A stretch of 64,000 bases of DNA, taken from positions 484,304-548,303 of the forward strand of contig NZ_KB849545.1 of assembly GCF_000368565.1 (NCBI RefSeq), given 5' to 3'. The position numbers and the translations under genes were made by a program. This document shows positions 1-64,000 of the stretch, piece after piece. The notes under the pieces were generated by a model. The model did no database searches. It was given only the letters and a program-made list of their open reading frames with translations, and was not told where the DNA came from. Every line of letters begins with the position of its first letter. Position 1 is the first letter of the stretch. The DNA is from Acinetobacter gerneri DSM 14967 = CIP 107464 = MTCC 9824 (GTDB taxonomy: Bacteria; Pseudomonadota; Gammaproteobacteria; Pseudomonadales; Moraxellaceae).

Positions 1-1
1 A

Positions 2-244
2 ATCGGACCAAAAACAACTTATAAAATATTGCTGCAAACTATAATAAAAGACCTATTAGAAATGAAGGTAAAAGAAAAATTTAATAGTTTATGGAACAAC
101 AGTGAAAGACAAAAATATTTTAAAGTTGGAAGTAGTAAAAATCCAGTAGAAAGATTTCAAGAAATACGTCAAACCATTAAAAACCAAGTAAAATATAATT
201 ACTCTTCATATTATCAGCTTGAATTCAAAGGGTATGAAAGATGA
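2..244 (+). CDS. 3' end of an unidentified protein gene (truncated by the window edge)
   Basis: The frame is open from the first bases of the window to a TGA at 242-244. It encodes about 80 residues and has no convincing start, since the only start-like codon is a TTG at 29, so this is most likely the C-terminal end of a gene that begins upstream. The visible part is Lys/Asn-rich and basic, with no membrane segment and no motif I recognise. The stop overlaps the next start (ATGA at 241-244), so the two genes are probably translationally coupled. Directly after it come a small membrane protein and four tandem lipoprotein-like paralogues, an order typical of an effector followed by its immunity genes. 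That role is inference only. Confidence 0.6.
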   Translation: MGPKTTYKILLQTIIKDLLEMKVKEKFNSLWNNSERQKYFKVGSSKNPVERFQEIRQTIKNQVKYNYSSYYQLEFKGYER

Positions 245-711
245 AAAAAGCTATTCTAATCCCTTTATCAATTTTAGTTATTTTTACGCTCTATATTGCT
301 CTAAGTATATATCCTTTTACATCCGAAAAGAAAATTTTAGGTACAAACTATGCCACCATAGTTTTTATTCAAAAAAATAGAATTTATCCAAAATTTTGGA
401 TTGAATTCCTTTTTGAAAAATTTGAAAAACAAAGGATTATCAATGCTCAAAGAGAAAATTCTGATTATTATATTTTTGTCTTGAATGGTTTATTTTTATT
501 AGAAAACAAATACGAAGAAGAAATAACATATCGTGATCATATTGAATATCTAGAAGACATTCTTATTTGTGAAGGACTGACTCCAGAGCGAATAAAAGTT
601 TATCAGGATTTTTTTATACTTAACAAAAGGCAACCAACTTACATCCAAAAGAAATATAGGGTTTTTGACTATGTACATATTAAAGAATATTGTTACAACA
701 AAAAATTGTGA
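241..711 (+). CDS. hypothetical membrane-anchored protein, 156 aa
   Basis: The product starts with Lys-Lys and a hydrophobic segment at about residues 5-24 (ILIPLSILVIFTLYIALSIY). There is no lipobox cysteine, so it should be a single-pass protein anchored in the inner membrane with about 130 residues outside. The rest is rich in aromatic and charged residues, and I do not recognise the family. The start codon overlaps the stop of the preceding partial gene by four bases. About 95 bp separate it from the first of four tandem paralogues, to which it shows no obvious sequence similarity. An immunity-type role is a guess from position alone. Confidence 0.6.
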   Translation: MKKAILIPLSILVIFTLYIALSIYPFTSEKKILGTNYATIVFIQKNRIYPKFWIEFLFEKFEKQRIINAQRENSDYYIFVLNGLFLLENKYEEEITYRDHIEYLEDILICEGLTPERIKVYQDFFILNKRQPTYIQKKYRVFDYVHIKEYCYNKKL

Positions 712-806
712 GTCTAAATCTAAAATTTATTTTTAATATTTAAAATATAAATCAACAAGTTGAAAACAATTTTAAAAACTATAATTTGCCGTAAAAAGAG
801 GGAAAA

Positions 807-1247
807 ATGAAAAAAAGAAAGCTACTTCTAAGTTTGTTTTGCAGCCTCATCTTTATAGTCATCATAGAATATCAAAAGAAAACCATTTACCTTACTCCTG
901 AAGTAACAGGCTATATTTATGATAGTGTGACAAAAAAACCTTTAAGTAATTTATCTGGTCATGTTGGCTTTTTTTTACCTGATAATAATACTCCTAATAT
1001 AAAATTAGATATTGATGGTCGCTTCACCATAAAACCTATAATTGAAAGTTATTATTTTATAAGACCAAATGTTCGTAAATACAGTTATATTCCACCTCAG
1101 ATATATATATATTTGCCAAATTATCAAGGAAAAATTTTAGATTATTCCCAGTTTTCTTGGAAACAGATTCCTTCTGAAAGTCGAGGCTATTCTCATTTCA
1201 AAAAAATAAATGTCGGAATTATTTATCTAGATCCCGAAAAGCCATAA
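807..1247 (+). CDS. tandem paralogue 1: envelope protein with uncleaved-type N-terminus
   Basis: This is the first of four tandem paralogues and encodes 146 aa. A Shine-Dalgarno-like agaggg lies just upstream of the ATG. The family block after the N-terminus is present (TGYIYDSVTKKPL), as is the shared end IIYLDPEKP. That block resembles the start of carboxypeptidase-regulatory-like beta-sandwich domains. Unlike its three neighbours, it lacks the lipobox: where they read SLIAC followed by E(K/Q)KT, this one reads FIVIIEYQKKT. The hydrophobic N-terminus is therefore probably a membrane anchor or an ordinary signal peptide. The function is unknown. The array setting suggests immunity or envelope defence, which is inference. 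Confidence 0.7.
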   Translation: MKKRKLLLSLFCSLIFIVIIEYQKKTIYLTPEVTGYIYDSVTKKPLSNLSGHVGFFLPDNNTPNIKLDIDGRFTIKPIIESYYFIRPNVRKYSYIPPQIYIYLPNYQGKILDYSQFSWKQIPSESRGYSHFKKINVGIIYLDPEKP

Positions 1248-1271
1248 TTAACGATAAAAGAGGGAGAAAAA

Positions 1272-1706
1272 GTGAAAAAATTTAGACTATTTCTAATTTT
1301 ATTTTTTAGTCTTTCCTTGATTGCATGTGAAAAGAAGACGCTTTATTTTACTCCTGAAGCAACAGGCTATATTTATGATAGTGTGACAAAAAAACCTTTA
1401 AGTAGTCAAATAGGAAAAATTATTTTTGAAGGTTTTTCCGATGCTGACGTAATTGGAATAAAGCTAAATCAAGACGGCAGCTTTAATCTCCAACCAATCA
1501 CCAAATCATATTATTTTTTCCAACCAAATGTCAGAATTTATGATGGTATTAGAGCACGACTTTATATAAAATTTGAAAAATTTCAAAGTAATTTTTTTGA
1601 CTATGCACCGTTTTACTGGAAGCAAGTCCCAGAAGAGAAAGCTAACTTTGAACATCATAATAAAATTAATCTAGGCATCATTTACCTTAATCCCGAAAAG
1701 CCATAA
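1272..1706 (+). CDS. tandem paralogue 2: small lipoprotein, 144 aa
   Basis: The start is GTG at 1272, with an AG-rich Shine-Dalgarno (agggag) about five bases upstream. A lipoprotein signal peptide is clear: a short basic start, a hydrophobic run FLILFFSLSLIAC, and the lipidated Cys at about residue 19, followed by Glu-Lys-Lys. The mature protein begins with the family block TPEATGYIYDSVTKKPL and ends NLGIIYLNPEKP. The stretch between these ends differs strongly from the other copies. It lies 24 bp after copy 1 and is separated from copy 3 by a nearly identical spacer, so the array is probably one transcript. The function is unknown. Confidence 0.75.
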   Translation: MKKFRLFLILFFSLSLIACEKKTLYFTPEATGYIYDSVTKKPLSSQIGKIIFEGFSDADVIGIKLNQDGSFNLQPITKSYYFFQPNVRIYDGIRARLYIKFEKFQSNFFDYAPFYWKQVPEEKANFEHHNKINLGIIYLNPEKP

Positions 1707-1730
1707 TGAACAATAAAAGAGTAAAAAAAG

Positions 1731-2165
1731 GTGAAAAATTTTAAACTATTTCTAATTTTATTTTTTAGTCTTTCCTTAATTGCATGTGAAAAGAAGACGC
1801 TTTATTTTACTCCTGAAGCTACAGGCTATATTTATGATAGCGTAACAAAAAAACCGATAAATAATCTGACGGCAAATGTTGGATTTGATGGGCTTACAGC
1901 TATAAAAGACTCACAAATTAAACTTGAATCTGGAGGAAAATTTACTCTTTTACCAGTTGTAAAAGAGTTCTATATTTTCAGTCCAAAGACACAAAAGTAT
2001 AATGATATCCCACCACACATCTATATTGGAGTCCAGCCTTATAGCCCAAAAGTAATTGATTACTCAGAGTTTTCATGGAAACAGCTACCTGCAAATCTAT
2101 CTGGCACTTATAATTATAGAAAAATAAATCTCGGCATTATCTACCTAGACCCTGAAAAGCCATAA
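1731..2165 (+). CDS. tandem paralogue 3: small lipoprotein, 144 aa
   Basis: The start is GTG at 1731 after an A/G-rich spacer. The N-terminal 40 residues, including the lipobox LIAC, are almost identical to copy 2 in both protein and DNA, which points to recent duplication or gene conversion. After the shared TGYIYDSVTKKP block the sequence diverges, then returns to the family ending (FSWKQLP, then INLGIIYLDPEKP). It should be a periplasm-facing lipoprotein of the envelope. No catalytic motif is visible. The 24-bp spacers on both sides match those elsewhere in the array. Confidence 0.75.
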   Translation: MKNFKLFLILFFSLSLIACEKKTLYFTPEATGYIYDSVTKKPINNLTANVGFDGLTAIKDSQIKLESGGKFTLLPVVKEFYIFSPKTQKYNDIPPHIYIGVQPYSPKVIDYSEFSWKQLPANLSGTYNYRKINLGIIYLDPEKP

Positions 2166-2189
2166 TGAACGATAAAAGAGGGAGAAAAG

Positions 2190-2621
2190 GTGAAACAATT
2201 TAGACTATTTCTAATTTTATTTTTTAGTCTTTCCCTGATCGCATGTGAACAAAAAACTTTATATCTCACACCAGAAACAAAAGGATGCTTATATAGTAGT
2301 GAAACCAAAAAACCATTAAGTCATCTTATTGGTCATGTAGGTTATTCTCTTGCGGATGATAATACGTTCGCAACCAAACTTGATAACAATGGTTGTTTTA
2401 TTATCTCCCCAAAGACTAAATGCTATTATTACATAGAACCAAATGTTCAAAAATACAGTGAAATAGCTCCTCAAATTTATATTTATTTTGAAAGCTTCCA
2501 GCCAAAATCTATTGATTATTCTAAGTTTGTTTGGCAACAAGTTCCTGAGAATATATCTGGAACTTATAATTATAGAAAAATAAATGTCGGTATCATTTAT
2601 CTAGATCCTGAAAAGCCATAA
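2190..2621 (+). CDS. tandem paralogue 4: small lipoprotein, 143 aa
   Basis: This is the last copy of the array, with a GTG start preceded by agggag. The lipobox LIAC is followed by Glu-Gln-Lys. The family block is more diverged here (TPETKGCLYSSETKKPL), and two extra cysteines are present in the mature part (KGC and NGC), with a third in TKCYYYI. The C-terminus INVGIIYLDPEKP is retained and is closest to copy 1, as is the central LIGHVGYSLADDNT region. Copies 1 and 4 therefore form one sub-pair and copies 2 and 3 another. A strong bidirectional terminator follows. Confidence 0.75.
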   Translation: MKQFRLFLILFFSLSLIACEQKTLYLTPETKGCLYSSETKKPLSHLIGHVGYSLADDNTFATKLDNNGCFIISPKTKCYYYIEPNVQKYSEIAPQIYIYFESFQPKSIDYSKFVWQQVPENISGTYNYRKINVGIIYLDPEKP

Positions 2622-2652
2622 CACTCGTCTAATCATGAGTAGAAAAAATCAT

Positions 2653-2686
2653 AAAAAAAGCCAATTCATGATGAATTGGCTTTTTT
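2653..2686. terminator. bidirectional Rho-independent terminator
   Basis: A perfect 10-bp stem (GCCAATTCAT/ATGAATTGGC, single-base loop) is flanked by an A-run on the left and six T on the right. It separates the rightward lipoprotein array from the leftward feo operon and can end both transcripts. Confidence 0.85.
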
Positions 2687-2699
2687 GAAGTGAAAATGA

Positions 2700-2951
2700 C
2701 TATTTCCATTTCACTGCTTGAATTTCGTTTTTTTTAGGTGCCGATGATTCACTGCTGCCACAACCACAACTACCACCACAACCAGCAACCATTTTAGGTT
2801 TAATCCATTTTGCCAAAGTCGTCCAACCTTGCTTTTCAAAAACCTGTGAAAGCTTTAAATAAACGGCATAAGCTGTTTTCGAAAAGACCTTATTGAAGAC
2901 AACTATTGCACTCCAAACGACCAAAACAGCAACGATTAATAACTCAATCAT
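2700..2951 (-). CDS. FeoB-associated Cys-rich membrane protein, 83 aa
   Basis: A single N-terminal membrane helix (about residues 3-20) is followed by a short cytosolic-type region and a cysteine cluster near the C-terminus (AGCGGSCGCGSS, three Cys), then a basic tail. It lies 15 bp downstream of feoB on the same strand, so it is the last gene of the feo operon. Small Cys-rich membrane proteins in this position are commonly annotated as FeoB-associated. A role in Fe2+ handling or as a FeoC substitute is inferred from position and from the metal-binding look of the cluster. It is not a classical FeoC winged-helix protein. Confidence 0.75.
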   Translation of the reverse strand: MIELLIVAVLVVWSAIVVFNKVFSKTAYAVYLKLSQVFEKQGWTTLAKWIKPKMVAGCGGSCGCGSSESSAPKKNEIQAVKWK

Positions 2952-2966
2952 CAGAAGCTCCTTCGA

Positions 2967-4829
2967 TTATAATCCGAAATAACGTGAGGCAATTTGATAA
3001 GTCAAAAACGCCATCAAATAAGCCAAGCCAAATAAATAACCCGTCATGATTGCAACGGTTTTCCAAGAACCTGTTTCACGGCGTACGGTTGCTAAAGTCG
3101 CTAAACAATGCGGCGCATAGATAAACCACACTAAAAGCGATAAACCAGTCGCTACAGACCAACCTGTACCCGGTGCGCTAATAAGGTGAGATAGACCTTG
3201 AGCGATCGCATCATCATTGGTCGCAGACAACGCATAAACTGTACCAAGAGCAGCAACAACAACTTCACGAGCCGCCATTGCCGGAATCAATGCAATACAG
3301 ATCTGCCAGCTAAAGCCAAGTGGTGCAAAAATTGGCTGCATGAGATGACCAAGCTGACCTGCGAAACTATAATCAATCGCAGGTAAGGTTCCGCCTTCTG
3401 GAGGTTGAGGGAAGGTCGACAAGAACCAAAGCAAAATAGATAAAGCGAAGATAATACCGCCGACACGCTTTAAGAAAATTTTTGCACGGTCAAGTAAGCC
3501 GATCCAGATACTTTTCATATCAGGAATACGATAACTTGGTAATTCCATCAACAATGCATGTTGTGATTTGTCTTTTTGGAAAAGCTTCATCACCATAGAA
3601 ACACACAATGCACTGACAATCCCTGCCATATATAAGCCAAATAAAACCAGACCTTGTAGGTTTAAAAAACCCCAGATCATTTTAGATGGAATAAATGCTG
3701 AAATCAGCAAAGCATAAACTGGCAAACGTGCAGAACAAGTCATCAATGGCGCAACAAAAATCGTGGTTAAACGATCACGTGGATCATTGATACTTCGTGT
3801 AGCCATGATGCCCGGTACAGCACAGGCAAAACTTGAAAGTAGTGGAATAAAAGCACGGCCACTTAAGCCAGCTTTGTACATCAATTTATCTAGCAAAAAT
3901 GCTGCACGAGGCAAATAACCCGATTCTTCAAGCACCAAGATAAAGAAAAATAGAATCAAAATCTGTGGCAAGAACACCACCACACTACCCGCACCCGCGA
4001 TAATGCCATCAACAATCAAACTATGTAGCAAAGGTTGGCTAATCAACGGACTTATTTGCTCACCTAACCATGCAAATAATTCTTCAATACCATCCATAAA
4101 TGGTGCAGCCCAAGCAAAAACCGCTTGGAACACAATAAACATCAATAAGGCAAGGCTAACCAAGCCCCAAACAGGATGTAAAAATATTTTATCTAAGAAA
4201 TCGGTACGTTTATCTTCATGATCAACCGAAACCACCACATCTTTTAAGATTTGCTCGATCTTGTCATGATTTGAACCTGTCAAAATGACATCACTCAACT
4301 CATGATCTGGTGTACGAAATTTGCCTTGTTCCAAAGAACCCATCAAATTTTCAATACCTGCATTTTTAACAGCAACGGTTTCCACAATAGGAACACCCAA
4401 ACGTTGTGCCAATTTTTCAGTATTGATCTGCATACCACGACGGCGAGCTTCATCCATCATATTTAAGACAAGCAAAAGTGGCTTGCCTAAAGCGATGACT
4501 TCAAGCACCAAACCCAAATGAAGTTTTAAATTGGTCGCATCTACCACACATAAAAATGCGTCTTGCTGCCCTTCTTCTTGGATTTTACCTTGTACCACAT
4601 CACGGGTAATCGCTTCATCAGGACTGGTTGCATTTAAGCTATACGTTCCTGGCAAATCGAGTACACGAACAGCGCGTCCAGAAGGTAAAGTAAAATTACC
4701 CACTTTACGTTCGACGGTCACGCCTGCATAGTTTGCGACCTTTTGACGAGTACCTGTTAAATGGTTGAATAATGAAGTTTTACCGCAGTTAGGATTTCCG
4801 ACCAAGGCAATACGAAGCGCATCACTCAT
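2967..4829 (-). CDS. feoB: ferrous iron transporter FeoB
   Basis: FeoB is the inner-membrane Fe2+ transporter with a cytosolic GTPase domain. G1 is GNPNCGKT at residues 11-18, the G3 motif DLPG is at 58-61 and the G4-type motif NMMD is at 122-125. From about residue 220 onward there are repeated membrane helices with the Gate-type core (CAVPGIMATRSI and, in the second half, AMAAREVVVAALGT). At 620 residues it belongs to the shorter FeoB class and lacks the long C-terminal extension of the E. coli protein. Its start overlaps the feoA stop by four bases (ATGA). Iron/Fur control is expected from two Fur-box-like sites upstream of feoA. Confidence 0.97.
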   Translation of the reverse strand: MSDALRIALVGNPNCGKTSLFNHLTGTRQKVANYAGVTVERKVGNFTLPSGRAVRVLDLPGTYSLNATSPDEAITRDVVQGKIQEEGQQDAFLCVVDATNLKLHLGLVLEVIALGKPLLLVLNMMDEARRRGMQINTEKLAQRLGVPIVETVAVKNAGIENLMGSLEQGKFRTPDHELSDVILTGSNHDKIEQILKDVVVSVDHEDKRTDFLDKIFLHPVWGLVSLALLMFIVFQAVFAWAAPFMDGIEELFAWLGEQISPLISQPLLHSLIVDGIIAGAGSVVVFLPQILILFFFILVLEESGYLPRAAFLLDKLMYKAGLSGRAFIPLLSSFACAVPGIMATRSINDPRDRLTTIFVAPLMTCSARLPVYALLISAFIPSKMIWGFLNLQGLVLFGLYMAGIVSALCVSMVMKLFQKDKSQHALLMELPSYRIPDMKSIWIGLLDRAKIFLKRVGGIIFALSILLWFLSTFPQPPEGGTLPAIDYSFAGQLGHLMQPIFAPLGFSWQICIALIPAMAAREVVVAALGTVYALSATNDDAIAQGLSHLISAPGTGWSVATGLSLLVWFIYAPHCLATLATVRRETGSWKTVAIMTGYLFGLAYLMAFLTYQIASRYFGL

Positions 4830-5095
4830 GCAGGAACTCCTTCCAAGATTTTTTGTGAAATTTCAATTTTTTCTGCTTCAGATTTACGTAAGGCAAAACG
4901 GGTAAAACCGATTTGAATCAAGATAGGATCTCCACCAAAAAAACCTTTAGTGATTACTTTTACCTGAGTGCCAGGAACAAAACCTAATGTTTCTAAACGG
5001 CTTGCAACCATATCTAGGGAAGTCTCAGCATCATTGAGCCGATTTACCTTGGTAATGGTAGCTGTCTGCTTTACTTTTAACTCTGACAAACGCAC
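4826..5095 (-). CDS. feoA: ferrous iron transport protein FeoA
   Basis: This 89-residue SH3-like cytosolic protein has the usual FeoA pattern: an N-terminal LSELKVKQTATI, the middle LETLGFVPGTQVKVI, and a hydrophobic LIQIGFTRFALRKSEAEKI near the end. FeoA supports Fe2+ uptake by FeoB. It is the first gene of the operon feoA-feoB-Cys-rich protein, and its stop overlaps the feoB start. The region upstream carries two Fur-box-like sequences, so repression by Fe2+-Fur is likely. Confidence 0.95.
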   Translation of the reverse strand: MRLSELKVKQTATITKVNRLNDAETSLDMVASRLETLGFVPGTQVKVITKGFFGGDPILIQIGFTRFALRKSEAEKIEISQKILEGVPA

Positions 5096-5141
5096 TGTGG
5101 GAGATCCTAAAACGACCAGAATTTAACTTCATTATACATTC

Positions 5142-5160
5142 AAAATGAGAATAATTACCA
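5142..5160. promoter_or_regulatory. Fur-box-like operator 1 (feoA)
   Basis: The AT-rich site aaaATGAGAATaATTAcc resembles the 19-bp Fur consensus GATAATGATAATCATTATC. It lies about 50 bp upstream of the feoA start. The family context (ferrous iron uptake) supports it; binding is inferred. Confidence 0.6.
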
Positions 5161-5170
5161 ACTATTGTTT

Positions 5171-5189
5171 GATTATAATTCTCATTCAA
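5171..5189. promoter_or_regulatory. Fur-box-like operator 2 (feoA)
   Basis: Read on the minus strand the site is gaATGAGAATtATAATC, a close match to the Fur consensus. It begins 11 bp beyond the first site, about one helical turn, a layout that allows two Fur dimers to cover the feoA promoter. It also lies about 75 bp before xerD. Confidence 0.65.
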
Positions 5190-5264
5190 TATAAGAATTC
5201 GACTTTGTCATAATTTTAGACTAAATTTTGCTTTGAAAATGAAAGTTTGAGAATATTTCTGAAA

Positions 5265-6185
5265 ATGCTGAATAAAAAGCCACGAATTCCTGCTCCAGTT
5301 CACATTCCTGAACATTTAAGTTGCTTACAAGGCTTTCGTGATTATTTAATTTCACAAACAGTCAGCCCGCATACTCGAAATGCTTATCTTTCTGATCTGA
5401 TTCAGTGTAGCGAATGTATTGCTCAACATGATTTATCTCAGTGGAGCAGTGAAGATATTGCTGATGTATTGATTACGTTGACCAAACAATCAAAAAGTCC
5501 ACGTTCAATCGCCCGCTGCCTGTCTGCAATGCGCTCATTTTATAAATTTTTGCGTGAACAAAAAATTCGTTTAGACAACCCAGTCGCTACACATAAAACA
5601 CCAAAACTGGGGCGAGCATTACCTAAAGATTTGTCTGAACAAGACGTTGAAGCTTTGATTCAAGCACCTGATATTGCTACAGCCCTAGGCTTACGTGATC
5701 GTGCCATGTTAGAGGTTTTATATGCTTGCGGTTTGCGGGTCACTGAACTACTCAATTTACGTACAGATTTAATCAATTTAAAACAAGGCTATCTACGCAT
5801 TGTCGGTAAAGGCAATAAAGAACGCTTGGTTCCTTTGGGTGAGTTTGCCTGTGACTGGATCGAAAAATACTTAAATGAATCACGGCCTACTTTATATAAA
5901 AGTTCAACAGATTATTTATTTTTAACCCAACATGGCGGCATCATGAGCAGACAAAATTTTTGGTATGCGATTAAGCGCTATGCTTTACAAGCCAACATTT
6001 CTGCTGAACTCTCACCGCATACACTCAGACACGCATTTGCAACTCACCTGCTCAATCATGGAGCCGATCTTCGAGTTGTACAAATGTTACTTGGTCATAG
6101 TGATCTCTCAACAACGCAAATTTATACCCATGTTGCTCAACATCGTATGCAAGAATTGCATCATAAATTCCATCCACGAGCATAA
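5265..6185 (+). CDS. xerD: site-specific tyrosine recombinase XerD
   Basis: XerD resolves chromosome dimers at dif together with XerC and FtsK. An N-terminal SAM-like core-binding domain (about residues 20-105) is followed by the catalytic domain. The R-K-H-x-R-H-Y set is visible: Arg in ACGLRVTEL, Lys in GKGNKER, His and Arg in SPHTLRHAFATH, His in LLGHSDLSTTQ, and Tyr in IYTHV. The ATG at 5265 gives 306 aa, the expected length; a TTG at 5247 would add six residues and looks less likely. Gene order xerD-dsbC-hom-thrC is the same as in Pseudomonas, which supports XerD rather than XerC. Confidence 0.93.
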   Translation: MLNKKPRIPAPVHIPEHLSCLQGFRDYLISQTVSPHTRNAYLSDLIQCSECIAQHDLSQWSSEDIADVLITLTKQSKSPRSIARCLSAMRSFYKFLREQKIRLDNPVATHKTPKLGRALPKDLSEQDVEALIQAPDIATALGLRDRAMLEVLYACGLRVTELLNLRTDLINLKQGYLRIVGKGNKERLVPLGEFACDWIEKYLNESRPTLYKSSTDYLFLTQHGGIMSRQNFWYAIKRYALQANISAELSPHTLRHAFATHLLNHGADLRVVQMLLGHSDLSTTQIYTHVAQHRMQELHHKFHPRA

Positions 6186-6308
6186 TCGCTGCTTTAAACT
6201 ATATTTTTACTTACTTTTACAATGTCTTAATCAAGCGTTAACGAAAAGTTGAGTTTTTTTGTTATGCTAGTTCTCTTTTAAAAAAGCTTAAAACGATAAG
6301 GGTTGTTT

Positions 6309-7118
6309 ATGCGATTTACCCGTTCAAAATTGATGATTGCTTGCTTGATTGCAAGCACTGCCGCGATTAGCGCATGCTCAAAAGCAGATAATACTCAAAA
6401 TGATGACACGCTCACTGCTACATCTCCCGCAACTGGCGAAGCATCTAATTTAAATGCACGTGATGCACAGCAAAAATTGATTAAAGCCTTACAAGCAAAT
6501 CTAAAAAATGCCAATATCAATGCTAAAATTTTAGACGTCAAAGCGACTGAAGTTCCAAATATTTACTGGGTAAGCATCGAAGGCATGTCTTCTGTTTACG
6601 TGACTGCTGATGGTAAATACATTATCCAAGGCGATGTCATTAAACTCGATAAAAACCCGCATAGCATTGGGGATAAACTCCAAGCTACAGAAAATAAAAA
6701 GCATTTTGCAGCACTGAAAAAAGAGGACTTATTGGTCTATCCTGCTAAAGGACAAACCAAACACGTGGTTTATGTCTTTACCGATGCAAGCTGTCCGTAT
6801 TGTCACAAATTGCATGAGCACATGAGCGAAATCAATGCCAAAGGCATTGAAGTTCGTTATATCGCTTGGCCACGTGGTCCACAGTTTATGCCTGCAATGG
6901 AAAGCATTTGGTGTAGTGCAGATCGACAAAAAGCATTTGATCAAGCGATTGCTGGCGTTCAATTACCTGCTGCAACCTGTAAAAATCCTGTAAAAGATCA
7001 ATACCAAATGGGCTTAAATATGGGGGTAAATGGTACCCCTGCGATTTATAGCGAAAATGGCGAATATTTAGGTGGTTACCTCACTCCAGAAGAGTTAGAT
7101 AAGCGTTTAAATAAATAA
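6309..7118 (+). CDS. dsbC: DsbC-type thiol:disulfide interchange protein (predicted lipoprotein)
   Basis: The product is a periplasmic disulfide isomerase of the DsbC/G family, 269 aa from the ATG at 6309. An N-terminal dimerisation-type domain (about residues 55-125) is followed by a thioredoxin fold with the active site CPYC (DASCPYCHKLH) and the cis-Pro loop GTPAIY. A second cysteine pair lies in WCSAD and ATCKNP. The signal peptide ends in AAISAC followed by Ser, a good lipobox, so this DsbC may be lipid-anchored rather than soluble. It is followed by a strong terminator. Confidence 0.9.
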   Translation: MRFTRSKLMIACLIASTAAISACSKADNTQNDDTLTATSPATGEASNLNARDAQQKLIKALQANLKNANINAKILDVKATEVPNIYWVSIEGMSSVYVTADGKYIIQGDVIKLDKNPHSIGDKLQATENKKHFAALKKEDLLVYPAKGQTKHVVYVFTDASCPYCHKLHEHMSEINAKGIEVRYIAWPRGPQFMPAMESIWCSADRQKAFDQAIAGVQLPAATCKNPVKDQYQMGLNMGVNGTPAIYSENGEYLGGYLTPEELDKRLNK

Positions 7119-7161
7119 TTATTATCAATTAAATAATTATTTTTTATGGATAAATATAAAG

Positions 7162-7194
7162 ATGCGCTAGGCTCTAGAGTCTGGCGCATTTTTT
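7162..7194 (+). terminator. Rho-independent terminator after dsbC
   Basis: The stem ATGCGC/GCGCAT extends inward through a further partly wobble-paired stem (TAGGCTC/GAGTCTG) and is followed by a T-run at 7188-7194. It lies about 50 bp after dsbC and before hom. Confidence 0.75.
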
Positions 7195-7246
7195 AGCTAT
7201 GATCTACCTTGAATAAATTTTTAAATTACTATATTTGGAGTGTGAC

Positions 7247-8551
7247 GTGAAACCAGTTCGTCTGGCAATCCTCGGTCTTGGTACCGTAGGTGGTGGTGCC
7301 CTTAAACTATTACAAGAAAACGCTGCTGAAATTAGACGTCGCACCGGTCGTGAAATTGAAATTACCCACGTAGGGACTCGTCGCCCTCGTCCAGATTTAA
7401 ATTTACCTGCAAGTGTGAAACAAAGCGCAGACCTATTAGAAATCGTTCGCCAACCTGACGTAGATGTCGTGGTAGAAGTGATGGGCGGGATTCACCCTGC
7501 TTATGAAGTCATCATGGAAGCGATCAAACACGGTAAACAAGTGGTTACTGCCAACAAAGCATTACTTGCTGAACATGGTAATGAACTGTTCAAAGCTGCT
7601 GATGATCATCATGTTCAAATCGCTTATGAAGCTGCGGTTGCTGGTGGGATTCCAATCATCAAAGTCATCCGTGAAGGTCTAGCTGCCAACAAAATCGAAT
7701 GGCTTGCAGGTATCATCAACGGTACTGGCAACTTTATTTTGACTGAAATGCGTGAAAAAGGTCGTGCATTTGCAGACGTATTAAAAGAAGCACAAGAACT
7801 TGGTTATGCTGAAGCTGACCCAACATTTGACGTTGAAGGTATCGATGCTGCACACAAACTCACGATTTTGGCATCGTGTGCATTTGGTATTCCTTTACAA
7901 TTTGAAAAAGTTTATACCGAAGGGATCAGCAAAATTACAGCGCAAGATGTAAAATATGCTGAAGAACTCGGTTATCGCATCAAACATTTAGGGATTGCAC
8001 GTCGTTCTGATAAAGGTATCGAACTTCGCGTACATCCAACTTTGATTCCTGAAGATGAATTGATCGCCAATGTAAATGGCGTGAAAAATGCAGTTTTGGT
8101 TCAAGCCAATGCTGTAGGTCCGACACTCTATTATGGTGCGGGCGCAGGCGCAGGTCCTACAGCTTCTGCTGTGGTTGCTGATGTGGTTGATATCGTACGT
8201 GACATTATCTATACAGAAGATGGTTCAGGCACAATTCCACAACTTGCCTTTGAAGCATTGTCAGATCTTCCTATTTTATCTGGCGATGATATGACTACAG
8301 GTTATTACATCCGCCTAAATGCTGAAGACCAAACAGGCGTACTTGCCGATGTCACTACGATCTTAAGTCGTTCAGGAATCAGCATTGATGCCATCATGCA
8401 ACAACCACGTCTAAAAGATTTGATTCCGATTGTGATTTTAACTGATCCAGTCGTTGAATCGAAAATGAATGAAGCCTTGGCTAAAATTCAAGCTTTACCT
8501 GTGATTCATGGCGAAATCGTACGAATTCGTTTAGAATTGCTTGATAACTAA
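7247..8551 (+). CDS. hom: homoserine dehydrogenase
   Basis: This enzyme reduces aspartate semialdehyde to homoserine in threonine/methionine synthesis. It has an N-terminal Rossmann motif LGLGTVGGG (about residues 8-16), the ANKALLA region, the catalytic-domain stretch GIINGTGNFILT, and YAEADPTFDVEGIDAAHKL. A C-terminal ACT domain (about residues 355-425, GVLADVTTILSRSGISIDAI) is expected to mediate threonine feedback. GTG at 7247 follows the Shine-Dalgarno TTGGAG and gives 434 aa; a TTG at 7235 is an unlikely start. thrC follows on the same strand 158 bp downstream. Confidence 0.96.
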   Translation: MKPVRLAILGLGTVGGGALKLLQENAAEIRRRTGREIEITHVGTRRPRPDLNLPASVKQSADLLEIVRQPDVDVVVEVMGGIHPAYEVIMEAIKHGKQVVTANKALLAEHGNELFKAADDHHVQIAYEAAVAGGIPIIKVIREGLAANKIEWLAGIINGTGNFILTEMREKGRAFADVLKEAQELGYAEADPTFDVEGIDAAHKLTILASCAFGIPLQFEKVYTEGISKITAQDVKYAEELGYRIKHLGIARRSDKGIELRVHPTLIPEDELIANVNGVKNAVLVQANAVGPTLYYGAGAGAGPTASAVVADVVDIVRDIIYTEDGSGTIPQLAFEALSDLPILSGDDMTTGYYIRLNAEDQTGVLADVTTILSRSGISIDAIMQQPRLKDLIPIVILTDPVVESKMNEALAKIQALPVIHGEIVRIRLELLDN

Positions 8552-8571
8552 TCGGGTTTTAAACCTTCCAG

Positions 8572-8597
8572 ACATCCTTATTTTAGGGTAAGGATGT
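8572..8597 (+). promoter_or_regulatory. hairpin in the hom-thrC spacer
   Basis: A perfect 9-bp stem (ACATCCTTA/TAAGGATGT) with an 8-base loop lies 21 bp after hom. No T-run follows, so it is not a classical terminator. It may stabilise the hom transcript or mark a processing site; this is inference. Confidence 0.4.
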
Positions 8598-8709
8598 TGA
8601 TGAATCTGCTAATGATCTGAATATTTTAAATTTTATTTCATATCATCGCAGTTTCAAGGAAGATGAAAAGAATGCCTAAATTTGCTCTACACTCACTTGG
8701 AACAACATC

Positions 8710-9855
8710 ATGTCGAATGCCAATCGTTATACAGGCCTAGTTGACCGTTACCGTGACCGCTTACCAGTATCAAAAACAACACGTGCAATCTCTTTAAATG
8801 AAGGGAATACCCCACTCATTAAATTAGACAATATTCCACGTATTATTGGCAAAGACGTTGAAATTTATGTGAAATATGAAGGCTTAAACCCAACTGGTTC
8901 ATTTAAAGACCGTGGTATGACCATGGCTGTGACAAAAGCAGTTGAAGAAGGTTCTAAAGCGATCATCTGTGCTTCTACTGGTAATACTTCTGCTGCTGCA
9001 GCGGCTTATGCTGCACGTGCAGGTATCAAAGCATTCGTTTTGATTCCAGAAGGCAAAATCGCAATGGGTAAAATGGCTCAAGCGATGATGTACGGCGCGA
9101 TCACAATGCAAATTCGTGGTAACTTCGATGACGGTATGCGTCTTGTTAAAGAAGTTGCGGATCAAGCACCTGTAACTATCGTAAACTCAATCAACCCTTA
9201 TCGTTTGCAAGGTCAAAAAACCATTGCTTACGAAATCGTTGAAGCTTTAGGTCGTGCTCCTGATTATCACTGCTTGCCAGTAGGTAACGCAGGTAACATC
9301 ACTGCACACTGGATGGGTTATACAGAAGCTGTTGCTAACCAACCAGCAGATCAGTTTGAACAAGTGGTTTATGATGCTGAAGCTGATGCGTTTACAGGTC
9401 CAAAACCAGCAGGTCGTCCAACGATGGTCGGCTACCAAGCAGCAGGTGCTGCACCATTCTTACGTGGTGGTCCTGTAGCAAACCCTGAAACTGTTGCAAC
9501 TGCAATTCGTATCGGCAACCCACAAAGCTTCAACCATGCGAAAGCTGTGGTACGTGAATCAGAAGGTTGGTTCGATGAATTGACTGATGCTGAAATCTTA
9601 GAAGCGCAACGTTTGCTTTCTATGTATGAAGGCGTATTTGTTGAACCTGCTTCTGCTGCTTCAATTGGCGGTGCGATCCGTGATATTAAAGCTGGCAAAA
9701 TCAAAGAAGGTTCTGTAATCGTATGTACCGTAACTGGTAATGGTCTTAAAGATCCAGATACAGCAATCAAACAATGTGCTGATGCCGTTATGTTAACCAT
9801 TGATGCAACAATGAATGACGTAAAAACTTCGATTCTTTCAAATATGGATCACTAA
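8710..9855 (+). CDS. thrC: threonine synthase
   Basis: This PLP enzyme converts O-phosphohomoserine to threonine. The PLP lysine is in NPTGSFKDRGMT (about residues 60-71), the Ser/Thr-rich phosphate loop is CASTGNTSAAAAAYAARAG, and the PLP-phosphate loop is LPVGNAGNITA. At 381 aa it is of the short class that follows hom in Pseudomonas-type genomes. The ATG at 8710 is the first in-frame start after the spacer, and the next upstream ATG (8672) is out of frame. A terminator follows directly. Confidence 0.95.
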   Translation: MSNANRYTGLVDRYRDRLPVSKTTRAISLNEGNTPLIKLDNIPRIIGKDVEIYVKYEGLNPTGSFKDRGMTMAVTKAVEEGSKAIICASTGNTSAAAAAYAARAGIKAFVLIPEGKIAMGKMAQAMMYGAITMQIRGNFDDGMRLVKEVADQAPVTIVNSINPYRLQGQKTIAYEIVEALGRAPDYHCLPVGNAGNITAHWMGYTEAVANQPADQFEQVVYDAEADAFTGPKPAGRPTMVGYQAAGAAPFLRGGPVANPETVATAIRIGNPQSFNHAKAVVRESEGWFDELTDAEILEAQRLLSMYEGVFVEPASAASIGGAIRDIKAGKIKEGSVIVCTVTGNGLKDPDTAIKQCADAVMLTIDATMNDVKTSILSNMDH

Positions 9856-9859
9856 TCCA

Positions 9860-9902
9860 TTTTAGGATCGATCCTAAAACCCTGCTTAGTGCAGGGTTTT
9901 TT
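9860..9902 (+). terminator. thrC terminator overlapping a 20-bp palindrome
   Basis: The terminator stem (AAAACCCTGC/GCAGGGTTTT, 5-base loop, T-run to 9902) follows thrC. Its left arm begins inside a perfect palindrome at 9860-9879 (TTTTAGGATC/GATCCTAAAA), so two alternative hairpins compete for the same AAAA. Confidence 0.85.
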
Positions 9903-9941
9903 ATTGGTTTTAAAATGTCTCAAATATAAAACTCAAATACA

Positions 9942-9968
9942 AAAAAGCCCCAATATTGGGACTTTTTA
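9942..9968 (-). terminator. terminator of pbpG
   Basis: The hairpin with core CCCAATATTGGG is flanked by A-run and T-run, about 45 bp after the pbpG stop on the minus strand. It may work in both directions. Confidence 0.75.
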
Positions 9969-10014
9969 ATTTTATGTCTAAATAACTATGAACAGACTTT
10001 ATAAATTGAATAGA

Positions 10015-11058
10015 TTAGATACGTTTTGGTTGATGACTTAACCAAGAGAACAGTTCAGTGGCATCATTGGTACGTGCTTGGCTACTTCCTGCGCCAAGTA
10101 ACACCACAACCGCAGGACGATTATTCACTGTGGCATGCATGACGACACAACGCCCTGCCTCATTGATATAACCTGTTTTAGAAATATTGATATTCCAACC
10201 GCCATTGCGAACGAGCGCATTGGTATTGTTTGATTTAAGAACACGATAGCCCAAATTGAAATCGTAATGCGGTGTAGTCGAGAATTGACGAATGAGGCCA
10301 TATTGATAAGCACTACTCACTAAAATGCCTAAATCGCGCGCTGAAGCCTGATTACGAGGGTCTAAACCAGTAGACTCATAATAATGAGTCGATGTCATAC
10401 CCAATTGGCGTGCTTTGGCATTCATTGCGGCAACAAATGCAGGACGACCACCCGGATATGTACGTGCTAAAGCTGCAGCTGCAGGATTTTCAGATTTCAT
10501 CAATGCTACAAGTAAAACCTCCGCACGATTCATCTTATCGCCAGCTTTCAACGTAGAGCTAGAGTTTTTACCACCTGCACCCGCAAAATCGATCGGCTCA
10601 AGGGTAATCTGCTCAGACATATTTAAACGAGCATCTGCAGTTACAACCGCTGTCATCAATTTGGTAATTGATGCAATAGGTAATGCAATATTACTATTTT
10701 TACTATATAAAACTTCACCGGTCTGTGCATCCATCACCAAGGCTGCACGCGAATTGACTGATGGTTGACCATTATAGTTATAACGGCTTGTATCACTGAT
10801 CTGAGTCGCTCGAGCAGCTGTCGTTGTAGACACAGCACCAGCTTGGCGAATGGTTGTGGTCGCAGTTGCTGAACCGGGAGGAGAGAAATCATCCTCATCG
10901 TTCATGAGCTGACTAGCATCTGCTGAAGACCAATTGATCGAAGCTTGTCCTGCATTCCCCGAGGAATTCATAACAAGATCAGCAAAGCTTGTTGAACTCA
11001 AACTGAGTAGTGCTGACATGCTCAGCACATGGATTAACGTTTTTTTAGATTTTTTCAC
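10015..11058 (-). CDS. pbpG: D-alanyl-D-alanine endopeptidase (PBP7/8)
   Basis: The product is a periplasmic low-molecular-mass penicillin-binding protein of the S11 family that cuts cross-links in peptidoglycan. The signal peptide is residues 1-26 (cleaved after SFA). The three penicillin-binding motifs are present: SxxK in IASITKLMTA, SxN in MKSENPAA, and KTG in ISKTGYINEAG. The block RAALVMDAQTGEVLYSKN is typical of the family. At 347 aa it is slightly longer than E. coli PbpG because of a Ser/Thr/Ala-rich linker (about residues 27-100) before the catalytic domain. It is transcribed away from the GacA-type gene. Confidence 0.92.
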   Translation of the reverse strand: MKKSKKTLIHVLSMSALLSLSSTSFADLVMNSSGNAGQASINWSSADASQLMNDEDDFSPPGSATATTTIRQAGAVSTTTAARATQISDTSRYNYNGQPSVNSRAALVMDAQTGEVLYSKNSNIALPIASITKLMTAVVTADARLNMSEQITLEPIDFAGAGGKNSSSTLKAGDKMNRAEVLLVALMKSENPAAAALARTYPGGRPAFVAAMNAKARQLGMTSTHYYESTGLDPRNQASARDLGILVSSAYQYGLIRQFSTTPHYDFNLGYRVLKSNNTNALVRNGGWNINISKTGYINEAGRCVVMHATVNNRPAVVVLLGAGSSQARTNDATELFSWLSHQPKRI

Positions 11059-11278
11059 GATAACTTACTCATCTCACGGAGGAAAAATGCGATATTGCTT
11101 CTTACCTCAAATATGACTTACATTTACACACTATAGTGAACAAAATAATAGTTCCCGTAATTGTGCATAACTATTCGTTGGATAATAAGGATAGAATTGC
11201 TAATTTTGTAATGACATTGCAAGTAATTTTTGCGTTTTGTAACAAAAAACTTGCATTAAAAATATTCAGGAGGGTGAT

Positions 11279-11914
11279 GTGATCACAGTTTTAGTGGTTG
11301 ATGACCATGAGTTAGTTCGTACGGGTATCTGTAGAATGCTTGAAGATCAAGTAGATATACAAGTGATCGGACAGGCTGAATCAGGTGAAGAAGCGATTGC
11401 CTTAGTACGTCAGTATCATCCGAATGTTGTGCTGTTAGATGTAAACATGCCCGGCATTGGTGGTGTTGAAACAACTCGACGTTTATTACAAACAGCCCCT
11501 GATACCAAAGTCCTTGCTGTCAGTGGCCTAGCAGAAGAACCTTATCCATCATTGCTGTTAAAAGCAGGTGCACGAGGCTATATCACTAAAGGAGCACCCA
11601 TTTCAGAAATGGTTCGTGCAATTAACAAAGTGATGCAAGGTGGCAAATATTTCAGTGCAGATATCGCAGAACAACTCGCAAGCTCATACCTTTCAGATAC
11701 TCAAAAATCACCTTTTGATGCTTTATCTGAACGTGAAATGCAAGTTGCCATGATGGTCGTAAACTGCATAAGTGCTCAAGAAATATCAGATAAATTATTT
11801 GTGAGTGTAAAAACAGTCAATACATACCGTTATCGTATTTTTGAAAAATTAGGCATAGATAGTGATGTCAAATTGACACATCTAGCCATTCGTTATGGGC
11901 TCATCAAACCTTGA
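11279..11914 (+). CDS. gacA: GacA/UvrY-type response regulator
   Basis: This is a NarL/FixJ-family response regulator of 211 aa. The receiver has the acidic pair D8-D9, the phospho-acceptor D54 (VVLLDVNMPG) and a lysine in GARGYITKGAP. The LuxR-type HTH is at about residues 145-205 (LSEREMQVAMMVV, then VSVKTVNTYRYRIFEKLGI). GacA, phosphorylated by the sensor GacS, normally drives small RNAs that titrate RsmA/CsrA. The start is GTG with the strong Shine-Dalgarno AGGAGG. uvrC, which often follows gacA in relatives, is absent. No cognate sensor is in the window. Confidence 0.88.
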   Translation: MITVLVVDDHELVRTGICRMLEDQVDIQVIGQAESGEEAIALVRQYHPNVVLLDVNMPGIGGVETTRRLLQTAPDTKVLAVSGLAEEPYPSLLLKAGARGYITKGAPISEMVRAINKVMQGGKYFSADIAEQLASSYLSDTQKSPFDALSEREMQVAMMVVNCISAQEISDKLFVSVKTVNTYRYRIFEKLGIDSDVKLTHLAIRYGLIKP

Positions 11915-12513
11915 TTTTTGAGTGTCACATGTTGCCTCCGATATATCCGAGTTTAGATTTATCGTATAGGCACATGGAACACGTTAAATTTTTTATACCA
12001 TTCAACTTTTTGATCTAATCATCTGTTTAAAATAAATTTTATATAAAATGTCACTGTGCTGATCTAGGCCCGATTTTATTGCTTATTTTTTGTACTGACA
12101 TTTTCATTACATATATAAATTTCGTTTTAAATTTACTGATTTTGAATATTTTATCAACATGATTTTGCTTTTCTAATAACACCATCACTCCCCTTCTCAA
12201 TAATAGAATTTTTCTCTCAAATAACACATCGTTTAAGCTTTTAGTCTCATGATAGAAAAAGCTTAAAAATAAATAGAATAGATGTGAAATAGTGCAGAAA
12301 TCTACCCATAAATCAGGACTTATAGCAATTATTCATTGATTTAATTTGTTTATAATATAAGAGATCTGGTTTAGCATATAAGCCATGAGATTGTGCATTT
12401 GATGCTACAAAAAATATTTTTTGATCTGACGTTTTAAACCTAAATTTTGGGTTATAGATCGCAAAAAAAATTTAAATAATTTGGTTTTTATAAAATTTAT
12501 ATTTTGGGGAATT
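11915..12513. other. long AT-rich intergenic region with one hairpin
   Basis: These 599 bp contain no credible coding sequence. The only structure I see is an inverted repeat at 12232-12267 (TTTAAGCTTTT paired with AAAAGCTTAAA, loop about 14 bases) without a T-run. A long leader or an sRNA for the downstream regulator is possible, but I see neither an sRNA terminator nor a sigma-54 consensus. Confidence 0.4.
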
Positions 12514-13983
12514 ATGAGCACTTTTCATTCGTCAATTTTATTTGTCGATGACGAAGTCGACGGTTACATCATCAAGCAGATGTCCTTATCTCATTTGGGG
12601 ATGCTCAATAACGCCACACACAACCTTGAACAAACGAGACTTCAGCTTTCACAAAAAGCTAATGATGCTTGCCTAGCCGAGTGCAATATAGAAACTAAGC
12701 ATACCGAAGATTTGGGTGAAGATATTCGCTCCACTTTGCTCAAAAAAAATGATGTCGTCACCACACTGCAAACTGACACTCGATCAGCGATTTCGATATT
12801 AGATACAGGAGCATTTAAAATGGTCACAAAACCATTAAATCAAAAAGATCTTGCTCAGCTTTTAAAAAAGGCACTCCATTTTTCTAAACAACATCCAGAA
12901 TTCCCCATAAATTCATTTAAAACTTCAAAGAAAAAACCATCAAAAAAACATGAAATAGAACATGATATTACGCATACATTATTGCTTGGAAAATCTGAAG
13001 TCATTGAAAACTTACGTACTGATTTAAAAAAGATAGCACGCTCACAAGCCCCTGTTTTTATTACAGGTGAATCAGGTACAGGCAAGGAAATTGTGGCAAA
13101 CTTGGTGCACCAATTGAGCCGTCGTCGCAAAGGCGCTTTTATTGCAATTAACTGTGGTGCGATCCCACATGACCTACTTGAAAGTGAATTTTTTGGCTAT
13201 AAAAAAGGTAGCTTTACAGGTGCAAGCCAAGACAAACAAGGTTTGATCCAAGCTGCCAATGGTGGAAGTTTATTTCTTGATGAAATTGCTGAGCTTCCAC
13301 TTGCCATGCAGGTCAAACTCTTGCGAGCGGTTCAAGAGAAAAAAATCCGCCCAATCGGTGGCGATGAAGAAATAGCTGTCGATTTTAGAATCATCAGTGC
13401 AAGTCATACAGATTTGAAAACCTTGCTAGAGCAGGGAAAATTTCGCCAAGACTTATTTTTTCGACTACATGTGATGCCAATCCACATTCCACCACTGCGG
13501 CAACGTCAACAAGATATTATCTTATTGGCAGACAGTTTTATTAAACAAATTTGTGCTGAATGGAAAGTCCCGCAAAAAAAACTCTCAAATGCTGCTCAAA
13601 ATTTTTTGTTATCTTTAAACTATCCCGGCAATGTCCGAGAATTGCGTAATATGATTGAGCGTGCTATTTCATTATGTGATTCAGATCAGATTGAAGTTGA
13701 ACATTTTAAAATATTAGTTGAACAAAAACATGACCTTTCTAATGAAAATCAATTCATTGAAGAAGATAAAAAAAATAGAAAACCTATTCCTATTTATGAT
13801 CTTTTTCAAGAAGAACAAAAAAATGAGAATATTTGTTTAGAACAGTATTTGGCCAATATAGAAAAAGATATTTTGATCACAGCTTTAAACCACACCCATT
13901 GGAATAGGACTTTAGCTGCACAAAAACTGGGCTTAACCTTTCGTGCGCTTAGATATCGTCTTAAAAAATATGATTTGGACTGA
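12514..13983 (+). CDS. PilR-like sigma-54-dependent activator with degenerate receiver
   Basis: The product is an enhancer-binding protein of 489 aa. The AAA+ domain (about residues 150-380) has Walker A GESGTGKE, the sigma-54 loop GSFTGA and the region GGSLFLDEIAELP. The C-terminal Fis-type HTH (WNRTLAAQKLGLTFRALRYRLKK) is very close to PilR. The receiver keeps the acidic D12-D13-E14 and the lysine in TKPL, but the expected phospho-acceptor block (C-L-T-D in PilR) reads C-L-A-E, placing Glu56 there. The start at ATG 12514 follows TTGGGGA; a TTG at 12481 is unlikely. No pilS is next to it. Confidence 0.82.
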   Translation: MSTFHSSILFVDDEVDGYIIKQMSLSHLGMLNNATHNLEQTRLQLSQKANDACLAECNIETKHTEDLGEDIRSTLLKKNDVVTTLQTDTRSAISILDTGAFKMVTKPLNQKDLAQLLKKALHFSKQHPEFPINSFKTSKKKPSKKHEIEHDITHTLLLGKSEVIENLRTDLKKIARSQAPVFITGESGTGKEIVANLVHQLSRRRKGAFIAINCGAIPHDLLESEFFGYKKGSFTGASQDKQGLIQAANGGSLFLDEIAELPLAMQVKLLRAVQEKKIRPIGGDEEIAVDFRIISASHTDLKTLLEQGKFRQDLFFRLHVMPIHIPPLRQRQQDIILLADSFIKQICAEWKVPQKKLSNAAQNFLLSLNYPGNVRELRNMIERAISLCDSDQIEVEHFKILVEQKHDLSNENQFIEEDKKNRKPIPIYDLFQEEQKNENICLEQYLANIEKDILITALNHTHWNRTLAAQKLGLTFRALRYRLKKYDLD

Positions 13984-13996
13984 ATGAGATGCTTTG

Positions 13997-15202
13997 CTAT
14001 TTATGTTTCAATAAAAGCTCTGAAGCACCATATAAATAGGTATCTTCTTTCATTTCACCCGGCCAAGGATAGCTTTGATTTGGCTGAATGCCGATACTAT
14101 CAATCATATTACCTTTCGGTGTGAAATAGTGCGACACCGTCATCTGCAACGCAGCTCCATCTGGCAAAGGAAATAACTTTTGCACCACACCTTTACCATA
14201 ACTTTTTTCACCAATGATCCAAGCACGTTGGTGTTCTTTCATTGCTGCGGTAAAAACTTCTGCAGCTGAGGCAGAACGCTTATTGATCAAAATACCCAAT
14301 TTTATATTTGGAAATTCACTGCCCGGCAATGCTTGGAATTGTTGATCGCCTTCTGATCGGCTTTTGGTTGAAACAATCACACCTTGATCTAAAAATAGAT
14401 CCGCCATTTCTACAGCTGCCGATAATAAACCACCGGGATTATTGCGTAGATCAATCAACACCGCTTTTATTTTTTGTTTACTGTATTCTTCAATCAGTCT
14501 TTTTACTTCATTTGCAGTATCTTGTTGAAATACTTTTACTTTCAATATCAAAACACCGTTATGCAGCATCATCGGCTCGATATCAGCAGCTTCTATTTTT
14601 TTGTTGCGAACGACACTAATGACAGGTGCATTTTCAGTCTGAATCAACTGTAAAGTTGATCCAATCGAACCATGTAAAAGGTCTTCAACTTGTTCATGAT
14701 TTAGATTTTTAAGTTCTTGTCCATCTATTTTATAGATACTTAAGTCATTTTTTAGACCGAGTTTTTGCGAATCAGACTGATCTGCTAAATTTTTTATCAC
14801 CCATTGTTTGCTATGTATGTCCAAAGCCAAATCAAAATCAACAGTCGCCAAATCCCCTTCGGTATATTGAACCAATTGGCGATAATCTTCAGGTGTTAAA
14901 TAACGTGAATAGCGATCCAAACCTGATAACAATCCCTTAATTGCTTGTAAAAACAAAGCATCATCGGGCTTTTCATCCACATAGTTATCTTTGACTATGC
15001 CGTAAATTTGTACAAATTGTTCTATAGATTCAATCGGGACTTCTGCGCTTTGATCTTCTTCTTCGTCAAAGTCATTTGCAAATGAAGTCGTTTTATTGGT
15101 CGTCTCTTTTGCTGCAGTCGTACGATCTGCAGCAAAAGTGGTGTGACTCATCAACGTCAGCATGCTCGATAAAGCAATCACATGTTTCCATTTTTGAGCC
15201 AT
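13997..15202 (-). CDS. ctpA: carboxyl-terminal processing protease (S41 family)
   Basis: The product is a periplasmic tail-specific protease. A signal peptide (cleaved near residue 24, TTFAAD) and an acidic linker are followed by the N-terminal helical part (YVDEKPDDALFLQAIKGLLSGLD). A PDZ domain lies at about residues 120-200. The S41 core has LIDLRNNPGGLL, the catalytic Ser in NKRSASAAEVF and the catalytic Lys in EKSYGKGVVQ. At 401 aa it has the CtpA type of length. It lies 20 bp downstream of gpmI on the same strand, so they are probably co-transcribed. Confidence 0.92.
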   Translation of the reverse strand: MAQKWKHVIALSSMLTLMSHTTFAADRTTAAKETTNKTTSFANDFDEEEDQSAEVPIESIEQFVQIYGIVKDNYVDEKPDDALFLQAIKGLLSGLDRYSRYLTPEDYRQLVQYTEGDLATVDFDLALDIHSKQWVIKNLADQSDSQKLGLKNDLSIYKIDGQELKNLNHEQVEDLLHGSIGSTLQLIQTENAPVISVVRNKKIEAADIEPMMLHNGVLILKVKVFQQDTANEVKRLIEEYSKQKIKAVLIDLRNNPGGLLSAAVEMADLFLDQGVIVSTKSRSEGDQQFQALPGSEFPNIKLGILINKRSASAAEVFTAAMKEHQRAWIIGEKSYGKGVVQKLFPLPDGAALQMTVSHYFTPKGNMIDSIGIQPNQSYPWPGEMKEDTYLYGASELLLKHK

Positions 15203-15222
15203 TTCTCACCTTTTTATATGGA

Positions 15223-16767
15223 TTATTTTAAAGTAATTAAATTACGTCCTTGCATTTCAGCAGGAATCGGAAGTTGCATCAAGCTCAATAATGTAGGCGC
15301 AACGTCAGCAAGTACGCCGCCTTCGGCGATCGTAGCTTCAGTCGGTCCAACATAAATAAATGGCACAAGCTCAGTCGTATGTTGAGTATGCACTTGACCA
15401 CTAATATAGTCTTGCATTTGCTCTACATTACCATGATCTGCTGTGATTAACATATGACCTTTGTTTGCCATCACGGCTTCATAGACACGACCTAAAGAAG
15501 TATCTACTGCTTCGACCGCTTTTACCGCAGCATCAAAGACTCCAGTATGTCCAACCATATCACCATTTGCATAGTTCACAACCAACAAATCGAACTCACC
15601 AGAATTGATCGCATTGACCAATTCATCAGTCACTTCATAAGCGCTCATTTCTGGTTGTAAGTCATAAGTGGCAACTTTTGGTGATGGAATCAGGATACGT
15701 TTTTCACCTGGATATTCGTCCTCACGACCACCACTAAAGAAGAATGTTACATGTGCATATTTTTCAGTTTCAGCGATACGTAACTGTGTTTTACCAAGAC
15801 TTGAAAGATACTCACCGATTGAATTTTTAAGTTCTTCAGGCATATATGCAACTGGCGCATCAATTGAAGCTTGATAACGGGTCAACATCACAAATTTTGA
15901 CAAAGCTGGAACAACTTTACGCTCAAAACCTGCAAAATCTTTTTCTACAAATGCTTTGGTAATTTCACGCGCACGGTCAGCACGGAAATTCATAAAGACA
16001 ACGCTGTCACCATCTTCGATTTTAGCCAATTCGCCAATACGGGTTGCTTTAACGAACTCATCAGATTCATCAGCCGCATAAGCCAGTTCAAGCCCTTCAA
16101 TAGCAGACGCAGCAGTACGCTCAGCCTCACCTAAAGTCAGTAAGTTATACGCTTGTTCTACACGATCCCAACGATTGTCACGATCCATTGCAAAATAACG
16201 GCCAATCATTGTCGCAATACGACCTTGATTTGGATATTGAGCAAATAATTCGTCCATTTTCTGTAAAGAAGGTTTTGCGCTACGTGGTGGAGTATCACGA
16301 CCATCTAAAAATGCATGTACATAAACTTTCAAGCCACGTTTCAAAGCAAGCTCAGACATCGCAAAGATATGATCTTGGTGAGAATGCACACCGCCTTCTG
16401 AAAGCAAGCCCATGATATGCAAAACACCACCAGCCGCTTTGGCTTTATCACATGCATCAATCAAGACTTTATGTTCAAAAAAAGCACCTGTACGGATATC
16501 TTTGGTAATACGGGTAAAATCTTGATACAGCACACGACCTGCACCCAAATTCATATGGCCCACTTCTGAGTTACCCATTTGACCATCAGGTAAACCCACA
16601 TCTTCACCAGAACCAGAAATCAAACTATGCGGATGCTTTTGTTGCATAGCAGTTAAATTTGGGGTTTTTGCTGCAAGAAAAGCGTTGTCTTCTACCGCTT
16701 CACGATGACCCACACCATCCATAATTACTAGTACGTGAGGGATTTTGCCAGCAGTTGCATCCGTCAT
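15223..16767 (-). CDS. gpmI: 2,3-bisphosphoglycerate-independent phosphoglycerate mutase
   Basis: The enzyme interconverts 3- and 2-phosphoglycerate in glycolysis and gluconeogenesis and depends on Mn2+. Residues typical of the alkaline-phosphatase superfamily are visible: D17 in VIMDGVGHR, the phosphorylated Ser67 in [22 protein letters not shown], and the C-terminal metal site [11 protein letters not shown]. At 514 aa it is full length. ctpA follows after 20 bp. Confidence 0.97.
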
Positions 16768-16887
16768 AATTGATACTCTTTTGTTTACTCGTTAATCAAA
16801 TATTTTACCGAAATTTCGATAAAGACTCTATGTTGTGTTGATGGAATGATCTGATACATCTCATCAATTTTTTAAATCTTAAACAGC

Positions 16888-16914
16888 AAAAGGGGCAATA
16901 ATGCCCCTTTTTGG
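16888..16914 (-). terminator. terminator of lptFG
   Basis: The stem AAAAGGGGCA/TGCCCCTTTT has a short AT loop and sits directly downstream of lptG on the minus strand. It is symmetric enough to act in both directions. Confidence 0.75.
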
Positions 16915-16917
16915 TAT

Positions 16918-17988
16918 TTATCTTGCTCGATAAATCAAATATCCACCGACAACAAACATCAAGGCAATCGGAATAAAGACGAACCAAGCTGGAGATGGTG
17001 AATAAACCAAACTCGCATAACCAAGAAAATCTTGCAGATAATAAATGGTTAAACCAACAAATAAGGCGATGACCAAACGAAAGCCCATAGACTGTTGACG
17101 AAGTGGTCCAAAAACAAAAGAACATGCAATCAAAGTCAAAGCCAATAATGAAAATGGTGAGCCCATAATTTTCCAAAATGCCAGTTGATAAGTTTTAGGC
17201 ACTTGACTGTATTTTTTCATATACTGCATAAAACTCACCAATTCACTTGGTGCGATATCTTCTGGGTCGAGGGTGACCATATGTACGTATTTCGGTTGCA
17301 GAGCCAAAGGTAAATCTTGTTCTGCTATTTCTTTAAACGTTGCATTACCATTTGGCAAAATCGTCAATTGTTTGGTGTTATTGAGTTTCCATTCACCATT
17401 TTGGGTAAACTTACCTTGCTCAGCCAAAATGACGGATTCAAGCTGATTATTTGCAGTTAAATTGGTGACTTGCACATGATTTAGATTGCCGCTTGAGTTT
17501 GCATAATCAATATAAATAAAGCGCTGACCTTCACGTGACCAATAACCACGAACTTCGCCAAGTGCAGCTACAGTTCTCTGACTTTTGACACTTTTAGCCT
17601 GTTCACTAGTATAAGGAATCACCCATTGGGTCAAAGCCAGAGAAAACACCACCAACAATAAAGCCGGTCGCATCACCCAAGCAACGATACGCCATAAGCT
17701 AACCCCGGCTGAACGCATCACGATCAATTCACTATTTGAAGCAAGAGATCCCAATCCTAAAACTGCCCCGATCAAAGCACCGATAGGAATGATTTTATTG
17801 ATGTTACGTGGTGCATCCCAAAGCACATATTTAAATGCATCCCAAGCACTATAACCCTTTTTGACTGAGCCCAATTCGCCTACATAGGCAAATAAAACAA
17901 ATAAGAAAGCCAAAACCAGTAAAGTACCAATCATCATCAAAGCAGTGGTTTTGGTCACATGTCGGGCTAAAATTTTTTGAGCAACCAT
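16918..17988 (-). CDS. lptG: LPS export permease LptG
   Basis: LptG is an inner-membrane permease of the LptB2FG ABC transporter, which extracts lipooligosaccharide or LPS and feeds the Lpt bridge. Three membrane helices lie in the first ~110 residues (from MMIGTLLVLAFLFVLF), then a periplasmic beta-jellyroll (about 130-265), then three C-terminal helices. The family segment LGSLASNSELIVMRSAGVSLWRI is clear. Its ATG overlaps the lptF stop (TAATG), so the pair is translationally coupled. Confidence 0.95.
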   Translation of the reverse strand: MVAQKILARHVTKTTALMMIGTLLVLAFLFVLFAYVGELGSVKKGYSAWDAFKYVLWDAPRNINKIIPIGALIGAVLGLGSLASNSELIVMRSAGVSLWRIVAWVMRPALLLVVFSLALTQWVIPYTSEQAKSVKSQRTVAALGEVRGYWSREGQRFIYIDYANSSGNLNHVQVTNLTANNQLESVILAEQGKFTQNGEWKLNNTKQLTILPNGNATFKEIAEQDLPLALQPKYVHMVTLDPEDIAPSELVSFMQYMKKYSQVPKTYQLAFWKIMGSPFSLLALTLIACSFVFGPLRQQSMGFRLVIALFVGLTIYYLQDFLGYASLVYSPSPAWFVFIPIALMFVVGGYLIYRAR

Positions 17989-19088
17989 TATGACCTCACA
18001 CGTTTAATTTGATTTTTCAGTTTTGGAGCAAGCTTCTGCTTCCTCGAAAAAATTGCGCTAGCAAAGAGATAGACAAACAATACCGCAGGATATGCCCAAA
18101 TACCGATTTCCCCTTTACTTACTCGGGTCTTCACTGCAATCAAAATCACAATCATACTGGCAAATATCATCAACGCAGGAAACAGCTTGAGATAGCGTCC
18201 TTGACGTGGTGTCACCTCAGATAATGCGACCGCTAAGGCTATGGCTACAAACATTGAAAATGGTACAAAAATACGCCAACCAATTTCACTTTCAATGACC
18301 GAGTTATCTCTAGATTTCCAAAGTTGTGAAAATGGCAAGGCTTCAACATCACTGGCATCGTATTCAGCTGTTTTATTATTTTCAATACGTAAACGCCAAG
18401 TTTGAAATTCTGCCTGAGAGTATTTTGCAGTATCAGGATAAATCTCATAGCGACGACCTTGAGATAAATCCACAACGCTGGCTGTCTCATTGGCAATTTC
18501 AACACGTGTTGCTTCTTTTGCCACGATCATTTGATCAGGCTTACCTTCTTTTTCAGCTCGAATATAGACAAAAACATCTTTTAAGTTTTGTCGATCTTCT
18601 GATAATGAACCTGCATAAATGGTGTAAGCGCCCGATGAAATAAACTCTTTTGGTCGAACCAAATCAAAACCTGTACGTACCGCTTGTACTGAAGTCAGCT
18701 TATTAAATTCACGCAAGCCCCAAGGCGATACCCAAACCATGATCACCAGTTGGATAATCATAAATACGGTTGCCATCGGCACCATTAAACGTGCAATTCG
18801 ATGTTTACTGATCCCACTACTGTTCAAAACCGCCATTTCATGTTCGACATAGAGTCTGCCAAACACGAGCATGAGTCCGATAAAGAAGGCTAAAGGAAGT
18901 AATAAAATCAAAAATTCAGGTAATCGGTATCCGATAATACTAAACAAGACACTGACATCTAAACGACCTTGCGCCGCTACGCCAAAATATTTGATCAGCC
19001 GCGCGCCAAGCACAATAAGCGTCAAAATGCTGACTACAACCAGCGTTGTAGAGACCACTTGCTTGACGAGATAACGTCGTATAATCAA
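17988..19088 (-). CDS. lptF: LPS export permease LptF
   Basis: LptF is the partner permease of LptG, 366 aa, with the same layout: three helices, a periplasmic domain (about residues 125-265) and three helices. The family block YVEHEMAVLNSSGISKHRI and the C-terminal VALSEVTPRQGRYLKLFPAL are visible. It is transcribed divergently from pepA, a gene order shared with Pseudomonas, and its stop overlaps the lptG start. Confidence 0.95.
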   Translation of the reverse strand: MIIRRYLVKQVVSTTLVVVSILTLIVLGARLIKYFGVAAQGRLDVSVLFSIIGYRLPEFLILLLPLAFFIGLMLVFGRLYVEHEMAVLNSSGISKHRIARLMVPMATVFMIIQLVIMVWVSPWGLREFNKLTSVQAVRTGFDLVRPKEFISSGAYTIYAGSLSEDRQNLKDVFVYIRAEKEGKPDQMIVAKEATRVEIANETASVVDLSQGRRYEIYPDTAKYSQAEFQTWRLRIENNKTAEYDASDVEALPFSQLWKSRDNSVIESEIGWRIFVPFSMFVAIALAVALSEVTPRQGRYLKLFPALMIFASMIVILIAVKTRVSKGEIGIWAYPAVLFVYLFASAIFSRKQKLAPKLKNQIKRVRS

Positions 19089-19231
19089 AGTTAATCTTCC
19101 AAAAAAGTAAAGGATCGGATGTGCGCTAGTTTACCCGATTGAAAAAAATATAAAACCTATACGCTTTAGCACATTGAAATTCTATCACTGGAAGTGGTTC
19201 AATGGTTTAATGATTTGAAAACATCGGATAG

Positions 19232-21101
<1,870 letters not shown>

Positions 21102-21137
21102 TCAACGATTGAATATTTTATTTTTAGGAGATGCGTG

Positions 21138-21749
21138 GTGGCATTAAATGTAGGTCAAGATTTTAAAAAGCGTTGGCTCGATGCGCCTGAAGCTGTACGT
21201 CAAGCTTTTATCGACGACCTCACCCGCATCACGGATTTATTTGATCATAAAACTCGAGATATCCAAGCTTGGCTTGAACACGATAAACGTTCATTGCAAG
21301 TGGCTGGTTTGAAAGTTGAGCAAGCCTATGCCGATCTCAAAGCACGTTTGATCGAAGAAGCACGTGCACGAAAACAAGCAGCTTTAGAAAAGTCACTCGA
21401 AGAAAAACGCGCCAAAGAAGCTGAATACAATCAACAGCTTTTACAAGATGAAGCACGCCAATATCAAGAACAAACACAAGTGCTTGCTGACATCCGTGAA
21501 AATGTTGATCATGAGATCCAAGAGTACACAGCGCATTATCATAAAAACCCTGAAAATGACGCTGTAAATGCTGCACCTTTTGACGATTCTTCGATTCGAT
21601 CAGAGCTTGAAAATGTACGTTTAAGACTCGAACTCGAAGCTGAAAATCTCATAGAACAAGCGGTAACGGTATTTAGAGCCAAACTTCTTACTGCCTCTCA
21701 AGAAGAAATTGAATACATTTTGAAAGACTTAGAAGATAAATCTGAATAA
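21138..21749 (+). CDS. hypothetical coiled-coil protein, ~203 aa
   Basis: The product is soluble and almost entirely helical. Residues 60-125 form a long Glu/Lys/Ala/Gln-rich coiled coil (EEARARKQAALEKSLEEKRAK), followed by a second helical segment near the C-terminus (LENVRLRLELEAENLIEQA). No signal peptide or known domain is visible. Two adjacent GTG codons (21135 and 21138) can start it, and the second has the better spacing from AGGAG. It lies 36 bp after holC on the same strand, so it is probably in the pepA-holC transcript. The function is unknown. Confidence 0.7.
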   Translation: MALNVGQDFKKRWLDAPEAVRQAFIDDLTRITDLFDHKTRDIQAWLEHDKRSLQVAGLKVEQAYADLKARLIEEARARKQAALEKSLEEKRAKEAEYNQQLLQDEARQYQEQTQVLADIRENVDHEIQEYTAHYHKNPENDAVNAAPFDDSSIRSELENVRLRLELEAENLIEQAVTVFRAKLLTASQEEIEYILKDLEDKSE

Positions 21750-21937
21750 TAGATAACCTTATACTTTTATCTTATAAGTCATTTATCGCATGTCATGAAA
21801 GTGAAATATTTTTGTCACAGTATATTCATACCACCTAGATTTGGGTAATAAAGCATTTGAATCTCCAGAAATTCAAATGTATTTATTTGAGTGATTTATA
21901 CAAATATGCAGCTTCTGCAACATTTGGGACAAAAAAA

Positions 21938-22156
21938 ATGGACATGTTGAATCAAATTTCGAATCGAATTGCCACACTCAGTTCGGGCGAAACAATGACA
22001 CTAACGGCACAAAATCTATTGATTAGTCGTGGCGATTTTCAAGCCATTTCCGTATATCTTTCACGTGAGTCAGAAAAAGGTCAATTTTCTATAGATCTAC
22101 CAAAGCGTTTAGCGACTTGGTTTGAACAAACCTCAATCACTGTAATCAAAAATTAA
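21938..22156 (+). CDS. small hypothetical protein, ~72 aa
   Basis: A compact, mixed alpha/beta-looking protein without signal peptide or membrane segment. Family and function are not recognised. The ATG at 21938 has a weak gggac upstream; a second ATG at 21944 is possible, and the longer frame back to 21857 looks non-coding. A strong terminator follows, which supports an independently transcribed gene. Confidence 0.55.
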   Translation: MDMLNQISNRIATLSSGETMTLTAQNLLISRGDFQAISVYLSRESEKGQFSIDLPKRLATWFEQTSITVIKN

Positions 22157-22173
22157 TTTCCTCCCCAAATACA

Positions 22174-22199
22174 AAAAAGCCCGATATTTCGGGCTTTTT
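22174..22199. terminator. bidirectional terminator
   Basis: A perfect stem AAAAAGCCCGA/TCGGGCTTTTT with a 4-base loop lies between the rightward small gene and the leftward rib operon. It can serve both. Confidence 0.88.
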
Positions 22200-22221
22200 C
22201 AATTGTTTTACTGAGCAATGA

Positions 22222-22881
22222 TTATCTTAAAAAACCATTTTCAGCCAAAAAATCCATACTGATTTTTGATTCAGCTTTTTGTTCAGCCGCTTTGTCACCT
22301 AACAACAAACGCTCGATATAACGTGCTAAGACATCTACTTCGAGATTGACTTTACTACCAACTTTCCATGTTGAAATATTGGTGCGTTCCGCAGTATGAG
22401 GAATCAGATTTAAACTGAGAATATTGCCACGTAAATGGTTAATCGTTAGGCTAATGCCATCGACTGTAATAGAACCCTTTTCCGCTAAATATTTGGCAAT
22501 TTCCGCAGGTGCTGTCACTTCAAAATAAAGTGAACGTGCATCTTTTTGAACCACGGTCACTTCACCTACGACATCGACATGCCCGCTCACGATATGCCCA
22601 CCAAAGCGTGTGGTCGGCAACATCGCTTTTTCGACATTGACCGTTTGCCCCACTTTCCATTCACCAAGTGTAGAGCGATTGAGACTTTCACGTGATACAT
22701 CGGCTGCGTACCAGTTTTCACCCCAATCAATTACGGTCAAACAGATCCCATTGGTCGCAATTGAATCACCCAAATGCACATCTGACATATCCAGACCAGT
22801 TGAAATACGTAGGCGGACATCGCCTCCAACACTTTGCAGACTATCGACCTTACCTAAACTTTCAATAATGCCTGTAAACAT
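22222..22881 (-). CDS. ribE: riboflavin synthase, alpha chain
   Basis: The enzyme dismutates two 6,7-dimethyl-8-ribityllumazines to riboflavin. The start MFTGIIESLGKV is diagnostic. Two lumazine-binding repeats are visible: LGDSIATNGICLTV in the first half and ITVDGISLTIN in the second, with GGHIVSGHVDVVG between. The protein is 219 aa. It is the last gene of the cluster nrdR-ribD-methylase-secreted protein-ribE. In some species the gene is named ribC. Confidence 0.95.
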   Translation of the reverse strand: MFTGIIESLGKVDSLQSVGGDVRLRISTGLDMSDVHLGDSIATNGICLTVIDWGENWYAADVSRESLNRSTLGEWKVGQTVNVEKAMLPTTRFGGHIVSGHVDVVGEVTVVQKDARSLYFEVTAPAEIAKYLAEKGSITVDGISLTINHLRGNILSLNLIPHTAERTNISTWKVGSKVNLEVDVLARYIERLLLGDKAAEQKAESKISMDFLAENGFLR

Positions 22882-22938
22882 ATATCACCTAATGCTGTTA
22901 CTCATCCGCGGATGTTATTTATTGAATATTCAAATGAA

Positions 22939-23376
22939 TTATTGCTCAGTTTCTGGGTCAATTTTCATGACCCAAAAGCCTCTCATTTTTGCATTCGCCT
23001 GATTGCTTTCATAGGCTACTCTAAAGCGAATGACAAAATTTTCATAACGATAGAAAAAGATCTTTTGACTGCTCTCTTGGTTTTGGCTCTGACCATTTTC
23101 AGAAAGCAAAGGTACTTCGACAGCCAAAGGATCTTGCGTTGGAACGGTATCCATCATTTGCTGTACGACTTTTTTATTTTTCTTTAGATCTTCTTGAAAC
23201 TGTGCATTGGACAATTGATACAATTTGGCCATGTCACGTTTTTGCAAAGCAACATAGGGACATTGCGCATTGAGCTGCAAACAATTTTGTTCAAGCACAT
23301 CAGCTTGTGCAACTTGTGAATACACCACAGTTGAAACGACACAAGCCAAAGTTTTTAACATCGTTTTTATTTTCAT
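22939..23376 (-). CDS. hypothetical secreted protein, 145 aa
   Basis: A clear signal peptide (about residues 1-25, ending VAQADVLEQ) is followed by two cysteines in the mature N-terminus (QNCLQLNAQCPY) that could form a disulfide. The C-terminal part is basic and aromatic (KIFFYRYENFVIRFRVAYE). No known domain is recognised. It lies between the DNA methylase (18 bp) and ribE (57 bp) on the same strand and is probably co-transcribed, although its periplasmic location does not fit riboflavin synthesis. Confidence 0.7.
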   Translation of the reverse strand: MKIKTMLKTLACVVSTVVYSQVAQADVLEQNCLQLNAQCPYVALQKRDMAKLYQLSNAQFQEDLKKNKKVVQQMMDTVPTQDPLAVEVPLLSENGQSQNQESSQKIFFYRYENFVIRFRVAYESNQANAKMRGFWVMKIDPETEQ

Positions 23377-23394
23377 TATATTTCCTAGAGTACT

Positions 23395-24693
23395 TTACCA
23401 GAGTGCGAGCTGTGTACTCGACCCTGAAGTATCCACTCCGCCTAGCTCAGCAAAATGATATAGCTGACCTAAGAGTTGGCGTAATGGTGGTCCTGATTTG
23501 GCATGTGTATCCGTAATCACGATAAACTCAAGTACACGTGCGCGATCAGACTGACGTTGCTTACTTACACGATAACGCGGTACATCTTGCGTTAAAAGCG
23601 TTACTTTGCCACGTTTTAAATTGGCAGCCAAAAGATCTTTCGGCTCAATATGACCATCCGTAGAATAACTGGTCAAAATAAACCGTGCATTGATCGTTTC
23701 GAGCAATTTCTCATAAGCTTCTTGTGCATGTTTTGAGGAATTGTACGGGCTTGGACGCTCTTTACGCCATGCACGGTCAATTCCACTCTTATACCCTTTA
23801 GTATCTGGTGTCGGTAAATCGACCTGATCCCAAAGCGTTAAAGAGTTTAATACATGATAATTACTACTATACGCATGTTGGTTGTACGGTGGATCAAGAT
23901 AAGCCACATCCACCTCAAAACCGCTCATTTGGTTAGCCAAATGCTGTGCATCGACACACCACATTTCAGCCATTGGTGTTTTTTGTTTGCTATCACCCAG
24001 TTCACAAAAACGACTCGGTGTCAGCCAAAGTAAAGATTCGATACGCTCCAAAGCAGTTTGGGTTTTACCGCCCCAGCCGTGGTGGAAACTTTTAAATACT
24101 CCATTGGTATTGCTGACAAAACTTGCTGAATATAAAAGTGGTGCAAGCAAAGCACTCATTTCAACATCATCAATCGCACCTTGTGCCTGCCAAGTCGCAA
24201 TCTGTTGACGAATGGCATCAATCCGCATGCCATTACGACGCTTATAAAACAATCGATCACGGCTAGGATCATAAATTTCATCATTGCGTGGGCATAGATT
24301 ATGCGTCACCCAACCTTTTACTTCAGGTAAACGGTTCAAATAATCAATGGCTTTTTGATAACCGCCCAACTCTTTAAAAGCAGGCGCATCTGTACAAGCC
24401 AAAATCGCATGATTCAATGCGTGACTATAAGGTTCCCAATCATTGGCAATCACACGATAACCATTTTGGCGTGCCAAACGCGAGACTACGCCACTGCCTG
24501 CAAAAAAATCAGCAAAAATAGGTGAACGTTTGCCCCCTTGTTGCAAAGTTCCTGTGATTTCCAATGCTTCTAGGATCAGATGAAGTAGTCTGCGCTTATT
24601 GCCCAAATAGGGAACGAGCTGATGAAATAGGTATTCATCCGTCGTACGTGCAGAATGACGGCGTTTATGATAAACCGTAGCTTCTGAATTCAT
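23395..24693 (-). CDS. D12-class DNA adenine-N6 methyltransferase
   Basis: The product (432 aa) is an S-adenosylmethionine-dependent DNA adenine methylase of the Dam/D12 class. The N-terminal motif X-type block is PYLGNKRRLL, motif I is DFFAGSGVVSRLA, and catalytic motif IV is YLDPPYNQHAYSSNYH. It is much longer than Dam, with an inserted region (about residues 110-260) that may contain the target-recognition part. No restriction endonuclease is adjacent, so it is probably a solitary epigenetic methylase. Its ATG overlaps the ribD stop (ATGA). A chromosomal A. baumannii methylase (AamA) reported to act on GAATTC may be the counterpart; this is recalled and not checked. Confidence 0.85.
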   Translation of the reverse strand: MNSEATVYHKRRHSARTTDEYLFHQLVPYLGNKRRLLHLILEALEITGTLQQGGKRSPIFADFFAGSGVVSRLARQNGYRVIANDWEPYSHALNHAILACTDAPAFKELGGYQKAIDYLNRLPEVKGWVTHNLCPRNDEIYDPSRDRLFYKRRNGMRIDAIRQQIATWQAQGAIDDVEMSALLAPLLYSASFVSNTNGVFKSFHHGWGGKTQTALERIESLLWLTPSRFCELGDSKQKTPMAEMWCVDAQHLANQMSGFEVDVAYLDPPYNQHAYSSNYHVLNSLTLWDQVDLPTPDTKGYKSGIDRAWRKERPSPYNSSKHAQEAYEKLLETINARFILTSYSTDGHIEPKDLLAANLKRGKVTLLTQDVPRYRVSKQRQSDRARVLEFIVITDTHAKSGPPLRQLLGQLYHFAELGGVDTSGSSTQLALW

Positions 24694-25790
24694 ATTGTCT
24701 CTTTGCTAGGAATTAATTTTAAGCGGATGTCATCTCCAATTTGGAGTACATCAACCAGCTTAAAACGTAACTGTTCAGCCATCGTGTTGAATTCTACTGA
24801 GAACATCGCACGGGCTGATTGCCCTAAAAATGTCGGTGCAACATAGCTGATCATTTCATCAACTAAATTTTCCTGCAAAAATGCACTGGATAATGTTGCG
24901 CCAGCTTCGACCAATACATCATAAATTTGATGTTCTTTAGCCAAGGTCAAAAGCAGCGATTTTAAGGACTGAATCGGAAATTGTACCACGCCTAGATCGG
25001 CGAGTTCCTGACGAAATGGTCCCATGACCATGACTGTTTCAGGATTTTGTAAAATTTTAGCAGATAAAGGCAAGCGACCTTGACGGTCCAAGATGACTCT
25101 TTTCGGTTGTACCACTGTTGCCAAGTCTACCTCAGGCAAATGACGCACATTGAGTTCTGGATCATCCGCCAATACCGTTGAGATACCAGTCAGTACTGCT
25201 GCTGATGTTGCTCGAAAATGTTGCACATCTTGACGTGCTGCAGTATCTGTTATCCATTTTGACTCACCTGAAGCCATGGCAGTTCGGCCATCAAGGCTTG
25301 AGGCAACTTTTAGTCGTACATAAGGCATGCCTGTAGCCATCGCCTTTAAGAAACCCAAATTGAGCTGATGGGCTTCATCTTCGCAGATTCCCACATCAAC
25401 TTGGATCCCAGCATCTCTTAGGATCTGCACACCTTTACCAGCCACAAGCGGATTTGGATCAGGACAAGCAACCACAACACGTGCGACACCAGCCTCGACC
25501 AAACCTTTGGCACAAGGCGGAGTTCGACCATAATGCGCACAAGGCTCAAGCGTGACATAAGCAGTTGCACCCTGACTTAAAACACCAGCTTCACGCATAG
25601 CAAAAACTTCTGCATGCGGTTGACCTGCTTTAGGATGAAAACCTGTGCCCACAACAACGTCATCTTTGACGATCACACAACCCACATTGGGATTTGGACG
25701 TGTTGAATATTGCCCAAGTTTTGCCAGTGAAATGGCTTTTTTCATCCATTTTTGATCTATCAAATCCTGATCTTGAACTAACTCAGACAT
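24690..25790 (-). CDS. ribD: bifunctional riboflavin deaminase/reductase RibD
   Basis: RibD carries out the second and third steps of riboflavin synthesis. The N-terminal deaminase domain has HAE (GQPHAEVFAM) and the zinc motif PCAHYGRTPPC. The C-terminal NADPH-dependent reductase domain starts near residue 150 (VRLKVASSLDGRTAMASGESKWIT) and includes LVEAGATLSSAFL. At 366 aa it is full length. It lies 42 bp after nrdR and overlaps the methylase by four bases, so nrdR, ribD and the methylase form one operon. Confidence 0.96.
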   Translation of the reverse strand: MSELVQDQDLIDQKWMKKAISLAKLGQYSTRPNPNVGCVIVKDDVVVGTGFHPKAGQPHAEVFAMREAGVLSQGATAYVTLEPCAHYGRTPPCAKGLVEAGVARVVVACPDPNPLVAGKGVQILRDAGIQVDVGICEDEAHQLNLGFLKAMATGMPYVRLKVASSLDGRTAMASGESKWITDTAARQDVQHFRATSAAVLTGISTVLADDPELNVRHLPEVDLATVVQPKRVILDRQGRLPLSAKILQNPETVMVMGPFRQELADLGVVQFPIQSLKSLLLTLAKEHQIYDVLVEAGATLSSAFLQENLVDEMISYVAPTFLGQSARAMFSVEFNTMAEQLRFKLVDVLQIGDDIRLKLIPSKETI

Positions 25791-25832
25791 GCTTAACCTA
25801 AAAGAAAATTCTGCTTAAAAGATGTAAATGTA

Positions 25833-26300
25833 TTATTCAGACGTTTGACCACGATTTTGCATTTGCTCAATCTGGCGACGGAAGGCTTCAACATCCTGAA
25901 AATCCTGATAAACCGAAGCAAAACGAACATACGCAACATGATCAAGTGCAAATAAGGCTTTCATGACAATTTCACCAATGGTACGTGAACGCACATCTCG
26001 CTCACCCAAACGGCGAATCTGCAACTGAATATCACTTAAAACGGTTTCGATTTGCTCTTGGGTCACAGGACGCTTTTGTAGTGCATGCATCAATGAACGA
26101 CGCAATTTTGCCTCATCAAAAGGTTCGTTTTTACCATCAGATTTGGTTACTCGTGGCATCACCACTTCATAACTTTCAAATGTAGTAAATCGTTCGCCAC
26201 AACAAATACACTCACGACGTCGACGGATCTGGCAACCTTCGGCTGCCAACCGTGAATCAATCACCTTACTGTCTGCGGCGTTGCAAAATGGACAATGCAT
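25833..26300 (-). CDS. nrdR: transcriptional repressor NrdR
   Basis: NrdR is the ATP/dATP-sensing repressor of ribonucleotide reductase genes. The start [18 protein letters not shown] forms half of a zinc ribbon and [12 protein letters not shown] the other half. The ATP-cone follows (about residues 48-138, from [16 protein letters not shown]). The internal ATG at 26300 gives 155 aa, the family length; the 10 extra residues of the longer frame lie before the conserved MHCPFC and are unlikely. nrdR-ribD is a widespread order. Confidence 0.95.
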
Positions 26301-26395
26301 AGTGGTTTTATTGAACAAATCAAATTGCAATTAGTGTAGCAAAAATAATGAAATTTGTTGAGTGTCAGCAAGACTTATAGACCTAGATATAGAAA

Positions 26396-26420
26396 AAAAA
26401 CAGCTCATTTGAGCTGTTTT
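26396..26420 (-). terminator. terminator downstream of amtB
   Basis: The perfect stem AAAACAGCTCA/TGAGCTGTTTT lies 31 bp after the amtB stop and before nrdR, with A and T flanks on both sides. Confidence 0.8.
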
Positions 26421-26450
26421 CCACAAGATATTGATTGTTGCGCTTAAAAT

Positions 26451-27842
26451 TTAGTCGATACGTTCGCCATGTTGGCTCAAATCCAGACCCATACGTTCAT
26501 CATCTCGTTCCACACGAAGTCCAATCACGAGATCAATCACTTTAAGTAAGATAAAAGTCACTACAGCAGAATATGCAATCGTCGCTAAGACACCTTCTGT
26601 TTGTACCCAAAGTTGATGCAACATATCAGCAGGCGCTTTTTCACCCATAATGAATGAGCTAGCAAATACAGCCGTCAACAATGCACCCGCGATACCACCG
26701 ACAGCATGCAAACCAAAAGCATCGAGTGAATCATCAATTTTCAATACACGTTTTAGACCAGTCGTACCCCAGAAACAAACCACACCACCGATCAAGCCCA
26801 TGATCAATGCGCCGCCTACAGTAACAAATCCTGCAGCAGGGGTAATCACAACCAATCCTGCGACTGCACCAGATGCAGCACCCAATACTGAAGCCTTACC
26901 ACGAACTATTTTTTCTACGATTAACCAAGCAATGGCTGCTGTTGCTGCTGCAACTTGAGTCGTAACCAATGCATAAGCTGCTGAGCCATTTGCACCTAGA
27001 GCAGATCCACCGTTAAAGCCAAACCAACCGACCCAAACAAGGCTTGCACCCAAGACAGTCAAGGTTAAGTTATGCGGAGCCATAGATTCTTTGCCAAGCC
27101 CCATACGTTTGCCAAGCAAGACCGCAGCCACTAAGCCTGCAACACCAGAGTTGATATGTACAACTGTACCTCCAGCAAAATCAAGCGCACCGTCATTCAT
27201 TAACCAACCGCCACCCCATACCCAGTGCGCAATCGGTGCATAGACGATAATGACCCAAAAAGTAATAAATGTAAGCCAAGCACCAAACTTCATACGATCA
27301 GCTACAGAACCACTGATGATCGCAACAGTGATAATGGCAAAAGTCATTTGAAAGATAACAAATAATATTTCAGGAATCGTTCCACTCAGCGCATCAGTTG
27401 TAATCCCTGAAAGCATGGCTTTATCTAAGCCACCAATAAAGGCATTACCAGAACCAAAAGCTAAGCTGTACCCAATCACAACCCAAACGACACTGACAAT
27501 CGCTGCCGCTGACAAACTATGTGCCATTGTCGATAAGACATTTTTTTTACGAACCATTCCGCCATAAAACAATGCCAAACCCGGAATCGTCATGAGTAAA
27601 ACTAATGCAGTTGAAACTAAGATCCATGCCGTATCCCCTGTATCCAATTTTGGTTTTGCAGGTTCGGCAGGTGAAGCAGCAGGCGCTTCTTGAGGAGTGG
27701 CAGCAACAGGAGTCGTTGCTGAATCTGTTGAAACAGTTACAACATTTGACGCAGCAGGCTCAGTTACGGCATCTTCTGCCCATGCAACTGAACCACTGAG
27801 GAGCGCGCTTGACAGGCCGAGCGCAAGTAGCATTTTTTTCAT
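26451..27842 (-). CDS. amtB: ammonium transporter AmtB
   Basis: AmtB is an inner-membrane ammonium channel/transporter. A cleavable signal peptide (MKKMLLALGLSSALLSGSVAWAED) and an Ala/Pro/Thr-rich linker (to about residue 60) precede the 11-helix Amt core. Core signatures are DTAWILVSTALVLLMTIPGLALFYGG, DFAGGTVVHINSGVAGL and FGLHAVGGIAGALLT, with the paired histidines of the pore. ATG at 27842 follows a GGGGG Shine-Dalgarno and gives 463 aa. glnK lies 57 bp upstream, as is usual for the PII-AmtB pair. Confidence 0.95.
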   Translation of the reverse strand: MKKMLLALGLSSALLSGSVAWAEDAVTEPAASNVVTVSTDSATTPVAATPQEAPAASPAEPAKPKLDTGDTAWILVSTALVLLMTIPGLALFYGGMVRKKNVLSTMAHSLSAAAIVSVVWVVIGYSLAFGSGNAFIGGLDKAMLSGITTDALSGTIPEILFVIFQMTFAIITVAIISGSVADRMKFGAWLTFITFWVIIVYAPIAHWVWGGGWLMNDGALDFAGGTVVHINSGVAGLVAAVLLGKRMGLGKESMAPHNLTLTVLGASLVWVGWFGFNGGSALGANGSAAYALVTTQVAAATAAIAWLIVEKIVRGKASVLGAASGAVAGLVVITPAAGFVTVGGALIMGLIGGVVCFWGTTGLKRVLKIDDSLDAFGLHAVGGIAGALLTAVFASSFIMGEKAPADMLHQLWVQTEGVLATIAYSAVVTFILLKVIDLVIGLRVERDDERMGLDLSQHGERID

Positions 27843-27899
27843 TGTGTCCCCCAACCTTTTTTTGCGAGTTATACAATACTCAGCAAACTTTATGCCAAC

Positions 27900-28259
<360 letters not shown>

Positions 28260-28278
28260 TCACCAGTAAGGTTATATG

Positions 28279-28294
28279 TTCAAAAATCGTGCCA
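28279..28294 (-). promoter_or_regulatory. probable sigma-54 (RpoN) promoter of glnK-amtB
   Basis: On the minus strand the sequence reads TGGCACGATTTTTGAA. The -24 element matches the consensus TGGCACG exactly with the right spacing, and the -12 element reads TTGA instead of TTGC. A start site about 30 bp before glnK fits well. A partial NtrC-site-like dyad (GCtCCA-N5-TGGgG) lies directly upstream at about 28300-28316, but its closeness to the -24 box makes it doubtful. Confidence 0.55.
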
Positions 28295-28527
28295 AAAATG
28301 CTCCAATGGTTGGGGATATCAAAGCATTTGTGACAAGCTGTCTTTATAACCTATTTTATACTCTAAGATGTAGATTAGGCTTCAAAAAAATATAAATTTT
28401 CTTGAACGTTTTACAATTTTACCTAAGAAAAATCGTCGTTTAAATTTTTTATCCTAAAGTACGAGATTCTATCGCTGTAAACTGCGTGCTACACTAGCAA
28501 ACACTTTACTTGGCATTTGGAATACCG

Positions 28528-28749
28528 ATGATTGAAGCATTATTGCAAGCGATTTTGGAACAAGTCGATCAACCCAAAAAAGATCTCGAACATAATCTTC
28601 GCGCACTGCTAAATGAAGCTGTGACAAAAATGGATCTCGTTTCACGTGAAGAACTTGAACGCCAACAAACGGCTTTAAATAGTGCAAATCAAAAATTAAT
28701 CGCCTTACAAGAACAAGTAAAAACGTTAGAAACATTGCTGCAAAAATAA
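28528..28749 (+). CDS. ubiK: ubiquinone biosynthesis accessory factor UbiK
   Basis: A small (73 aa) coiled-coil protein of the BMFP/YqiC family that assists the ubiquinone (Ubi) complex. Its hallmark MDLVSREELERQQ lies about 40 residues in, and the C-terminus is a heptad-like helix (LIALQEQVKTLETLLQ). ATG at 28528 is the likely start; an in-frame TTG six codons upstream is not needed. It is divergent from glnK and 67 bp upstream of comM. Confidence 0.88.
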   Translation: MIEALLQAILEQVDQPKKDLEHNLRALLNEAVTKMDLVSREELERQQTALNSANQKLIALQEQVKTLETLLQK

Positions 28750-28816
28750 TTTTTGCGCACTTTTGGTGCAAAAATCACATATAACGATTAAAAATAAAGC
28801 AACACTTGGATATTTT

Positions 28817-30304
28817 ATGTCTTTTGCAAAAATTAATACTCGGGGATTATTGGGTCTGCACGCCCCTTTAATAGAAGTTGAAGTGCATATGAGTCAAGGT
28901 TTACCTTCTTTGACCATCGTTGGACTCGCAGAAGCAGCCGTTCGAGAAAGTAAAGATCGGGTGCGCTCTGCCATCATCAACAGTGGTTTTGTTTTTCCCA
29001 CCAAACGCCTGACCATCAATCTTGCCCCTGCTGATTTACCCAAAGATGGATCTCGTTTAGATCTGCCTATCGCGCTTGGCATCCTGATCGCTTCGGGTCA
29101 ATTACCTGAAAATATCACAGATGATTATGAATTTGTCGGTGAATTGGCACTAGATGGGCAACTGCGAGCCGTCACTGGCACACTTTCTATCGCAATGGCA
29201 TGCCAGCAAGCCGAACATAAATTGTTATTACCTCAAGATAATGCCCAAGAAGCTGCGCAACTTCCTGATATAGCGGTCTATGCCGCAAGCAGTTTACAGC
29301 AGGTTTGTGAGCACTTTTCAAATATGAACAAAATTGAGGCAACCATAGCTGAACGCTCACTTTTGGATCAACACTATCGCTCGGATTTAGCAGATGTTAA
29401 AGGACAGTTACGTCCGCGACGAGCACTTGAGATTGCGGCAGCTGGCGGACATTCGATATTATTTAAAGGGCCTCCGGGTACAGGGAAAACATTATTGGCA
29501 TCGCGTTTGCCTAGTATTTTGCCGCCTTTAAATGCTGATGAAAATTTGCAAGTCGCCAGTATCTATTCGATTGCAAATGCCTCACATCAGTTTGGACAAC
29601 GCCCTTTTCGTGCCCCACATCATACAGCTTCTGCAATTGCATTGGTTGGTGGAGGCTCGCATCCTAAGCCCGGTGAAATTACCTTAGCGCATCTCGGGGT
29701 TTTATTTTTAGATGAATTACCCGAATTTGACCGTAAAGTTTTGGAGGTTTTGAGACAGCCCTTAGAATCCAAAGAAATTGTCATTTCTAGAGCTTCAAGA
29801 CAAATTACTTTTCCCGCAAATTTTCAACTTATTGCAGCTATGAATCCTTGCCCATGTGGTTATGCATTCAATCAAGATTCTCGCTGTCAATGTTCCGCTG
29901 ATGCGATTAAACGCTATCAAAATCGGATCTCTGGACCTTTGCTAGATCGCATTGATTTGCACATCGATGTCCCACCCCTCAAAGCACAAGAATTACAAGA
30001 TGATCGTCCAGTTGAAAGCTCTGAAACCGTGCGGACTCGTGTCATCAATGCTTATCATCTACAAATAAATCGGCAAAACTGCCTCAATCAAGCCCTCTCC
30101 CCAAAACAATTAGAGACATACGCAATACTTGATGACCCGTCTAAAAATATGCTCGAGATGGCACAGCAACGATTAAATCTATCTGCACGTGCTTATCACC
30201 GCATCCTACGTGTTGCTCGAACTATTGCAGATCTTGGGCAAAGTGAGCTGATTCAGAGTATGCATTTATCCGAAGCCTTGTCTTATCGTGGGCAGCAGCA
30301 TTGA
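28817..30304 (+). CDS. comM: competence-related AAA+ helicase ComM (YifB family), intact
   Basis: ComM is a hexameric branch-migration helicase that promotes integration of transforming DNA. An N-terminal Lon-protease-like domain (about residues 1-175) is followed by Mg-chelatase-type AAA+ with Walker A GPPGTGKTLLAS (about 218), Walker B LFLDELPEF, and a cysteine-rich insert CPCGYAFNQDSRCQCS. ATG at 28817 gives 495 aa. In A. baumannii this gene is the known target of AbaR-type resistance islands; here it is continuous from start to stop, so no island is present. Confidence 0.93.
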   Translation: MSFAKINTRGLLGLHAPLIEVEVHMSQGLPSLTIVGLAEAAVRESKDRVRSAIINSGFVFPTKRLTINLAPADLPKDGSRLDLPIALGILIASGQLPENITDDYEFVGELALDGQLRAVTGTLSIAMACQQAEHKLLLPQDNAQEAAQLPDIAVYAASSLQQVCEHFSNMNKIEATIAERSLLDQHYRSDLADVKGQLRPRRALEIAAAGGHSILFKGPPGTGKTLLASRLPSILPPLNADENLQVASIYSIANASHQFGQRPFRAPHHTASAIALVGGGSHPKPGEITLAHLGVLFLDELPEFDRKVLEVLRQPLESKEIVISRASRQITFPANFQLIAAMNPCPCGYAFNQDSRCQCSADAIKRYQNRISGPLLDRIDLHIDVPPLKAQELQDDRPVESSETVRTRVINAYHLQINRQNCLNQALSPKQLETYAILDDPSKNMLEMAQQRLNLSARAYHRILRVARTIADLGQSELIQSMHLSEALSYRGQQH

Positions 30305-30369
30305 TAGGTCTATAATTATTTAATGGGTTTATTGTTATTTAATTGATTTCATCAGATATCTCTCACCCT

Positions 30370-30394
30370 ACCTTCTCCCACAATGGGAGAAGGT
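30370..30394. repeat. REP-like hairpin after comM
   Basis: A perfect 11-bp stem (ACCTTCTCCCA/TGGGAGAAGGT) has a CAA loop and no T-run. It resembles small repeated extragenic palindromes with a CTCCC/GGGAG core. Only one copy lies in the window, so its repeat status is inferred. Confidence 0.5.
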
Positions 30395-30455
30395 GCTTTA
30401 TGATATTTATAGCGAATGGATGATGATTTTGGACTTTTAAAAAAAGCTCTAAAGC

Positions 30456-31238
30456 TTAAAAGGTTTTAGTTAAAGTAAAAACTGCGCCAGTTTCTACACC
30501 ACGTTTGGCAGCGCCAGATAAACCATCAGTGTCGATATTGGTACCCACACCCGCAAGTTCTGCGGTCAAACCCGGAATTGATTTAACTGCATAATTTACC
30601 CCAACTTTCCAATCGACATAGTTATCTTTACCATCTGGCAATGCCTTTTTATCCATTGTGGTATACCCGACATTTGCTAGACCGCCAAAACCTGTATCAC
30701 CAAATGGCGCAGAATATCCCACATTAAAATTCCAACTGTCTCCACCAACAGCCGCCCAATCGTCGGTATAGTTGACATTGGTCAATAAACTACTGCCTTT
30801 AACAAATACATCAGCAAAAGTTAATTTGAGATACCCTTCAGTCCAATTGAAATCATCCGTTGCGCTTGGATAGTTATATTCCACAATCCCGACATCTAAA
30901 ACAGGTTTAAAATGTTCAGAAATATTGAGCGGTGTGCTAAAACCAATCGACGGATCCAACTCCAAATGAGGATCTTTGCCCTCAGCTACACCAAAATCGA
31001 CATTCGAAGCAAATGCACTAAAATACAAGCCTGAAGTATGCGAAATCGTAAAGCTGCCTTGAACTGCAGGATCTGATTGGGTTTGCGTCATTCCACGAAA
31101 ACGATAATCTGAAGTTAGTGCGGCATTGCCTGAAAAACTAAGACCTAACTTTGCCAATGCAGTATTGTCTTCTGCCATCGCCATAGTTGCGGATGATGAT
31201 AATGCAACAAGTGCGGCTGCTTTGATTGAGAATTTCAT
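30456..31238 (-). CDS. TorF-family putative outer-membrane porin 1
   Basis: The product (260 aa) has a signal peptide (residues 1-22, MAMAED) and alternating beta-strand sequence ending in Phe, as expected for an outer-membrane barrel. The family block ALTSDYRFRGMTQTQSDPAVQG is characteristic of TorF/TIGR02001 proteins, as is the following HTSGLYFSAFASNVDF. Substrate is unknown. A second, diverged member lies upstream on the same strand, about 550 bp away. Confidence 0.8.
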   Translation of the reverse strand: MKFSIKAAALVALSSSATMAMAEDNTALAKLGLSFSGNAALTSDYRFRGMTQTQSDPAVQGSFTISHTSGLYFSAFASNVDFGVAEGKDPHLELDPSIGFSTPLNISEHFKPVLDVGIVEYNYPSATDDFNWTEGYLKLTFADVFVKGSSLLTNVNYTDDWAAVGGDSWNFNVGYSAPFGDTGFGGLANVGYTTMDKKALPDGKDNYVDWKVGVNYAVKSIPGLTAELAGVGTNIDTDGLSGAAKRGVETGAVFTLTKTF

Positions 31239-31785
31239 CGGCTCTCCCCCATCGATAGATGTCTATTTATTTTGCTGTTTGATGAACTCAAAGACTGGAT
31301 TGCAATTGCTATGCCAATTCAAAAAATCACCAACTCAAAATAAAAAATAAAATTTAATTTTCAAATCGTTAGATTGCTAAATTAAAAATTCATATAAATC
31401 TTCATCATCATCAAAATGTTGGATATTGCCTAAAGAAACACTTAAAAATATATAGCTCATGTCGATCTCACTTTTTTGAAATAGTTCAAAAATGATCAAC
31501 CATCTCGGCGTAAAAATTCTAGTTATATCTATTTGAATTACATAAATTTTATATAAAATTAAACACTGATTTTTCTAAGTAAATCACTTCGCAAGCTCTA
31601 GGCTGAACTGTCTCTTTTCTAATATCGTGTTTTGCTCAATATTGAATATTTTCAGGTTTTTATTTAATTTTTTGAGACAGCTACAATATTTTCAGTTTGA
31701 TTTAATTCTGAACTGTTATGCGTAAAAAAAGTGCATTATTGCTGAAATAATGCACTTTTTTTGAGAATCTAAATATTTTTAGATC
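31239..31785. other. intergenic region between the two TorF-like genes
   Basis: 547 AT-rich bases without a credible gene. The region should hold the promoter of the downstream porin gene. A strong terminator for the upstream gene lies at 31724-31762. I see no other structure. Confidence 0.5.
31724..31762 (-). terminator. terminator of the second TorF-like gene
   Basis: A long stem AGTGCATTATT/AATAATGCACT with A- and T-runs of seven on its flanks lies 24 bp after the gene's stop on the minus strand. Confidence 0.85.
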
Positions 31786-32556
31786 TTAAAAATTATAATT
31801 TAAACCAAAAACCACATGATCATCAAAGTCTTCACCTGAACGATCTTCACCACCGATAACATAATCCACAGAAGCGACTAAGCCTGTATTGGCAAAGTGT
31901 TTACTCACCCCAATCCGAGCTTCATTAAATGCGAAATCTTTCTGAGTTTGCACCACTTCATCATCATGACTGCTGTTATAAGCTGTTGCACCAATAGAGG
32001 TATTTAAGCTGAAATCTTGTGGCAATGCATAGCTATACATCGCGCTCAGGTAGGTATCGCCAATATTTGAAGCAGATGAATCTGCGAGAGTTACTGCACT
32101 CAATAGGGTTAGATTTTTATAAATGAGGCTGGCTGTCAAATCATAAGAAGTTACAGGGCGCTTATCACCATTATCCGCCACAATGTTATTGGTATTGTGA
32201 TAGATATACGCAGTTGCCTGTACGTTATAGCTCCAGTTTTGGTTAATTTCATGACCATATGCGAGATATAAATCATTTTCAAAACCGAAGTTTTTATCTT
32301 CATGCGCAGGATTGTAGTCTAGCGTAGATCCCCAATAGCCGACTTTTATGCCACTTTTATGTGCATATTCAATTCCGCCTTGTGCTGCAAGGTCATCACT
32401 TTCTACCCCACCGCGATAAATGTATTTTGATACAACGCCAATATTTCCTGAAATCACACCATTTGGTGTTTGGACAGACGTTTCATTTGCAAAAACAGCA
32501 CCGCTCATAGCAAAAAATACAATTGCCACGCGTTTACTCAAATTTAAAATAAACAT
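31786..32556 (-). CDS. TorF-family putative outer-membrane porin 2
   Basis: A 256-aa beta-barrel-type protein with a signal peptide (cleaved near residue 23, AVFANET) and a C-terminal Phe (FGLNYNF). The family block GNIGVVSKYIYRGGVESDDLAAQGG aligns with SDYRFRG of the neighbouring TorF-like porin, but the rest is diverged. It is divergent from the OprD-family gene, with 291 bp between the starts, and ends in its own terminator, so the two TorF-like genes are probably separately transcribed. Confidence 0.75.
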   Translation of the reverse strand: MFILNLSKRVAIVFFAMSGAVFANETSVQTPNGVISGNIGVVSKYIYRGGVESDDLAAQGGIEYAHKSGIKVGYWGSTLDYNPAHEDKNFGFENDLYLAYGHEINQNWSYNVQATAYIYHNTNNIVADNGDKRPVTSYDLTASLIYKNLTLLSAVTLADSSASNIGDTYLSAMYSYALPQDFSLNTSIGATAYNSSHDDEVVQTQKDFAFNEARIGVSKHFANTGLVASVDYVIGGEDRSGEDFDDHVVFGLNYNF

Positions 32557-32847
32557 AAATTTTCGACAGCAGGGAGAAAAATTAAGAAAGCGATTTTACA
32601 GGTTTTTCATACTATAGTGGATTGATATTTCAAATATATTTCATTATTTTTACGATTAAGTCTATATTTAAAAACACAATTTCGGCATTTTTCAGCGAAA
32701 AAATGCACGAAATCTTATGCAAAAGTCGTATAACATTAGTGAAATAAAATTGATAAAAAACGTATCTTTTTTATAAATTACTTATACAATTTATCCATTT
32801 TCTGGGCACAGTAAAAAAATTGTAATTTTTTATTTAAGAGGCACTCG

Positions 32848-34158
32848 ATGCTAAAAGCACAACAACTAACATTAGCGGTACTGATCCAAGCCGCACTCGT
32901 TTCAACAGCATTTGCTAGTGAACAAAGCGAATCTAAGGGTTTTGTTGAAGATGCAGAAGGAACTGTATTATTCCGTACGGGTTATTTAACTCGTGATAAA
33001 AAAAATGGGACGCCAGATACAAGCTCTTTTGCTCAAACAGCAATGGTTAACTTAGAGTCTGGCTTTACCCAAGGTCCTGTTGGATTTGGTGTTGGTATTA
33101 TTGGCGACACTTCATTTAAAATCGGAAACAATAAAAATGCTGGTAACGGCATGATTCCTCGCGAGACTCTTAATGGCGTGAAAGGTGCAGGCGATACCTA
33201 TGACACTTGGACTCGCGGTGGCGGAATCGTAAAAGCACGTGTATCAAATACAACTGTACGTTATGGTACTCAAGTTTTAGATATTCCTGTATTTGCAAGT
33301 AACACAGCTCGTTTGGTTCCTGAGTATTTCACAGGTACTTTACTTACTAGCCATGAAATCAAAAATTTAGAAATCATCGGCGGTAAATTCACTAAAGATT
33401 CTTATTCAGATCAAATCAACACTGACGGACGTAATCTTCGTAGTGCTTGGGTTTGGGGTGCTAAATATAAATTTGATGAGAACTTAACTGGGTCTTATTA
33501 TGGTTTAGACATCAAAGATAAACTTGATCGTCACTACCTCAATGCAAACTATAAATTACCTTTAGCAGATAAAAGCTCAGTAACTTTTGACTTAAGTGGT
33601 TACCGTACAGAATTTGATGCAAATGCGAGCACTTATTCTGCGACAGTTCCAGATGGTCAAGATCGTACAAATAATATTTGGGCTTTATCAGGTACTTATA
33701 ATCAAGGTCCACATACTGTGATGTTGGCTTACCAACAAAATACAGGTAATGTTGGTTATGATTATGGTGAGAATGCTGATGGTGCACAAAGTATTTACCT
33801 ACCAAACTCATATCTTTCTGACTTCATCGGTAATCATGAAAAATCAGCTCAAATCCAATATAACCTTGATTTAGGGGCATTTGGTGTACCTGGTTTAAAT
33901 TGGACTACTGCTTTTGTATATGGTTGGGATATTAAAGTTGCTGATTCAAGTGACCGTACAAAACTTATCTCAGACAATGCAACTGAACGTGAATTCTTTA
34001 ACCAAGTAAAATATACAATCCAAAGTGGTTTTGCTAAAGATGTAAGCTTACGTGTACGTAACTCTTATTACCGTGCTAGTGCTGACTATCAAAAACCATA
34101 TATCGGTGACACCAACGAATGGCGTTTATTCCTTGATATTCCTGTAAAATTATTTTAA
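32848..34158 (+). CDS. OprD-family outer-membrane porin
   Basis: A 436-aa porin with a signal peptide (residues 1-23, TAFASEQ) and the OprD-type start of the barrel (GFVEDAEGTVLFRTGYLTRDKKNG). The VRYGTQVLDIPVFASNTARLVPEYFTG region and the C-terminal FLDIPVKLF are also typical. Members take up small carboxylates, amino acids or aromatic compounds, and substrate cannot be read from the sequence. A Shine-Dalgarno (AGAGG) precedes the ATG and a terminator follows. It may work with the neighbouring amino-acid dehydratase, which is inference. Confidence 0.88.
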   Translation: MLKAQQLTLAVLIQAALVSTAFASEQSESKGFVEDAEGTVLFRTGYLTRDKKNGTPDTSSFAQTAMVNLESGFTQGPVGFGVGIIGDTSFKIGNNKNAGNGMIPRETLNGVKGAGDTYDTWTRGGGIVKARVSNTTVRYGTQVLDIPVFASNTARLVPEYFTGTLLTSHEIKNLEIIGGKFTKDSYSDQINTDGRNLRSAWVWGAKYKFDENLTGSYYGLDIKDKLDRHYLNANYKLPLADKSSVTFDLSGYRTEFDANASTYSATVPDGQDRTNNIWALSGTYNQGPHTVMLAYQQNTGNVGYDYGENADGAQSIYLPNSYLSDFIGNHEKSAQIQYNLDLGAFGVPGLNWTTAFVYGWDIKVADSSDRTKLISDNATEREFFNQVKYTIQSGFAKDVSLRVRNSYYRASADYQKPYIGDTNEWRLFLDIPVKLF

Positions 34159-34180
34159 TCACTAAAATAATTTAAACAGT

Positions 34181-34209
34181 AAAAGCCTGCAATTTTGCGG
34201 GCTTTTTTT
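34181..34209 (+). terminator. terminator of the OprD-family gene
   Basis: The stem AAGCCTGC/GCGGGCTT (one wobble) has a loop of about 5 bases and ends in a T-run of seven or more, just after the porin gene. Confidence 0.82.
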
Positions 34210-34306
34210 GTGAGTTATATTTGATATAAGTTCACTTTTAGCAAGTGAAGCTTCATTTTCACGCAATAGCATGATAAATCTTCTTTTTTAATAAAAATTA
34301 TGAAAT

Positions 34307-35227
34307 ATGAGTGCAAATACCCCTTGTATAAGATCAAGCGTTTTAAGTGAATTGAACCATTGTAATATATGGCTAAAAATGGAATCGTGCCAGTCTACTG
34401 GTTCATTTAAACAAAGAAGTATAGGGAATGCTTGTTTGCAATACTCAAAACAAGGGGCGAAAAGATTTATCAGTTCATCAGGGGGGAATGCTGGTATTTC
34501 TGTTGCTTATATGGGGAATGAACTCAATATTCCAGTCACTATCGTTGTTCCTAAAACGACTTCTGCTAAAGCGATACAACTCATGCGTGAAGAAAATGCA
34601 GAGGTTATTGTTCATGGTAATTCATGGGGTGAAGCTAATGATCTAGCTTTAACGTATGTAAGTCCTGAAGCAGTATATATTCACCCGTTCGATGATCCAT
34701 ATCTATGGAATGGTATTGCACCTATTATTGATGAGGTTATCGCTGAGGGTATAAAACCTGATGCCGTTATCTTATCTGTCGGTGGTGGTAGCCTTCTCTC
34801 TGGAATTAGCCAAGGTTTAAAAGCAAATTCACTCACGATCCCGATCTATGCCATTGAAACTGAAGGAACTGCCTCTCTTAATGCTTCTATTAAAATAAGC
34901 AAATATGTCAAATTAGAAGACGTCACAGGCATTGCTACAACACTCGCAGCCAAACAAGTATGTGAAAATGCTTTTAAAATTTCTCAAAATGAAAACATCG
35001 TTGGGTTAACTGTTACAGATGAAGAAGCTCTTCGTGCTTGTTTTCGTTTTTTGGATGACCATAGGACATTGGTTGAACCTGCTTGTGGGGCAACGTTATC
35101 AACACTATATGATAAAAAAATCTCATTTCCCTCTTTAACAAACGTTTTAGTGATTGTTTGTGGAGGAGCATCAATTACTTTAAAACAGTTATTAAAATAT
35201 GCTGAAGGTAATACCCCCCATTTTTAA
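34307..35227 (+). CDS. PLP-dependent L-serine/threonine dehydratase-like protein, C-terminus rewritten by an IS
   Basis: A fold-type II PLP enzyme of 306 aa. The PLP lysine is in CQSTGSFKQRS (about residues 27-37), the substrate loop is SSSGGNAGISVAY, and the PLP-phosphate loop is SVGGGSLLSG. It most resembles serine/threonine ammonia-lyases of the SDH type. The last six codons and the stop (35207-35227) lie inside the inverted repeat of an insertion sequence. Joining the sequence across the element at its GAA duplication restores six different residues (DFKFNI) and a TAG at 36428-36430. The length before insertion was also 306 aa, so activity may be retained. Confidence 0.8.
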   Translation: MSANTPCIRSSVLSELNHCNIWLKMESCQSTGSFKQRSIGNACLQYSKQGAKRFISSSGGNAGISVAYMGNELNIPVTIVVPKTTSAKAIQLMREENAEVIVHGNSWGEANDLALTYVSPEAVYIHPFDDPYLWNGIAPIIDEVIAEGIKPDAVILSVGGGSLLSGISQGLKANSLTIPIYAIETEGTASLNASIKISKYVKLEDVTGIATTLAAKQVCENAFKISQNENIVGLTVTDEEALRACFRFLDDHRTLVEPACGATLSTLYDKKISFPSLTNVLVIVCGGASITLKQLLKYAEGNTPHF

Positions 35228-35259
35228 TTGAATTAATGGGTAGAAAATCTAAAGCCTTG

Positions 35260-36006
35260 TTATTGTTTAAAAATAGGTGGACAACCATTTACTGACATAT
35301 GAGGTCGTTCATGATTATAAAAGTACTGCCAGTCAGTTGTATAGTCCTGCACCTCGCTCAGATCTCGAAATAAATATTGATTTAGACACTCATAACGTAC
35401 TGTACGATTAAATCGCTCAACATATGCATTTTGCTGTGGATTGCCTGGTTGAGTAAATACATGCTCAATACCATGCTGATCACACCACTTTTCCATCAGC
35501 TCACTTATATACTCTGGGCCATTGTCGGTTCTAATGCGTTTAGGTTTACCTCGCCATTCAATGAGCTGATCAAGTCCTCTCAGCACACGTTCTGCTGGCA
35601 ACGAAAAGTCAATCAATATATCCAATGACTCGCGATTATAGTCATCAATCACGTTGTGAACTCGATAACTACGTCCATCACTGAGTTGATCATACATAAA
35701 GTCCATTGACCATGATTCATTCTTAGCTGTCGGTACTGCAAGGGTTTCAGGCTGTTCTCGTTTAATCCGCTTATTAGGCTTGATTCTTAAATTAAGCTCA
35801 AGCTCCTTATAAATGCGATAGACACGTTTGTGGTTCCATTTGTATTTTTTAACATTACGCAAATACAGGAAACAAAGCTTGAAGCCCCATGTTTTATGAT
35901 CATTGGTTAATTGAATCAACCATTCGGCAATCTGTTGATTCTCTTCATCTAAACGAGCTTTATAGCGATAACACGTTTGACTGACTTTAAAAATTAAGCA
36001 GGCCAT
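35260..36006 (-). CDS. IS3-family transposase OrfB (DDE domain)
   Basis: The catalytic half of the transposase. The rve/DDE triad is visible: Asp in WSMDFMYDQL, Asp in IRTDNGPEYIS, and Glu in NAYVERFNRT. The N-terminal part has the HTH_21-type region (LTNDHKTWGFKLCFLYLRN, then KRVYRIYKELELNLR). The functional product is expected to be an OrfAB fusion made by -1 frameshifting; in that frame the reading continues upstream of the local ATG to about 36080 without a stop. It looks intact. Confidence 0.92.
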   Translation of the reverse strand: MACLIFKVSQTCYRYKARLDEENQQIAEWLIQLTNDHKTWGFKLCFLYLRNVKKYKWNHKRVYRIYKELELNLRIKPNKRIKREQPETLAVPTAKNESWSMDFMYDQLSDGRSYRVHNVIDDYNRESLDILIDFSLPAERVLRGLDQLIEWRGKPKRIRTDNGPEYISELMEKWCDQHGIEHVFTQPGNPQQNAYVERFNRTVRYECLNQYLFRDLSEVQDYTTDWQYFYNHERPHMSVNGCPPIFKQ

Positions 36007-36068
36007 GCTGATTGAAATCTTAAATTGCTCAGTAGCTTGCTGAGCAAGTAACTTTCGCTGAACAGGCC

Positions 36069-36335
36069 TTAAAACTTTTTTAAAAGTGCATCTTGCAAGA
36101 TGTCTGACTTTAGCCGCTCATCAGCATACATGCGTTTTAAACGGGCATTTTCAGCCTCAAGTTCTTTAAGCCGCGTCATCATTGAAAGATCCATGCCGCC
36201 ATATTTGGACTTCCACTTGTAGAATGTAGCAGAGCTCATACCATGTTCGCGGCACAAGTTCGGTATGGGTGTTCCTGCTTCAGCTTGCTTCAAGATACTC
36301 ATGATCAAGCTGTCTGAATACTTAGATGTTTTCAT
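36069..36335 (-). CDS. IS3-family transposase OrfA (HTH)
   Basis: An 88-aa DNA-binding half with a helix-turn-helix (IPNLCREHGMSSATFYKWKSKYGG) and a leucine-zipper-like C-terminus (LKELEAENARLKRMY). The gene ends just after a slippery A6G heptamer (36075-36081 on the minus strand). A slip of -1 there joins it to OrfB through VLRPVQRKLLAQQATEQF, a typical IS3 arrangement. Confidence 0.92.
   Translation of the reverse strand: MKTSKYSDSLIMSILKQAEAGTPIPNLCREHGMSSATFYKWKSKYGGMDLSMMTRLKELEAENARLKRMYADERLKSDILQDALLKKF
36075..36081 (-). promoter_or_regulatory. programmed -1 frameshift site of the IS transposase
   Basis: The heptamer AAAAAAG (minus strand) lies two codons before the orfA stop. Slippage opens the frame directly into orfB, as in other IS3 members. 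Confidence 0.75.
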
Positions 36336-36574
36336 AGAAAATCTCCTTAAATCAAGGTTATTCGATTTTCTACTTTTAAACTCAATTATTTTTAGGGAGG
36401 ATTACCGAAGATTTTAAATTTAACATATAGTTTTCAGGGAAAATTAACAATTTTTGTCAGCAGTAGACAGGCCAAACCACTGATAGTCGATTAACTCCAT
36501 GATTCATTTTTCCGACTCCTAGATTGACAAAGAATCACTTAAACCCAGTTTATGGATACATCACAAGTCTAGCA

Positions 36575-37078
36575 TCAAACTTCTTGGATAATATCCAATA
36601 ATATCGGCTGTACGATTTGCAAATAATCTTTTGATTTCATTTTAATTGATTTGCTCAAACTGCCTGCATTAAAAGCAATTTCATCAAAACGATTAAAAAT
36701 ATCATGATCAGCAATCACCGTTAATGCATCATGAAAACTAAATGGCGGTACTGAGCCCGGAACACATGCCGTCAACTCAAAAGCTGTTTCCACGCTTGCC
36801 ATTGAAACACGTTTCACTTGTATGGCTTCTGCTAGTTTTTTAAAGTCAACTTTGCGATCACCTGCACTAATCACCAAAAGATATTGGTACTTACTTTGCC
36901 CACGAATCTGACAAACCAAAGCTTTCGCACCCTGCCCTACTTCTGTACCTCGAATTTTGGCGACTTCTTCACTTTTTCCTTCTGATGCATGTTCAATGAC
37001 TTGATATTGGACATGCTTTGAATCGAGTAAACTTGAAATTTGCTCAAAAGGCGACTGGTTTAGGGATGCTTCAGTCAT
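36575..37078 (-). CDS. YbaK/EbsC-family aminoacyl-tRNA deacylase-like protein
   Basis: A cytosolic protein of 167 aa with the YbaK/ProX editing-domain fold. Its order of blocks is HASEGKSEEVAKIRGTEVGQGAKALVCQ, LLVISAGDRKVDFKKLA and TACVPGSVPPFSF. The family removes mischarged amino acids from tRNA in trans; the conserved Lys and GxxPPF-type loop are visible, but the amino acid specificity is not. ATG at 37078 follows GGAAGAA; five extra upstream codons from a TTG are unlikely to be used. It is the first gene beyond the IS. Confidence 0.82.
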   Translation of the reverse strand: MTEASLNQSPFEQISSLLDSKHVQYQVIEHASEGKSEEVAKIRGTEVGQGAKALVCQIRGQSKYQYLLVISAGDRKVDFKKLAEAIQVKRVSMASVETAFELTACVPGSVPPFSFHDALTVIADHDIFNRFDEIAFNAGSLSKSIKMKSKDYLQIVQPILLDIIQEV

Positions 37079-37206
37079 GTTATTCTTCCTCAATTTTATT
37101 CTTTAAAATACGACTAACACATTAAAGTCATCGCGTTAAACTTTTGTGATAAATATAATATATCTAATGGATTTGAGCGATTAAGATCAAACCTACACTG
37201 ATATAA

Positions 37207-37236
37207 AAAAACCTGCATATTGATGCAGGTTTTTGA
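37207..37236 (-). terminator. terminator of ppa
   Basis: The stem AAAACCTGCAT/ATGCAGGTTTT lies 25 bp after the ppa stop on the minus strand. It may also act in the other direction. Confidence 0.82.
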
Positions 37237-37259
37237 TTTAGAAAATAAATTCTAAATGA

Positions 37260-37784
37260 TTATTTAGCAGCTTCGATTGCTTTAAGTACTTCTGCTTTAG
37301 CAACATCAGCACCTTCCCAACCAGTCAACTTAACCCATTTTCCAGGTTCTAAATCTTTGTAATGTGCAAAGAAATGTTCGATTTGGTTGATCAATAATTC
37401 AGGAAGATCTGTATATTCTTGAACATCTTTATAAAGTGGAGTCAATTTTTCGTGTGGAACTGCTACAAGTTTAGCATCGATACCACCGTCATCTTCCATG
37501 TTCAATTTACCAACAGGACGACAACGAATCACTGAACCATGTACCAATGGGTAAGGTGTAACAACCAATACGTCTAATGGGTCACCATCTTCAGATAAAG
37601 TATTTGGTACATAACCATAGTTCGCAGGATAGAACATTGCTGTAGCCATGAAACGGTCTACAAACAAAGCATCAGAATCTTTATCTACTTCGTATTTGAT
37701 TGGTGATGCGTTTGCAGGAATTTCGATAACAACATAGATATCGTTAGGTGCATCTTTACCCGCTGGGATATTACTGTAGCTCAT
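37260..37784 (-). CDS. ppa: inorganic pyrophosphatase
   Basis: This soluble family I pyrophosphatase of 174 aa hydrolyses PPi released by biosynthesis. Conserved blocks are [45 protein letters not shown] and the signature-like Asp cluster [10 protein letters not shown], with downstream KLTPLYKDV. The start at 37784 is the family start. It is monocistronic, with its own terminator. Confidence 0.96.
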
Positions 37785-37916
37785 ACAATACTCTTTAACA
37801 GTTCAATGTTTAAATCTTGCCGATTATAACGCTATAAATCGCAAATTTATGCAAATTATACAATTTGCCAGATAAAAATAGCGAAGTTCATAGACAATGC
37901 TTGGCTATTTTTATGT

Positions 37917-38321
37917 CTAGATCGTCATCATTTTGATAATAATAATGAACAATGTAATAGGACAAAGGAGTGATAAGAACCAAATGATCGATCTCAAGGT
38001 CGATAGATTGGCCAAATAACATAGTCCATAAATCACACGTAGTGCGATATAGATCATTCCCAATTTCATAATAATGAATTGAGGGACGACCAAATACTCT
38101 GCCATCAAAATTGAGGCGATAAAGAGAGGCAAACTCTCAAAACTATTCTGTTGCACAGCATTGGCACGTGCTGCAAGCCCAGTGGTTTTTGCTAAAAATT
38201 CACGTGGATTTTGATTATCTTTGAGTTTAAATCCACCCACAACCTTTGCAATAATTGCAAAAGCATAAGGTAGCAAGCAAGCTGCTAAAATGAGATAGAT
38301 AATGCCACTGATCTCTTGCAT
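37917..38321 (-). CDS. MAPEG-family membrane protein
   Basis: A four-helix membrane protein of 134 aa. The MAPEG pattern is visible in KDNQNPREFLAKTTGLAARANAVQQNSFESLPLF, where the Arg-Ala-x-x-A-x-x-N-x-x-E motif of these glutathione- or eicosanoid-related membrane proteins sits. Bacterial members have no firm role. ATG at 38321 has a GAGAA upstream; an earlier ATG at 38336 lacks a ribosome site. Confidence 0.78.
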   Translation of the reverse strand: MQEISGIIYLILAACLLPYAFAIIAKVVGGFKLKDNQNPREFLAKTTGLAARANAVQQNSFESLPLFIASILMAEYLVVPQFIIMKLGMIYIALRVIYGLCYLANLSTLRSIIWFLSLLCPITLFIIIIKMMTI

Positions 38322-38418
38322 GAATATTATTCTCATGATTTTTTCAGTTGCATATCATAGCATGGTGTTTATAAGATGTTTTTTGTTAAATAGTACGTTT
38401 TACAAAATTGGAGCAGAC

Positions 38419-38796
38419 ATGATCAATCCAGATCAGAAAGAAATGTTAGATGTGTTAGATCAACGACAGAAGCATCAGCAAAAACTGGATCGGGTATTTA
38501 AAATCGTGATTCCAATTATGGCCTTTTTACTCTGTGTGATTTGCGCCAATATGAATTGGCAATCGACATTAGGCACATTTATCATGCTTTGGGTCGCATT
38601 TTACGCTGTTGGCATCAAACGTTTAAACGTCTGGTTGTGGGTGTTTGTCGTCGCTTTATATTGTTTGGTCGATATCTTTTTTAGTTATGGCACATTTCAG
38701 ATTGAAGCCATTGGTCGCCAAATGGGTACGATGATGGTATTTGTGATTATTTTAGGTATTGGTCGCCCTTATGTTGATCAGTGGTTTATAAAATAA
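38419..38796 (+). CDS. hypothetical inner-membrane protein, 125 aa
   Basis: The product has about 35 charged N-terminal residues (MINPDQKEMLDVLDQRQKHQQ) and then four membrane segments (VIPIMAFLLCVICAN, LGTFIMLWVAFYAVGI, WLWVFVVALYCLVDIFF, MMVFVIILGIG). ATG at 38419 has TGGAG upstream; the upstream part of the open frame overlaps the divergent MAPEG gene and is unlikely to be translated. No family is recognised. A bidirectional terminator follows. Confidence 0.7.
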   Translation: MINPDQKEMLDVLDQRQKHQQKLDRVFKIVIPIMAFLLCVICANMNWQSTLGTFIMLWVAFYAVGIKRLNVWLWVFVVALYCLVDIFFSYGTFQIEAIGRQMGTMMVFVIILGIGRPYVDQWFIK

Positions 38797-38813
38797 TCCT
38801 CCCTGCTCCAAAT

Positions 38814-38846
38814 AAAAAAACCTCTTACATTGAAGAGGTTTTTTTA
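38814..38846. terminator. bidirectional terminator
   Basis: The stem AACCTCTT/AAGAGGTT has a 5-base loop with seven A on the left and seven T on the right. It separates the convergent membrane-protein and acyl-CoA ligase genes. Confidence 0.88.
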
Positions 38847-38889
38847 TTTTCAAATCACTCAAATCATATCAATGAGCGACATGATTGGC

Positions 38890-40566
38890 TTAGTTGGTTT
38901 TACGTAAGTCTTTACGCAAGATCTTGCCTACATTTGATTTTGGCAATTCATCCATAAATTCAACATAACGTGGACGTTTGTAGCCCGTTAAGTTTTCTTT
39001 TGCGAATGCTAAAACTTCTTCGGTTGTTAAAGATGGATCTTTTTTCACAACGAATAATTTTGGAACTTCACCTGATTTTTCATCAGGAACACCAATAGCT
39101 GCAACTTCCAAGATTTTTGGATGAGTCGCCATCACTTCTTCGATTTCAGAAGGATAAACATTAAAACCTGATACCAAAATCATGTCTTTTTTACGGTCAA
39201 CAATCTTGGTATAACCGCGTTCATCCATCACACCGATATCGCCAGTACGGAAGAAACCATTGGTCATGACTTTTTCAGTTTCATCAGGGCGATTCCAGTA
39301 GCCTTTCATGACTTGTGGACCACGAATCGAAATTTCACCTTGTTCACCCAATGCAACTTCATTGCCATCGTCATCTAAAATCGCAACTTCAGTAGATGGT
39401 AATGGAACACCAATCGTACCGCTAAATGCTTCAGATGCTGGTGGATTTGCTGTTGCAACTGGTGAGGTTTCTGAAAGACCATAGCCTTCAATAATCGTCG
39501 TGCCTGTAATTTTTTTCCAAGCTTCAGCGGTTGAAGGAAGTACTGCCATACCTCCGCCCATTGCCATTTTCAACTTGCTAAAATCAAGTTGTTTAAAATC
39601 TTCATTGTGCACAAGTGCATTGAACAAAGTATTTACAGCAGGGAAAAATGCAGGTGGATGATTTTTTAAATCTTTAATCACAGAGGGTAGATCACGTGGG
39701 TTGGCAATCAATACGTTCGCTTCACCTTTATACATACCGTATAACGCACATACCATGAAAGCAAAAATATGGTATAGCGGTAAGGCACAGATAATACGAT
39801 CATCTTTGCTGCCATCTTGTGCGCCAAACTTACTTTGGAAAATGCCATCACATTGCAAAAGGTTTGCGACCAAGTTGCGATGTGTCAATTCAGCACCTTT
39901 CGCAACACCTGTCGTCCCGCCTGTATATTGCAGAACTGCGGTATCGCTCAAAGTCATATTTGGACGTTTGTAATTGTTTGCATTGGCTTTTGCCATCGCA
40001 GCATTGAAACGGATATGCCCCGGAATATTCCATGCAGGAATTTGTTTACGCACTTTACGTAACACAAAATTGACCAAAGTACCTTTCAACGTACCCAACA
40101 TATCCCCAACCGAAGCAACGATGACATGCTTCACAGGTGTTTTACCTAAAATACTTTGATAAACAGAAGCAAAGTTTTCGATAATCACCAACACTTCTAC
40201 GCCTGCATCATTTAACTGATGCTCAAGCTCACGCGCGGTGTAAAGTGGATTAACATTGACCAATACCAGACCTGCACGAAACACGCCTAAAGCCACAACT
40301 GGATATTGGAAAACGTTTGGCATCATTACGGCTACACGTGTGCCTTTTGCAAGTCCTAAGCTTTGCAAATATGCTGCAAATTTACGGCTTGCAGCATCAA
40401 GTTCATCAAAGGACATTGTTTTATCCATAAAGATAAAAGCATCACGTGAACCAAATTTCTGGAAATTACGTTCAAAAATGTCGTTTAAAGATGTATTTTC
40501 TGGTGGCAATTCAATTGTTTCAGGAATTCCAGTCTTTTTGTACTCTGCGTACCAGATCTTTTCCAT
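38890..40566 (-). CDS. fadD: long-chain fatty-acid-CoA ligase
   Basis: An AMP-forming acyl-CoA synthetase of 558 aa that activates fatty acids for beta-oxidation or lipid synthesis. The AMP-binding loop is YTGGTTGVAKGAELTHRNL, followed by EGYGLSETSPVATANP, GEISIRGPQVMKGYWNRPDET, and the adenylation motif TGDIGVMDERGYTKIVDRKKDMILVSGFNVYP. The C-terminal lysine lies in PKSNVGKILRKDLR. Length and motifs match FadD; paralogues are usual in Acinetobacter, so the symbol is a best guess. Confidence 0.9.
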   Translation of the reverse strand: MEKIWYAEYKKTGIPETIELPPENTSLNDIFERNFQKFGSRDAFIFMDKTMSFDELDAASRKFAAYLQSLGLAKGTRVAVMMPNVFQYPVVALGVFRAGLVLVNVNPLYTARELEHQLNDAGVEVLVIIENFASVYQSILGKTPVKHVIVASVGDMLGTLKGTLVNFVLRKVRKQIPAWNIPGHIRFNAAMAKANANNYKRPNMTLSDTAVLQYTGGTTGVAKGAELTHRNLVANLLQCDGIFQSKFGAQDGSKDDRIICALPLYHIFAFMVCALYGMYKGEANVLIANPRDLPSVIKDLKNHPPAFFPAVNTLFNALVHNEDFKQLDFSKLKMAMGGGMAVLPSTAEAWKKITGTTIIEGYGLSETSPVATANPPASEAFSGTIGVPLPSTEVAILDDDGNEVALGEQGEISIRGPQVMKGYWNRPDETEKVMTNGFFRTGDIGVMDERGYTKIVDRKKDMILVSGFNVYPSEIEEVMATHPKILEVAAIGVPDEKSGEVPKLFVVKKDPSLTTEEVLAFAKENLTGYKRPRYVEFMDELPKSNVGKILRKDLRKTN

Positions 40567-40715
40567 AATGCCATTATCTCCAATCAGTAATCCTTAGTTT
40601 TAAACTGTTTTTTCTCAATATTAAGCATCGTTTTTTGCCTTGTTTTGCTCAATATTGCATCCATTTTCACGAATTGTTGTCATATATAACGTATTTCGAT
40701 CAATGGATGCTAGTT

Positions 40716-42935
40716 TTATCTTTGAATGAACAGTTTATTTGCTTTTTGATAACCCCGTGGTAAGAGTTGACCTTTACTTGCACGCTTACCCATATATTTT
40801 TGTAGATCATCGCCTTTTAGTTTTAGCTGTTGATTCCCTGCAAACACTTGAATTATTTCATTTAAATTCAATGTTATCACGGACTGAACCAGATCATCAG
40901 CTTCAAGTTGTATCAACTTGTTTCCTTTCCCTTTGTTCAGGATTGGCAAATCTGACAAATCAACAATCAACAATCTTCCAGCTGTACTTAAAATGGCGAG
41001 ATGTGTTGCGTCTTCTGTTTTAAGTAATGGTAAGGCTTTACTATCGCTCGACACACTCAAGAAAGATTTACCTGCTTTGGCATTGGTATCCAAATGTTTG
41101 GCATTGGTTGTAAAGCCGTAGCCTTTAGTACTGAGTGCCACGATATTTTGTTCATCTTCTGCGACCATGATTTGGATAAATCCAACACCATTTGCAGGAG
41201 AAAGTTTTGAACTCAACGGTTCACCTAAGCCACGTGCCGATGGCAAACTATTGATCGGTAATGCATAGCTACGCCCTGTTTCATCAAGCACGTAAACACG
41301 TTGATTGGACTTACCAATATCAGAACTCAAATATTGGTCGCCTGCACGGAAGTTGAGATTTACAGCATCAACCTCATGACCTTTGGCACAGCGAATCCAA
41401 CCTGCTTCTGAAAGGACAACAGTCACAGGCTCAGCCGGCATCAAATCTTGTTCACGAATCGCTGATGCTTCTGCACGTGTCACAATCGGTGAACGACGAT
41501 CATCACCAAATTTTTTCGCATCATCTTTGAGTTCATTGATAATCAAGTTTTTCAAAGATTCTGGATTTGCCAATTGTTCACGAATCACTGCAGCTCTCGC
41601 TTCAAGTTCGTCTTGTTCACGGCGAATTTCCATTTCTTCAAGTTTTGCCAAATGACGTAACTTAAGTTCTAAAATGGCTTCTGCTTGAATCTCATCAATA
41701 TTGAAATGTGACATCAATACTGGTTTAGGTTGATCTTCTTCACGAATAATCTTGATCACCGTATCAATATCCAAATAGGCAATCAATAAACCTGCAAGGA
41801 TATGCAAGCGTTTTTCGATTTTACTTAGATGATATTGCAGACGACGTGTGACAGTATCTTTACGGATTTCAATCCATTCTAATAAAATTTTACGGATGGA
41901 TTTAACTTGTGGTCGACCATCTGCGCCAATCATATTCATATTGACACGATAGCTTGACTCAAGATCAGTCGTAGCAAATAAATGGCTCATCACTGCGTCA
42001 GCATCAATACGATTTGAACGCAGTACAATCACCAAACGGGTCGGATTTTGGTGATCAGATTCATCACGTACATCGACCACCAATGGCAATTTTTTTGCCT
42101 GCATTTGGTCAGCGATTTGAGTGATAATCTTTGAACCAGACACTTGATATGGCAGCTCTGTGATCACGATTTCATTTTTATCGATCGTATACACCGCTCG
42201 GCTACGATAACTTCCACGCCCTGTGGTTTGAATTTTCAATAATTCTTCTGCAGGCGTTATGATCTCGGCTCTGGTCGGTAAATCAGGACCCGGTACATAT
42301 TCTGCGACTTTTTCATCGGTCAGATTTGGATTGCGAATCAATGCAATCGTACCTTTGACCACTTCACGTAAATTGTGCGGTGGAATGTCAGTCGCCATAC
42401 CTACTGCGATCCCTGTTGTCCCGTTCAGCAAGATATTGGGTACACGAGCCGGTAAAGTGATCGGCTCTTTCATCGAACCGTCAAAGTTATCTTGCCAGTC
42501 CACAGTGCCCTGACCCAACTCTGACAAAAGTAGATCACTATAAGGTGATAATTTTGCTTCGGTATAACGCATCGCAGCGAAGGATTTTGGATCGTCGGGT
42601 GAACCCCAGTTACCTTGACCTTCAATAAATGGATAACGGTAGCTAAAGGGCTGAGCCATCAGCACCATTGCTTCATAACATGCCGAGTCACCATGCGGAT
42701 GATATTTACCTAAAACATCCCCGACGGTACGCGCAGATTTTTTGGGTTTACCACTTGGTTTTAAACCAAGTTCACTCATGGCATAAACAATACGACGCTG
42801 TACTGGTTTTAAACCATCACTAATATGCGGTAATGCACGATCCATAATTACGTACATCGCATAGTTTAAATATGCTTGTTCAGTAAATTCGGCTACGGAG
42901 CGGTTTTCTGTCGCATGATGCGCAAGGCTTGTCAT
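40716..42935 (-). CDS. parC: DNA topoisomerase IV subunit A
   Basis: ParC is the DNA-cleaving subunit that decatenates chromosomes with ParE. The quinolone-resistance region reads [15 protein letters not shown] with Ser84 and Glu88, the unmutated residues, and the catalytic Tyr124 lies in [12 protein letters not shown]. The tower and coiled-coil regions follow ([30 protein letters not shown]), then a C-terminal beta-propeller-like domain from about residue 490. At 739 aa it is full length. parE is not in the window. Confidence 0.96.
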
Positions 42936-43116
42936 AACAACTGTTAATCCTAATAAATCGTTTTAATGTAAAGGAGGCAAAGCCTCTTATTTGTTTTATA
43001 TGCTAAGTCGCAAGGTATCTGGATACAAGGGGAGAATCAATACCTTACGACACACCTTGTCTTATGATCAAAATTATCAACGATTAAATCAAGGTTCAAG
43101 TCAAAAAGTAGAACAA

Positions 43117-44436
43117 TTATAATCCTATAGATTCTAAAGTTTTACCTTTGGTTTCTTCACCCAAGATAAGAATCACTAAGGCAACTGCAATTAAAACAGC
43201 AGTAAACATAATGAATACATGACTAAAACCATTATTCATGACCATCATATGTGTCACCACCATTGGTGCAACTATACCACCTAAACGCCCAATCGCAGAT
43301 GCCCAACCCGAACCAAAAGCACGAATATTGGCAGGATACTGTTCAGGTGTGTAGGTATAAAGCACACCCCATGCACCAAGATTGAAAAATGACATTAAAC
43401 AGCCCCAGAACATGATCATGCCTACTGTGCTTGCTTGCCCGAAGAAATACGCCGAGACCGCACACATGCCAATAAATCCAGCCAATGTTGCCTTACGACC
43501 TAACTTTTCAACCAACCATGCCGCAGCAACATAACCAGGAAGCTGCGCCAAGATCATGATCAAAACATATTCAAAAGACTGTACGATACTGTAACCTTGT
43601 TTGACCAATAAACTCGGTAACCACGTAAAGATTCCATAATAAGAATAGACAATGCCAAACCAGATCAACCACAACATCAAGCTACGCTTGGCAAAACCAC
43701 CTGACCAAAGCTGACGAAATGAAATATTGTGCTGAGCTGCAACAGGTTGCACCTCGATTTTTTCAATCACCTCGACACCACATTGTTTTTCAAGTTTTTG
43801 TACCAAAGCATGCGCTTCTTCAATACGCCCACGATTGATCAAATATGGAATAGATTCTGGAACTTTCTTTAAAATAATAAAAATATAAAGCGCAGGTAAA
43901 CCACCGACCAAAAATGCCGCATGCCAACCAAATTTTGGAATTAGAAAATAGGACACCAAGGCTGCAACTAACCAGCCCAATCCCCAGAAACTTTCAAGCA
44001 AAACAATAAAACGTCCACGTACATGTGCAGGAACATATTCACTGACTAGCGTTACAGCCACAGGAAGCTGTCCACCCAACCCCAAACCCACGATAAAGCG
44101 GAAAACCAAGAGCCACGTCAAATTGGGTGCAAAAGCACATAGTGCCGTCGCGATACTATAGGTCACTAAAGTTGCAGCAAAAACAGTATGACGACCAAAC
44201 TTATCAGCCAAACCACCTGAAAATACTGCACCGATCGCCATTCCCACAAAGCCGATACTGACGATCAAACCACTCTGCGAAGGCAAAAGCCCCCAGTCCT
44301 TGACCAAGGTCGCCATGATGAATGCAATGATACCGGTGTCCATCGCATCAAACATCCAACCTAAGCCAACCACCCAAAGCAAAGTATAGTGAAATTTGCC
44401 AATCGGCAGACGTTGCACACGTGAAACTAAATCCAT
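43117..44436 (-). CDS. MFS transporter, aromatic acid/nicotinate-type
   Basis: A 12-helix major-facilitator protein of 439 aa. The loop 2-3 motif is GGLADKFGRHTVFA, and the start RLPIGKFHYTLLWVVGLGWMFDAMDTGIIAFI contains the Asp-Ala-Met-Asp of the metabolite:H+ symporter branch. The pattern is close to NiaP (nicotinate) and related aromatic-acid carriers; I cannot decide the substrate. It lies between parC and a TRIC-like gene on the same strand, with more than 95 bp on each side. Confidence 0.82.
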   Translation of the reverse strand: MDLVSRVQRLPIGKFHYTLLWVVGLGWMFDAMDTGIIAFIMATLVKDWGLLPSQSGLIVSIGFVGMAIGAVFSGGLADKFGRHTVFAATLVTYSIATALCAFAPNLTWLLVFRFIVGLGLGGQLPVAVTLVSEYVPAHVRGRFIVLLESFWGLGWLVAALVSYFLIPKFGWHAAFLVGGLPALYIFIILKKVPESIPYLINRGRIEEAHALVQKLEKQCGVEVIEKIEVQPVAAQHNISFRQLWSGGFAKRSLMLWLIWFGIVYSYYGIFTWLPSLLVKQGYSIVQSFEYVLIMILAQLPGYVAAAWLVEKLGRKATLAGFIGMCAVSAYFFGQASTVGMIMFWGCLMSFFNLGAWGVLYTYTPEQYPANIRAFGSGWASAIGRLGGIVAPMVVTHMMVMNNGFSHVFIMFTAVLIAVALVILILGEETKGKTLESIGL

Positions 44437-44534
44437 ATCTAGATCTCTGAAATTCGTGAAAGGGAAATAACTGCTTTCACAACAGGATGTATTATTGTGC
44501 AGATTTTAAGCATTTTTAGAGTAAAAATATAATT

Positions 44535-45179
44535 TTAATTTTCATCTTTTGATGAGGCGGATTGTTCATCATCATCTTGATAGATAAATTTAGGCATTTC
44601 TAAACCAAAATAAATCGCGATACAGCGTAAAGAAAAACCAAAAACCAAGGTCGAAATAATGGTTACTTCTTGAGATAAACCAATATCTTGGCAAACCCAA
44701 TAACAAATCACTGCAACAAAAGAAATACTGGCATAAAGTTCACGGCGGAACACCAATGGGACATCATTACATAAAATATCACGTAAAATACCGCCTGATA
44801 CCCCAGTTAAAACTCCCGCAACGGCAGAAACGACAAAACCGTGTCCCATTTGCAAGGCGATCTGACAGCCAATGATGGTAAAACCAATCAGACCAAGCGC
44901 ATCAAGTAATAAGAAGATTTGACGTAAATGACGCATCCATTTGGCAATAATAATCGTCACAAATGCAGCAGCACAGGTCAAAACCAGATATTCAGGATGC
45001 TTCACCCAAGTCAGAGGATAATGTCCAAGCAATACATCTCGAACGGAACCACCGCCGAGTGCTGTTACACAGGCGATCAGGACAACGCCAAACCAATCCA
45101 TACTACGTCGACCTGCAGATAACGCACCCGTCATCGCCTCAGCCGTAATCGCAATAATATAAATAATCAGTAACAACAT
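44535..45179 (-). CDS. TRIC/UPF0126-family membrane protein (YicG-like)
   Basis: A 214-aa protein with two internally repeated glycine-rich blocks: ALGGGSVRDVLLGHYPLTWV and GVSGGILRDILCNDVPLVF. Each sits among three membrane helices, giving the typical pseudo-repeat of bacterial trimeric intracellular cation channel-like proteins. The acidic C-terminal tail (YQDDDEQSASSKDEN) is cytosolic-looking. A cation or glycine transport role is suggested for relatives; the role here is not determined. Confidence 0.85.
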   Translation of the reverse strand: MLLLIIYIIAITAEAMTGALSAGRRSMDWFGVVLIACVTALGGGSVRDVLLGHYPLTWVKHPEYLVLTCAAAFVTIIIAKWMRHLRQIFLLLDALGLIGFTIIGCQIALQMGHGFVVSAVAGVLTGVSGGILRDILCNDVPLVFRRELYASISFVAVICYWVCQDIGLSQEVTIISTLVFGFSLRCIAIYFGLEMPKFIYQDDDEQSASSKDEN

Positions 45180-45238
45180 TGCCCTTCTTCCACTAGGGTT
45201 TTTATTGCGCGCTATTTTAAGCTATCTTTAGAAAAAAA

Positions 45239-45709
45239 CTAGATAAAATGTGCACAACAAGATTTAAATTTTTTCCCTGATCCACAAACACACGGCTGTT
45301 TCATTGTGATTTGCATATCCGTTGTCGGATCTAAAAAATACCAAGTATCATCGAATTTAACAAAGTGTGATAACTCTTGGTGAATTTGTGCCTTTTGTCC
45401 ATCATAATAATGTGCTTTGAACTCGACCAATGCATGATTTTTGTCAATTTTTTCATTTGTTTGTACGATTTCAAGTTTTAACCATTGATTGACCTTGCTC
45501 CACTCTGCAATCGCTGGCACATCCAAAGCCTTTTGTTGCCCAAGTGCTGTCGTTGCTACGATATAGTCAATTTGCTGTTTAGCAAAAGCACTATAGCGTG
45601 AGCGCATCAGTTGTTCGGCTGTTTGGGCTTTAGCTTGGTTTAAATGCAAAGGCTGACAGCAGTCTTGATAATGTTTTTCTGAACCACATGGGCAAGATAG
45701 GTCTGACAT
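45239..45709 (-). CDS. YchJ-family protein with SEC-C zinc motifs
   Basis: A cytosolic protein of 156 aa with an N-terminal SEC-C-type motif (CPCGSEKHYQDCC), an NTF2-like middle domain (about residues 30-130; MRSRYSAFAKQQIDYIVATT) and a C-terminal SEC-C motif (CVCGSGKKFKSCC). This is the full YchJ layout. Zinc binding is expected from the cysteines; the biological role of the family is not known. Confidence 0.88.
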   Translation of the reverse strand: MSDLSCPCGSEKHYQDCCQPLHLNQAKAQTAEQLMRSRYSAFAKQQIDYIVATTALGQQKALDVPAIAEWSKVNQWLKLEIVQTNEKIDKNHALVEFKAHYYDGQKAQIHQELSHFVKFDDTWYFLDPTTDMQITMKQPCVCGSGKKFKSCCAHFI

Positions 45710-45920
45710 ATAACAACTCAGAGAAGGGTTAATTCAATCAATATTTTAAGTCTAAACGAATGCATTTAAATATATCATTTTAAGGACTGTTTTAATCACT
45801 TTACATAGGCAACAAACGCCCCAAATCACAAATAAAATACAGATCTGCCATTCTACTTTTAGATATCAATGCATATATTATTTATCCAAGATTCAGTCTA
45901 TTTATACGTAGAATATTGCT

Positions 45921-46652
45921 GTGCTTTTACAACAAGATTTAAGCTCTTCAGAGCTAACACTATTTGCTGAAATATTATGGAAACTTGGATCAAAAAAAGG
46001 AGAAAATGACTTACGGGAAAATATTATTGCCGATATTGCAGCCTTACTTCACGCCGATTTCGCTGCATCCTATGTCTGGGATGCCAAGCATGCTTTATCT
46101 AAACATCCCATTATGTGGAAAATCGACCAAAAGGCCATTCAAGAATATGAGCAAATTTGGCAATATGATGATCCCATAACATCAGAGCTTCGAAAACGGC
46201 AAAAACCAACTTTTGTCAATGAAGTGATGGCTTATTCTCATCTAAAAAAAACTTCATATTACAATGAGTTCCTGCAACCCTATGGTTTATATCATGGTTT
46301 AAATATCTACTTTATGCGTGATGGTATTGATCTTGGTGATTTTCGGATTTGGCGTGCCTCTGATTCAGCCATGTTTACCGATCGAGAAAAAAGAATCTTA
46401 AATATTCTTGAGCCCTATATAAGCAATGCATTGCCTATAGAAATCTCAACTCGCTACGACTTAACCCCTCGAGAACATGAAATTGTTCTTTTAGTTTCTA
46501 AAGGTTTGAGTGATAAAGATGTTGCAAATTTATTGAATATTGGCTTTACCACGATCAGAACACACCTAAAAAATGCAATGAAAAAAATAGGTTGTAACAA
46601 TCGTACAGAAATGGCACTTCATGTTCAGCATTCACGCAATCCTCAATTTTGA
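45921..46652 (+). CDS. LuxR-type transcriptional regulator (solo)
   Basis: A 243-aa regulator with an N-terminal ligand/PAS-like domain (about residues 20-165) and a C-terminal LuxR HTH (LTPREHEIVLLVSKGLSDKDVANLL, then FTTIRTHLKNAMKKIG). The N-terminal domain keeps a Tyr-Asp-Asp-Pro motif like that of acyl-homoserine-lactone receptors. The Trp expected after it is not evident (KRQKPTFVNE), so the ligand is probably different. No luxI-type synthase is nearby. The start (GTG) is uncertain. An amidase gene follows 68 bp downstream on the same strand. Confidence 0.82.
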   Translation: MLLQQDLSSSELTLFAEILWKLGSKKGENDLRENIIADIAALLHADFAASYVWDAKHALSKHPIMWKIDQKAIQEYEQIWQYDDPITSELRKRQKPTFVNEVMAYSHLKKTSYYNEFLQPYGLYHGLNIYFMRDGIDLGDFRIWRASDSAMFTDREKRILNILEPYISNALPIEISTRYDLTPREHEIVLLVSKGLSDKDVANLLNIGFTTIRTHLKNAMKKIGCNNRTEMALHVQHSRNPQF

Positions 46653-46720
46653 GGATGCCCAATGACTTCATAGTTGTATTAAATTGATACGACCATAACT
46701 TAAACGGATTTTAAGTCATT

Positions 46721-48172
46721 ATGTTAGCGAACCATGAAAATACCAACCTAAAGCCTTCACTGGATTTATCAAAATTATCTACAAATGAGATATCGACACT
46801 AATTCACAGCAAAAAAATTAGCTGTGAACAACTGGTACATTTATATTTTTCCAATATAGAACAATTGCAGTCATTAAATGCATTTGTCACTGTAGATAAA
46901 GCTTCAACATTACAACAAGCAAAATCGTGGGATCAGCATATTTTAGAGGGTAAACCTTGCCCTGCTTTAATCGGAACGTTAATTGCAGTCAAAGATAATA
47001 TTCATGTTGCAGGTTTTCCCAATAGTGCAGGAACACCTGCCCTCGCTCAATTTAGACCAGAAACGTCTGCACCGATTATTCAAAAATTGATTGATCAGGG
47101 CGCGATTATTGTTGGCAAAACGCATATGCATGAACTTGCATTTGGCGTGACGGGCTACAATCCAGCTATACATTTCAATGACGTGATCGGCACTCGTAAT
47201 GCCACAAATCCATTGCATATTGCGGGCGGTTCTTCTTCTGGAAGTGCCGTAGCCGTTGCTGCGGGTATGGTTCCCATTGCCATAGGAACTGATACAGGTG
47301 CTTCAGTTCGATTGCCTTGTGCTTTAAATGGCTGTGTTGGTTTTCGCCCAACGCTTGGCAGATATGCTCAAGACGGAATCACACCCATTTCGCACACTCG
47401 AGATACAGCGGGTCCAATGGCGCATACCGTTTCAGATATTGCATTGATTGATCATGTGATCACTCAGCAAACGATTAAAGCACCCATTCCTGCCCAACAG
47501 ATTAGGCTTGGAATCAATCAATATTTTTGGGCAAACTTAGATGAAAACGTCCATCATCATGCTCATCTTGCACTTGAGCGCTTAAAATCTGCAGGCGTTA
47601 AAATCGTTGAAGTACAAATGCCTGAGTTAGAACAACTCAATCATCATATTTCGTTTCCAGTTGTGATCTATGAAGGCAAACATGATCTCGTTCAATATTT
47701 AAAAAATAACACTCAAATCACGATCGAATCCGTAGTCGATCAAATCACTAGTCCTGATGTTCTTGCTTTGTTTAAGCAAAATATTCTTCCAGAATTAATG
47801 GCAAATGCTGAAGGAGAACTTGTACCTGTTTTGCCTTTATACCAAAAAGCCATCAATGAATTTAGACCTCAATTACTCGCACTGTATGAAAAAACATTTA
47901 AGGAAAATAATTTAAATGCTTTGATCTTTCCGACATCCCCAATTGTTGCACCGCTGGCAAATGATGAAGCAAGTTCTATAGAAAATTTCCAAAGATTAAT
48001 TCAAAACACAGACCCAGGCAGCAATATCGGACTCCCTGGACTGAGTTTAGCTATTGCAAATGTCACTGAATCCAATCTTGCCATTGGACTGGAAATAGAT
48101 GGTTTACCCCATTCTGATGATGAGTTATTGGCAATCGGTATGACTTTAGAATCTATTTTAAAGAACGTATAA
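46721..48172 (+). CDS. amidase-signature-family hydrolase
   Basis: A 483-aa amidase with the Ser-cisSer-Lys machinery: Lys in LIAVKDNIHV, the glycine/serine stretch AGGSSSGSAVAVAAG, and nucleophile Ser in IGTDTGASVRLPCALNG. The order resembles indoleacetamide, mandelamide and similar small-amide hydrolases; it lacks features that would mark GatA, and no gatB or gatC is adjacent. It follows a LuxR-type regulator, which may sense its substrate. No signal peptide, so cytosolic. Confidence 0.88.
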   Translation: MLANHENTNLKPSLDLSKLSTNEISTLIHSKKISCEQLVHLYFSNIEQLQSLNAFVTVDKASTLQQAKSWDQHILEGKPCPALIGTLIAVKDNIHVAGFPNSAGTPALAQFRPETSAPIIQKLIDQGAIIVGKTHMHELAFGVTGYNPAIHFNDVIGTRNATNPLHIAGGSSSGSAVAVAAGMVPIAIGTDTGASVRLPCALNGCVGFRPTLGRYAQDGITPISHTRDTAGPMAHTVSDIALIDHVITQQTIKAPIPAQQIRLGINQYFWANLDENVHHHAHLALERLKSAGVKIVEVQMPELEQLNHHISFPVVIYEGKHDLVQYLKNNTQITIESVVDQITSPDVLALFKQNILPELMANAEGELVPVLPLYQKAINEFRPQLLALYEKTFKENNLNALIFPTSPIVAPLANDEASSIENFQRLIQNTDPGSNIGLPGLSLAIANVTESNLAIGLEIDGLPHSDDELLAIGMTLESILKNV

Positions 48173-48241
48173 GTGACCGTTTCAAGAACTTAAGCAAAAA
48201 ATAGGATGTACTGATCCTCGAACCATTTTGCTTCTCCATAA

Positions 48242-48274
48242 AAAAAACCAAGTATTTAAATACTTGGTTTTTTA
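48242..48274. terminator. bidirectional terminator
   Basis: The stem AACCAAGTA/TACTTGGTT has a TTTAAA loop with A- and T-runs on either side. It lies between the convergent amidase and TerC-like genes. Confidence 0.87.
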
Positions 48275-48294
48275 ACTAAAAACTAAAATGCTTT

Positions 48295-49878
48295 TTATTC
48301 ATCATTTTCAGGATCTTCAGTCGCGATAATATGGACTTTCTCGATTTTATGCCCATCCATCGTAACAACTTCAAAGATATAACCATTGGATTCAAACTTT
48401 TCGCCATTTTCAGGCAAACGTCCAAGATGGAATAAAATAAATCCTGATAAGGTTGAATATTGCTCTGATTCATCAACCAAATCACAACCTAACAGTAGAG
48501 AAACGTGACGAATATCTGTTGATCCTTCAAGGATCAATGAGCCATCTTCCAAGCTTTCAGCCGCAGTTTCCAGTTCATCTTCATCAGGGAATTCACCCGC
48601 GATCGCTTCTAAGATATCAATCGGTGTGGCAATCCCTTCGATTGAGCCATATTCATTGAGTACGATCGCCATTTGTAATGGTGCTTGACGAAGTTGTTCC
48701 ATCACCATTAAAACTTGCGCATTTTCATGCACGATCACAGGTTCACGGATATGCTTCGCAAAATTGAGTTCACCTGTTTCAATATAGTCATTCAAAACTT
48801 TATGGGTCAGAACCACACCCGCGATATTGTCCAACTCACCATGCGCCACGATCAAACGTGAATGCGTCATACTCATCAAACGATCTTTGACGGTTGCATG
48901 ATCATCATCCAAATCGAGCCATTCTAATTCGGGACGAGGAGTCATCACAGATTTTACTGGGCGTTCAGACAAACCAAGCACACCCTGCACCATAACACTA
49001 TGGTATGCCCCATTTTCAGGGTCAAACATTTCATCTGCTAAAGCTTGAGTGGCAAGAACATCTTCGGTTTGACCTGCATTTTCATTTGAGTTTTTACCAC
49101 CCAACATACGCAGTACGGCAGAAGCAGTGCGAAAACGCAAATCTGTCGTTGTCACCATTTTCTCTTGGTTCTTGCGCATGGTTTGGTTCATAAACTCGAC
49201 CAAAACCGAGAAGCCAATTGCTGCGTATAAATAGCCTTTTGGAATATGGTAACCAAAGCCTTCAATAATGAGTGAGAAACCAATCATCATCAAAAAGCCA
49301 AGACACAAAATCACCACGGTAGGATGACGTTCAACAAACTCCATCAGGGGTTTGGATGCCCACATCATGATACCAACGGCAATAATCACCGCACAGATCA
49401 TCACGGGTAGGTCTTTAACCATACCAACAGCGGTAATGACGCTATCTAGGGAGAACACAGCATCTAAAACCACAATTTGAACGATTACCATCCAAAATGC
49501 TGCATGGACTGGGTTTTCATCTTTCAATTGCTGCCCGCCCTCAAGACGTTCATGCAATTCCATTGTGCCTTTAAATAACAAGAACACCCCACCAAACAGC
49601 AAAATCAGATCACGCCCTGAAAATGGGTGCTCAAAGATATGGAATAGCGGTCTGGTCAATGTCACCACCCAAGCAATCGACATGAGCAAGATAATTCGCA
49701 TTCCAAGCGCTAAAGCTAAACCGGTTAAGCGCCCTGCTCGTCTTTGTTCTGGTGGAAGTTTTGCTGCCAAAATCGAAATAAAGACGAGGTTATCAATCCC
49801 AAGTACAATTTCGAGCACGATAAGCGTGGCAAGTCCCACCCATGCAGAAGGGTCAGACATCCATTCAAAAAACATCAT
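48295..49878 (-). CDS. TerC-family membrane protein with CBS pair and CorC/HlyC domain
   Basis: A 527-aa protein of the YegH/YoaE layout. Seven or so TerC-type helices lie in residues 1-245 ([38 protein letters not shown], with metal-site Asp in each). A CBS pair lies at about 310-435 ([14 protein letters not shown], then [14 protein letters not shown]) and a C-terminal CorC/HlyC domain at about 440-525 ([17 protein letters not shown]). Related TerC proteins export Mn2+ or act in metal stress; the role here is inferred. Confidence 0.88.
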
Positions 49879-50280
49879 GATTGAGACTCCCCTGCTTTTT
49901 GCATAGAGAGATTTGGGATATATAGATTAAAGGAAAAATCAGAACTGACTTTTGCTATTGTTATTTCTACAGGCTGATGATATTCAGACAAATTATTTTC
50001 GGAGCGATGACAACCACTACCCATGTTCGTACGTTTGTTGTGAGACACGATTTTATTATAACAAAAATCACTTTAGATTTATCAAAATTATGTTCATTTA
50101 TGTTCTATTTATTTGTGTGATAATCCATGTGATTTAGCTGCAATCTATTTTCCTACAATAAAACCAAAGCCATACAATTGATTGCAAAATACTGTGATTA
50201 CACGCATAGATTTGTCATAATTATTGCTTAGAGTAGCTGTATATATAAGAACATGATAGTTTTAAGGAGAAAGATAATTG
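49879..50280. other. divergent intergenic region upstream of the TerC-like and LOG genes
   Basis: 402 bp with no credible gene. It should contain the promoters of two divergent genes. On the minus strand, about 50-170 bases before the TerC-like start, the RNA would include GGGUAGUGG and AUAGCAAAAGUC, faintly like parts of the yybP-ykoY Mn2+ riboswitch. I do not consider this identified. Confidence 0.35.
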
Positions 50281-50913
50281 ATGAATAGTGTATTAAAACA
50301 GATGACAAATGAAATTGATGATTTAACTGCAAACTTAGAAAAAACAACACAACCCTTGGTCGCCTTATATTGTGGTTCAAGACCAGGTAACAATCCAATT
50401 TATAAAGAAAAAGCCATTCAACTGGCACAAGGTATCGCCAATCATGGTTTTGGCATCGTTTACGGCGGTGCAAGTATTGGCTTGATGGGTCAAGTTGCCG
50501 ATACAGTGATTGAAAATGGTGGTGAAGTCGTCGGTGTCATTCCAGAATTTATGCTGGATTATGAAATCGCACATAGCCAATTGACCGAATTGCATGTGGT
50601 GAAAACCATGCATGAGCGTAAAGCAATGATGGCTGAACGTGCCGATGCATTTATTGCCCTACCGGGTGGCTTAGGTACGTTTGAGGAAATTTTGGAAATC
50701 GCCACATGGGGGCAACTCAATCAACACCAAAAACCCATGATGCTTTATAACGTCAATGGTTTCTATGATCACATGATTGCACAGCTTGATCATGCTGTTG
50801 AAGAAGGTTTTTTACCACCTCAGCATCGTTCAAAATTGATTGTTTGTAAGCATAAACATCAAATTTTCAATGCGATTAAAAATTTGGAAAGTCCAAAAAC
50901 CTTTGTAGTCTAA
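50281..50913 (+). CDS. LOG-family protein (cytokinin riboside 5'-monophosphate phosphoribohydrolase-like)
   Basis: A Rossmann-type protein of 210 aa with the LOG signature PGGLGTFEEILE and the upstream VYGGASIGLMGQVAD and ERKAMMAERADAFIALPGG. The family cleaves nucleoside 5'-monophosphates to free base and ribose phosphate. ATG at 50281 is preceded by TAAGGAG. Its own terminator follows, so it is monocistronic. Confidence 0.9.
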   Translation: MNSVLKQMTNEIDDLTANLEKTTQPLVALYCGSRPGNNPIYKEKAIQLAQGIANHGFGIVYGGASIGLMGQVADTVIENGGEVVGVIPEFMLDYEIAHSQLTELHVVKTMHERKAMMAERADAFIALPGGLGTFEEILEIATWGQLNQHQKPMMLYNVNGFYDHMIAQLDHAVEEGFLPPQHRSKLIVCKHKHQIFNAIKNLESPKTFVV

Positions 50914-50944
50914 AATCCGATCTAAAAGTTTAAATCACCAAAAC

Positions 50945-50975
50945 AAAAGTGAGCCGATGCTCACTTTTATTTTTC
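50945..50975 (+). terminator. terminator of the LOG-family gene
   Basis: A perfect stem AAAAGTGAGC/GCTCACTTTT with a 4-base loop is followed by ATTTTT, about 30 bp after the gene. Confidence 0.85.
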
Positions 50976-51054
50976 GACTCGAATAAATGATTAATACAGA
51001 ATTTCACACTTAAAATCAGTACACTGAATATAAAAATAATGATCACATATATTC

Positions 51055-52446
51055 ATGAATCAAGCACCCGTCCACGAAAGCTTACAACCTGAATTTAGAC
51101 TCTTGGTATTTTTGGTTTCTATTGGCTTTTTTATGCAAGGCTTAGATACCACGATTATCAATACTGCGCTTCCTGCAATGGCGCACAGTCTAAATGAAAA
51201 CCCGCTACGCATGCATAGTGTGGTGATTAGTTACGTGCTTTCGGTGGCTGCCTGTATTCCATTAAGTGGTTGGTTCGCTGATCGTTTTGGGGTACGCAAT
51301 ACTTTTTTTGCCGCAATTGTGATTTTCACATTGGCATCTTTAGGTTGTGGGTTATCTCAAAATTTTAATGAATTGATTTTCTTTCGCGTCTTACAAGGTA
51401 TAGGCGGTGCATTTTTATTGCCTGTTGGGCGTTTGGCGCTGTTAAAAATCATTCCCCGTTCGCAGTTCTTATCGGCAATGAGCATGATGAGTCTAGCAGG
51501 TTTGGTCGGTCCACTTTTAGGTCCAACTTTGGGTGGTTTTCTCGTTGAAAAAGCCTCTTGGCACTGGATTTTCTTTATCAATTTACCGATAGGTTTGCTG
51601 GGGGTTTTAGTGACATTTAAAGCCATGCCCAATGTCACCGAACCTACCGTTAAAACATTTGATCTCAGTGGTTTTATCTTATTGGTCATTGCCATGGTTG
51701 GACTGGCTCTTGGGATTGAAAGTATTACCAGTAAAGACGTTTCAAAATGGTTAAGCATGTCGATGCTGGTTGCTGGCATCGTGGCTTCTCTGATTTATGC
51801 CTATCATGCACATACGCATCAAAATGCATTATTTAGAAGTAAACTTTTTAGAAATCAAGTTTATACCATTGGTGTATTGGGCAATTTCTTTGCGCGTTTA
51901 GGTGGAAATGCCATCCCATTTTTGATGCCTCTGATGTTGCAAGTGGCGTTCAATATTGATCCATTTATCACAGGTCTGATGATGACGCCTGTGGTTTTAG
52001 GGTCTTTATTTTCCAAACCGATCATTCGCCCGATTGTACAATACGTCGGCTATCGCCGCTTTTTATTAATCAATACCCTGTTGGTTGGTGCATGTATTGC
52101 AAGTTTTAGCTTGACCAATCAAGACACGCCAACATGGATTCGGACGATTCATTTCTTTATTTTTGGGGTACTCAATTCTTTGCAATTTGTCACCATGAAT
52201 ACCCTGACATTGAAAGATTTACCGCAACAAGATGCCAGTAGTGGTAATAGCTTTTTATCCATGATTATGATGCTTTCCATGAGTATTGGTGTGGCTTTGG
52301 CAGGAACATTACTCAATGCATTTAGTGCTTATTATGGTAATGATCAAATGACAAAAGCCTTTCATGTGACTTTGTTATGTTTGGGTTGTATCAATATTTT
52401 AACGGCGTTTATTTTCAAACAAATTCCAAAAGATACACCGATCTAG
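51055..52446 (+). CDS. DHA2-type MFS efflux transporter (MdtD-like)
   Basis: A 14-helix drug:H+ antiporter-type protein of 463 aa. The family motif FFMQGLDTTIINTALPAMA lies in helix 1, the loop motif GWFADRFGVRNTF follows, and the motif-C-like stretch LAGLVGPLLGPTLGGFL is in helix 5. It resembles MdtD and related exporters. No MFP partner (EmrA) or regulator is adjacent; the substrate is unknown. Confidence 0.85.
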   Translation: MNQAPVHESLQPEFRLLVFLVSIGFFMQGLDTTIINTALPAMAHSLNENPLRMHSVVISYVLSVAACIPLSGWFADRFGVRNTFFAAIVIFTLASLGCGLSQNFNELIFFRVLQGIGGAFLLPVGRLALLKIIPRSQFLSAMSMMSLAGLVGPLLGPTLGGFLVEKASWHWIFFINLPIGLLGVLVTFKAMPNVTEPTVKTFDLSGFILLVIAMVGLALGIESITSKDVSKWLSMSMLVAGIVASLIYAYHAHTHQNALFRSKLFRNQVYTIGVLGNFFARLGGNAIPFLMPLMLQVAFNIDPFITGLMMTPVVLGSLFSKPIIRPIVQYVGYRRFLLINTLLVGACIASFSLTNQDTPTWIRTIHFFIFGVLNSLQFVTMNTLTLKDLPQQDASSGNSFLSMIMMLSMSIGVALAGTLLNAFSAYYGNDQMTKAFHVTLLCLGCINILTAFIFKQIPKDTPI

Positions 52447-52500
52447 CCATGTAGTTTTGCGTAAATTTAATAGAGTTTAGCAGCTGATCAGGATAAAATT

Positions 52501-53286
52501 GTGCCTGATCATTTGATACAAACTTTTGACTTTTACATGAAAAAAACCGCTTTTTTGAACAAAACGAAGATGAAATATCTTTCATTCTTTGCCATTTGTG
52601 CGCTTGGGGTTTTGCTCATTTTGACCTTGTTTATTTTCAAACCTAAATATGCAGTCGCCCAAGACTATCCTGTGCAAGGCTTTGATATTTCTCATCATCA
52701 AGGTTCGATTGACTGGTCAAAAATTTCACCCCAAAAATATCAATTTGTTTATATCAAAGCCACGGAAGGTGGTGATTATAAAGATGATCGTTTTCAGGAT
52801 TATTGGTTAGAAGCTCGTGAACGTGGTATGCGTGTAGGTGCTTATCATTTTTATCGTCTATGCAAAGATGGTGCAAGCCAAGCACAAAACTTTATCGAAA
52901 CTGTTCCAATTAAAAACAATAGCTTAGCCCCTGTGATTGATCTTGAATACGATGCGAACTGTATCAATCAATACACTAAAGAGCAGCTACTCAAGCAAAT
53001 TCAAATCATGCATGATCGTTTGCAGCAGCATTATGGCAAAGCCCCTATTTTTTATACCTCGAAAATTTTCTATAACATGGTGTTGACTGGAAATTTTCAA
53101 AAAACGCCGATTTGGATTCGTGAATATAAAGATTCGCCCAATCTCAAAGACAAACGCCCGTGGACGATTTGGCAATATAGCAATACTGGTAAAATTCAAG
53201 GCATTGAAAAAGCGGTAGATTTAAATCGCTATGCAGGCTCAGAACAAGACTGGAAACAGTATTTAAAATCGATTGGTCTTGAGTAG
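52501..53286 (+). CDS. GH25-family lysozyme, membrane-anchored
   Basis: A muramidase-like protein of up to 261 aa. A membrane segment (YLSFFAICALGVLLILTLFIF) precedes the GH25 domain, with QGFDISHHQGSIDW, FVYIKATEGGDYKDDRF, GAYHFYR, VIDLEYDANC and IWQYSNTGKIQGI. The catalytic Asp and Glu are probably those in VIDLEYD. Such chromosomal enzymes are known in Proteobacteria outside phages; no phage genes are nearby. The start is unclear: GTG at 52501 has AGGA upstream, ATG at 52537 and 52570 are alternatives. Confidence 0.85.
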   Translation: MPDHLIQTFDFYMKKTAFLNKTKMKYLSFFAICALGVLLILTLFIFKPKYAVAQDYPVQGFDISHHQGSIDWSKISPQKYQFVYIKATEGGDYKDDRFQDYWLEARERGMRVGAYHFYRLCKDGASQAQNFIETVPIKNNSLAPVIDLEYDANCINQYTKEQLLKQIQIMHDRLQQHYGKAPIFYTSKIFYNMVLTGNFQKTPIWIREYKDSPNLKDKRPWTIWQYSNTGKIQGIEKAVDLNRYAGSEQDWKQYLKSIGLE

Positions 53287-53465
53287 TTTTTTAAATAATA
53301 CTTTGATTTAAATCAGTTTATATTTTAGACAAACTTAAATAAAAGCCTAAATAAAATCTTAAAAGACAGAATATGTCGCCAAAAACAATGTCCTGATTAA
53401 AACACTGCGCCATTTCAGTTAAACTAAGAGCATATATCGCGCGCTAAACTAGATGAGATTTGTGC

Positions 53466-54521
53466 ATGAGAAAAATCATACACATTGATATGGATGCATT
53501 TTATGCCTCTGTTGAACTTCGTGAACGTCCTGATTTAAAAGGACTTCCTGTGGTTATTTCTTCTCATCATCCACGCGCTGTGATTGCCGCAGCATCTTAC
53601 CCTGCTCGTGCCTTTGGACTGCGCTCCGCCATGTCGATGTCTCAAGCACGTAAACTCTGTCCGCAAGTCATCGTCATTGAGCCAAATTTCCAAAAATATC
53701 GTGATGTTTCAAGCCAAATCCATCATATTTTTCAGCAATATACCCATCTTATTGAACCCCTGTCTTTAGATGAAGCCTATCTAGACGTCACAGAAAATCT
53801 GCAAAATATCCCTAGCGCAACCGAAGTTGCCGAGCGTATTCGGGCGGATATTTTCAAACAAACAGGATTGACGGCTTCAGCAGGTGTGGCACCGAATAAA
53901 TTTTTGGCAAAAATTGCTTCAGACTGGCATAAGCCCAATGGCATTTGCATCATCAAACCGAGTCAAGTTCAGCACTTTATCCGTGATTTAGCATTAAAGA
54001 AAATTCCGGGAGTCGGTAAAGTCACGCAGGAAAAACTGAAAAGCTTAGAACTTGAGACGCTTGGAGATTTACAGCAAATTGATGAGGCAGTATTGATTCA
54101 CCATTTTGGTAAATACGGGAAACAATTATTTTTATATGCTCAAGGGATCGATGAGCGCCCTGTTCAATCTGAACGCCAAAGACAGCAAATTTCCAAAGAA
54201 ACCACTTTTGATCAAGACTTTGTCTTGCATGAATGTATGCCTTATTGGCAGCCCTTAGCAGCAAGTATTTGGCAGAGTTTAAATAAGAAAAATATGATCG
54301 CGCGTGGTGTAAGCGTCAAACTTAAGCTAAAAAATTTCCAAGTGTTACAACACAGTAAAAGTTTTAAACAAGCTTTGGGATCTGAAGATGAACTGTTGCA
54401 AGTGGTTCACATCCTTTTACAAGAAATGCAGATTCCCATGCAATACCAATTTCGCTTGGTCGGAGTAGGTGTCTATCAACTCGATGACAAAGAGCAAGAT
54501 GTGCAACTGAATTTGTGGTGA
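53466..54521 (+). CDS. dinB: DNA polymerase IV
   Basis: A Y-family translesion polymerase of 351 aa. The start [19 protein letters not shown] contains the first metal Asp residues (D8, D10), and [12 protein letters not shown] the second Asp-Glu pair. The helix-hairpin-helix [19 protein letters not shown] and the little-finger domain (about 240-345) follow; the C-terminus VQLNLW resembles the beta-clamp-binding motif QLxLF/W. ATG at 53466 is the expected start. No clear SOS box is visible upstream. Confidence 0.95.
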
Positions 54522-55016
54522 AAAAAGTTTCGACTCAGCTGTGACAATCAAAATAGCAAATCAGCAAAAAAACCATTTATTGTTTAATAAATCTTAAAAA
54601 GATAACCAGCAAATACGATCTAAAATACATATTTGCATAGCTTATATCTGAATAAAATCACAATCGAATTTTAAATTTCGGTATAAAAAGTCTACTCATC
54701 ACTAACATAACTCCTACAAATGCAAAAATCGTTAAAAATCTGCAAAATCACCTAAAGACTATGCCTAGTGTATCTTTCAAGCGATTTAACAATATTTCAC
54801 CAAAACACATATTCGCTAAATGCAGATTAACTATGTGCGAAATGGAAAGCTGAATAGTGTGAACCAGATCAAAATAATTCTATATTTTTCTTAGTAATTC
54901 ATCTAATTATTCAGAAAAATGAAGCTATGGAAGTTTTTCCAAGTCGTCGGGCAAGCTTTCAAAAATTTTAAAATTAGGCAAAAAATTTTTTCGTCGCACT
55001 ATAAGTGGGTCTTCTT
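54522..55016. other. long upstream region of the pilus operon
   Basis: 495 AT-rich bases without a gene. It should carry the pilus promoter and possibly a long leader. I see several short A/T tracts but no clear operator, invertible-element repeats or terminator. Confidence 0.45.
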
Positions 55017-55568
55017 ATGAAACTAGGTTTAATTTGTATTTCAACTTTATCTGCTCTTGCAATCTCTACTTCTGCTCTTGCAGCTGATCCTGTAACAGTA
55101 AATGGCGGTACAGTTCATTTTACAGGTGAAATTGTCAATGCTGCTTGTGCGGTAAGCACAGAATCTGCGAACCAAACTGTAGATTTGGGTCAGTATCGTA
55201 CTGCTCGTTTAGCGGTATCTGGCGATAAAACAACTCCAGTTCCTTTCCAAATCAAACTCGTTGACTGTGATCCAACTGTTCAAGCAACAGCTGCGGTTTC
55301 TTTCTATGGTCAATCAGATGCAACTAACGCGAACTTACTTGCTGTTTCAGCTGGTGGAACAAACTCAACTGCTGCAACAAACGTAGGTATCGAAATTGCT
55401 GATGATACTTCAAAAGTTTTAGGTGTTGCTGGTACTGATTTCTCTACACCTAAACAATTGATCGAAGGTGATAACACACTTCAGTTCAGCGCACGTTATG
55501 TAGCAACTGGTGCATCAACTCCAGGTCAAGCAAATGCTGATGCTACTTTTGTTGTTAAATACGAATAA
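55017..55568 (+). CDS. major fimbrial subunit (chaperone-usher pilin)
   Basis: A FimA-type pilin of 183 aa with a signal peptide (ending SALAADP), the pilin start [20 protein letters not shown], a second Cys in LVDCDPT forming the expected disulfide, and the donor-strand-like C-terminus [12 protein letters not shown]. Polymerisation by donor-strand exchange is expected. The ATG at 55017 starts a good signal peptide; a GTG at 55005 is less likely. It is the first gene of a six-gene operon, the usual place of the most abundant subunit. Confidence 0.9.
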
Positions 55569-55595
55569 TCAATTTAACGATAAGTGATTGATGAT

Positions 55596-56099
55596 ATGAG
55601 AATTTACCCCACCAAAAACCAATATTTAATTTTCATTGCGATGCTAGGTGTTATGTCCAGTAGCGTAGCTGAAAGTTATGTATTTGGTGGGAGAGCTCAT
55701 TTTCAGGGGGTTTTAATGAATCAAGGGTGTTCTGTGCTTGTTAGCAAAGAGCAATCTCCAAACATTAAAACTCCCACTATTCCGATTGAAGTCAACTTTT
55801 CATTATGCCCAGTAGGAATATATGACAATTTGACCATTAGCTTATCTGAGCTCGAAAGCCTTACGAAAGGTGAGTTCTATATTGATGCTCAAAATCGGAA
55901 CGTGATTTATTTAAACAATGAATTGAATATTCCCAGTCTAAATTTGATGAACATCAATCAACGATTTATTCATCATATTGATTTACCAACTGAATATGAC
56001 AGCTTTTCAAAAAATACGATGAGTATTTTTATGAATCAAAGCTATCCCGAGAAATCTACGCTCTCTTCGAATATTTTGATTTCTGTTTTCTATCCATAA
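55596..56099 (+). CDS. minor fimbrial-like subunit
   Basis: A 167-aa secreted protein with a signal peptide (about residues 1-25) and a pilin-like start GGRAHFQGVLMNQGCSV. One further Cys (NFSLCPVG) can pair with the first. The rest is diverged, and the protein ends SNILISVFYP, unlike the usual donor strand. It may be an adaptor or a terminator subunit. The gene lies 27 bp after the major pilin; the chaperone gene follows directly. Start could also be GTG 55584. Confidence 0.7.
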   Translation: MRIYPTKNQYLIFIAMLGVMSSSVAESYVFGGRAHFQGVLMNQGCSVLVSKEQSPNIKTPTIPIEVNFSLCPVGIYDNLTISLSELESLTKGEFYIDAQNRNVIYLNNELNIPSLNLMNINQRFIHHIDLPTEYDSFSKNTMSIFMNQSYPEKSTLSSNILISVFYP

Positions 56100-56819
56100 A
56101 TGATTTTTAAGGATGTATTTAAATTGAACTTATTTAAAAATAGCGTTCTAAGTATAACCTTAGCATGTTTGGCAACGTCTAGTTTTGCAAATCAAAACGT
56201 CATTGGTGGAATCTCATTAGGATCAACTCGCATAATTTATCCTATGGATGCCAAGCAAGTATCTTTAGCGATTGTAAATAGCAATCTTAAAGAACGCTTT
56301 TTAATTAACTCATGGATAGAGGCAACTGACGAAAAAAAATCTAAAGATTTTTTGATTACACCACCACTTTTTGTTGCAGAAGCCAATACTGAAAATACCT
56401 TACGTATCGTCAGCTTAGCGACAAACTTACCCCAAGATCGCGAATCGGTTTTTTGGGTCAATGTCAAAGCTATTCCTTCAATTGATAAAGCGAATCTGGT
56501 TGATAAAAATATTTTGCAGCTTGCAGTTTTATCTAGAATCAAGCTGTTTATCCGCCCCAATCATTTAAAAATGAAACCAGAAGCGGCGCTTAATGAACTG
56601 AAATTTTCCAAATCTGCGGACGGCGTCTATGTCAATAATTCGTCCCCTTATCACGTTTCTTTTGTGAATATTCACATCGACAACCAGAAGTTGCCGAATA
56701 CGATGGCTGCCCCTTTCGCACAAACCAAAATCGCCAGTAAAACAGGTGCGAAATTAAGTTATCAAACAGTCAATGATTACGGTGGTTTGACTCCAAAAGT
56801 GAGTTTGGAACTGAATTAA
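56100..56819 (+). CDS. fimbrial periplasmic chaperone (PapD-like)
   Basis: A 239-aa chaperone with a signal peptide (ending TSSFANQ) and two Ig-like domains. Visible family features are IGGISLGSTRIIYPMDAKQVSLAIVNS, the strand F/G region ESVFWVNVKAIPS and LQLAVLSRIKLFIRP, and the C-terminal VNDYGGLTPKVSLELN. It stabilises subunits in the periplasm and delivers them to the usher. Its ATG follows the stop of the minor subunit without a gap, so translation is coupled. Confidence 0.9.
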   Translation: MIFKDVFKLNLFKNSVLSITLACLATSSFANQNVIGGISLGSTRIIYPMDAKQVSLAIVNSNLKERFLINSWIEATDEKKSKDFLITPPLFVAEANTENTLRIVSLATNLPQDRESVFWVNVKAIPSIDKANLVDKNILQLAVLSRIKLFIRPNHLKMKPEAALNELKFSKSADGVYVNNSSPYHVSFVNIHIDNQKLPNTMAAPFAQTKIASKTGAKLSYQTVNDYGGLTPKVSLELN

Positions 56820-56824
56820 TTGCT

Positions 56825-59443
56825 ATGAATATGCTATGTAACACGCCAGCGAATGCTGTATGTATGAGAAGAAATATCAAATTATCACCATTTGGTAGCG
56901 TGATTACTTTGGCTATTTCAATGACTGTTGCAGGTTTAACACATGCTGAACAGGTATTTAACCCTGCATTTTTAAAAGATAATTTATCCCATGCTGAAGT
57001 TTCCGATTTAACTCGATTTGAAAAATCGACCTATCAGCTTCCCGGGGTTTATCGTGTTGATATTTATGTCAATGATCAATACGTGATGACTCGTGACGTC
57101 AATTTTATCGAAAAGCAAGATATTCAAGATAAAACAGGTCTAATGCCTTGCCTTGATCAAAAAACGCTACAAGGTTTTTCGATCAATATGGGGCAATATC
57201 CTGCATTAACTGAGCAAAATCAGCAATGTCCAGATTTTATTTCGATTATTGAAGGCGCAAATAGTCAGTTTCAATTTGATAAGCAAAAATTGTATATCAG
57301 CTTGCCCCAAGCATCTTTACGTAACCAAATCCGTGGTTATATTGCCCCTGATCAGTGGGATGCGGGTATCAATGCGATGTTTATGAACTATCACTTATCA
57401 GGCTATAACAACTCAAAAACAGATAGTGATAGTCTTTTTTTAAGATTGGACAATGGTATCAATCTCGGTTCATGGCAGCTCAGACATTCAAGTAGCTGGA
57501 ACTATAGTAGCCGAAATGGCAGATCTACCGATGACTGGAACAATCTCAATACCTATTTGCAAAAAACCATTATCCCGTTGAAAAGCCAATTGGTGATCGG
57601 TGATGGTTCAACCAATAGTGAGGTATTTGAAAGTTTTGGTTTTAGAGGCGTGCATTTATCAACTGCTGATGCAATGTATCCTGATAGTCAGCAAGGCTAT
57701 GCACCAACCGTTCGTGGTGTTGCCAAAACCAATGCCAAAGTTGTGATTAAACAAAATGGTTATGTGATCCAACAGACCAATGTCGCCCCCGGCCCTTTTA
57801 TTATTCAGGACTTGAACCCAACGTCAATCAGTGGTGACCTATTGGTTACGATTGAGGAAAATGATGGTTCAGTGCAAAGCTTTACTGTGCCCTATTCAAG
57901 CTTACCGATTTTGCAACGTGAAGGTCGTACCAAATATAGTGTCGTTGCTGGTGAATATCGTAGCGGGCTTAATTCTCAAGACAGCCCAACAGTCGTACAA
58001 GCCACAGCCATTCACGGTTTAAAAAAGGGCTTCTCGGTTTATGCAGGTACGCAACTCTCTGAAAAATATAAAAGTGCGCTTTTGGGTATGGGTGCAAACC
58101 TCGGTGATTTTGGTGCATTGTCTTTTGACTTCACCCATGCAGACAGTGAACTTGCAGACAAGTCAACTCATCAAGGGCAATCATTACGTTTTCTTTATTC
58201 AAAATCATTGTTGAGTTCAGGTACTACATTTCAGCTCTTAGGTTATCGCTACTCAACCAAGGGTTTCTATACTTTAGGAGATGTTGCCTACAACCGTATG
58301 AGTGGTTACCACACTTCTGAAACTCAAGATGGTAATCAGGCCAATACTCCGATTATCACAGATTATTTTGATTTATATGATGCGAAAAAAGGTCGTTTTG
58401 AAGTCAACATTTCGCATTCATTGGGTAAATATGGTTCGGTATTTGTCTCAGGCAACCAGCAAACCTATTGGGGTACAACCAAACGCAATGAATGGATTCA
58501 AGCAGGTTATGCCAACTCTTGGAAAGCACTGAATTATTCATTTTCAGTCAGCCATAACAAGTTTTCACAGATTGACCAAAGTGAAACGATGTATGCCTTC
58601 AACTTATCGTTCCCTTTAGATCGCTTATGGCCTAAATCCAATTTCCAAGACTCACCGATTAAAAATGCTTATGGAACATTGTCGAGCACACAAAACTCAA
58701 ATGGCAACGACTCTTATCTTGCAGGCTTGAGCGGCACGCTACTGAAAGACCGCAATCTCAGTTATAGCATCAATCAGGGACGTGTTACGACACAGGGTGA
58801 TATTGGGTCCGTGACGCTCAACTACGATGGCCGCTATGGTTCAGTGGGTGCAGGTTATAGCTATGAGAAAAATTCAAATCAATTGACCTATAACGCATCA
58901 GGTGGTGTTTTGGCTCATGCAAATGGTCTGACATTTGGTCAGCCATTGGGTGCGACATCAATTTTGATCAAAGCGCCGGGGGCAAAAGATGTTGATATTG
59001 AAAACTATACAGGCGTCAGAACTGACTGGCGTGGTTATGCCATTGTCCCTTATGCAACAGAATATCGCGCCAACAGAGTGGCACTCAATGCCAACAGTTT
59101 TAGCAACAATCTTGAAATCAACAATAATGTTGAAAATGTCGTACCGATCAAAGGTGCGATTGTACGGGCGAATTTTGATACCAGTATTGGTGTAAGAGCA
59201 CTGGTGACCTTATCTCATCAAGGTCAATTTGTTCCTTATGCCAGTAGTGTGATTGAACAAAATAGTTCAGCCCGAGGCATGGTTGCAGATGATGGGCGCA
59301 GTTATCTCACGGGCTTACCAAGCAAAGGTAATTTAGAGGTTCGTTGGGGCGATGCTGAAAATGAAAAATGCTTAGCGGTATATGACATTTCAGAACAAGA
59401 TTTAAGTAAACCTGTTGTTCAATTCGATCTTGAATGTAAGTAA
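56825..59443 (+). CDS. outer-membrane fimbrial usher
   Basis: An 872-aa usher. A signal peptide ends near THAEQ, then the FimD-type start VFNPAFLKDNLSHAEVSDLTRFE and the N-terminal periplasmic domain (to about residue 140). A 24-strand barrel with the plug region follows (GVHLSTADAMYPDSQQGYAPTVRGVAKTNAKV), and C-terminal domains end with two Cys (ENEKCLAVYD and FDLECK). The first ATG is at 56825; an ATG at 56864 (MRRNIKL) would give a more typical signal peptide. It assembles and secretes the pilus. Confidence 0.95.
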   Translation: MNMLCNTPANAVCMRRNIKLSPFGSVITLAISMTVAGLTHAEQVFNPAFLKDNLSHAEVSDLTRFEKSTYQLPGVYRVDIYVNDQYVMTRDVNFIEKQDIQDKTGLMPCLDQKTLQGFSINMGQYPALTEQNQQCPDFISIIEGANSQFQFDKQKLYISLPQASLRNQIRGYIAPDQWDAGINAMFMNYHLSGYNNSKTDSDSLFLRLDNGINLGSWQLRHSSSWNYSSRNGRSTDDWNNLNTYLQKTIIPLKSQLVIGDGSTNSEVFESFGFRGVHLSTADAMYPDSQQGYAPTVRGVAKTNAKVVIKQNGYVIQQTNVAPGPFIIQDLNPTSISGDLLVTIEENDGSVQSFTVPYSSLPILQREGRTKYSVVAGEYRSGLNSQDSPTVVQATAIHGLKKGFSVYAGTQLSEKYKSALLGMGANLGDFGALSFDFTHADSELADKSTHQGQSLRFLYSKSLLSSGTTFQLLGYRYSTKGFYTLGDVAYNRMSGYHTSETQDGNQANTPIITDYFDLYDAKKGRFEVNISHSLGKYGSVFVSGNQQTYWGTTKRNEWIQAGYANSWKALNYSFSVSHNKFSQIDQSETMYAFNLSFPLDRLWPKSNFQDSPIKNAYGTLSSTQNSNGNDSYLAGLSGTLLKDRNLSYSINQGRVTTQGDIGSVTLNYDGRYGSVGAGYSYEKNSNQLTYNASGGVLAHANGLTFGQPLGATSILIKAPGAKDVDIENYTGVRTDWRGYAIVPYATEYRANRVALNANSFSNNLEINNNVENVVPIKGAIVRANFDTSIGVRALVTLSHQGQFVPYASSVIEQNSSARGMVADDGRSYLTGLPSKGNLEVRWGDAENEKCLAVYDISEQDLSKPVVQFDLECK

Positions 59444-59452
59444 GGAGATATT

Positions 59453-60463
59453 ATGAAATACAAACTCTTGATCTCCACTTTATTATTGCTCACTTCAGCA
59501 AAATCGTTTGCAGTTGTTTGCTGGAATAGCAAAGGACAAGGTGTCGTAGATGAGGTTTTTTATGACTTGTCAAATAGCTTTAACAGTTCAAATAATGCTG
59601 TGGGCAAAATCGTTGAACTGAAAAAAAACTTTAGTAATCAACTTTATGGTGTATGTCCTGTGCATAACTCAGGTATCAGTAGCAACATGACAAAACGTAG
59701 CTATACGACTGATTTACCAATCGTTGAAACTATAGACCAATACCAATATTTACCCATCAATGAATATTTGGTTGGTGCAATGAAAATTACCGATAGTTAT
59801 GCAGGCGACTTTTATCCACCTGTTAAATATGTACAAATGGGCATGCACCCCAATGTGAGTATAGGACAACCTTTCCCGATTGAAGATTCTAACTTTACAT
59901 TTAGAGTCAAAGTTGTAAAACCATTTATCGATTTTGTACCGATTCCAAAGAAAACCATGCTAACGGTTTATATCACCACAGGATCGGGCGAAGCGCTCAA
60001 TATTCCTGTATATAACATCAGCTATAGTGGCACGATTACTGTACCTCAGAACTGTACGATCAATACTGGCGATGTACTAGAAATCAATTTTGGTGAAATT
60101 CCCGCTTATGCATTTAGCCAAGCTGGAGCAGGCGGTAAGCCAGCGAATGTCAATAAACAAGTCAAAACTTTAGCGATCCAATGTACCAATATTGAGGCTC
60201 AGGCTATGCTGACATTGCGACTTGAGGCTGAGAAAGCCAGCAACGATATGATGCTTTCAGATAATCCTGATATAGGATTTAAAATTTCAGATCAAAATGA
60301 CCAAATCCTGATCCCCAATAGCATCAATAGCTACATTCCCTTTAACCTGCTTCAACAGCCTGCGAATGTCACGATTAAAGCTTGGCCTGTGAGCAGTACA
60401 GGAAATACACCTGAAATCGGACCATTCCGTTCTAGGGGTTATCTCCGTGTAGACTTTGAGTAG
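59453..60463 (+). CDS. tip adhesin, two-domain
   Basis: A 336-aa protein with a signal peptide (ending KSFAVVC). The N-terminal region (about residues 20-185) has no pilin features but several Cys (VVCWNSK, YGVCPVHNSG), consistent with a receptor-binding lectin-type domain. A pilin domain follows from about residue 190 (SYSGTITVPQNCTINTGDVLEINFGEI), ending YLRVDFE. This FimH-like layout is expected for a tip adhesin and resembles that of the A. baumannii Abp pilus adhesins. The ligand is unknown. Confidence 0.85.
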   Translation: MKYKLLISTLLLLTSAKSFAVVCWNSKGQGVVDEVFYDLSNSFNSSNNAVGKIVELKKNFSNQLYGVCPVHNSGISSNMTKRSYTTDLPIVETIDQYQYLPINEYLVGAMKITDSYAGDFYPPVKYVQMGMHPNVSIGQPFPIEDSNFTFRVKVVKPFIDFVPIPKKTMLTVYITTGSGEALNIPVYNISYSGTITVPQNCTINTGDVLEINFGEIPAYAFSQAGAGGKPANVNKQVKTLAIQCTNIEAQAMLTLRLEAEKASNDMMLSDNPDIGFKISDQNDQILIPNSINSYIPFNLLQQPANVTIKAWPVSSTGNTPEIGPFRSRGYLRVDFE

Positions 60464-60471
60464 GTAAAAAG

Positions 60472-61017
60472 ATGAAAAATATAACAAAAGTAATGATGAG
60501 TTTGATGCTAATCAACTGTTTAAATATATCAAATCCTGCGTATGCGAATACTTCAATTGAGTTGGCAAAAATCAACATCGAGCTTTACGGGGTGGTCACT
60601 ACGGCAAGCTGTGGAGTACTTGAGTCAGAGCAAGAAAAATATGTAAAGCTCGGTACGATCAGCAGTAAAAATCTAAGCCAAACAGGAGATCAGTCTGCGC
60701 CTATTCCATTTCAATTTGAAATGCGCAATTGCCCGCCTGATGGCTCCGTCACTATTCGTTTTGATGGAGTAAAAGACACTGATAATATTGAACTTTTAGC
60801 ATTGGAAAATGTAACAAACAAAGCGAGTAATATCGCCATTGAAATTCGAGATCAAGACAAAAATCGCTTAGCAATCGGTCAACAAAGTACTCGTTTTAAG
60901 GTCGATGCCGATGGTCATGCTTCAGCATTATTTTATGCCAACTACATCGTAACGAAAGGACAAGCGACAGCAGGTAGCGCAAATGCAAATGCGCAATTCT
61001 CCATTCAATATGATTAA
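60472..61017 (+). CDS. fimbrial subunit paralogous to the major pilin
   Basis: A 181-aa pilin with signal peptide (ending PAYANTS). It shows the start INIELYGVVTTASCGV, a second Cys in EMRNCPPDG, and the donor-strand-like end AGSANANAQFSIQYD. It parallels the major subunit at the same positions (GDQSAPIPFQFEM against [13 protein letters not shown]). Its place after the adhesin suggests a tip-linking or alternative shaft subunit. The start lies 9 bp after the adhesin stop. Confidence 0.85.
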   Translation: MKNITKVMMSLMLINCLNISNPAYANTSIELAKINIELYGVVTTASCGVLESEQEKYVKLGTISSKNLSQTGDQSAPIPFQFEMRNCPPDGSVTIRFDGVKDTDNIELLALENVTNKASNIAIEIRDQDKNRLAIGQQSTRFKVDADGHASALFYANYIVTKGQATAGSANANAQFSIQYD

Positions 61018-61207
61018 AGCATGCCATTGACACCTGGATATTTAATCGCCAATTTAGCAAGCAATACTTAATTTAAAAATCAAAAGCATATAGATAAATC
61101 TCTTATGCAATACGTTCAAAATACCTGAAATTCCAAGGTGCAAAATGCACCATTTTATCCAGTAAAAAACTCAACAAAAGTACATACAATCCTTGATCGG
61201 GGCGTTT

Positions 61208-62224
61208 ATGAAGTCATATTTAAAAAGAAGTAGTGTCGGCTGTGGTATTTTTCAGTTATTAGATGATTTTTGTACATTATCTAAACTAAATTCACCGATA
61301 CAGCAAGCACATGATTACAACATCACTGAACGCATTCCTTTTGACCTTTGGTTGGAATGCTTGGGGGAAATTAATAATCAATATCAACAAGATGGTCTTG
61401 GTTTAGATATTGGTATTTTGGCGCAACCTCATCATATTGGTATCGTGGCTTATATCGCTAAATCCTGCTCACAACTCTCTGAATATATCTCTTTAATGCC
61501 AAAATATGAAAAGCTTTGGTTTGATTATGTGTCCAAAAAATATCGGATATTTAAGGATAACTTCACGATATCTTGGGATAAACCCGCATATTTACAATCA
61601 GGTATCTACACACAAGAAACCGCGATTTCAGAAGAAATTTACATTGCGATTTTATATCGACATCTGATGATATTGACTGATTTAGATCAAGATATCTTTT
61701 TAGGTCTCGAACTTGCTAGAGCAAAACCACAAGATATTCAAAAATATGAAAAATTTTTCAATTGCCCGATTAAATTTAATGCCATAAAAAGCAAAATAAC
61801 CCTCTCTAAATCGTTGCTCAATATAAAACTACAAGATGCAGATCCAATATTGTTTGAAATTTTGAGCAATCAAGCCAATTGGTTTTTAGAAGATATTCCA
61901 ATTGAAGATCCATTTATTGAAGAAGTTCATCTAGAAACCATTAAAGCTATTGCGAATAATAAGGTGCATATTGATGATATTTCTGAAGCACTCAATATTT
62001 CATCAAGAACATTGCAAAATAGACTGAGAAAAAGAGATATTTCTTTCAAATATATTTTAAATAGTATCCGCTCGGAGCTGGCAAAAAAATATTTGAAAAA
62101 TGATGATTTAAATATTACCGAAATTGCATTTTTACTTTCTTATAAAGATCAAACTTCTTTCAATCGAGCATTTAAAAGTTGGACTGGACTTAACCCCTCA
62201 ACTTGGCGACAAAAATATGGCTAA
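61208..62224 (+). CDS. AraC-family transcriptional regulator
   Basis: A 338-aa regulator with an N-terminal sensing domain (about residues 15-230, of the arabinose-binding-like/OruR type: QPHHIGIVAYIAKSCSQLSEYI). Two HTH segments are at the C-terminus (VHIDDISEALNISSRTLQNRLRK and NITEIAFLLSYKDQTSFNRAFKSWTGLNPSTWRQ), the AraC signature. It is 190 bp downstream of the pilus operon on the same strand and is a candidate regulator of it, by position only. Confidence 0.88.
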   Translation: MKSYLKRSSVGCGIFQLLDDFCTLSKLNSPIQQAHDYNITERIPFDLWLECLGEINNQYQQDGLGLDIGILAQPHHIGIVAYIAKSCSQLSEYISLMPKYEKLWFDYVSKKYRIFKDNFTISWDKPAYLQSGIYTQETAISEEIYIAILYRHLMILTDLDQDIFLGLELARAKPQDIQKYEKFFNCPIKFNAIKSKITLSKSLLNIKLQDADPILFEILSNQANWFLEDIPIEDPFIEEVHLETIKAIANNKVHIDDISEALNISSRTLQNRLRKRDISFKYILNSIRSELAKKYLKNDDLNITEIAFLLSYKDQTSFNRAFKSWTGLNPSTWRQKYG

Positions 62225-62642
62225 AATTGGATTTCACCACCAACAGCCTTGATGTGTAAAAACATAAATAAGGATGATTATAATTTTAAATACAACAATA
62301 AAAATCAATTCATAACAATACATAATATGCAATTTTAAATGATAAGCACTGAATCGCCCCATTCCTTTTTTACTTTATATATACTCTATAGAACTTCATC
62401 TGCAAGCTTCATTTTCTCAAAGCCTGCTGTGTATTTTATAAGCAAAAGAACAGTATTAGACCAAATAGTTATACCAATCACACCATTTTAGAGTAAGCTT
62501 ATCCGCGCAATACATTACCCATGTATCTGCTTGAGTTGCCAAAAATCACCTTTACTTTTGGCAAGTTGTCCCTGTGATTGGCGTGACGATCAAATCCGAA
62601 TATTGCAGGGCACTCTGATCATGTCATGGGCCGTTCAATTTA
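62225..62642. other. intergenic region, no gene seen
   Basis: 418 bp between the AraC-type regulator and the MFS gene. There is no credible coding sequence or clear hairpin. It should contain the promoter of the transporter gene. Confidence 0.45.
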
Positions 62643-63950
62643 ATGCAATCCTCCCCTCTTTCTCCTGAACTCCAAGAACAAAAAGCACGCAAAGCCGCTC
62701 TTAGTAGCTTTATCGGCGCTGTCGTTGATTGGTACGATTTTCTGCTTTATGGCATTGTTGCCGCTCTTATTTTCAAAGATCAGTTTTTTCCCAGTATCGG
62801 CAATCAAATGGGCACTTTGGCCGCGCTCGCAACCTTTGGCGTTGGTTTTTTATTTCGTCCCTTAGGTGGAATTGTCTTTGGTCATTTTGGCGATCGGATC
62901 GGTCGTAAAAAAATGTTAGTCCTCACTGTGGTCATGATGGGATTGTCTACCGTAGGCATCGGTTTATTACCCAATTTTGAGATGATTGGTTGGTGGGCAC
63001 CCGTATTGTTGGTGACATTACGTGCTTTACAAGGCTTTGCTGTAGGTGGCGAATGGGGCGGCGCAGCGTTGATGGCTGTTGAAAATGCACCAAAAAATAA
63101 AAAAGCCTTCTACAGTAGTGGCGTTCAGATCGGCTACGGCGTAGGACTGGTTTTAGCGACTGGTGCAGTATCTTTGATCATTGCCACATTAGGCGACCAA
63201 GCTTTCAATGATTGGGCTTGGCGTATTCCATTTTTAGCCAGTATTGTACTGATCGGCATTGCTATGTGGATTCGCCGCGGGCAAGAGGAGTCTACAGAGT
63301 TTTTAGCGGAAGTTGCTCAGACTCAGCAAAAACCTAAACGCTTACCGATCGTAGAAGCTGTGAGCAAACATCCAAAAGCATTTTTCTACATTATTGCATT
63401 GCGTTTGGCAGAGCTTTTGACCATGTATATCGTGGCAAATTTTGCTCTAAACTATTCAACCCAAAACTTGGGTATGGATAAACAATTTTTCCTCAATATT
63501 ACCCTGATGGTCGGTGCGATTAGTTGTTTTAGCATCCCGTTATTTGCTTGGTGTGCAGACCATTTCAATCATAAACGCATGATTGTGATCGGTGGTTTAA
63601 TCGGTGCACTTGCTGCATATCCTTTTTTTCTTGCCTTAGATGCTCAAAATACTTGGGCAATCATTGCCTGTTCGATCTTACTTGCCAATGTTGCGCATGA
63701 CATGGTGGTGAGTGTCCATCAACCTATTTTCACTTCATTATTCGGCACAGCCTATCGCTATAGCGGTGCGGGTGTGGGCTATCAAGTGGCGAGTATTGTC
63801 GGCGGAGGTTTTACCCCTGCGATTGCCGCTTCATTGGTTATTTGGGGTAATGGTTCTTGGCACTATGTTGCATTATATTTGGCGATCGGCTGTTTAATCA
63901 CGGCACTGGTAGCAGCGACTATGCCCTATAAAAATACGAGCAAAGTTTAG
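62643..63950 (+). CDS. MHS-family MFS transporter (organic acid/shikimate-type)
   Basis: A 12-helix proton symporter of 435 aa. The start SSFIGAVVDWYDFLLYGIVAALIF is characteristic of the metabolite:H+ symporter family, as are the loop motif GHFGDRIGRKKMLV and RALQGFAVGGEWGGAALMAVENAP. Members carry shikimate, proline/betaine, alpha-ketoglutarate or citrate. The substrate cannot be inferred. No co-transcribed gene is visible before the window ends. Confidence 0.88.
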   Translation: MQSSPLSPELQEQKARKAALSSFIGAVVDWYDFLLYGIVAALIFKDQFFPSIGNQMGTLAALATFGVGFLFRPLGGIVFGHFGDRIGRKKMLVLTVVMMGLSTVGIGLLPNFEMIGWWAPVLLVTLRALQGFAVGGEWGGAALMAVENAPKNKKAFYSSGVQIGYGVGLVLATGAVSLIIATLGDQAFNDWAWRIPFLASIVLIGIAMWIRRGQEESTEFLAEVAQTQQKPKRLPIVEAVSKHPKAFFYIIALRLAELLTMYIVANFALNYSTQNLGMDKQFFLNITLMVGAISCFSIPLFAWCADHFNHKRMIVIGGLIGALAAYPFFLALDAQNTWAIIACSILLANVAHDMVVSVHQPIFTSLFGTAYRYSGAGVGYQVASIVGGGFTPAIAASLVIWGNGSWHYVALYLAIGCLITALVAATMPYKNTSKV

Positions 63951-64000
63951 CTTTTCCATCTAAGATACAACTGTCCAAGTTACATGTTTGATTGAATACA

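Follow-up and report, generated by a model that had tools for sequence, protein, structure and literature searches.

The window analysed here, a 64,000-nucleotide stretch of the Acinetobacter gerneri genome (4.59 Mb in 42 contigs), carries a serine/threonine-dehydratase-like gene whose reading frame enters an insertion sequence (IS) and ends there (Table 1). The open reading frame (34307-35227, plus strand) encodes a product of 306 amino acids that terminates ...LLKYAE-GNTPHF-TAA. A Pfam domain search matched residues 4-286 to the PALP domain (PF00291; E = 4.8e-66), and among proteins of solved structure L-serine dehydratases are the nearest by sequence (4h27, E = 1e-64, with an alignment reaching residue 297). 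The curated NCBIfam cut-off was reached for none of the best 25 of 39 matched models, and naming therefore stops at "serine/threonine-dehydratase-like": PALP and the solved L-serine dehydratases indicate the enzyme class, and deamination of L-serine or L-threonine is a putative activity.

The dehydratase gene lies between an OprD-type porin gene (32848-34158) and an inorganic pyrophosphatase gene (37260-37784), matches to which are no more than about 130 bp apart in all 18 other same-genus genomes among the 29 genomes examined; in one of these loci (L084) the two open reading frames are separated by 90 bp. The corresponding interval in the source genome is 3.1 kb long (34159-37259) and consists of the dehydratase gene, the IS, and a third gene whose product has an aminoacyl-tRNA editing domain; matches to this third gene reach an E value of 1e-20 in 3 of 175 genus genomes, the source included. 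Since porin and pyrophosphatase are adjacent in relatives and 3.1 kb apart here, the dehydratase gene is placed in an accessory block, a location that would fit a gene under weak constraint.

Table 1. Features at the dehydratase-IS junction, in window coordinates.
Feature	Coordinates	Strand	Evidence
Serine/threonine-dehydratase-like gene (PLP-dependent)	34307..35227	+	ORF of 306 aa in its present form, with codons 1-300 belonging to the host
Target duplication, left copy GAA (or GAAG, 35204-35207)	35204..35206		sequence
IS-encoded cap, GNTPHF and TAA	35207..35227	+	reading of IS left end
ISAba20-family IS3 element, 1200 bp	35207..36406 (or 35208-36406 with the first G counted as target)	- (transposase strand)	copies in genome, profile match, plasmid matches
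orfB of IS, rve integrase core	35260..36006	-	ORF, Pfam, NCBIfam
orfA of IS, 88 aa, HTH_Tnp_1, A6G slippery run at its end	36069..36335	-	ORF, Pfam
Target duplication, right copy GAA (or GAAG, 36407-36410)	36407..36409		sequence
Displaced original dehydratase end, DFKFNI and TAG (stop 36428-36430)	36410..36430	+	sequence; likeness to orthologue tails
Gene with aminoacyl-tRNA editing domain	36575-37093		domain search

The element itself has the organisation predicted for the IS3 family, namely overlapping orfA and orfB with an HTH and a DDE integrase core, respectively, and a putative A6G frameshift site, back to which the orfB frame is open over 273 codons. The NCBIfam transpos_IS3 model was matched above its cut-off by orfB and below it by orfA alone. 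The two ends of the element are imperfect inverted repeats, GGTAATACCCCCCATTTTTAATTGA and, on the opposite strand, GGTAATCCTCCCTAAAAATAATTGA. Six plasmid records annotated as ISAba20 family share 99.3-99.8% identity with it over 96-100% of its length. In the source genome, full copies of two lengths occur (three of 1200 bp and three of 1199 bp), together with one copy that is interrupted and one that is partial. The presence of several near-identical copies in a single genome identifies the IS in the window as a real mobile element. In the interrupted copy (L007 428-2675, corresponding to G000:C40:105672-107919), 34 bp of the left end lie approximately 1 kb from the remainder of the IS.

The junction can be read to the nucleotide. 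Codon 300 of the dehydratase gene is GAA (35204-35206) and codon 301 is GGT (35207-35209), and from there the left end of the IS continues in the dehydratase frame as GGT AAT ACC CCC CAT TTT TAA, encoding GNTPHF and a stop. Beyond the right end, GAA recurs and is followed in frame by GAT TTT AAA TTT AAC ATA TAG, that is, DFKFNI and a stop. The original prediction, made from this DNA without database searches, had the IS beginning at 35207 in frame with codon 301, its terminal repeat supplying GNTPHF with the stop, and DFKFNI with TAG at 36428-36430 lying past the right end; the sequence and its translation bear out each of these particulars, and the insertion, its frame, the stop, and the duplication are a confirmed event.

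Close matches to the dehydratase occur in 24 of 175 genus genomes, the source included (all at E = 2.3e-100 or lower, with the following match at 1.1e-29). C-termini were compared across the 23 other genus genomes and 11 named loci, nine of which repeat those genomes, giving 25 distinct homologues that include Comamonas and Pseudomonas. It had been expected that orthologues free of the IS would end in a sequence close to YAEDFKFNI. The nearest orthologue (L021, 77%) ends KYSNDLALEI, in register with the rebuilt KYAEDFKFNI, so that homology at the rebuilt junction is present, and both proteins have 306 residues when counted from the residue aligned with Met1; the exact ending DFKFNI, however, was seen in none of the 25 distinct homologues. 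Past the equivalent of codon 300, other orthologues continue with DLSLNQ (L027), DLSIVL (L029), or DLSFNPKKSL (L036). Scored with BLOSUM62 against the 11 orthologue tails of at least five residues, DFKFNI totals +65, which is matched or beaten by 0.20% of 20,000 random hexapeptides drawn from the six frames of the window, whereas the IS-derived GNTPHF totals -97, a score reached by 82% of them; these percentages do not represent independent tests, as the orthologue rows are kin to each other. Adding five 4-residue tails (16 in all) gives +76 (0.49%) for DFKFNI and -132 (85%) for GNTPHF, and the scoring left out 7 of the 23 orthologues (L037-L043), which have no residue or one residue there or end earlier. 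From these comparisons we infer that DFKFNI was the exact original tail. A tblastn search with the dehydratase and five neighbours (threshold 1e-8) found no window neighbour at the 34 dehydratase loci, and synteny speaks neither for nor against the reconstruction because the gene sits elsewhere in relatives.

A different origin of the displaced tail was considered because three relatives (L081, L082, and L083) carry a 28-bp near match to 36407-36434, with 22 bp exact in L083. It was rejected as a chance coincidence of AT-rich sequence: the match falls at the start of an unrelated gene, in the opposite sense, and the similarity ends there. The source genome has no further copy of the 28-bp stretch at up to three mismatches, and contains a homologue (70% over 60 aa) of the gene concerned, which we take to be ZapE-like.

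The extent of the target duplication allows two readings. The GAA duplication proposed in the original prediction is present on both sides of the IS, but may instead be GAAG, with the IS starting at 35208, and the two readings yield an identical empty site. The window copy is accordingly either 1200 bp long with GAA or 1199 bp long with GAAG; published ISAba20, in the available excerpts of its description, is 1199 bp long and generated a 4-bp duplication (CTTA) in araC1 (PMC3882262). The window copy belongs to a left-end variant with a run of six Cs (window 35207-35230), found as an exact pattern at four places (L001, L002, L003, and L007) in 1 of 175 genomes, the source genome alone, while the five-C left end occurs as an exact pattern at 24 places in 12 genomes, the source included; both counts miss copies with other changes inside the pattern. 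Thirteen distinct flank pairs of the five-C form have both ends visible, nine with a 4-bp duplication and four with none; the left flank of two of the latter is also that of the araC site. The duplications at two six-C copies are GAA and, at L003, CCA; with the first G assigned to the host, they would read GAAG and CCAG. That a G precedes GTAAT at all four six-C ends argues for its belonging to the IS; that the element habitually duplicates 4 bp argues for its being host DNA. It is possible, if rather doubtful, that the extra C in the left repeat moves the transposase cut by one base, such that GTAAT (35208) would form the end of the element, the 4-bp duplication would be kept, and the first G would belong to the host. 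If true, this natural variant would serve as a test that the cut is measured by the transposase from a site inside the element rather than from its tip.

The statement that the original and the rewritten protein are both 306 aa long holds, but the equality is a coincidence that depends on the extra C of the six-C variant: the same frame in the five-C form reads GNTPIFN, seven residues, and the product would be 307 aa long. Depending on host phase, the window IS supplies tails of 6, 1, or 8 residues from its left end and 4, 1, or 8 from its right end. Among random oriented insertions, about 0.3% would leave the protein length exactly unchanged, the figure being about 2% for seven copies (assuming approximately 4300 genes, a number that was not counted), and equal length is therefore treated as carrying no signal.

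The consequences for the enzyme are likely to be slight. A predicted structure of the GNTPHF form, built with 11 homologues, has a mean pLDDT of 79 and a pTM of 0.81; its last predicted helix spans residues 292-301, and residues 303-306 fall under a pLDDT of 50. Residues 302-306 lie past both the Pfam domain and this helix, and orthologue tails past codon 300 vary from 0 to 10 residues in length. Loss of function is unlikely because the changed residues are beyond domain and helix and orthologue tails vary, and the structural model suggests that the GNTPHF form most likely folds and works as before. The replaced tail is probably the least constrained part of the enzyme, and its replacement probably brought little biological change. 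The end of the transcript would have to change, with dehydratase transcription expected to run antisense into the transposase gene. A terminator scan of 34100-36700 found no plus-strand site and two minus-strand sites, no more than in shuffled sequence.

The locus is best explained by transposition of a 1.2-kb ISAba20-family (IS3) element between codons 300 and 301 of an accessory dehydratase-like gene, with duplication of 3 or 4 bp of the target. In the frame that enters it, the left end of the IS offers six codons and then a stop, so that translation joins GNTPHF to residues 1-300 in place of DFKFNI. This explanation as a whole, in which the insertion is recent and nearly neutral and does not amount to a functional rewrite, is very probably correct; activity would have been retained, and the neutrality and recency of the event are likewise a matter of interpretation. 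Alternatively, the dehydratase may have been inactivated or destabilised because the insertion cost it the last six residues or the normal transcript end, which would make the gene in effect a pseudogene. The position of the IS within a coding sequence agrees with such an outcome, as does the displacement of the normal 3' transcript end by 1.2 kb, with its presumed antisense run. Inactivation is nevertheless unlikely, given that the changed residues lie past the Pfam domain and, save residue 301, past the last predicted helix, that the tail is missing or different in orthologues, and that codons 1-300 are read without a stop or frame break.

Another proposal is that the gene natively ends in GNTPHF and that 36410-36430 resembles a gene end by chance. 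This proposal can claim that no IS-free allele was found in the homologue search of 175 genus genomes and the named loci, and that three relatives carry the 28-bp near match to 36407-36434 at a gene unrelated to the dehydratase. It is almost certainly wrong: the IS end coding for GNTPHF recurs at four places in the source genome, a GNTPHF ending (whose occurrence in orthologues had been named as grounds for abandoning the original prediction) is present in 0 of 25 distinct homologues, the duplication flanks the IS on both sides, and DFKFNI fits the orthologue tails. A further proposal, that selection has shaped the IS end for clean capping of host genes, with early stops in every frame and a soft landing near gene ends, draws on the observation that the three inward frames of the window copy close within 25 bp at either end, compared with 2.1% of random window positions doing so within 26 bp. 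The two ends, however, are inverted repeats and hence do not vary independently, and an AT-rich repeat that transposase must bind is expected to contain stops. Furthermore, several copies of the commoner five-C form have one left-end frame that stays open for 21-29 residues before a stop, so tight frame closure is not a fixed trait, and selection of this kind is highly unlikely. An ordinary, nearly neutral insertion is thus retained as the preferred reading.

The left end of ISAba20 is known to have ended another host frame. An AraC-type gene on Acinetobacter plasmids is capped by it to give a 156-aa product ending GNTPIFN, and the disruption of araC1 by ISAba20 near blaOXA-58 has already been published, as excerpts of that report state (PMC3882262). 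The IS and its left end are the same in the two cases, and in both the host frame enters the IS and stops. The araC1 insertion differs in that the regulator loses its second half and probably its function, whereas six tail residues are changed in the dehydratase, and in that it involves the 1199-bp five-C form with a 4-bp duplication rather than the six-C copy of the window (PMC3882262). The capped AraC product is recorded in RefSeq as WP_020753607.1, "AraC family ligand binding domain-containing protein," in 5 of 25 matched plasmid records. The expectation that annotation pipelines would call the dehydratase gene intact and miss the event is thereby supported by analogy only. Among 29 distinct ISAba20 left-end flanks, surveyed at exact-pattern ends only and covering 7 of the 25 plasmid records, a host frame of 60 or more codons enters the IS in seven; apart from that of the window, these frames comprise the AraC frame and a ParE-like frame above the Pfam cut-off, one frame below it, and three without a match. 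The ParE-like frame (PF05016, E = 2.3e-11; L113 1238-1501) stops after one IS-supplied residue.

Searches of open-licence papers, seven of which mention ISAba20, brought up no account of the dehydratase insertion, nor of ISAba20 replacing a C-terminus at equal length. Comparable events with other elements are described. MITEAba12 likewise gives an Acinetobacter host gene its last codons and stop, in fusions with up to 19 element-encoded residues, but, according to the available text, it is a miniature inverted-repeat element, and in the case of ACX60_04650 it shortens the protein by 398 aa (PMC6382973). RU-1 repeats at the 3' ends of enterobacterial genes similarly rewrite the C-terminus past a conserved domain, as in the amidase ECA3499; unlike ISAba20, RU-1 is a small repeat rather than an IS, and it lengthens ECA3499 by about 35 residues, as far as the excerpted account describes (PMC2759123). 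The capping of the dehydratase is an ordinary insertion and a further case of this already known type of event, providing a clean example of an intact-looking gene with a mobile-element end and serving as a reminder that such hybrids can receive ordinary protein names from automatic annotation.
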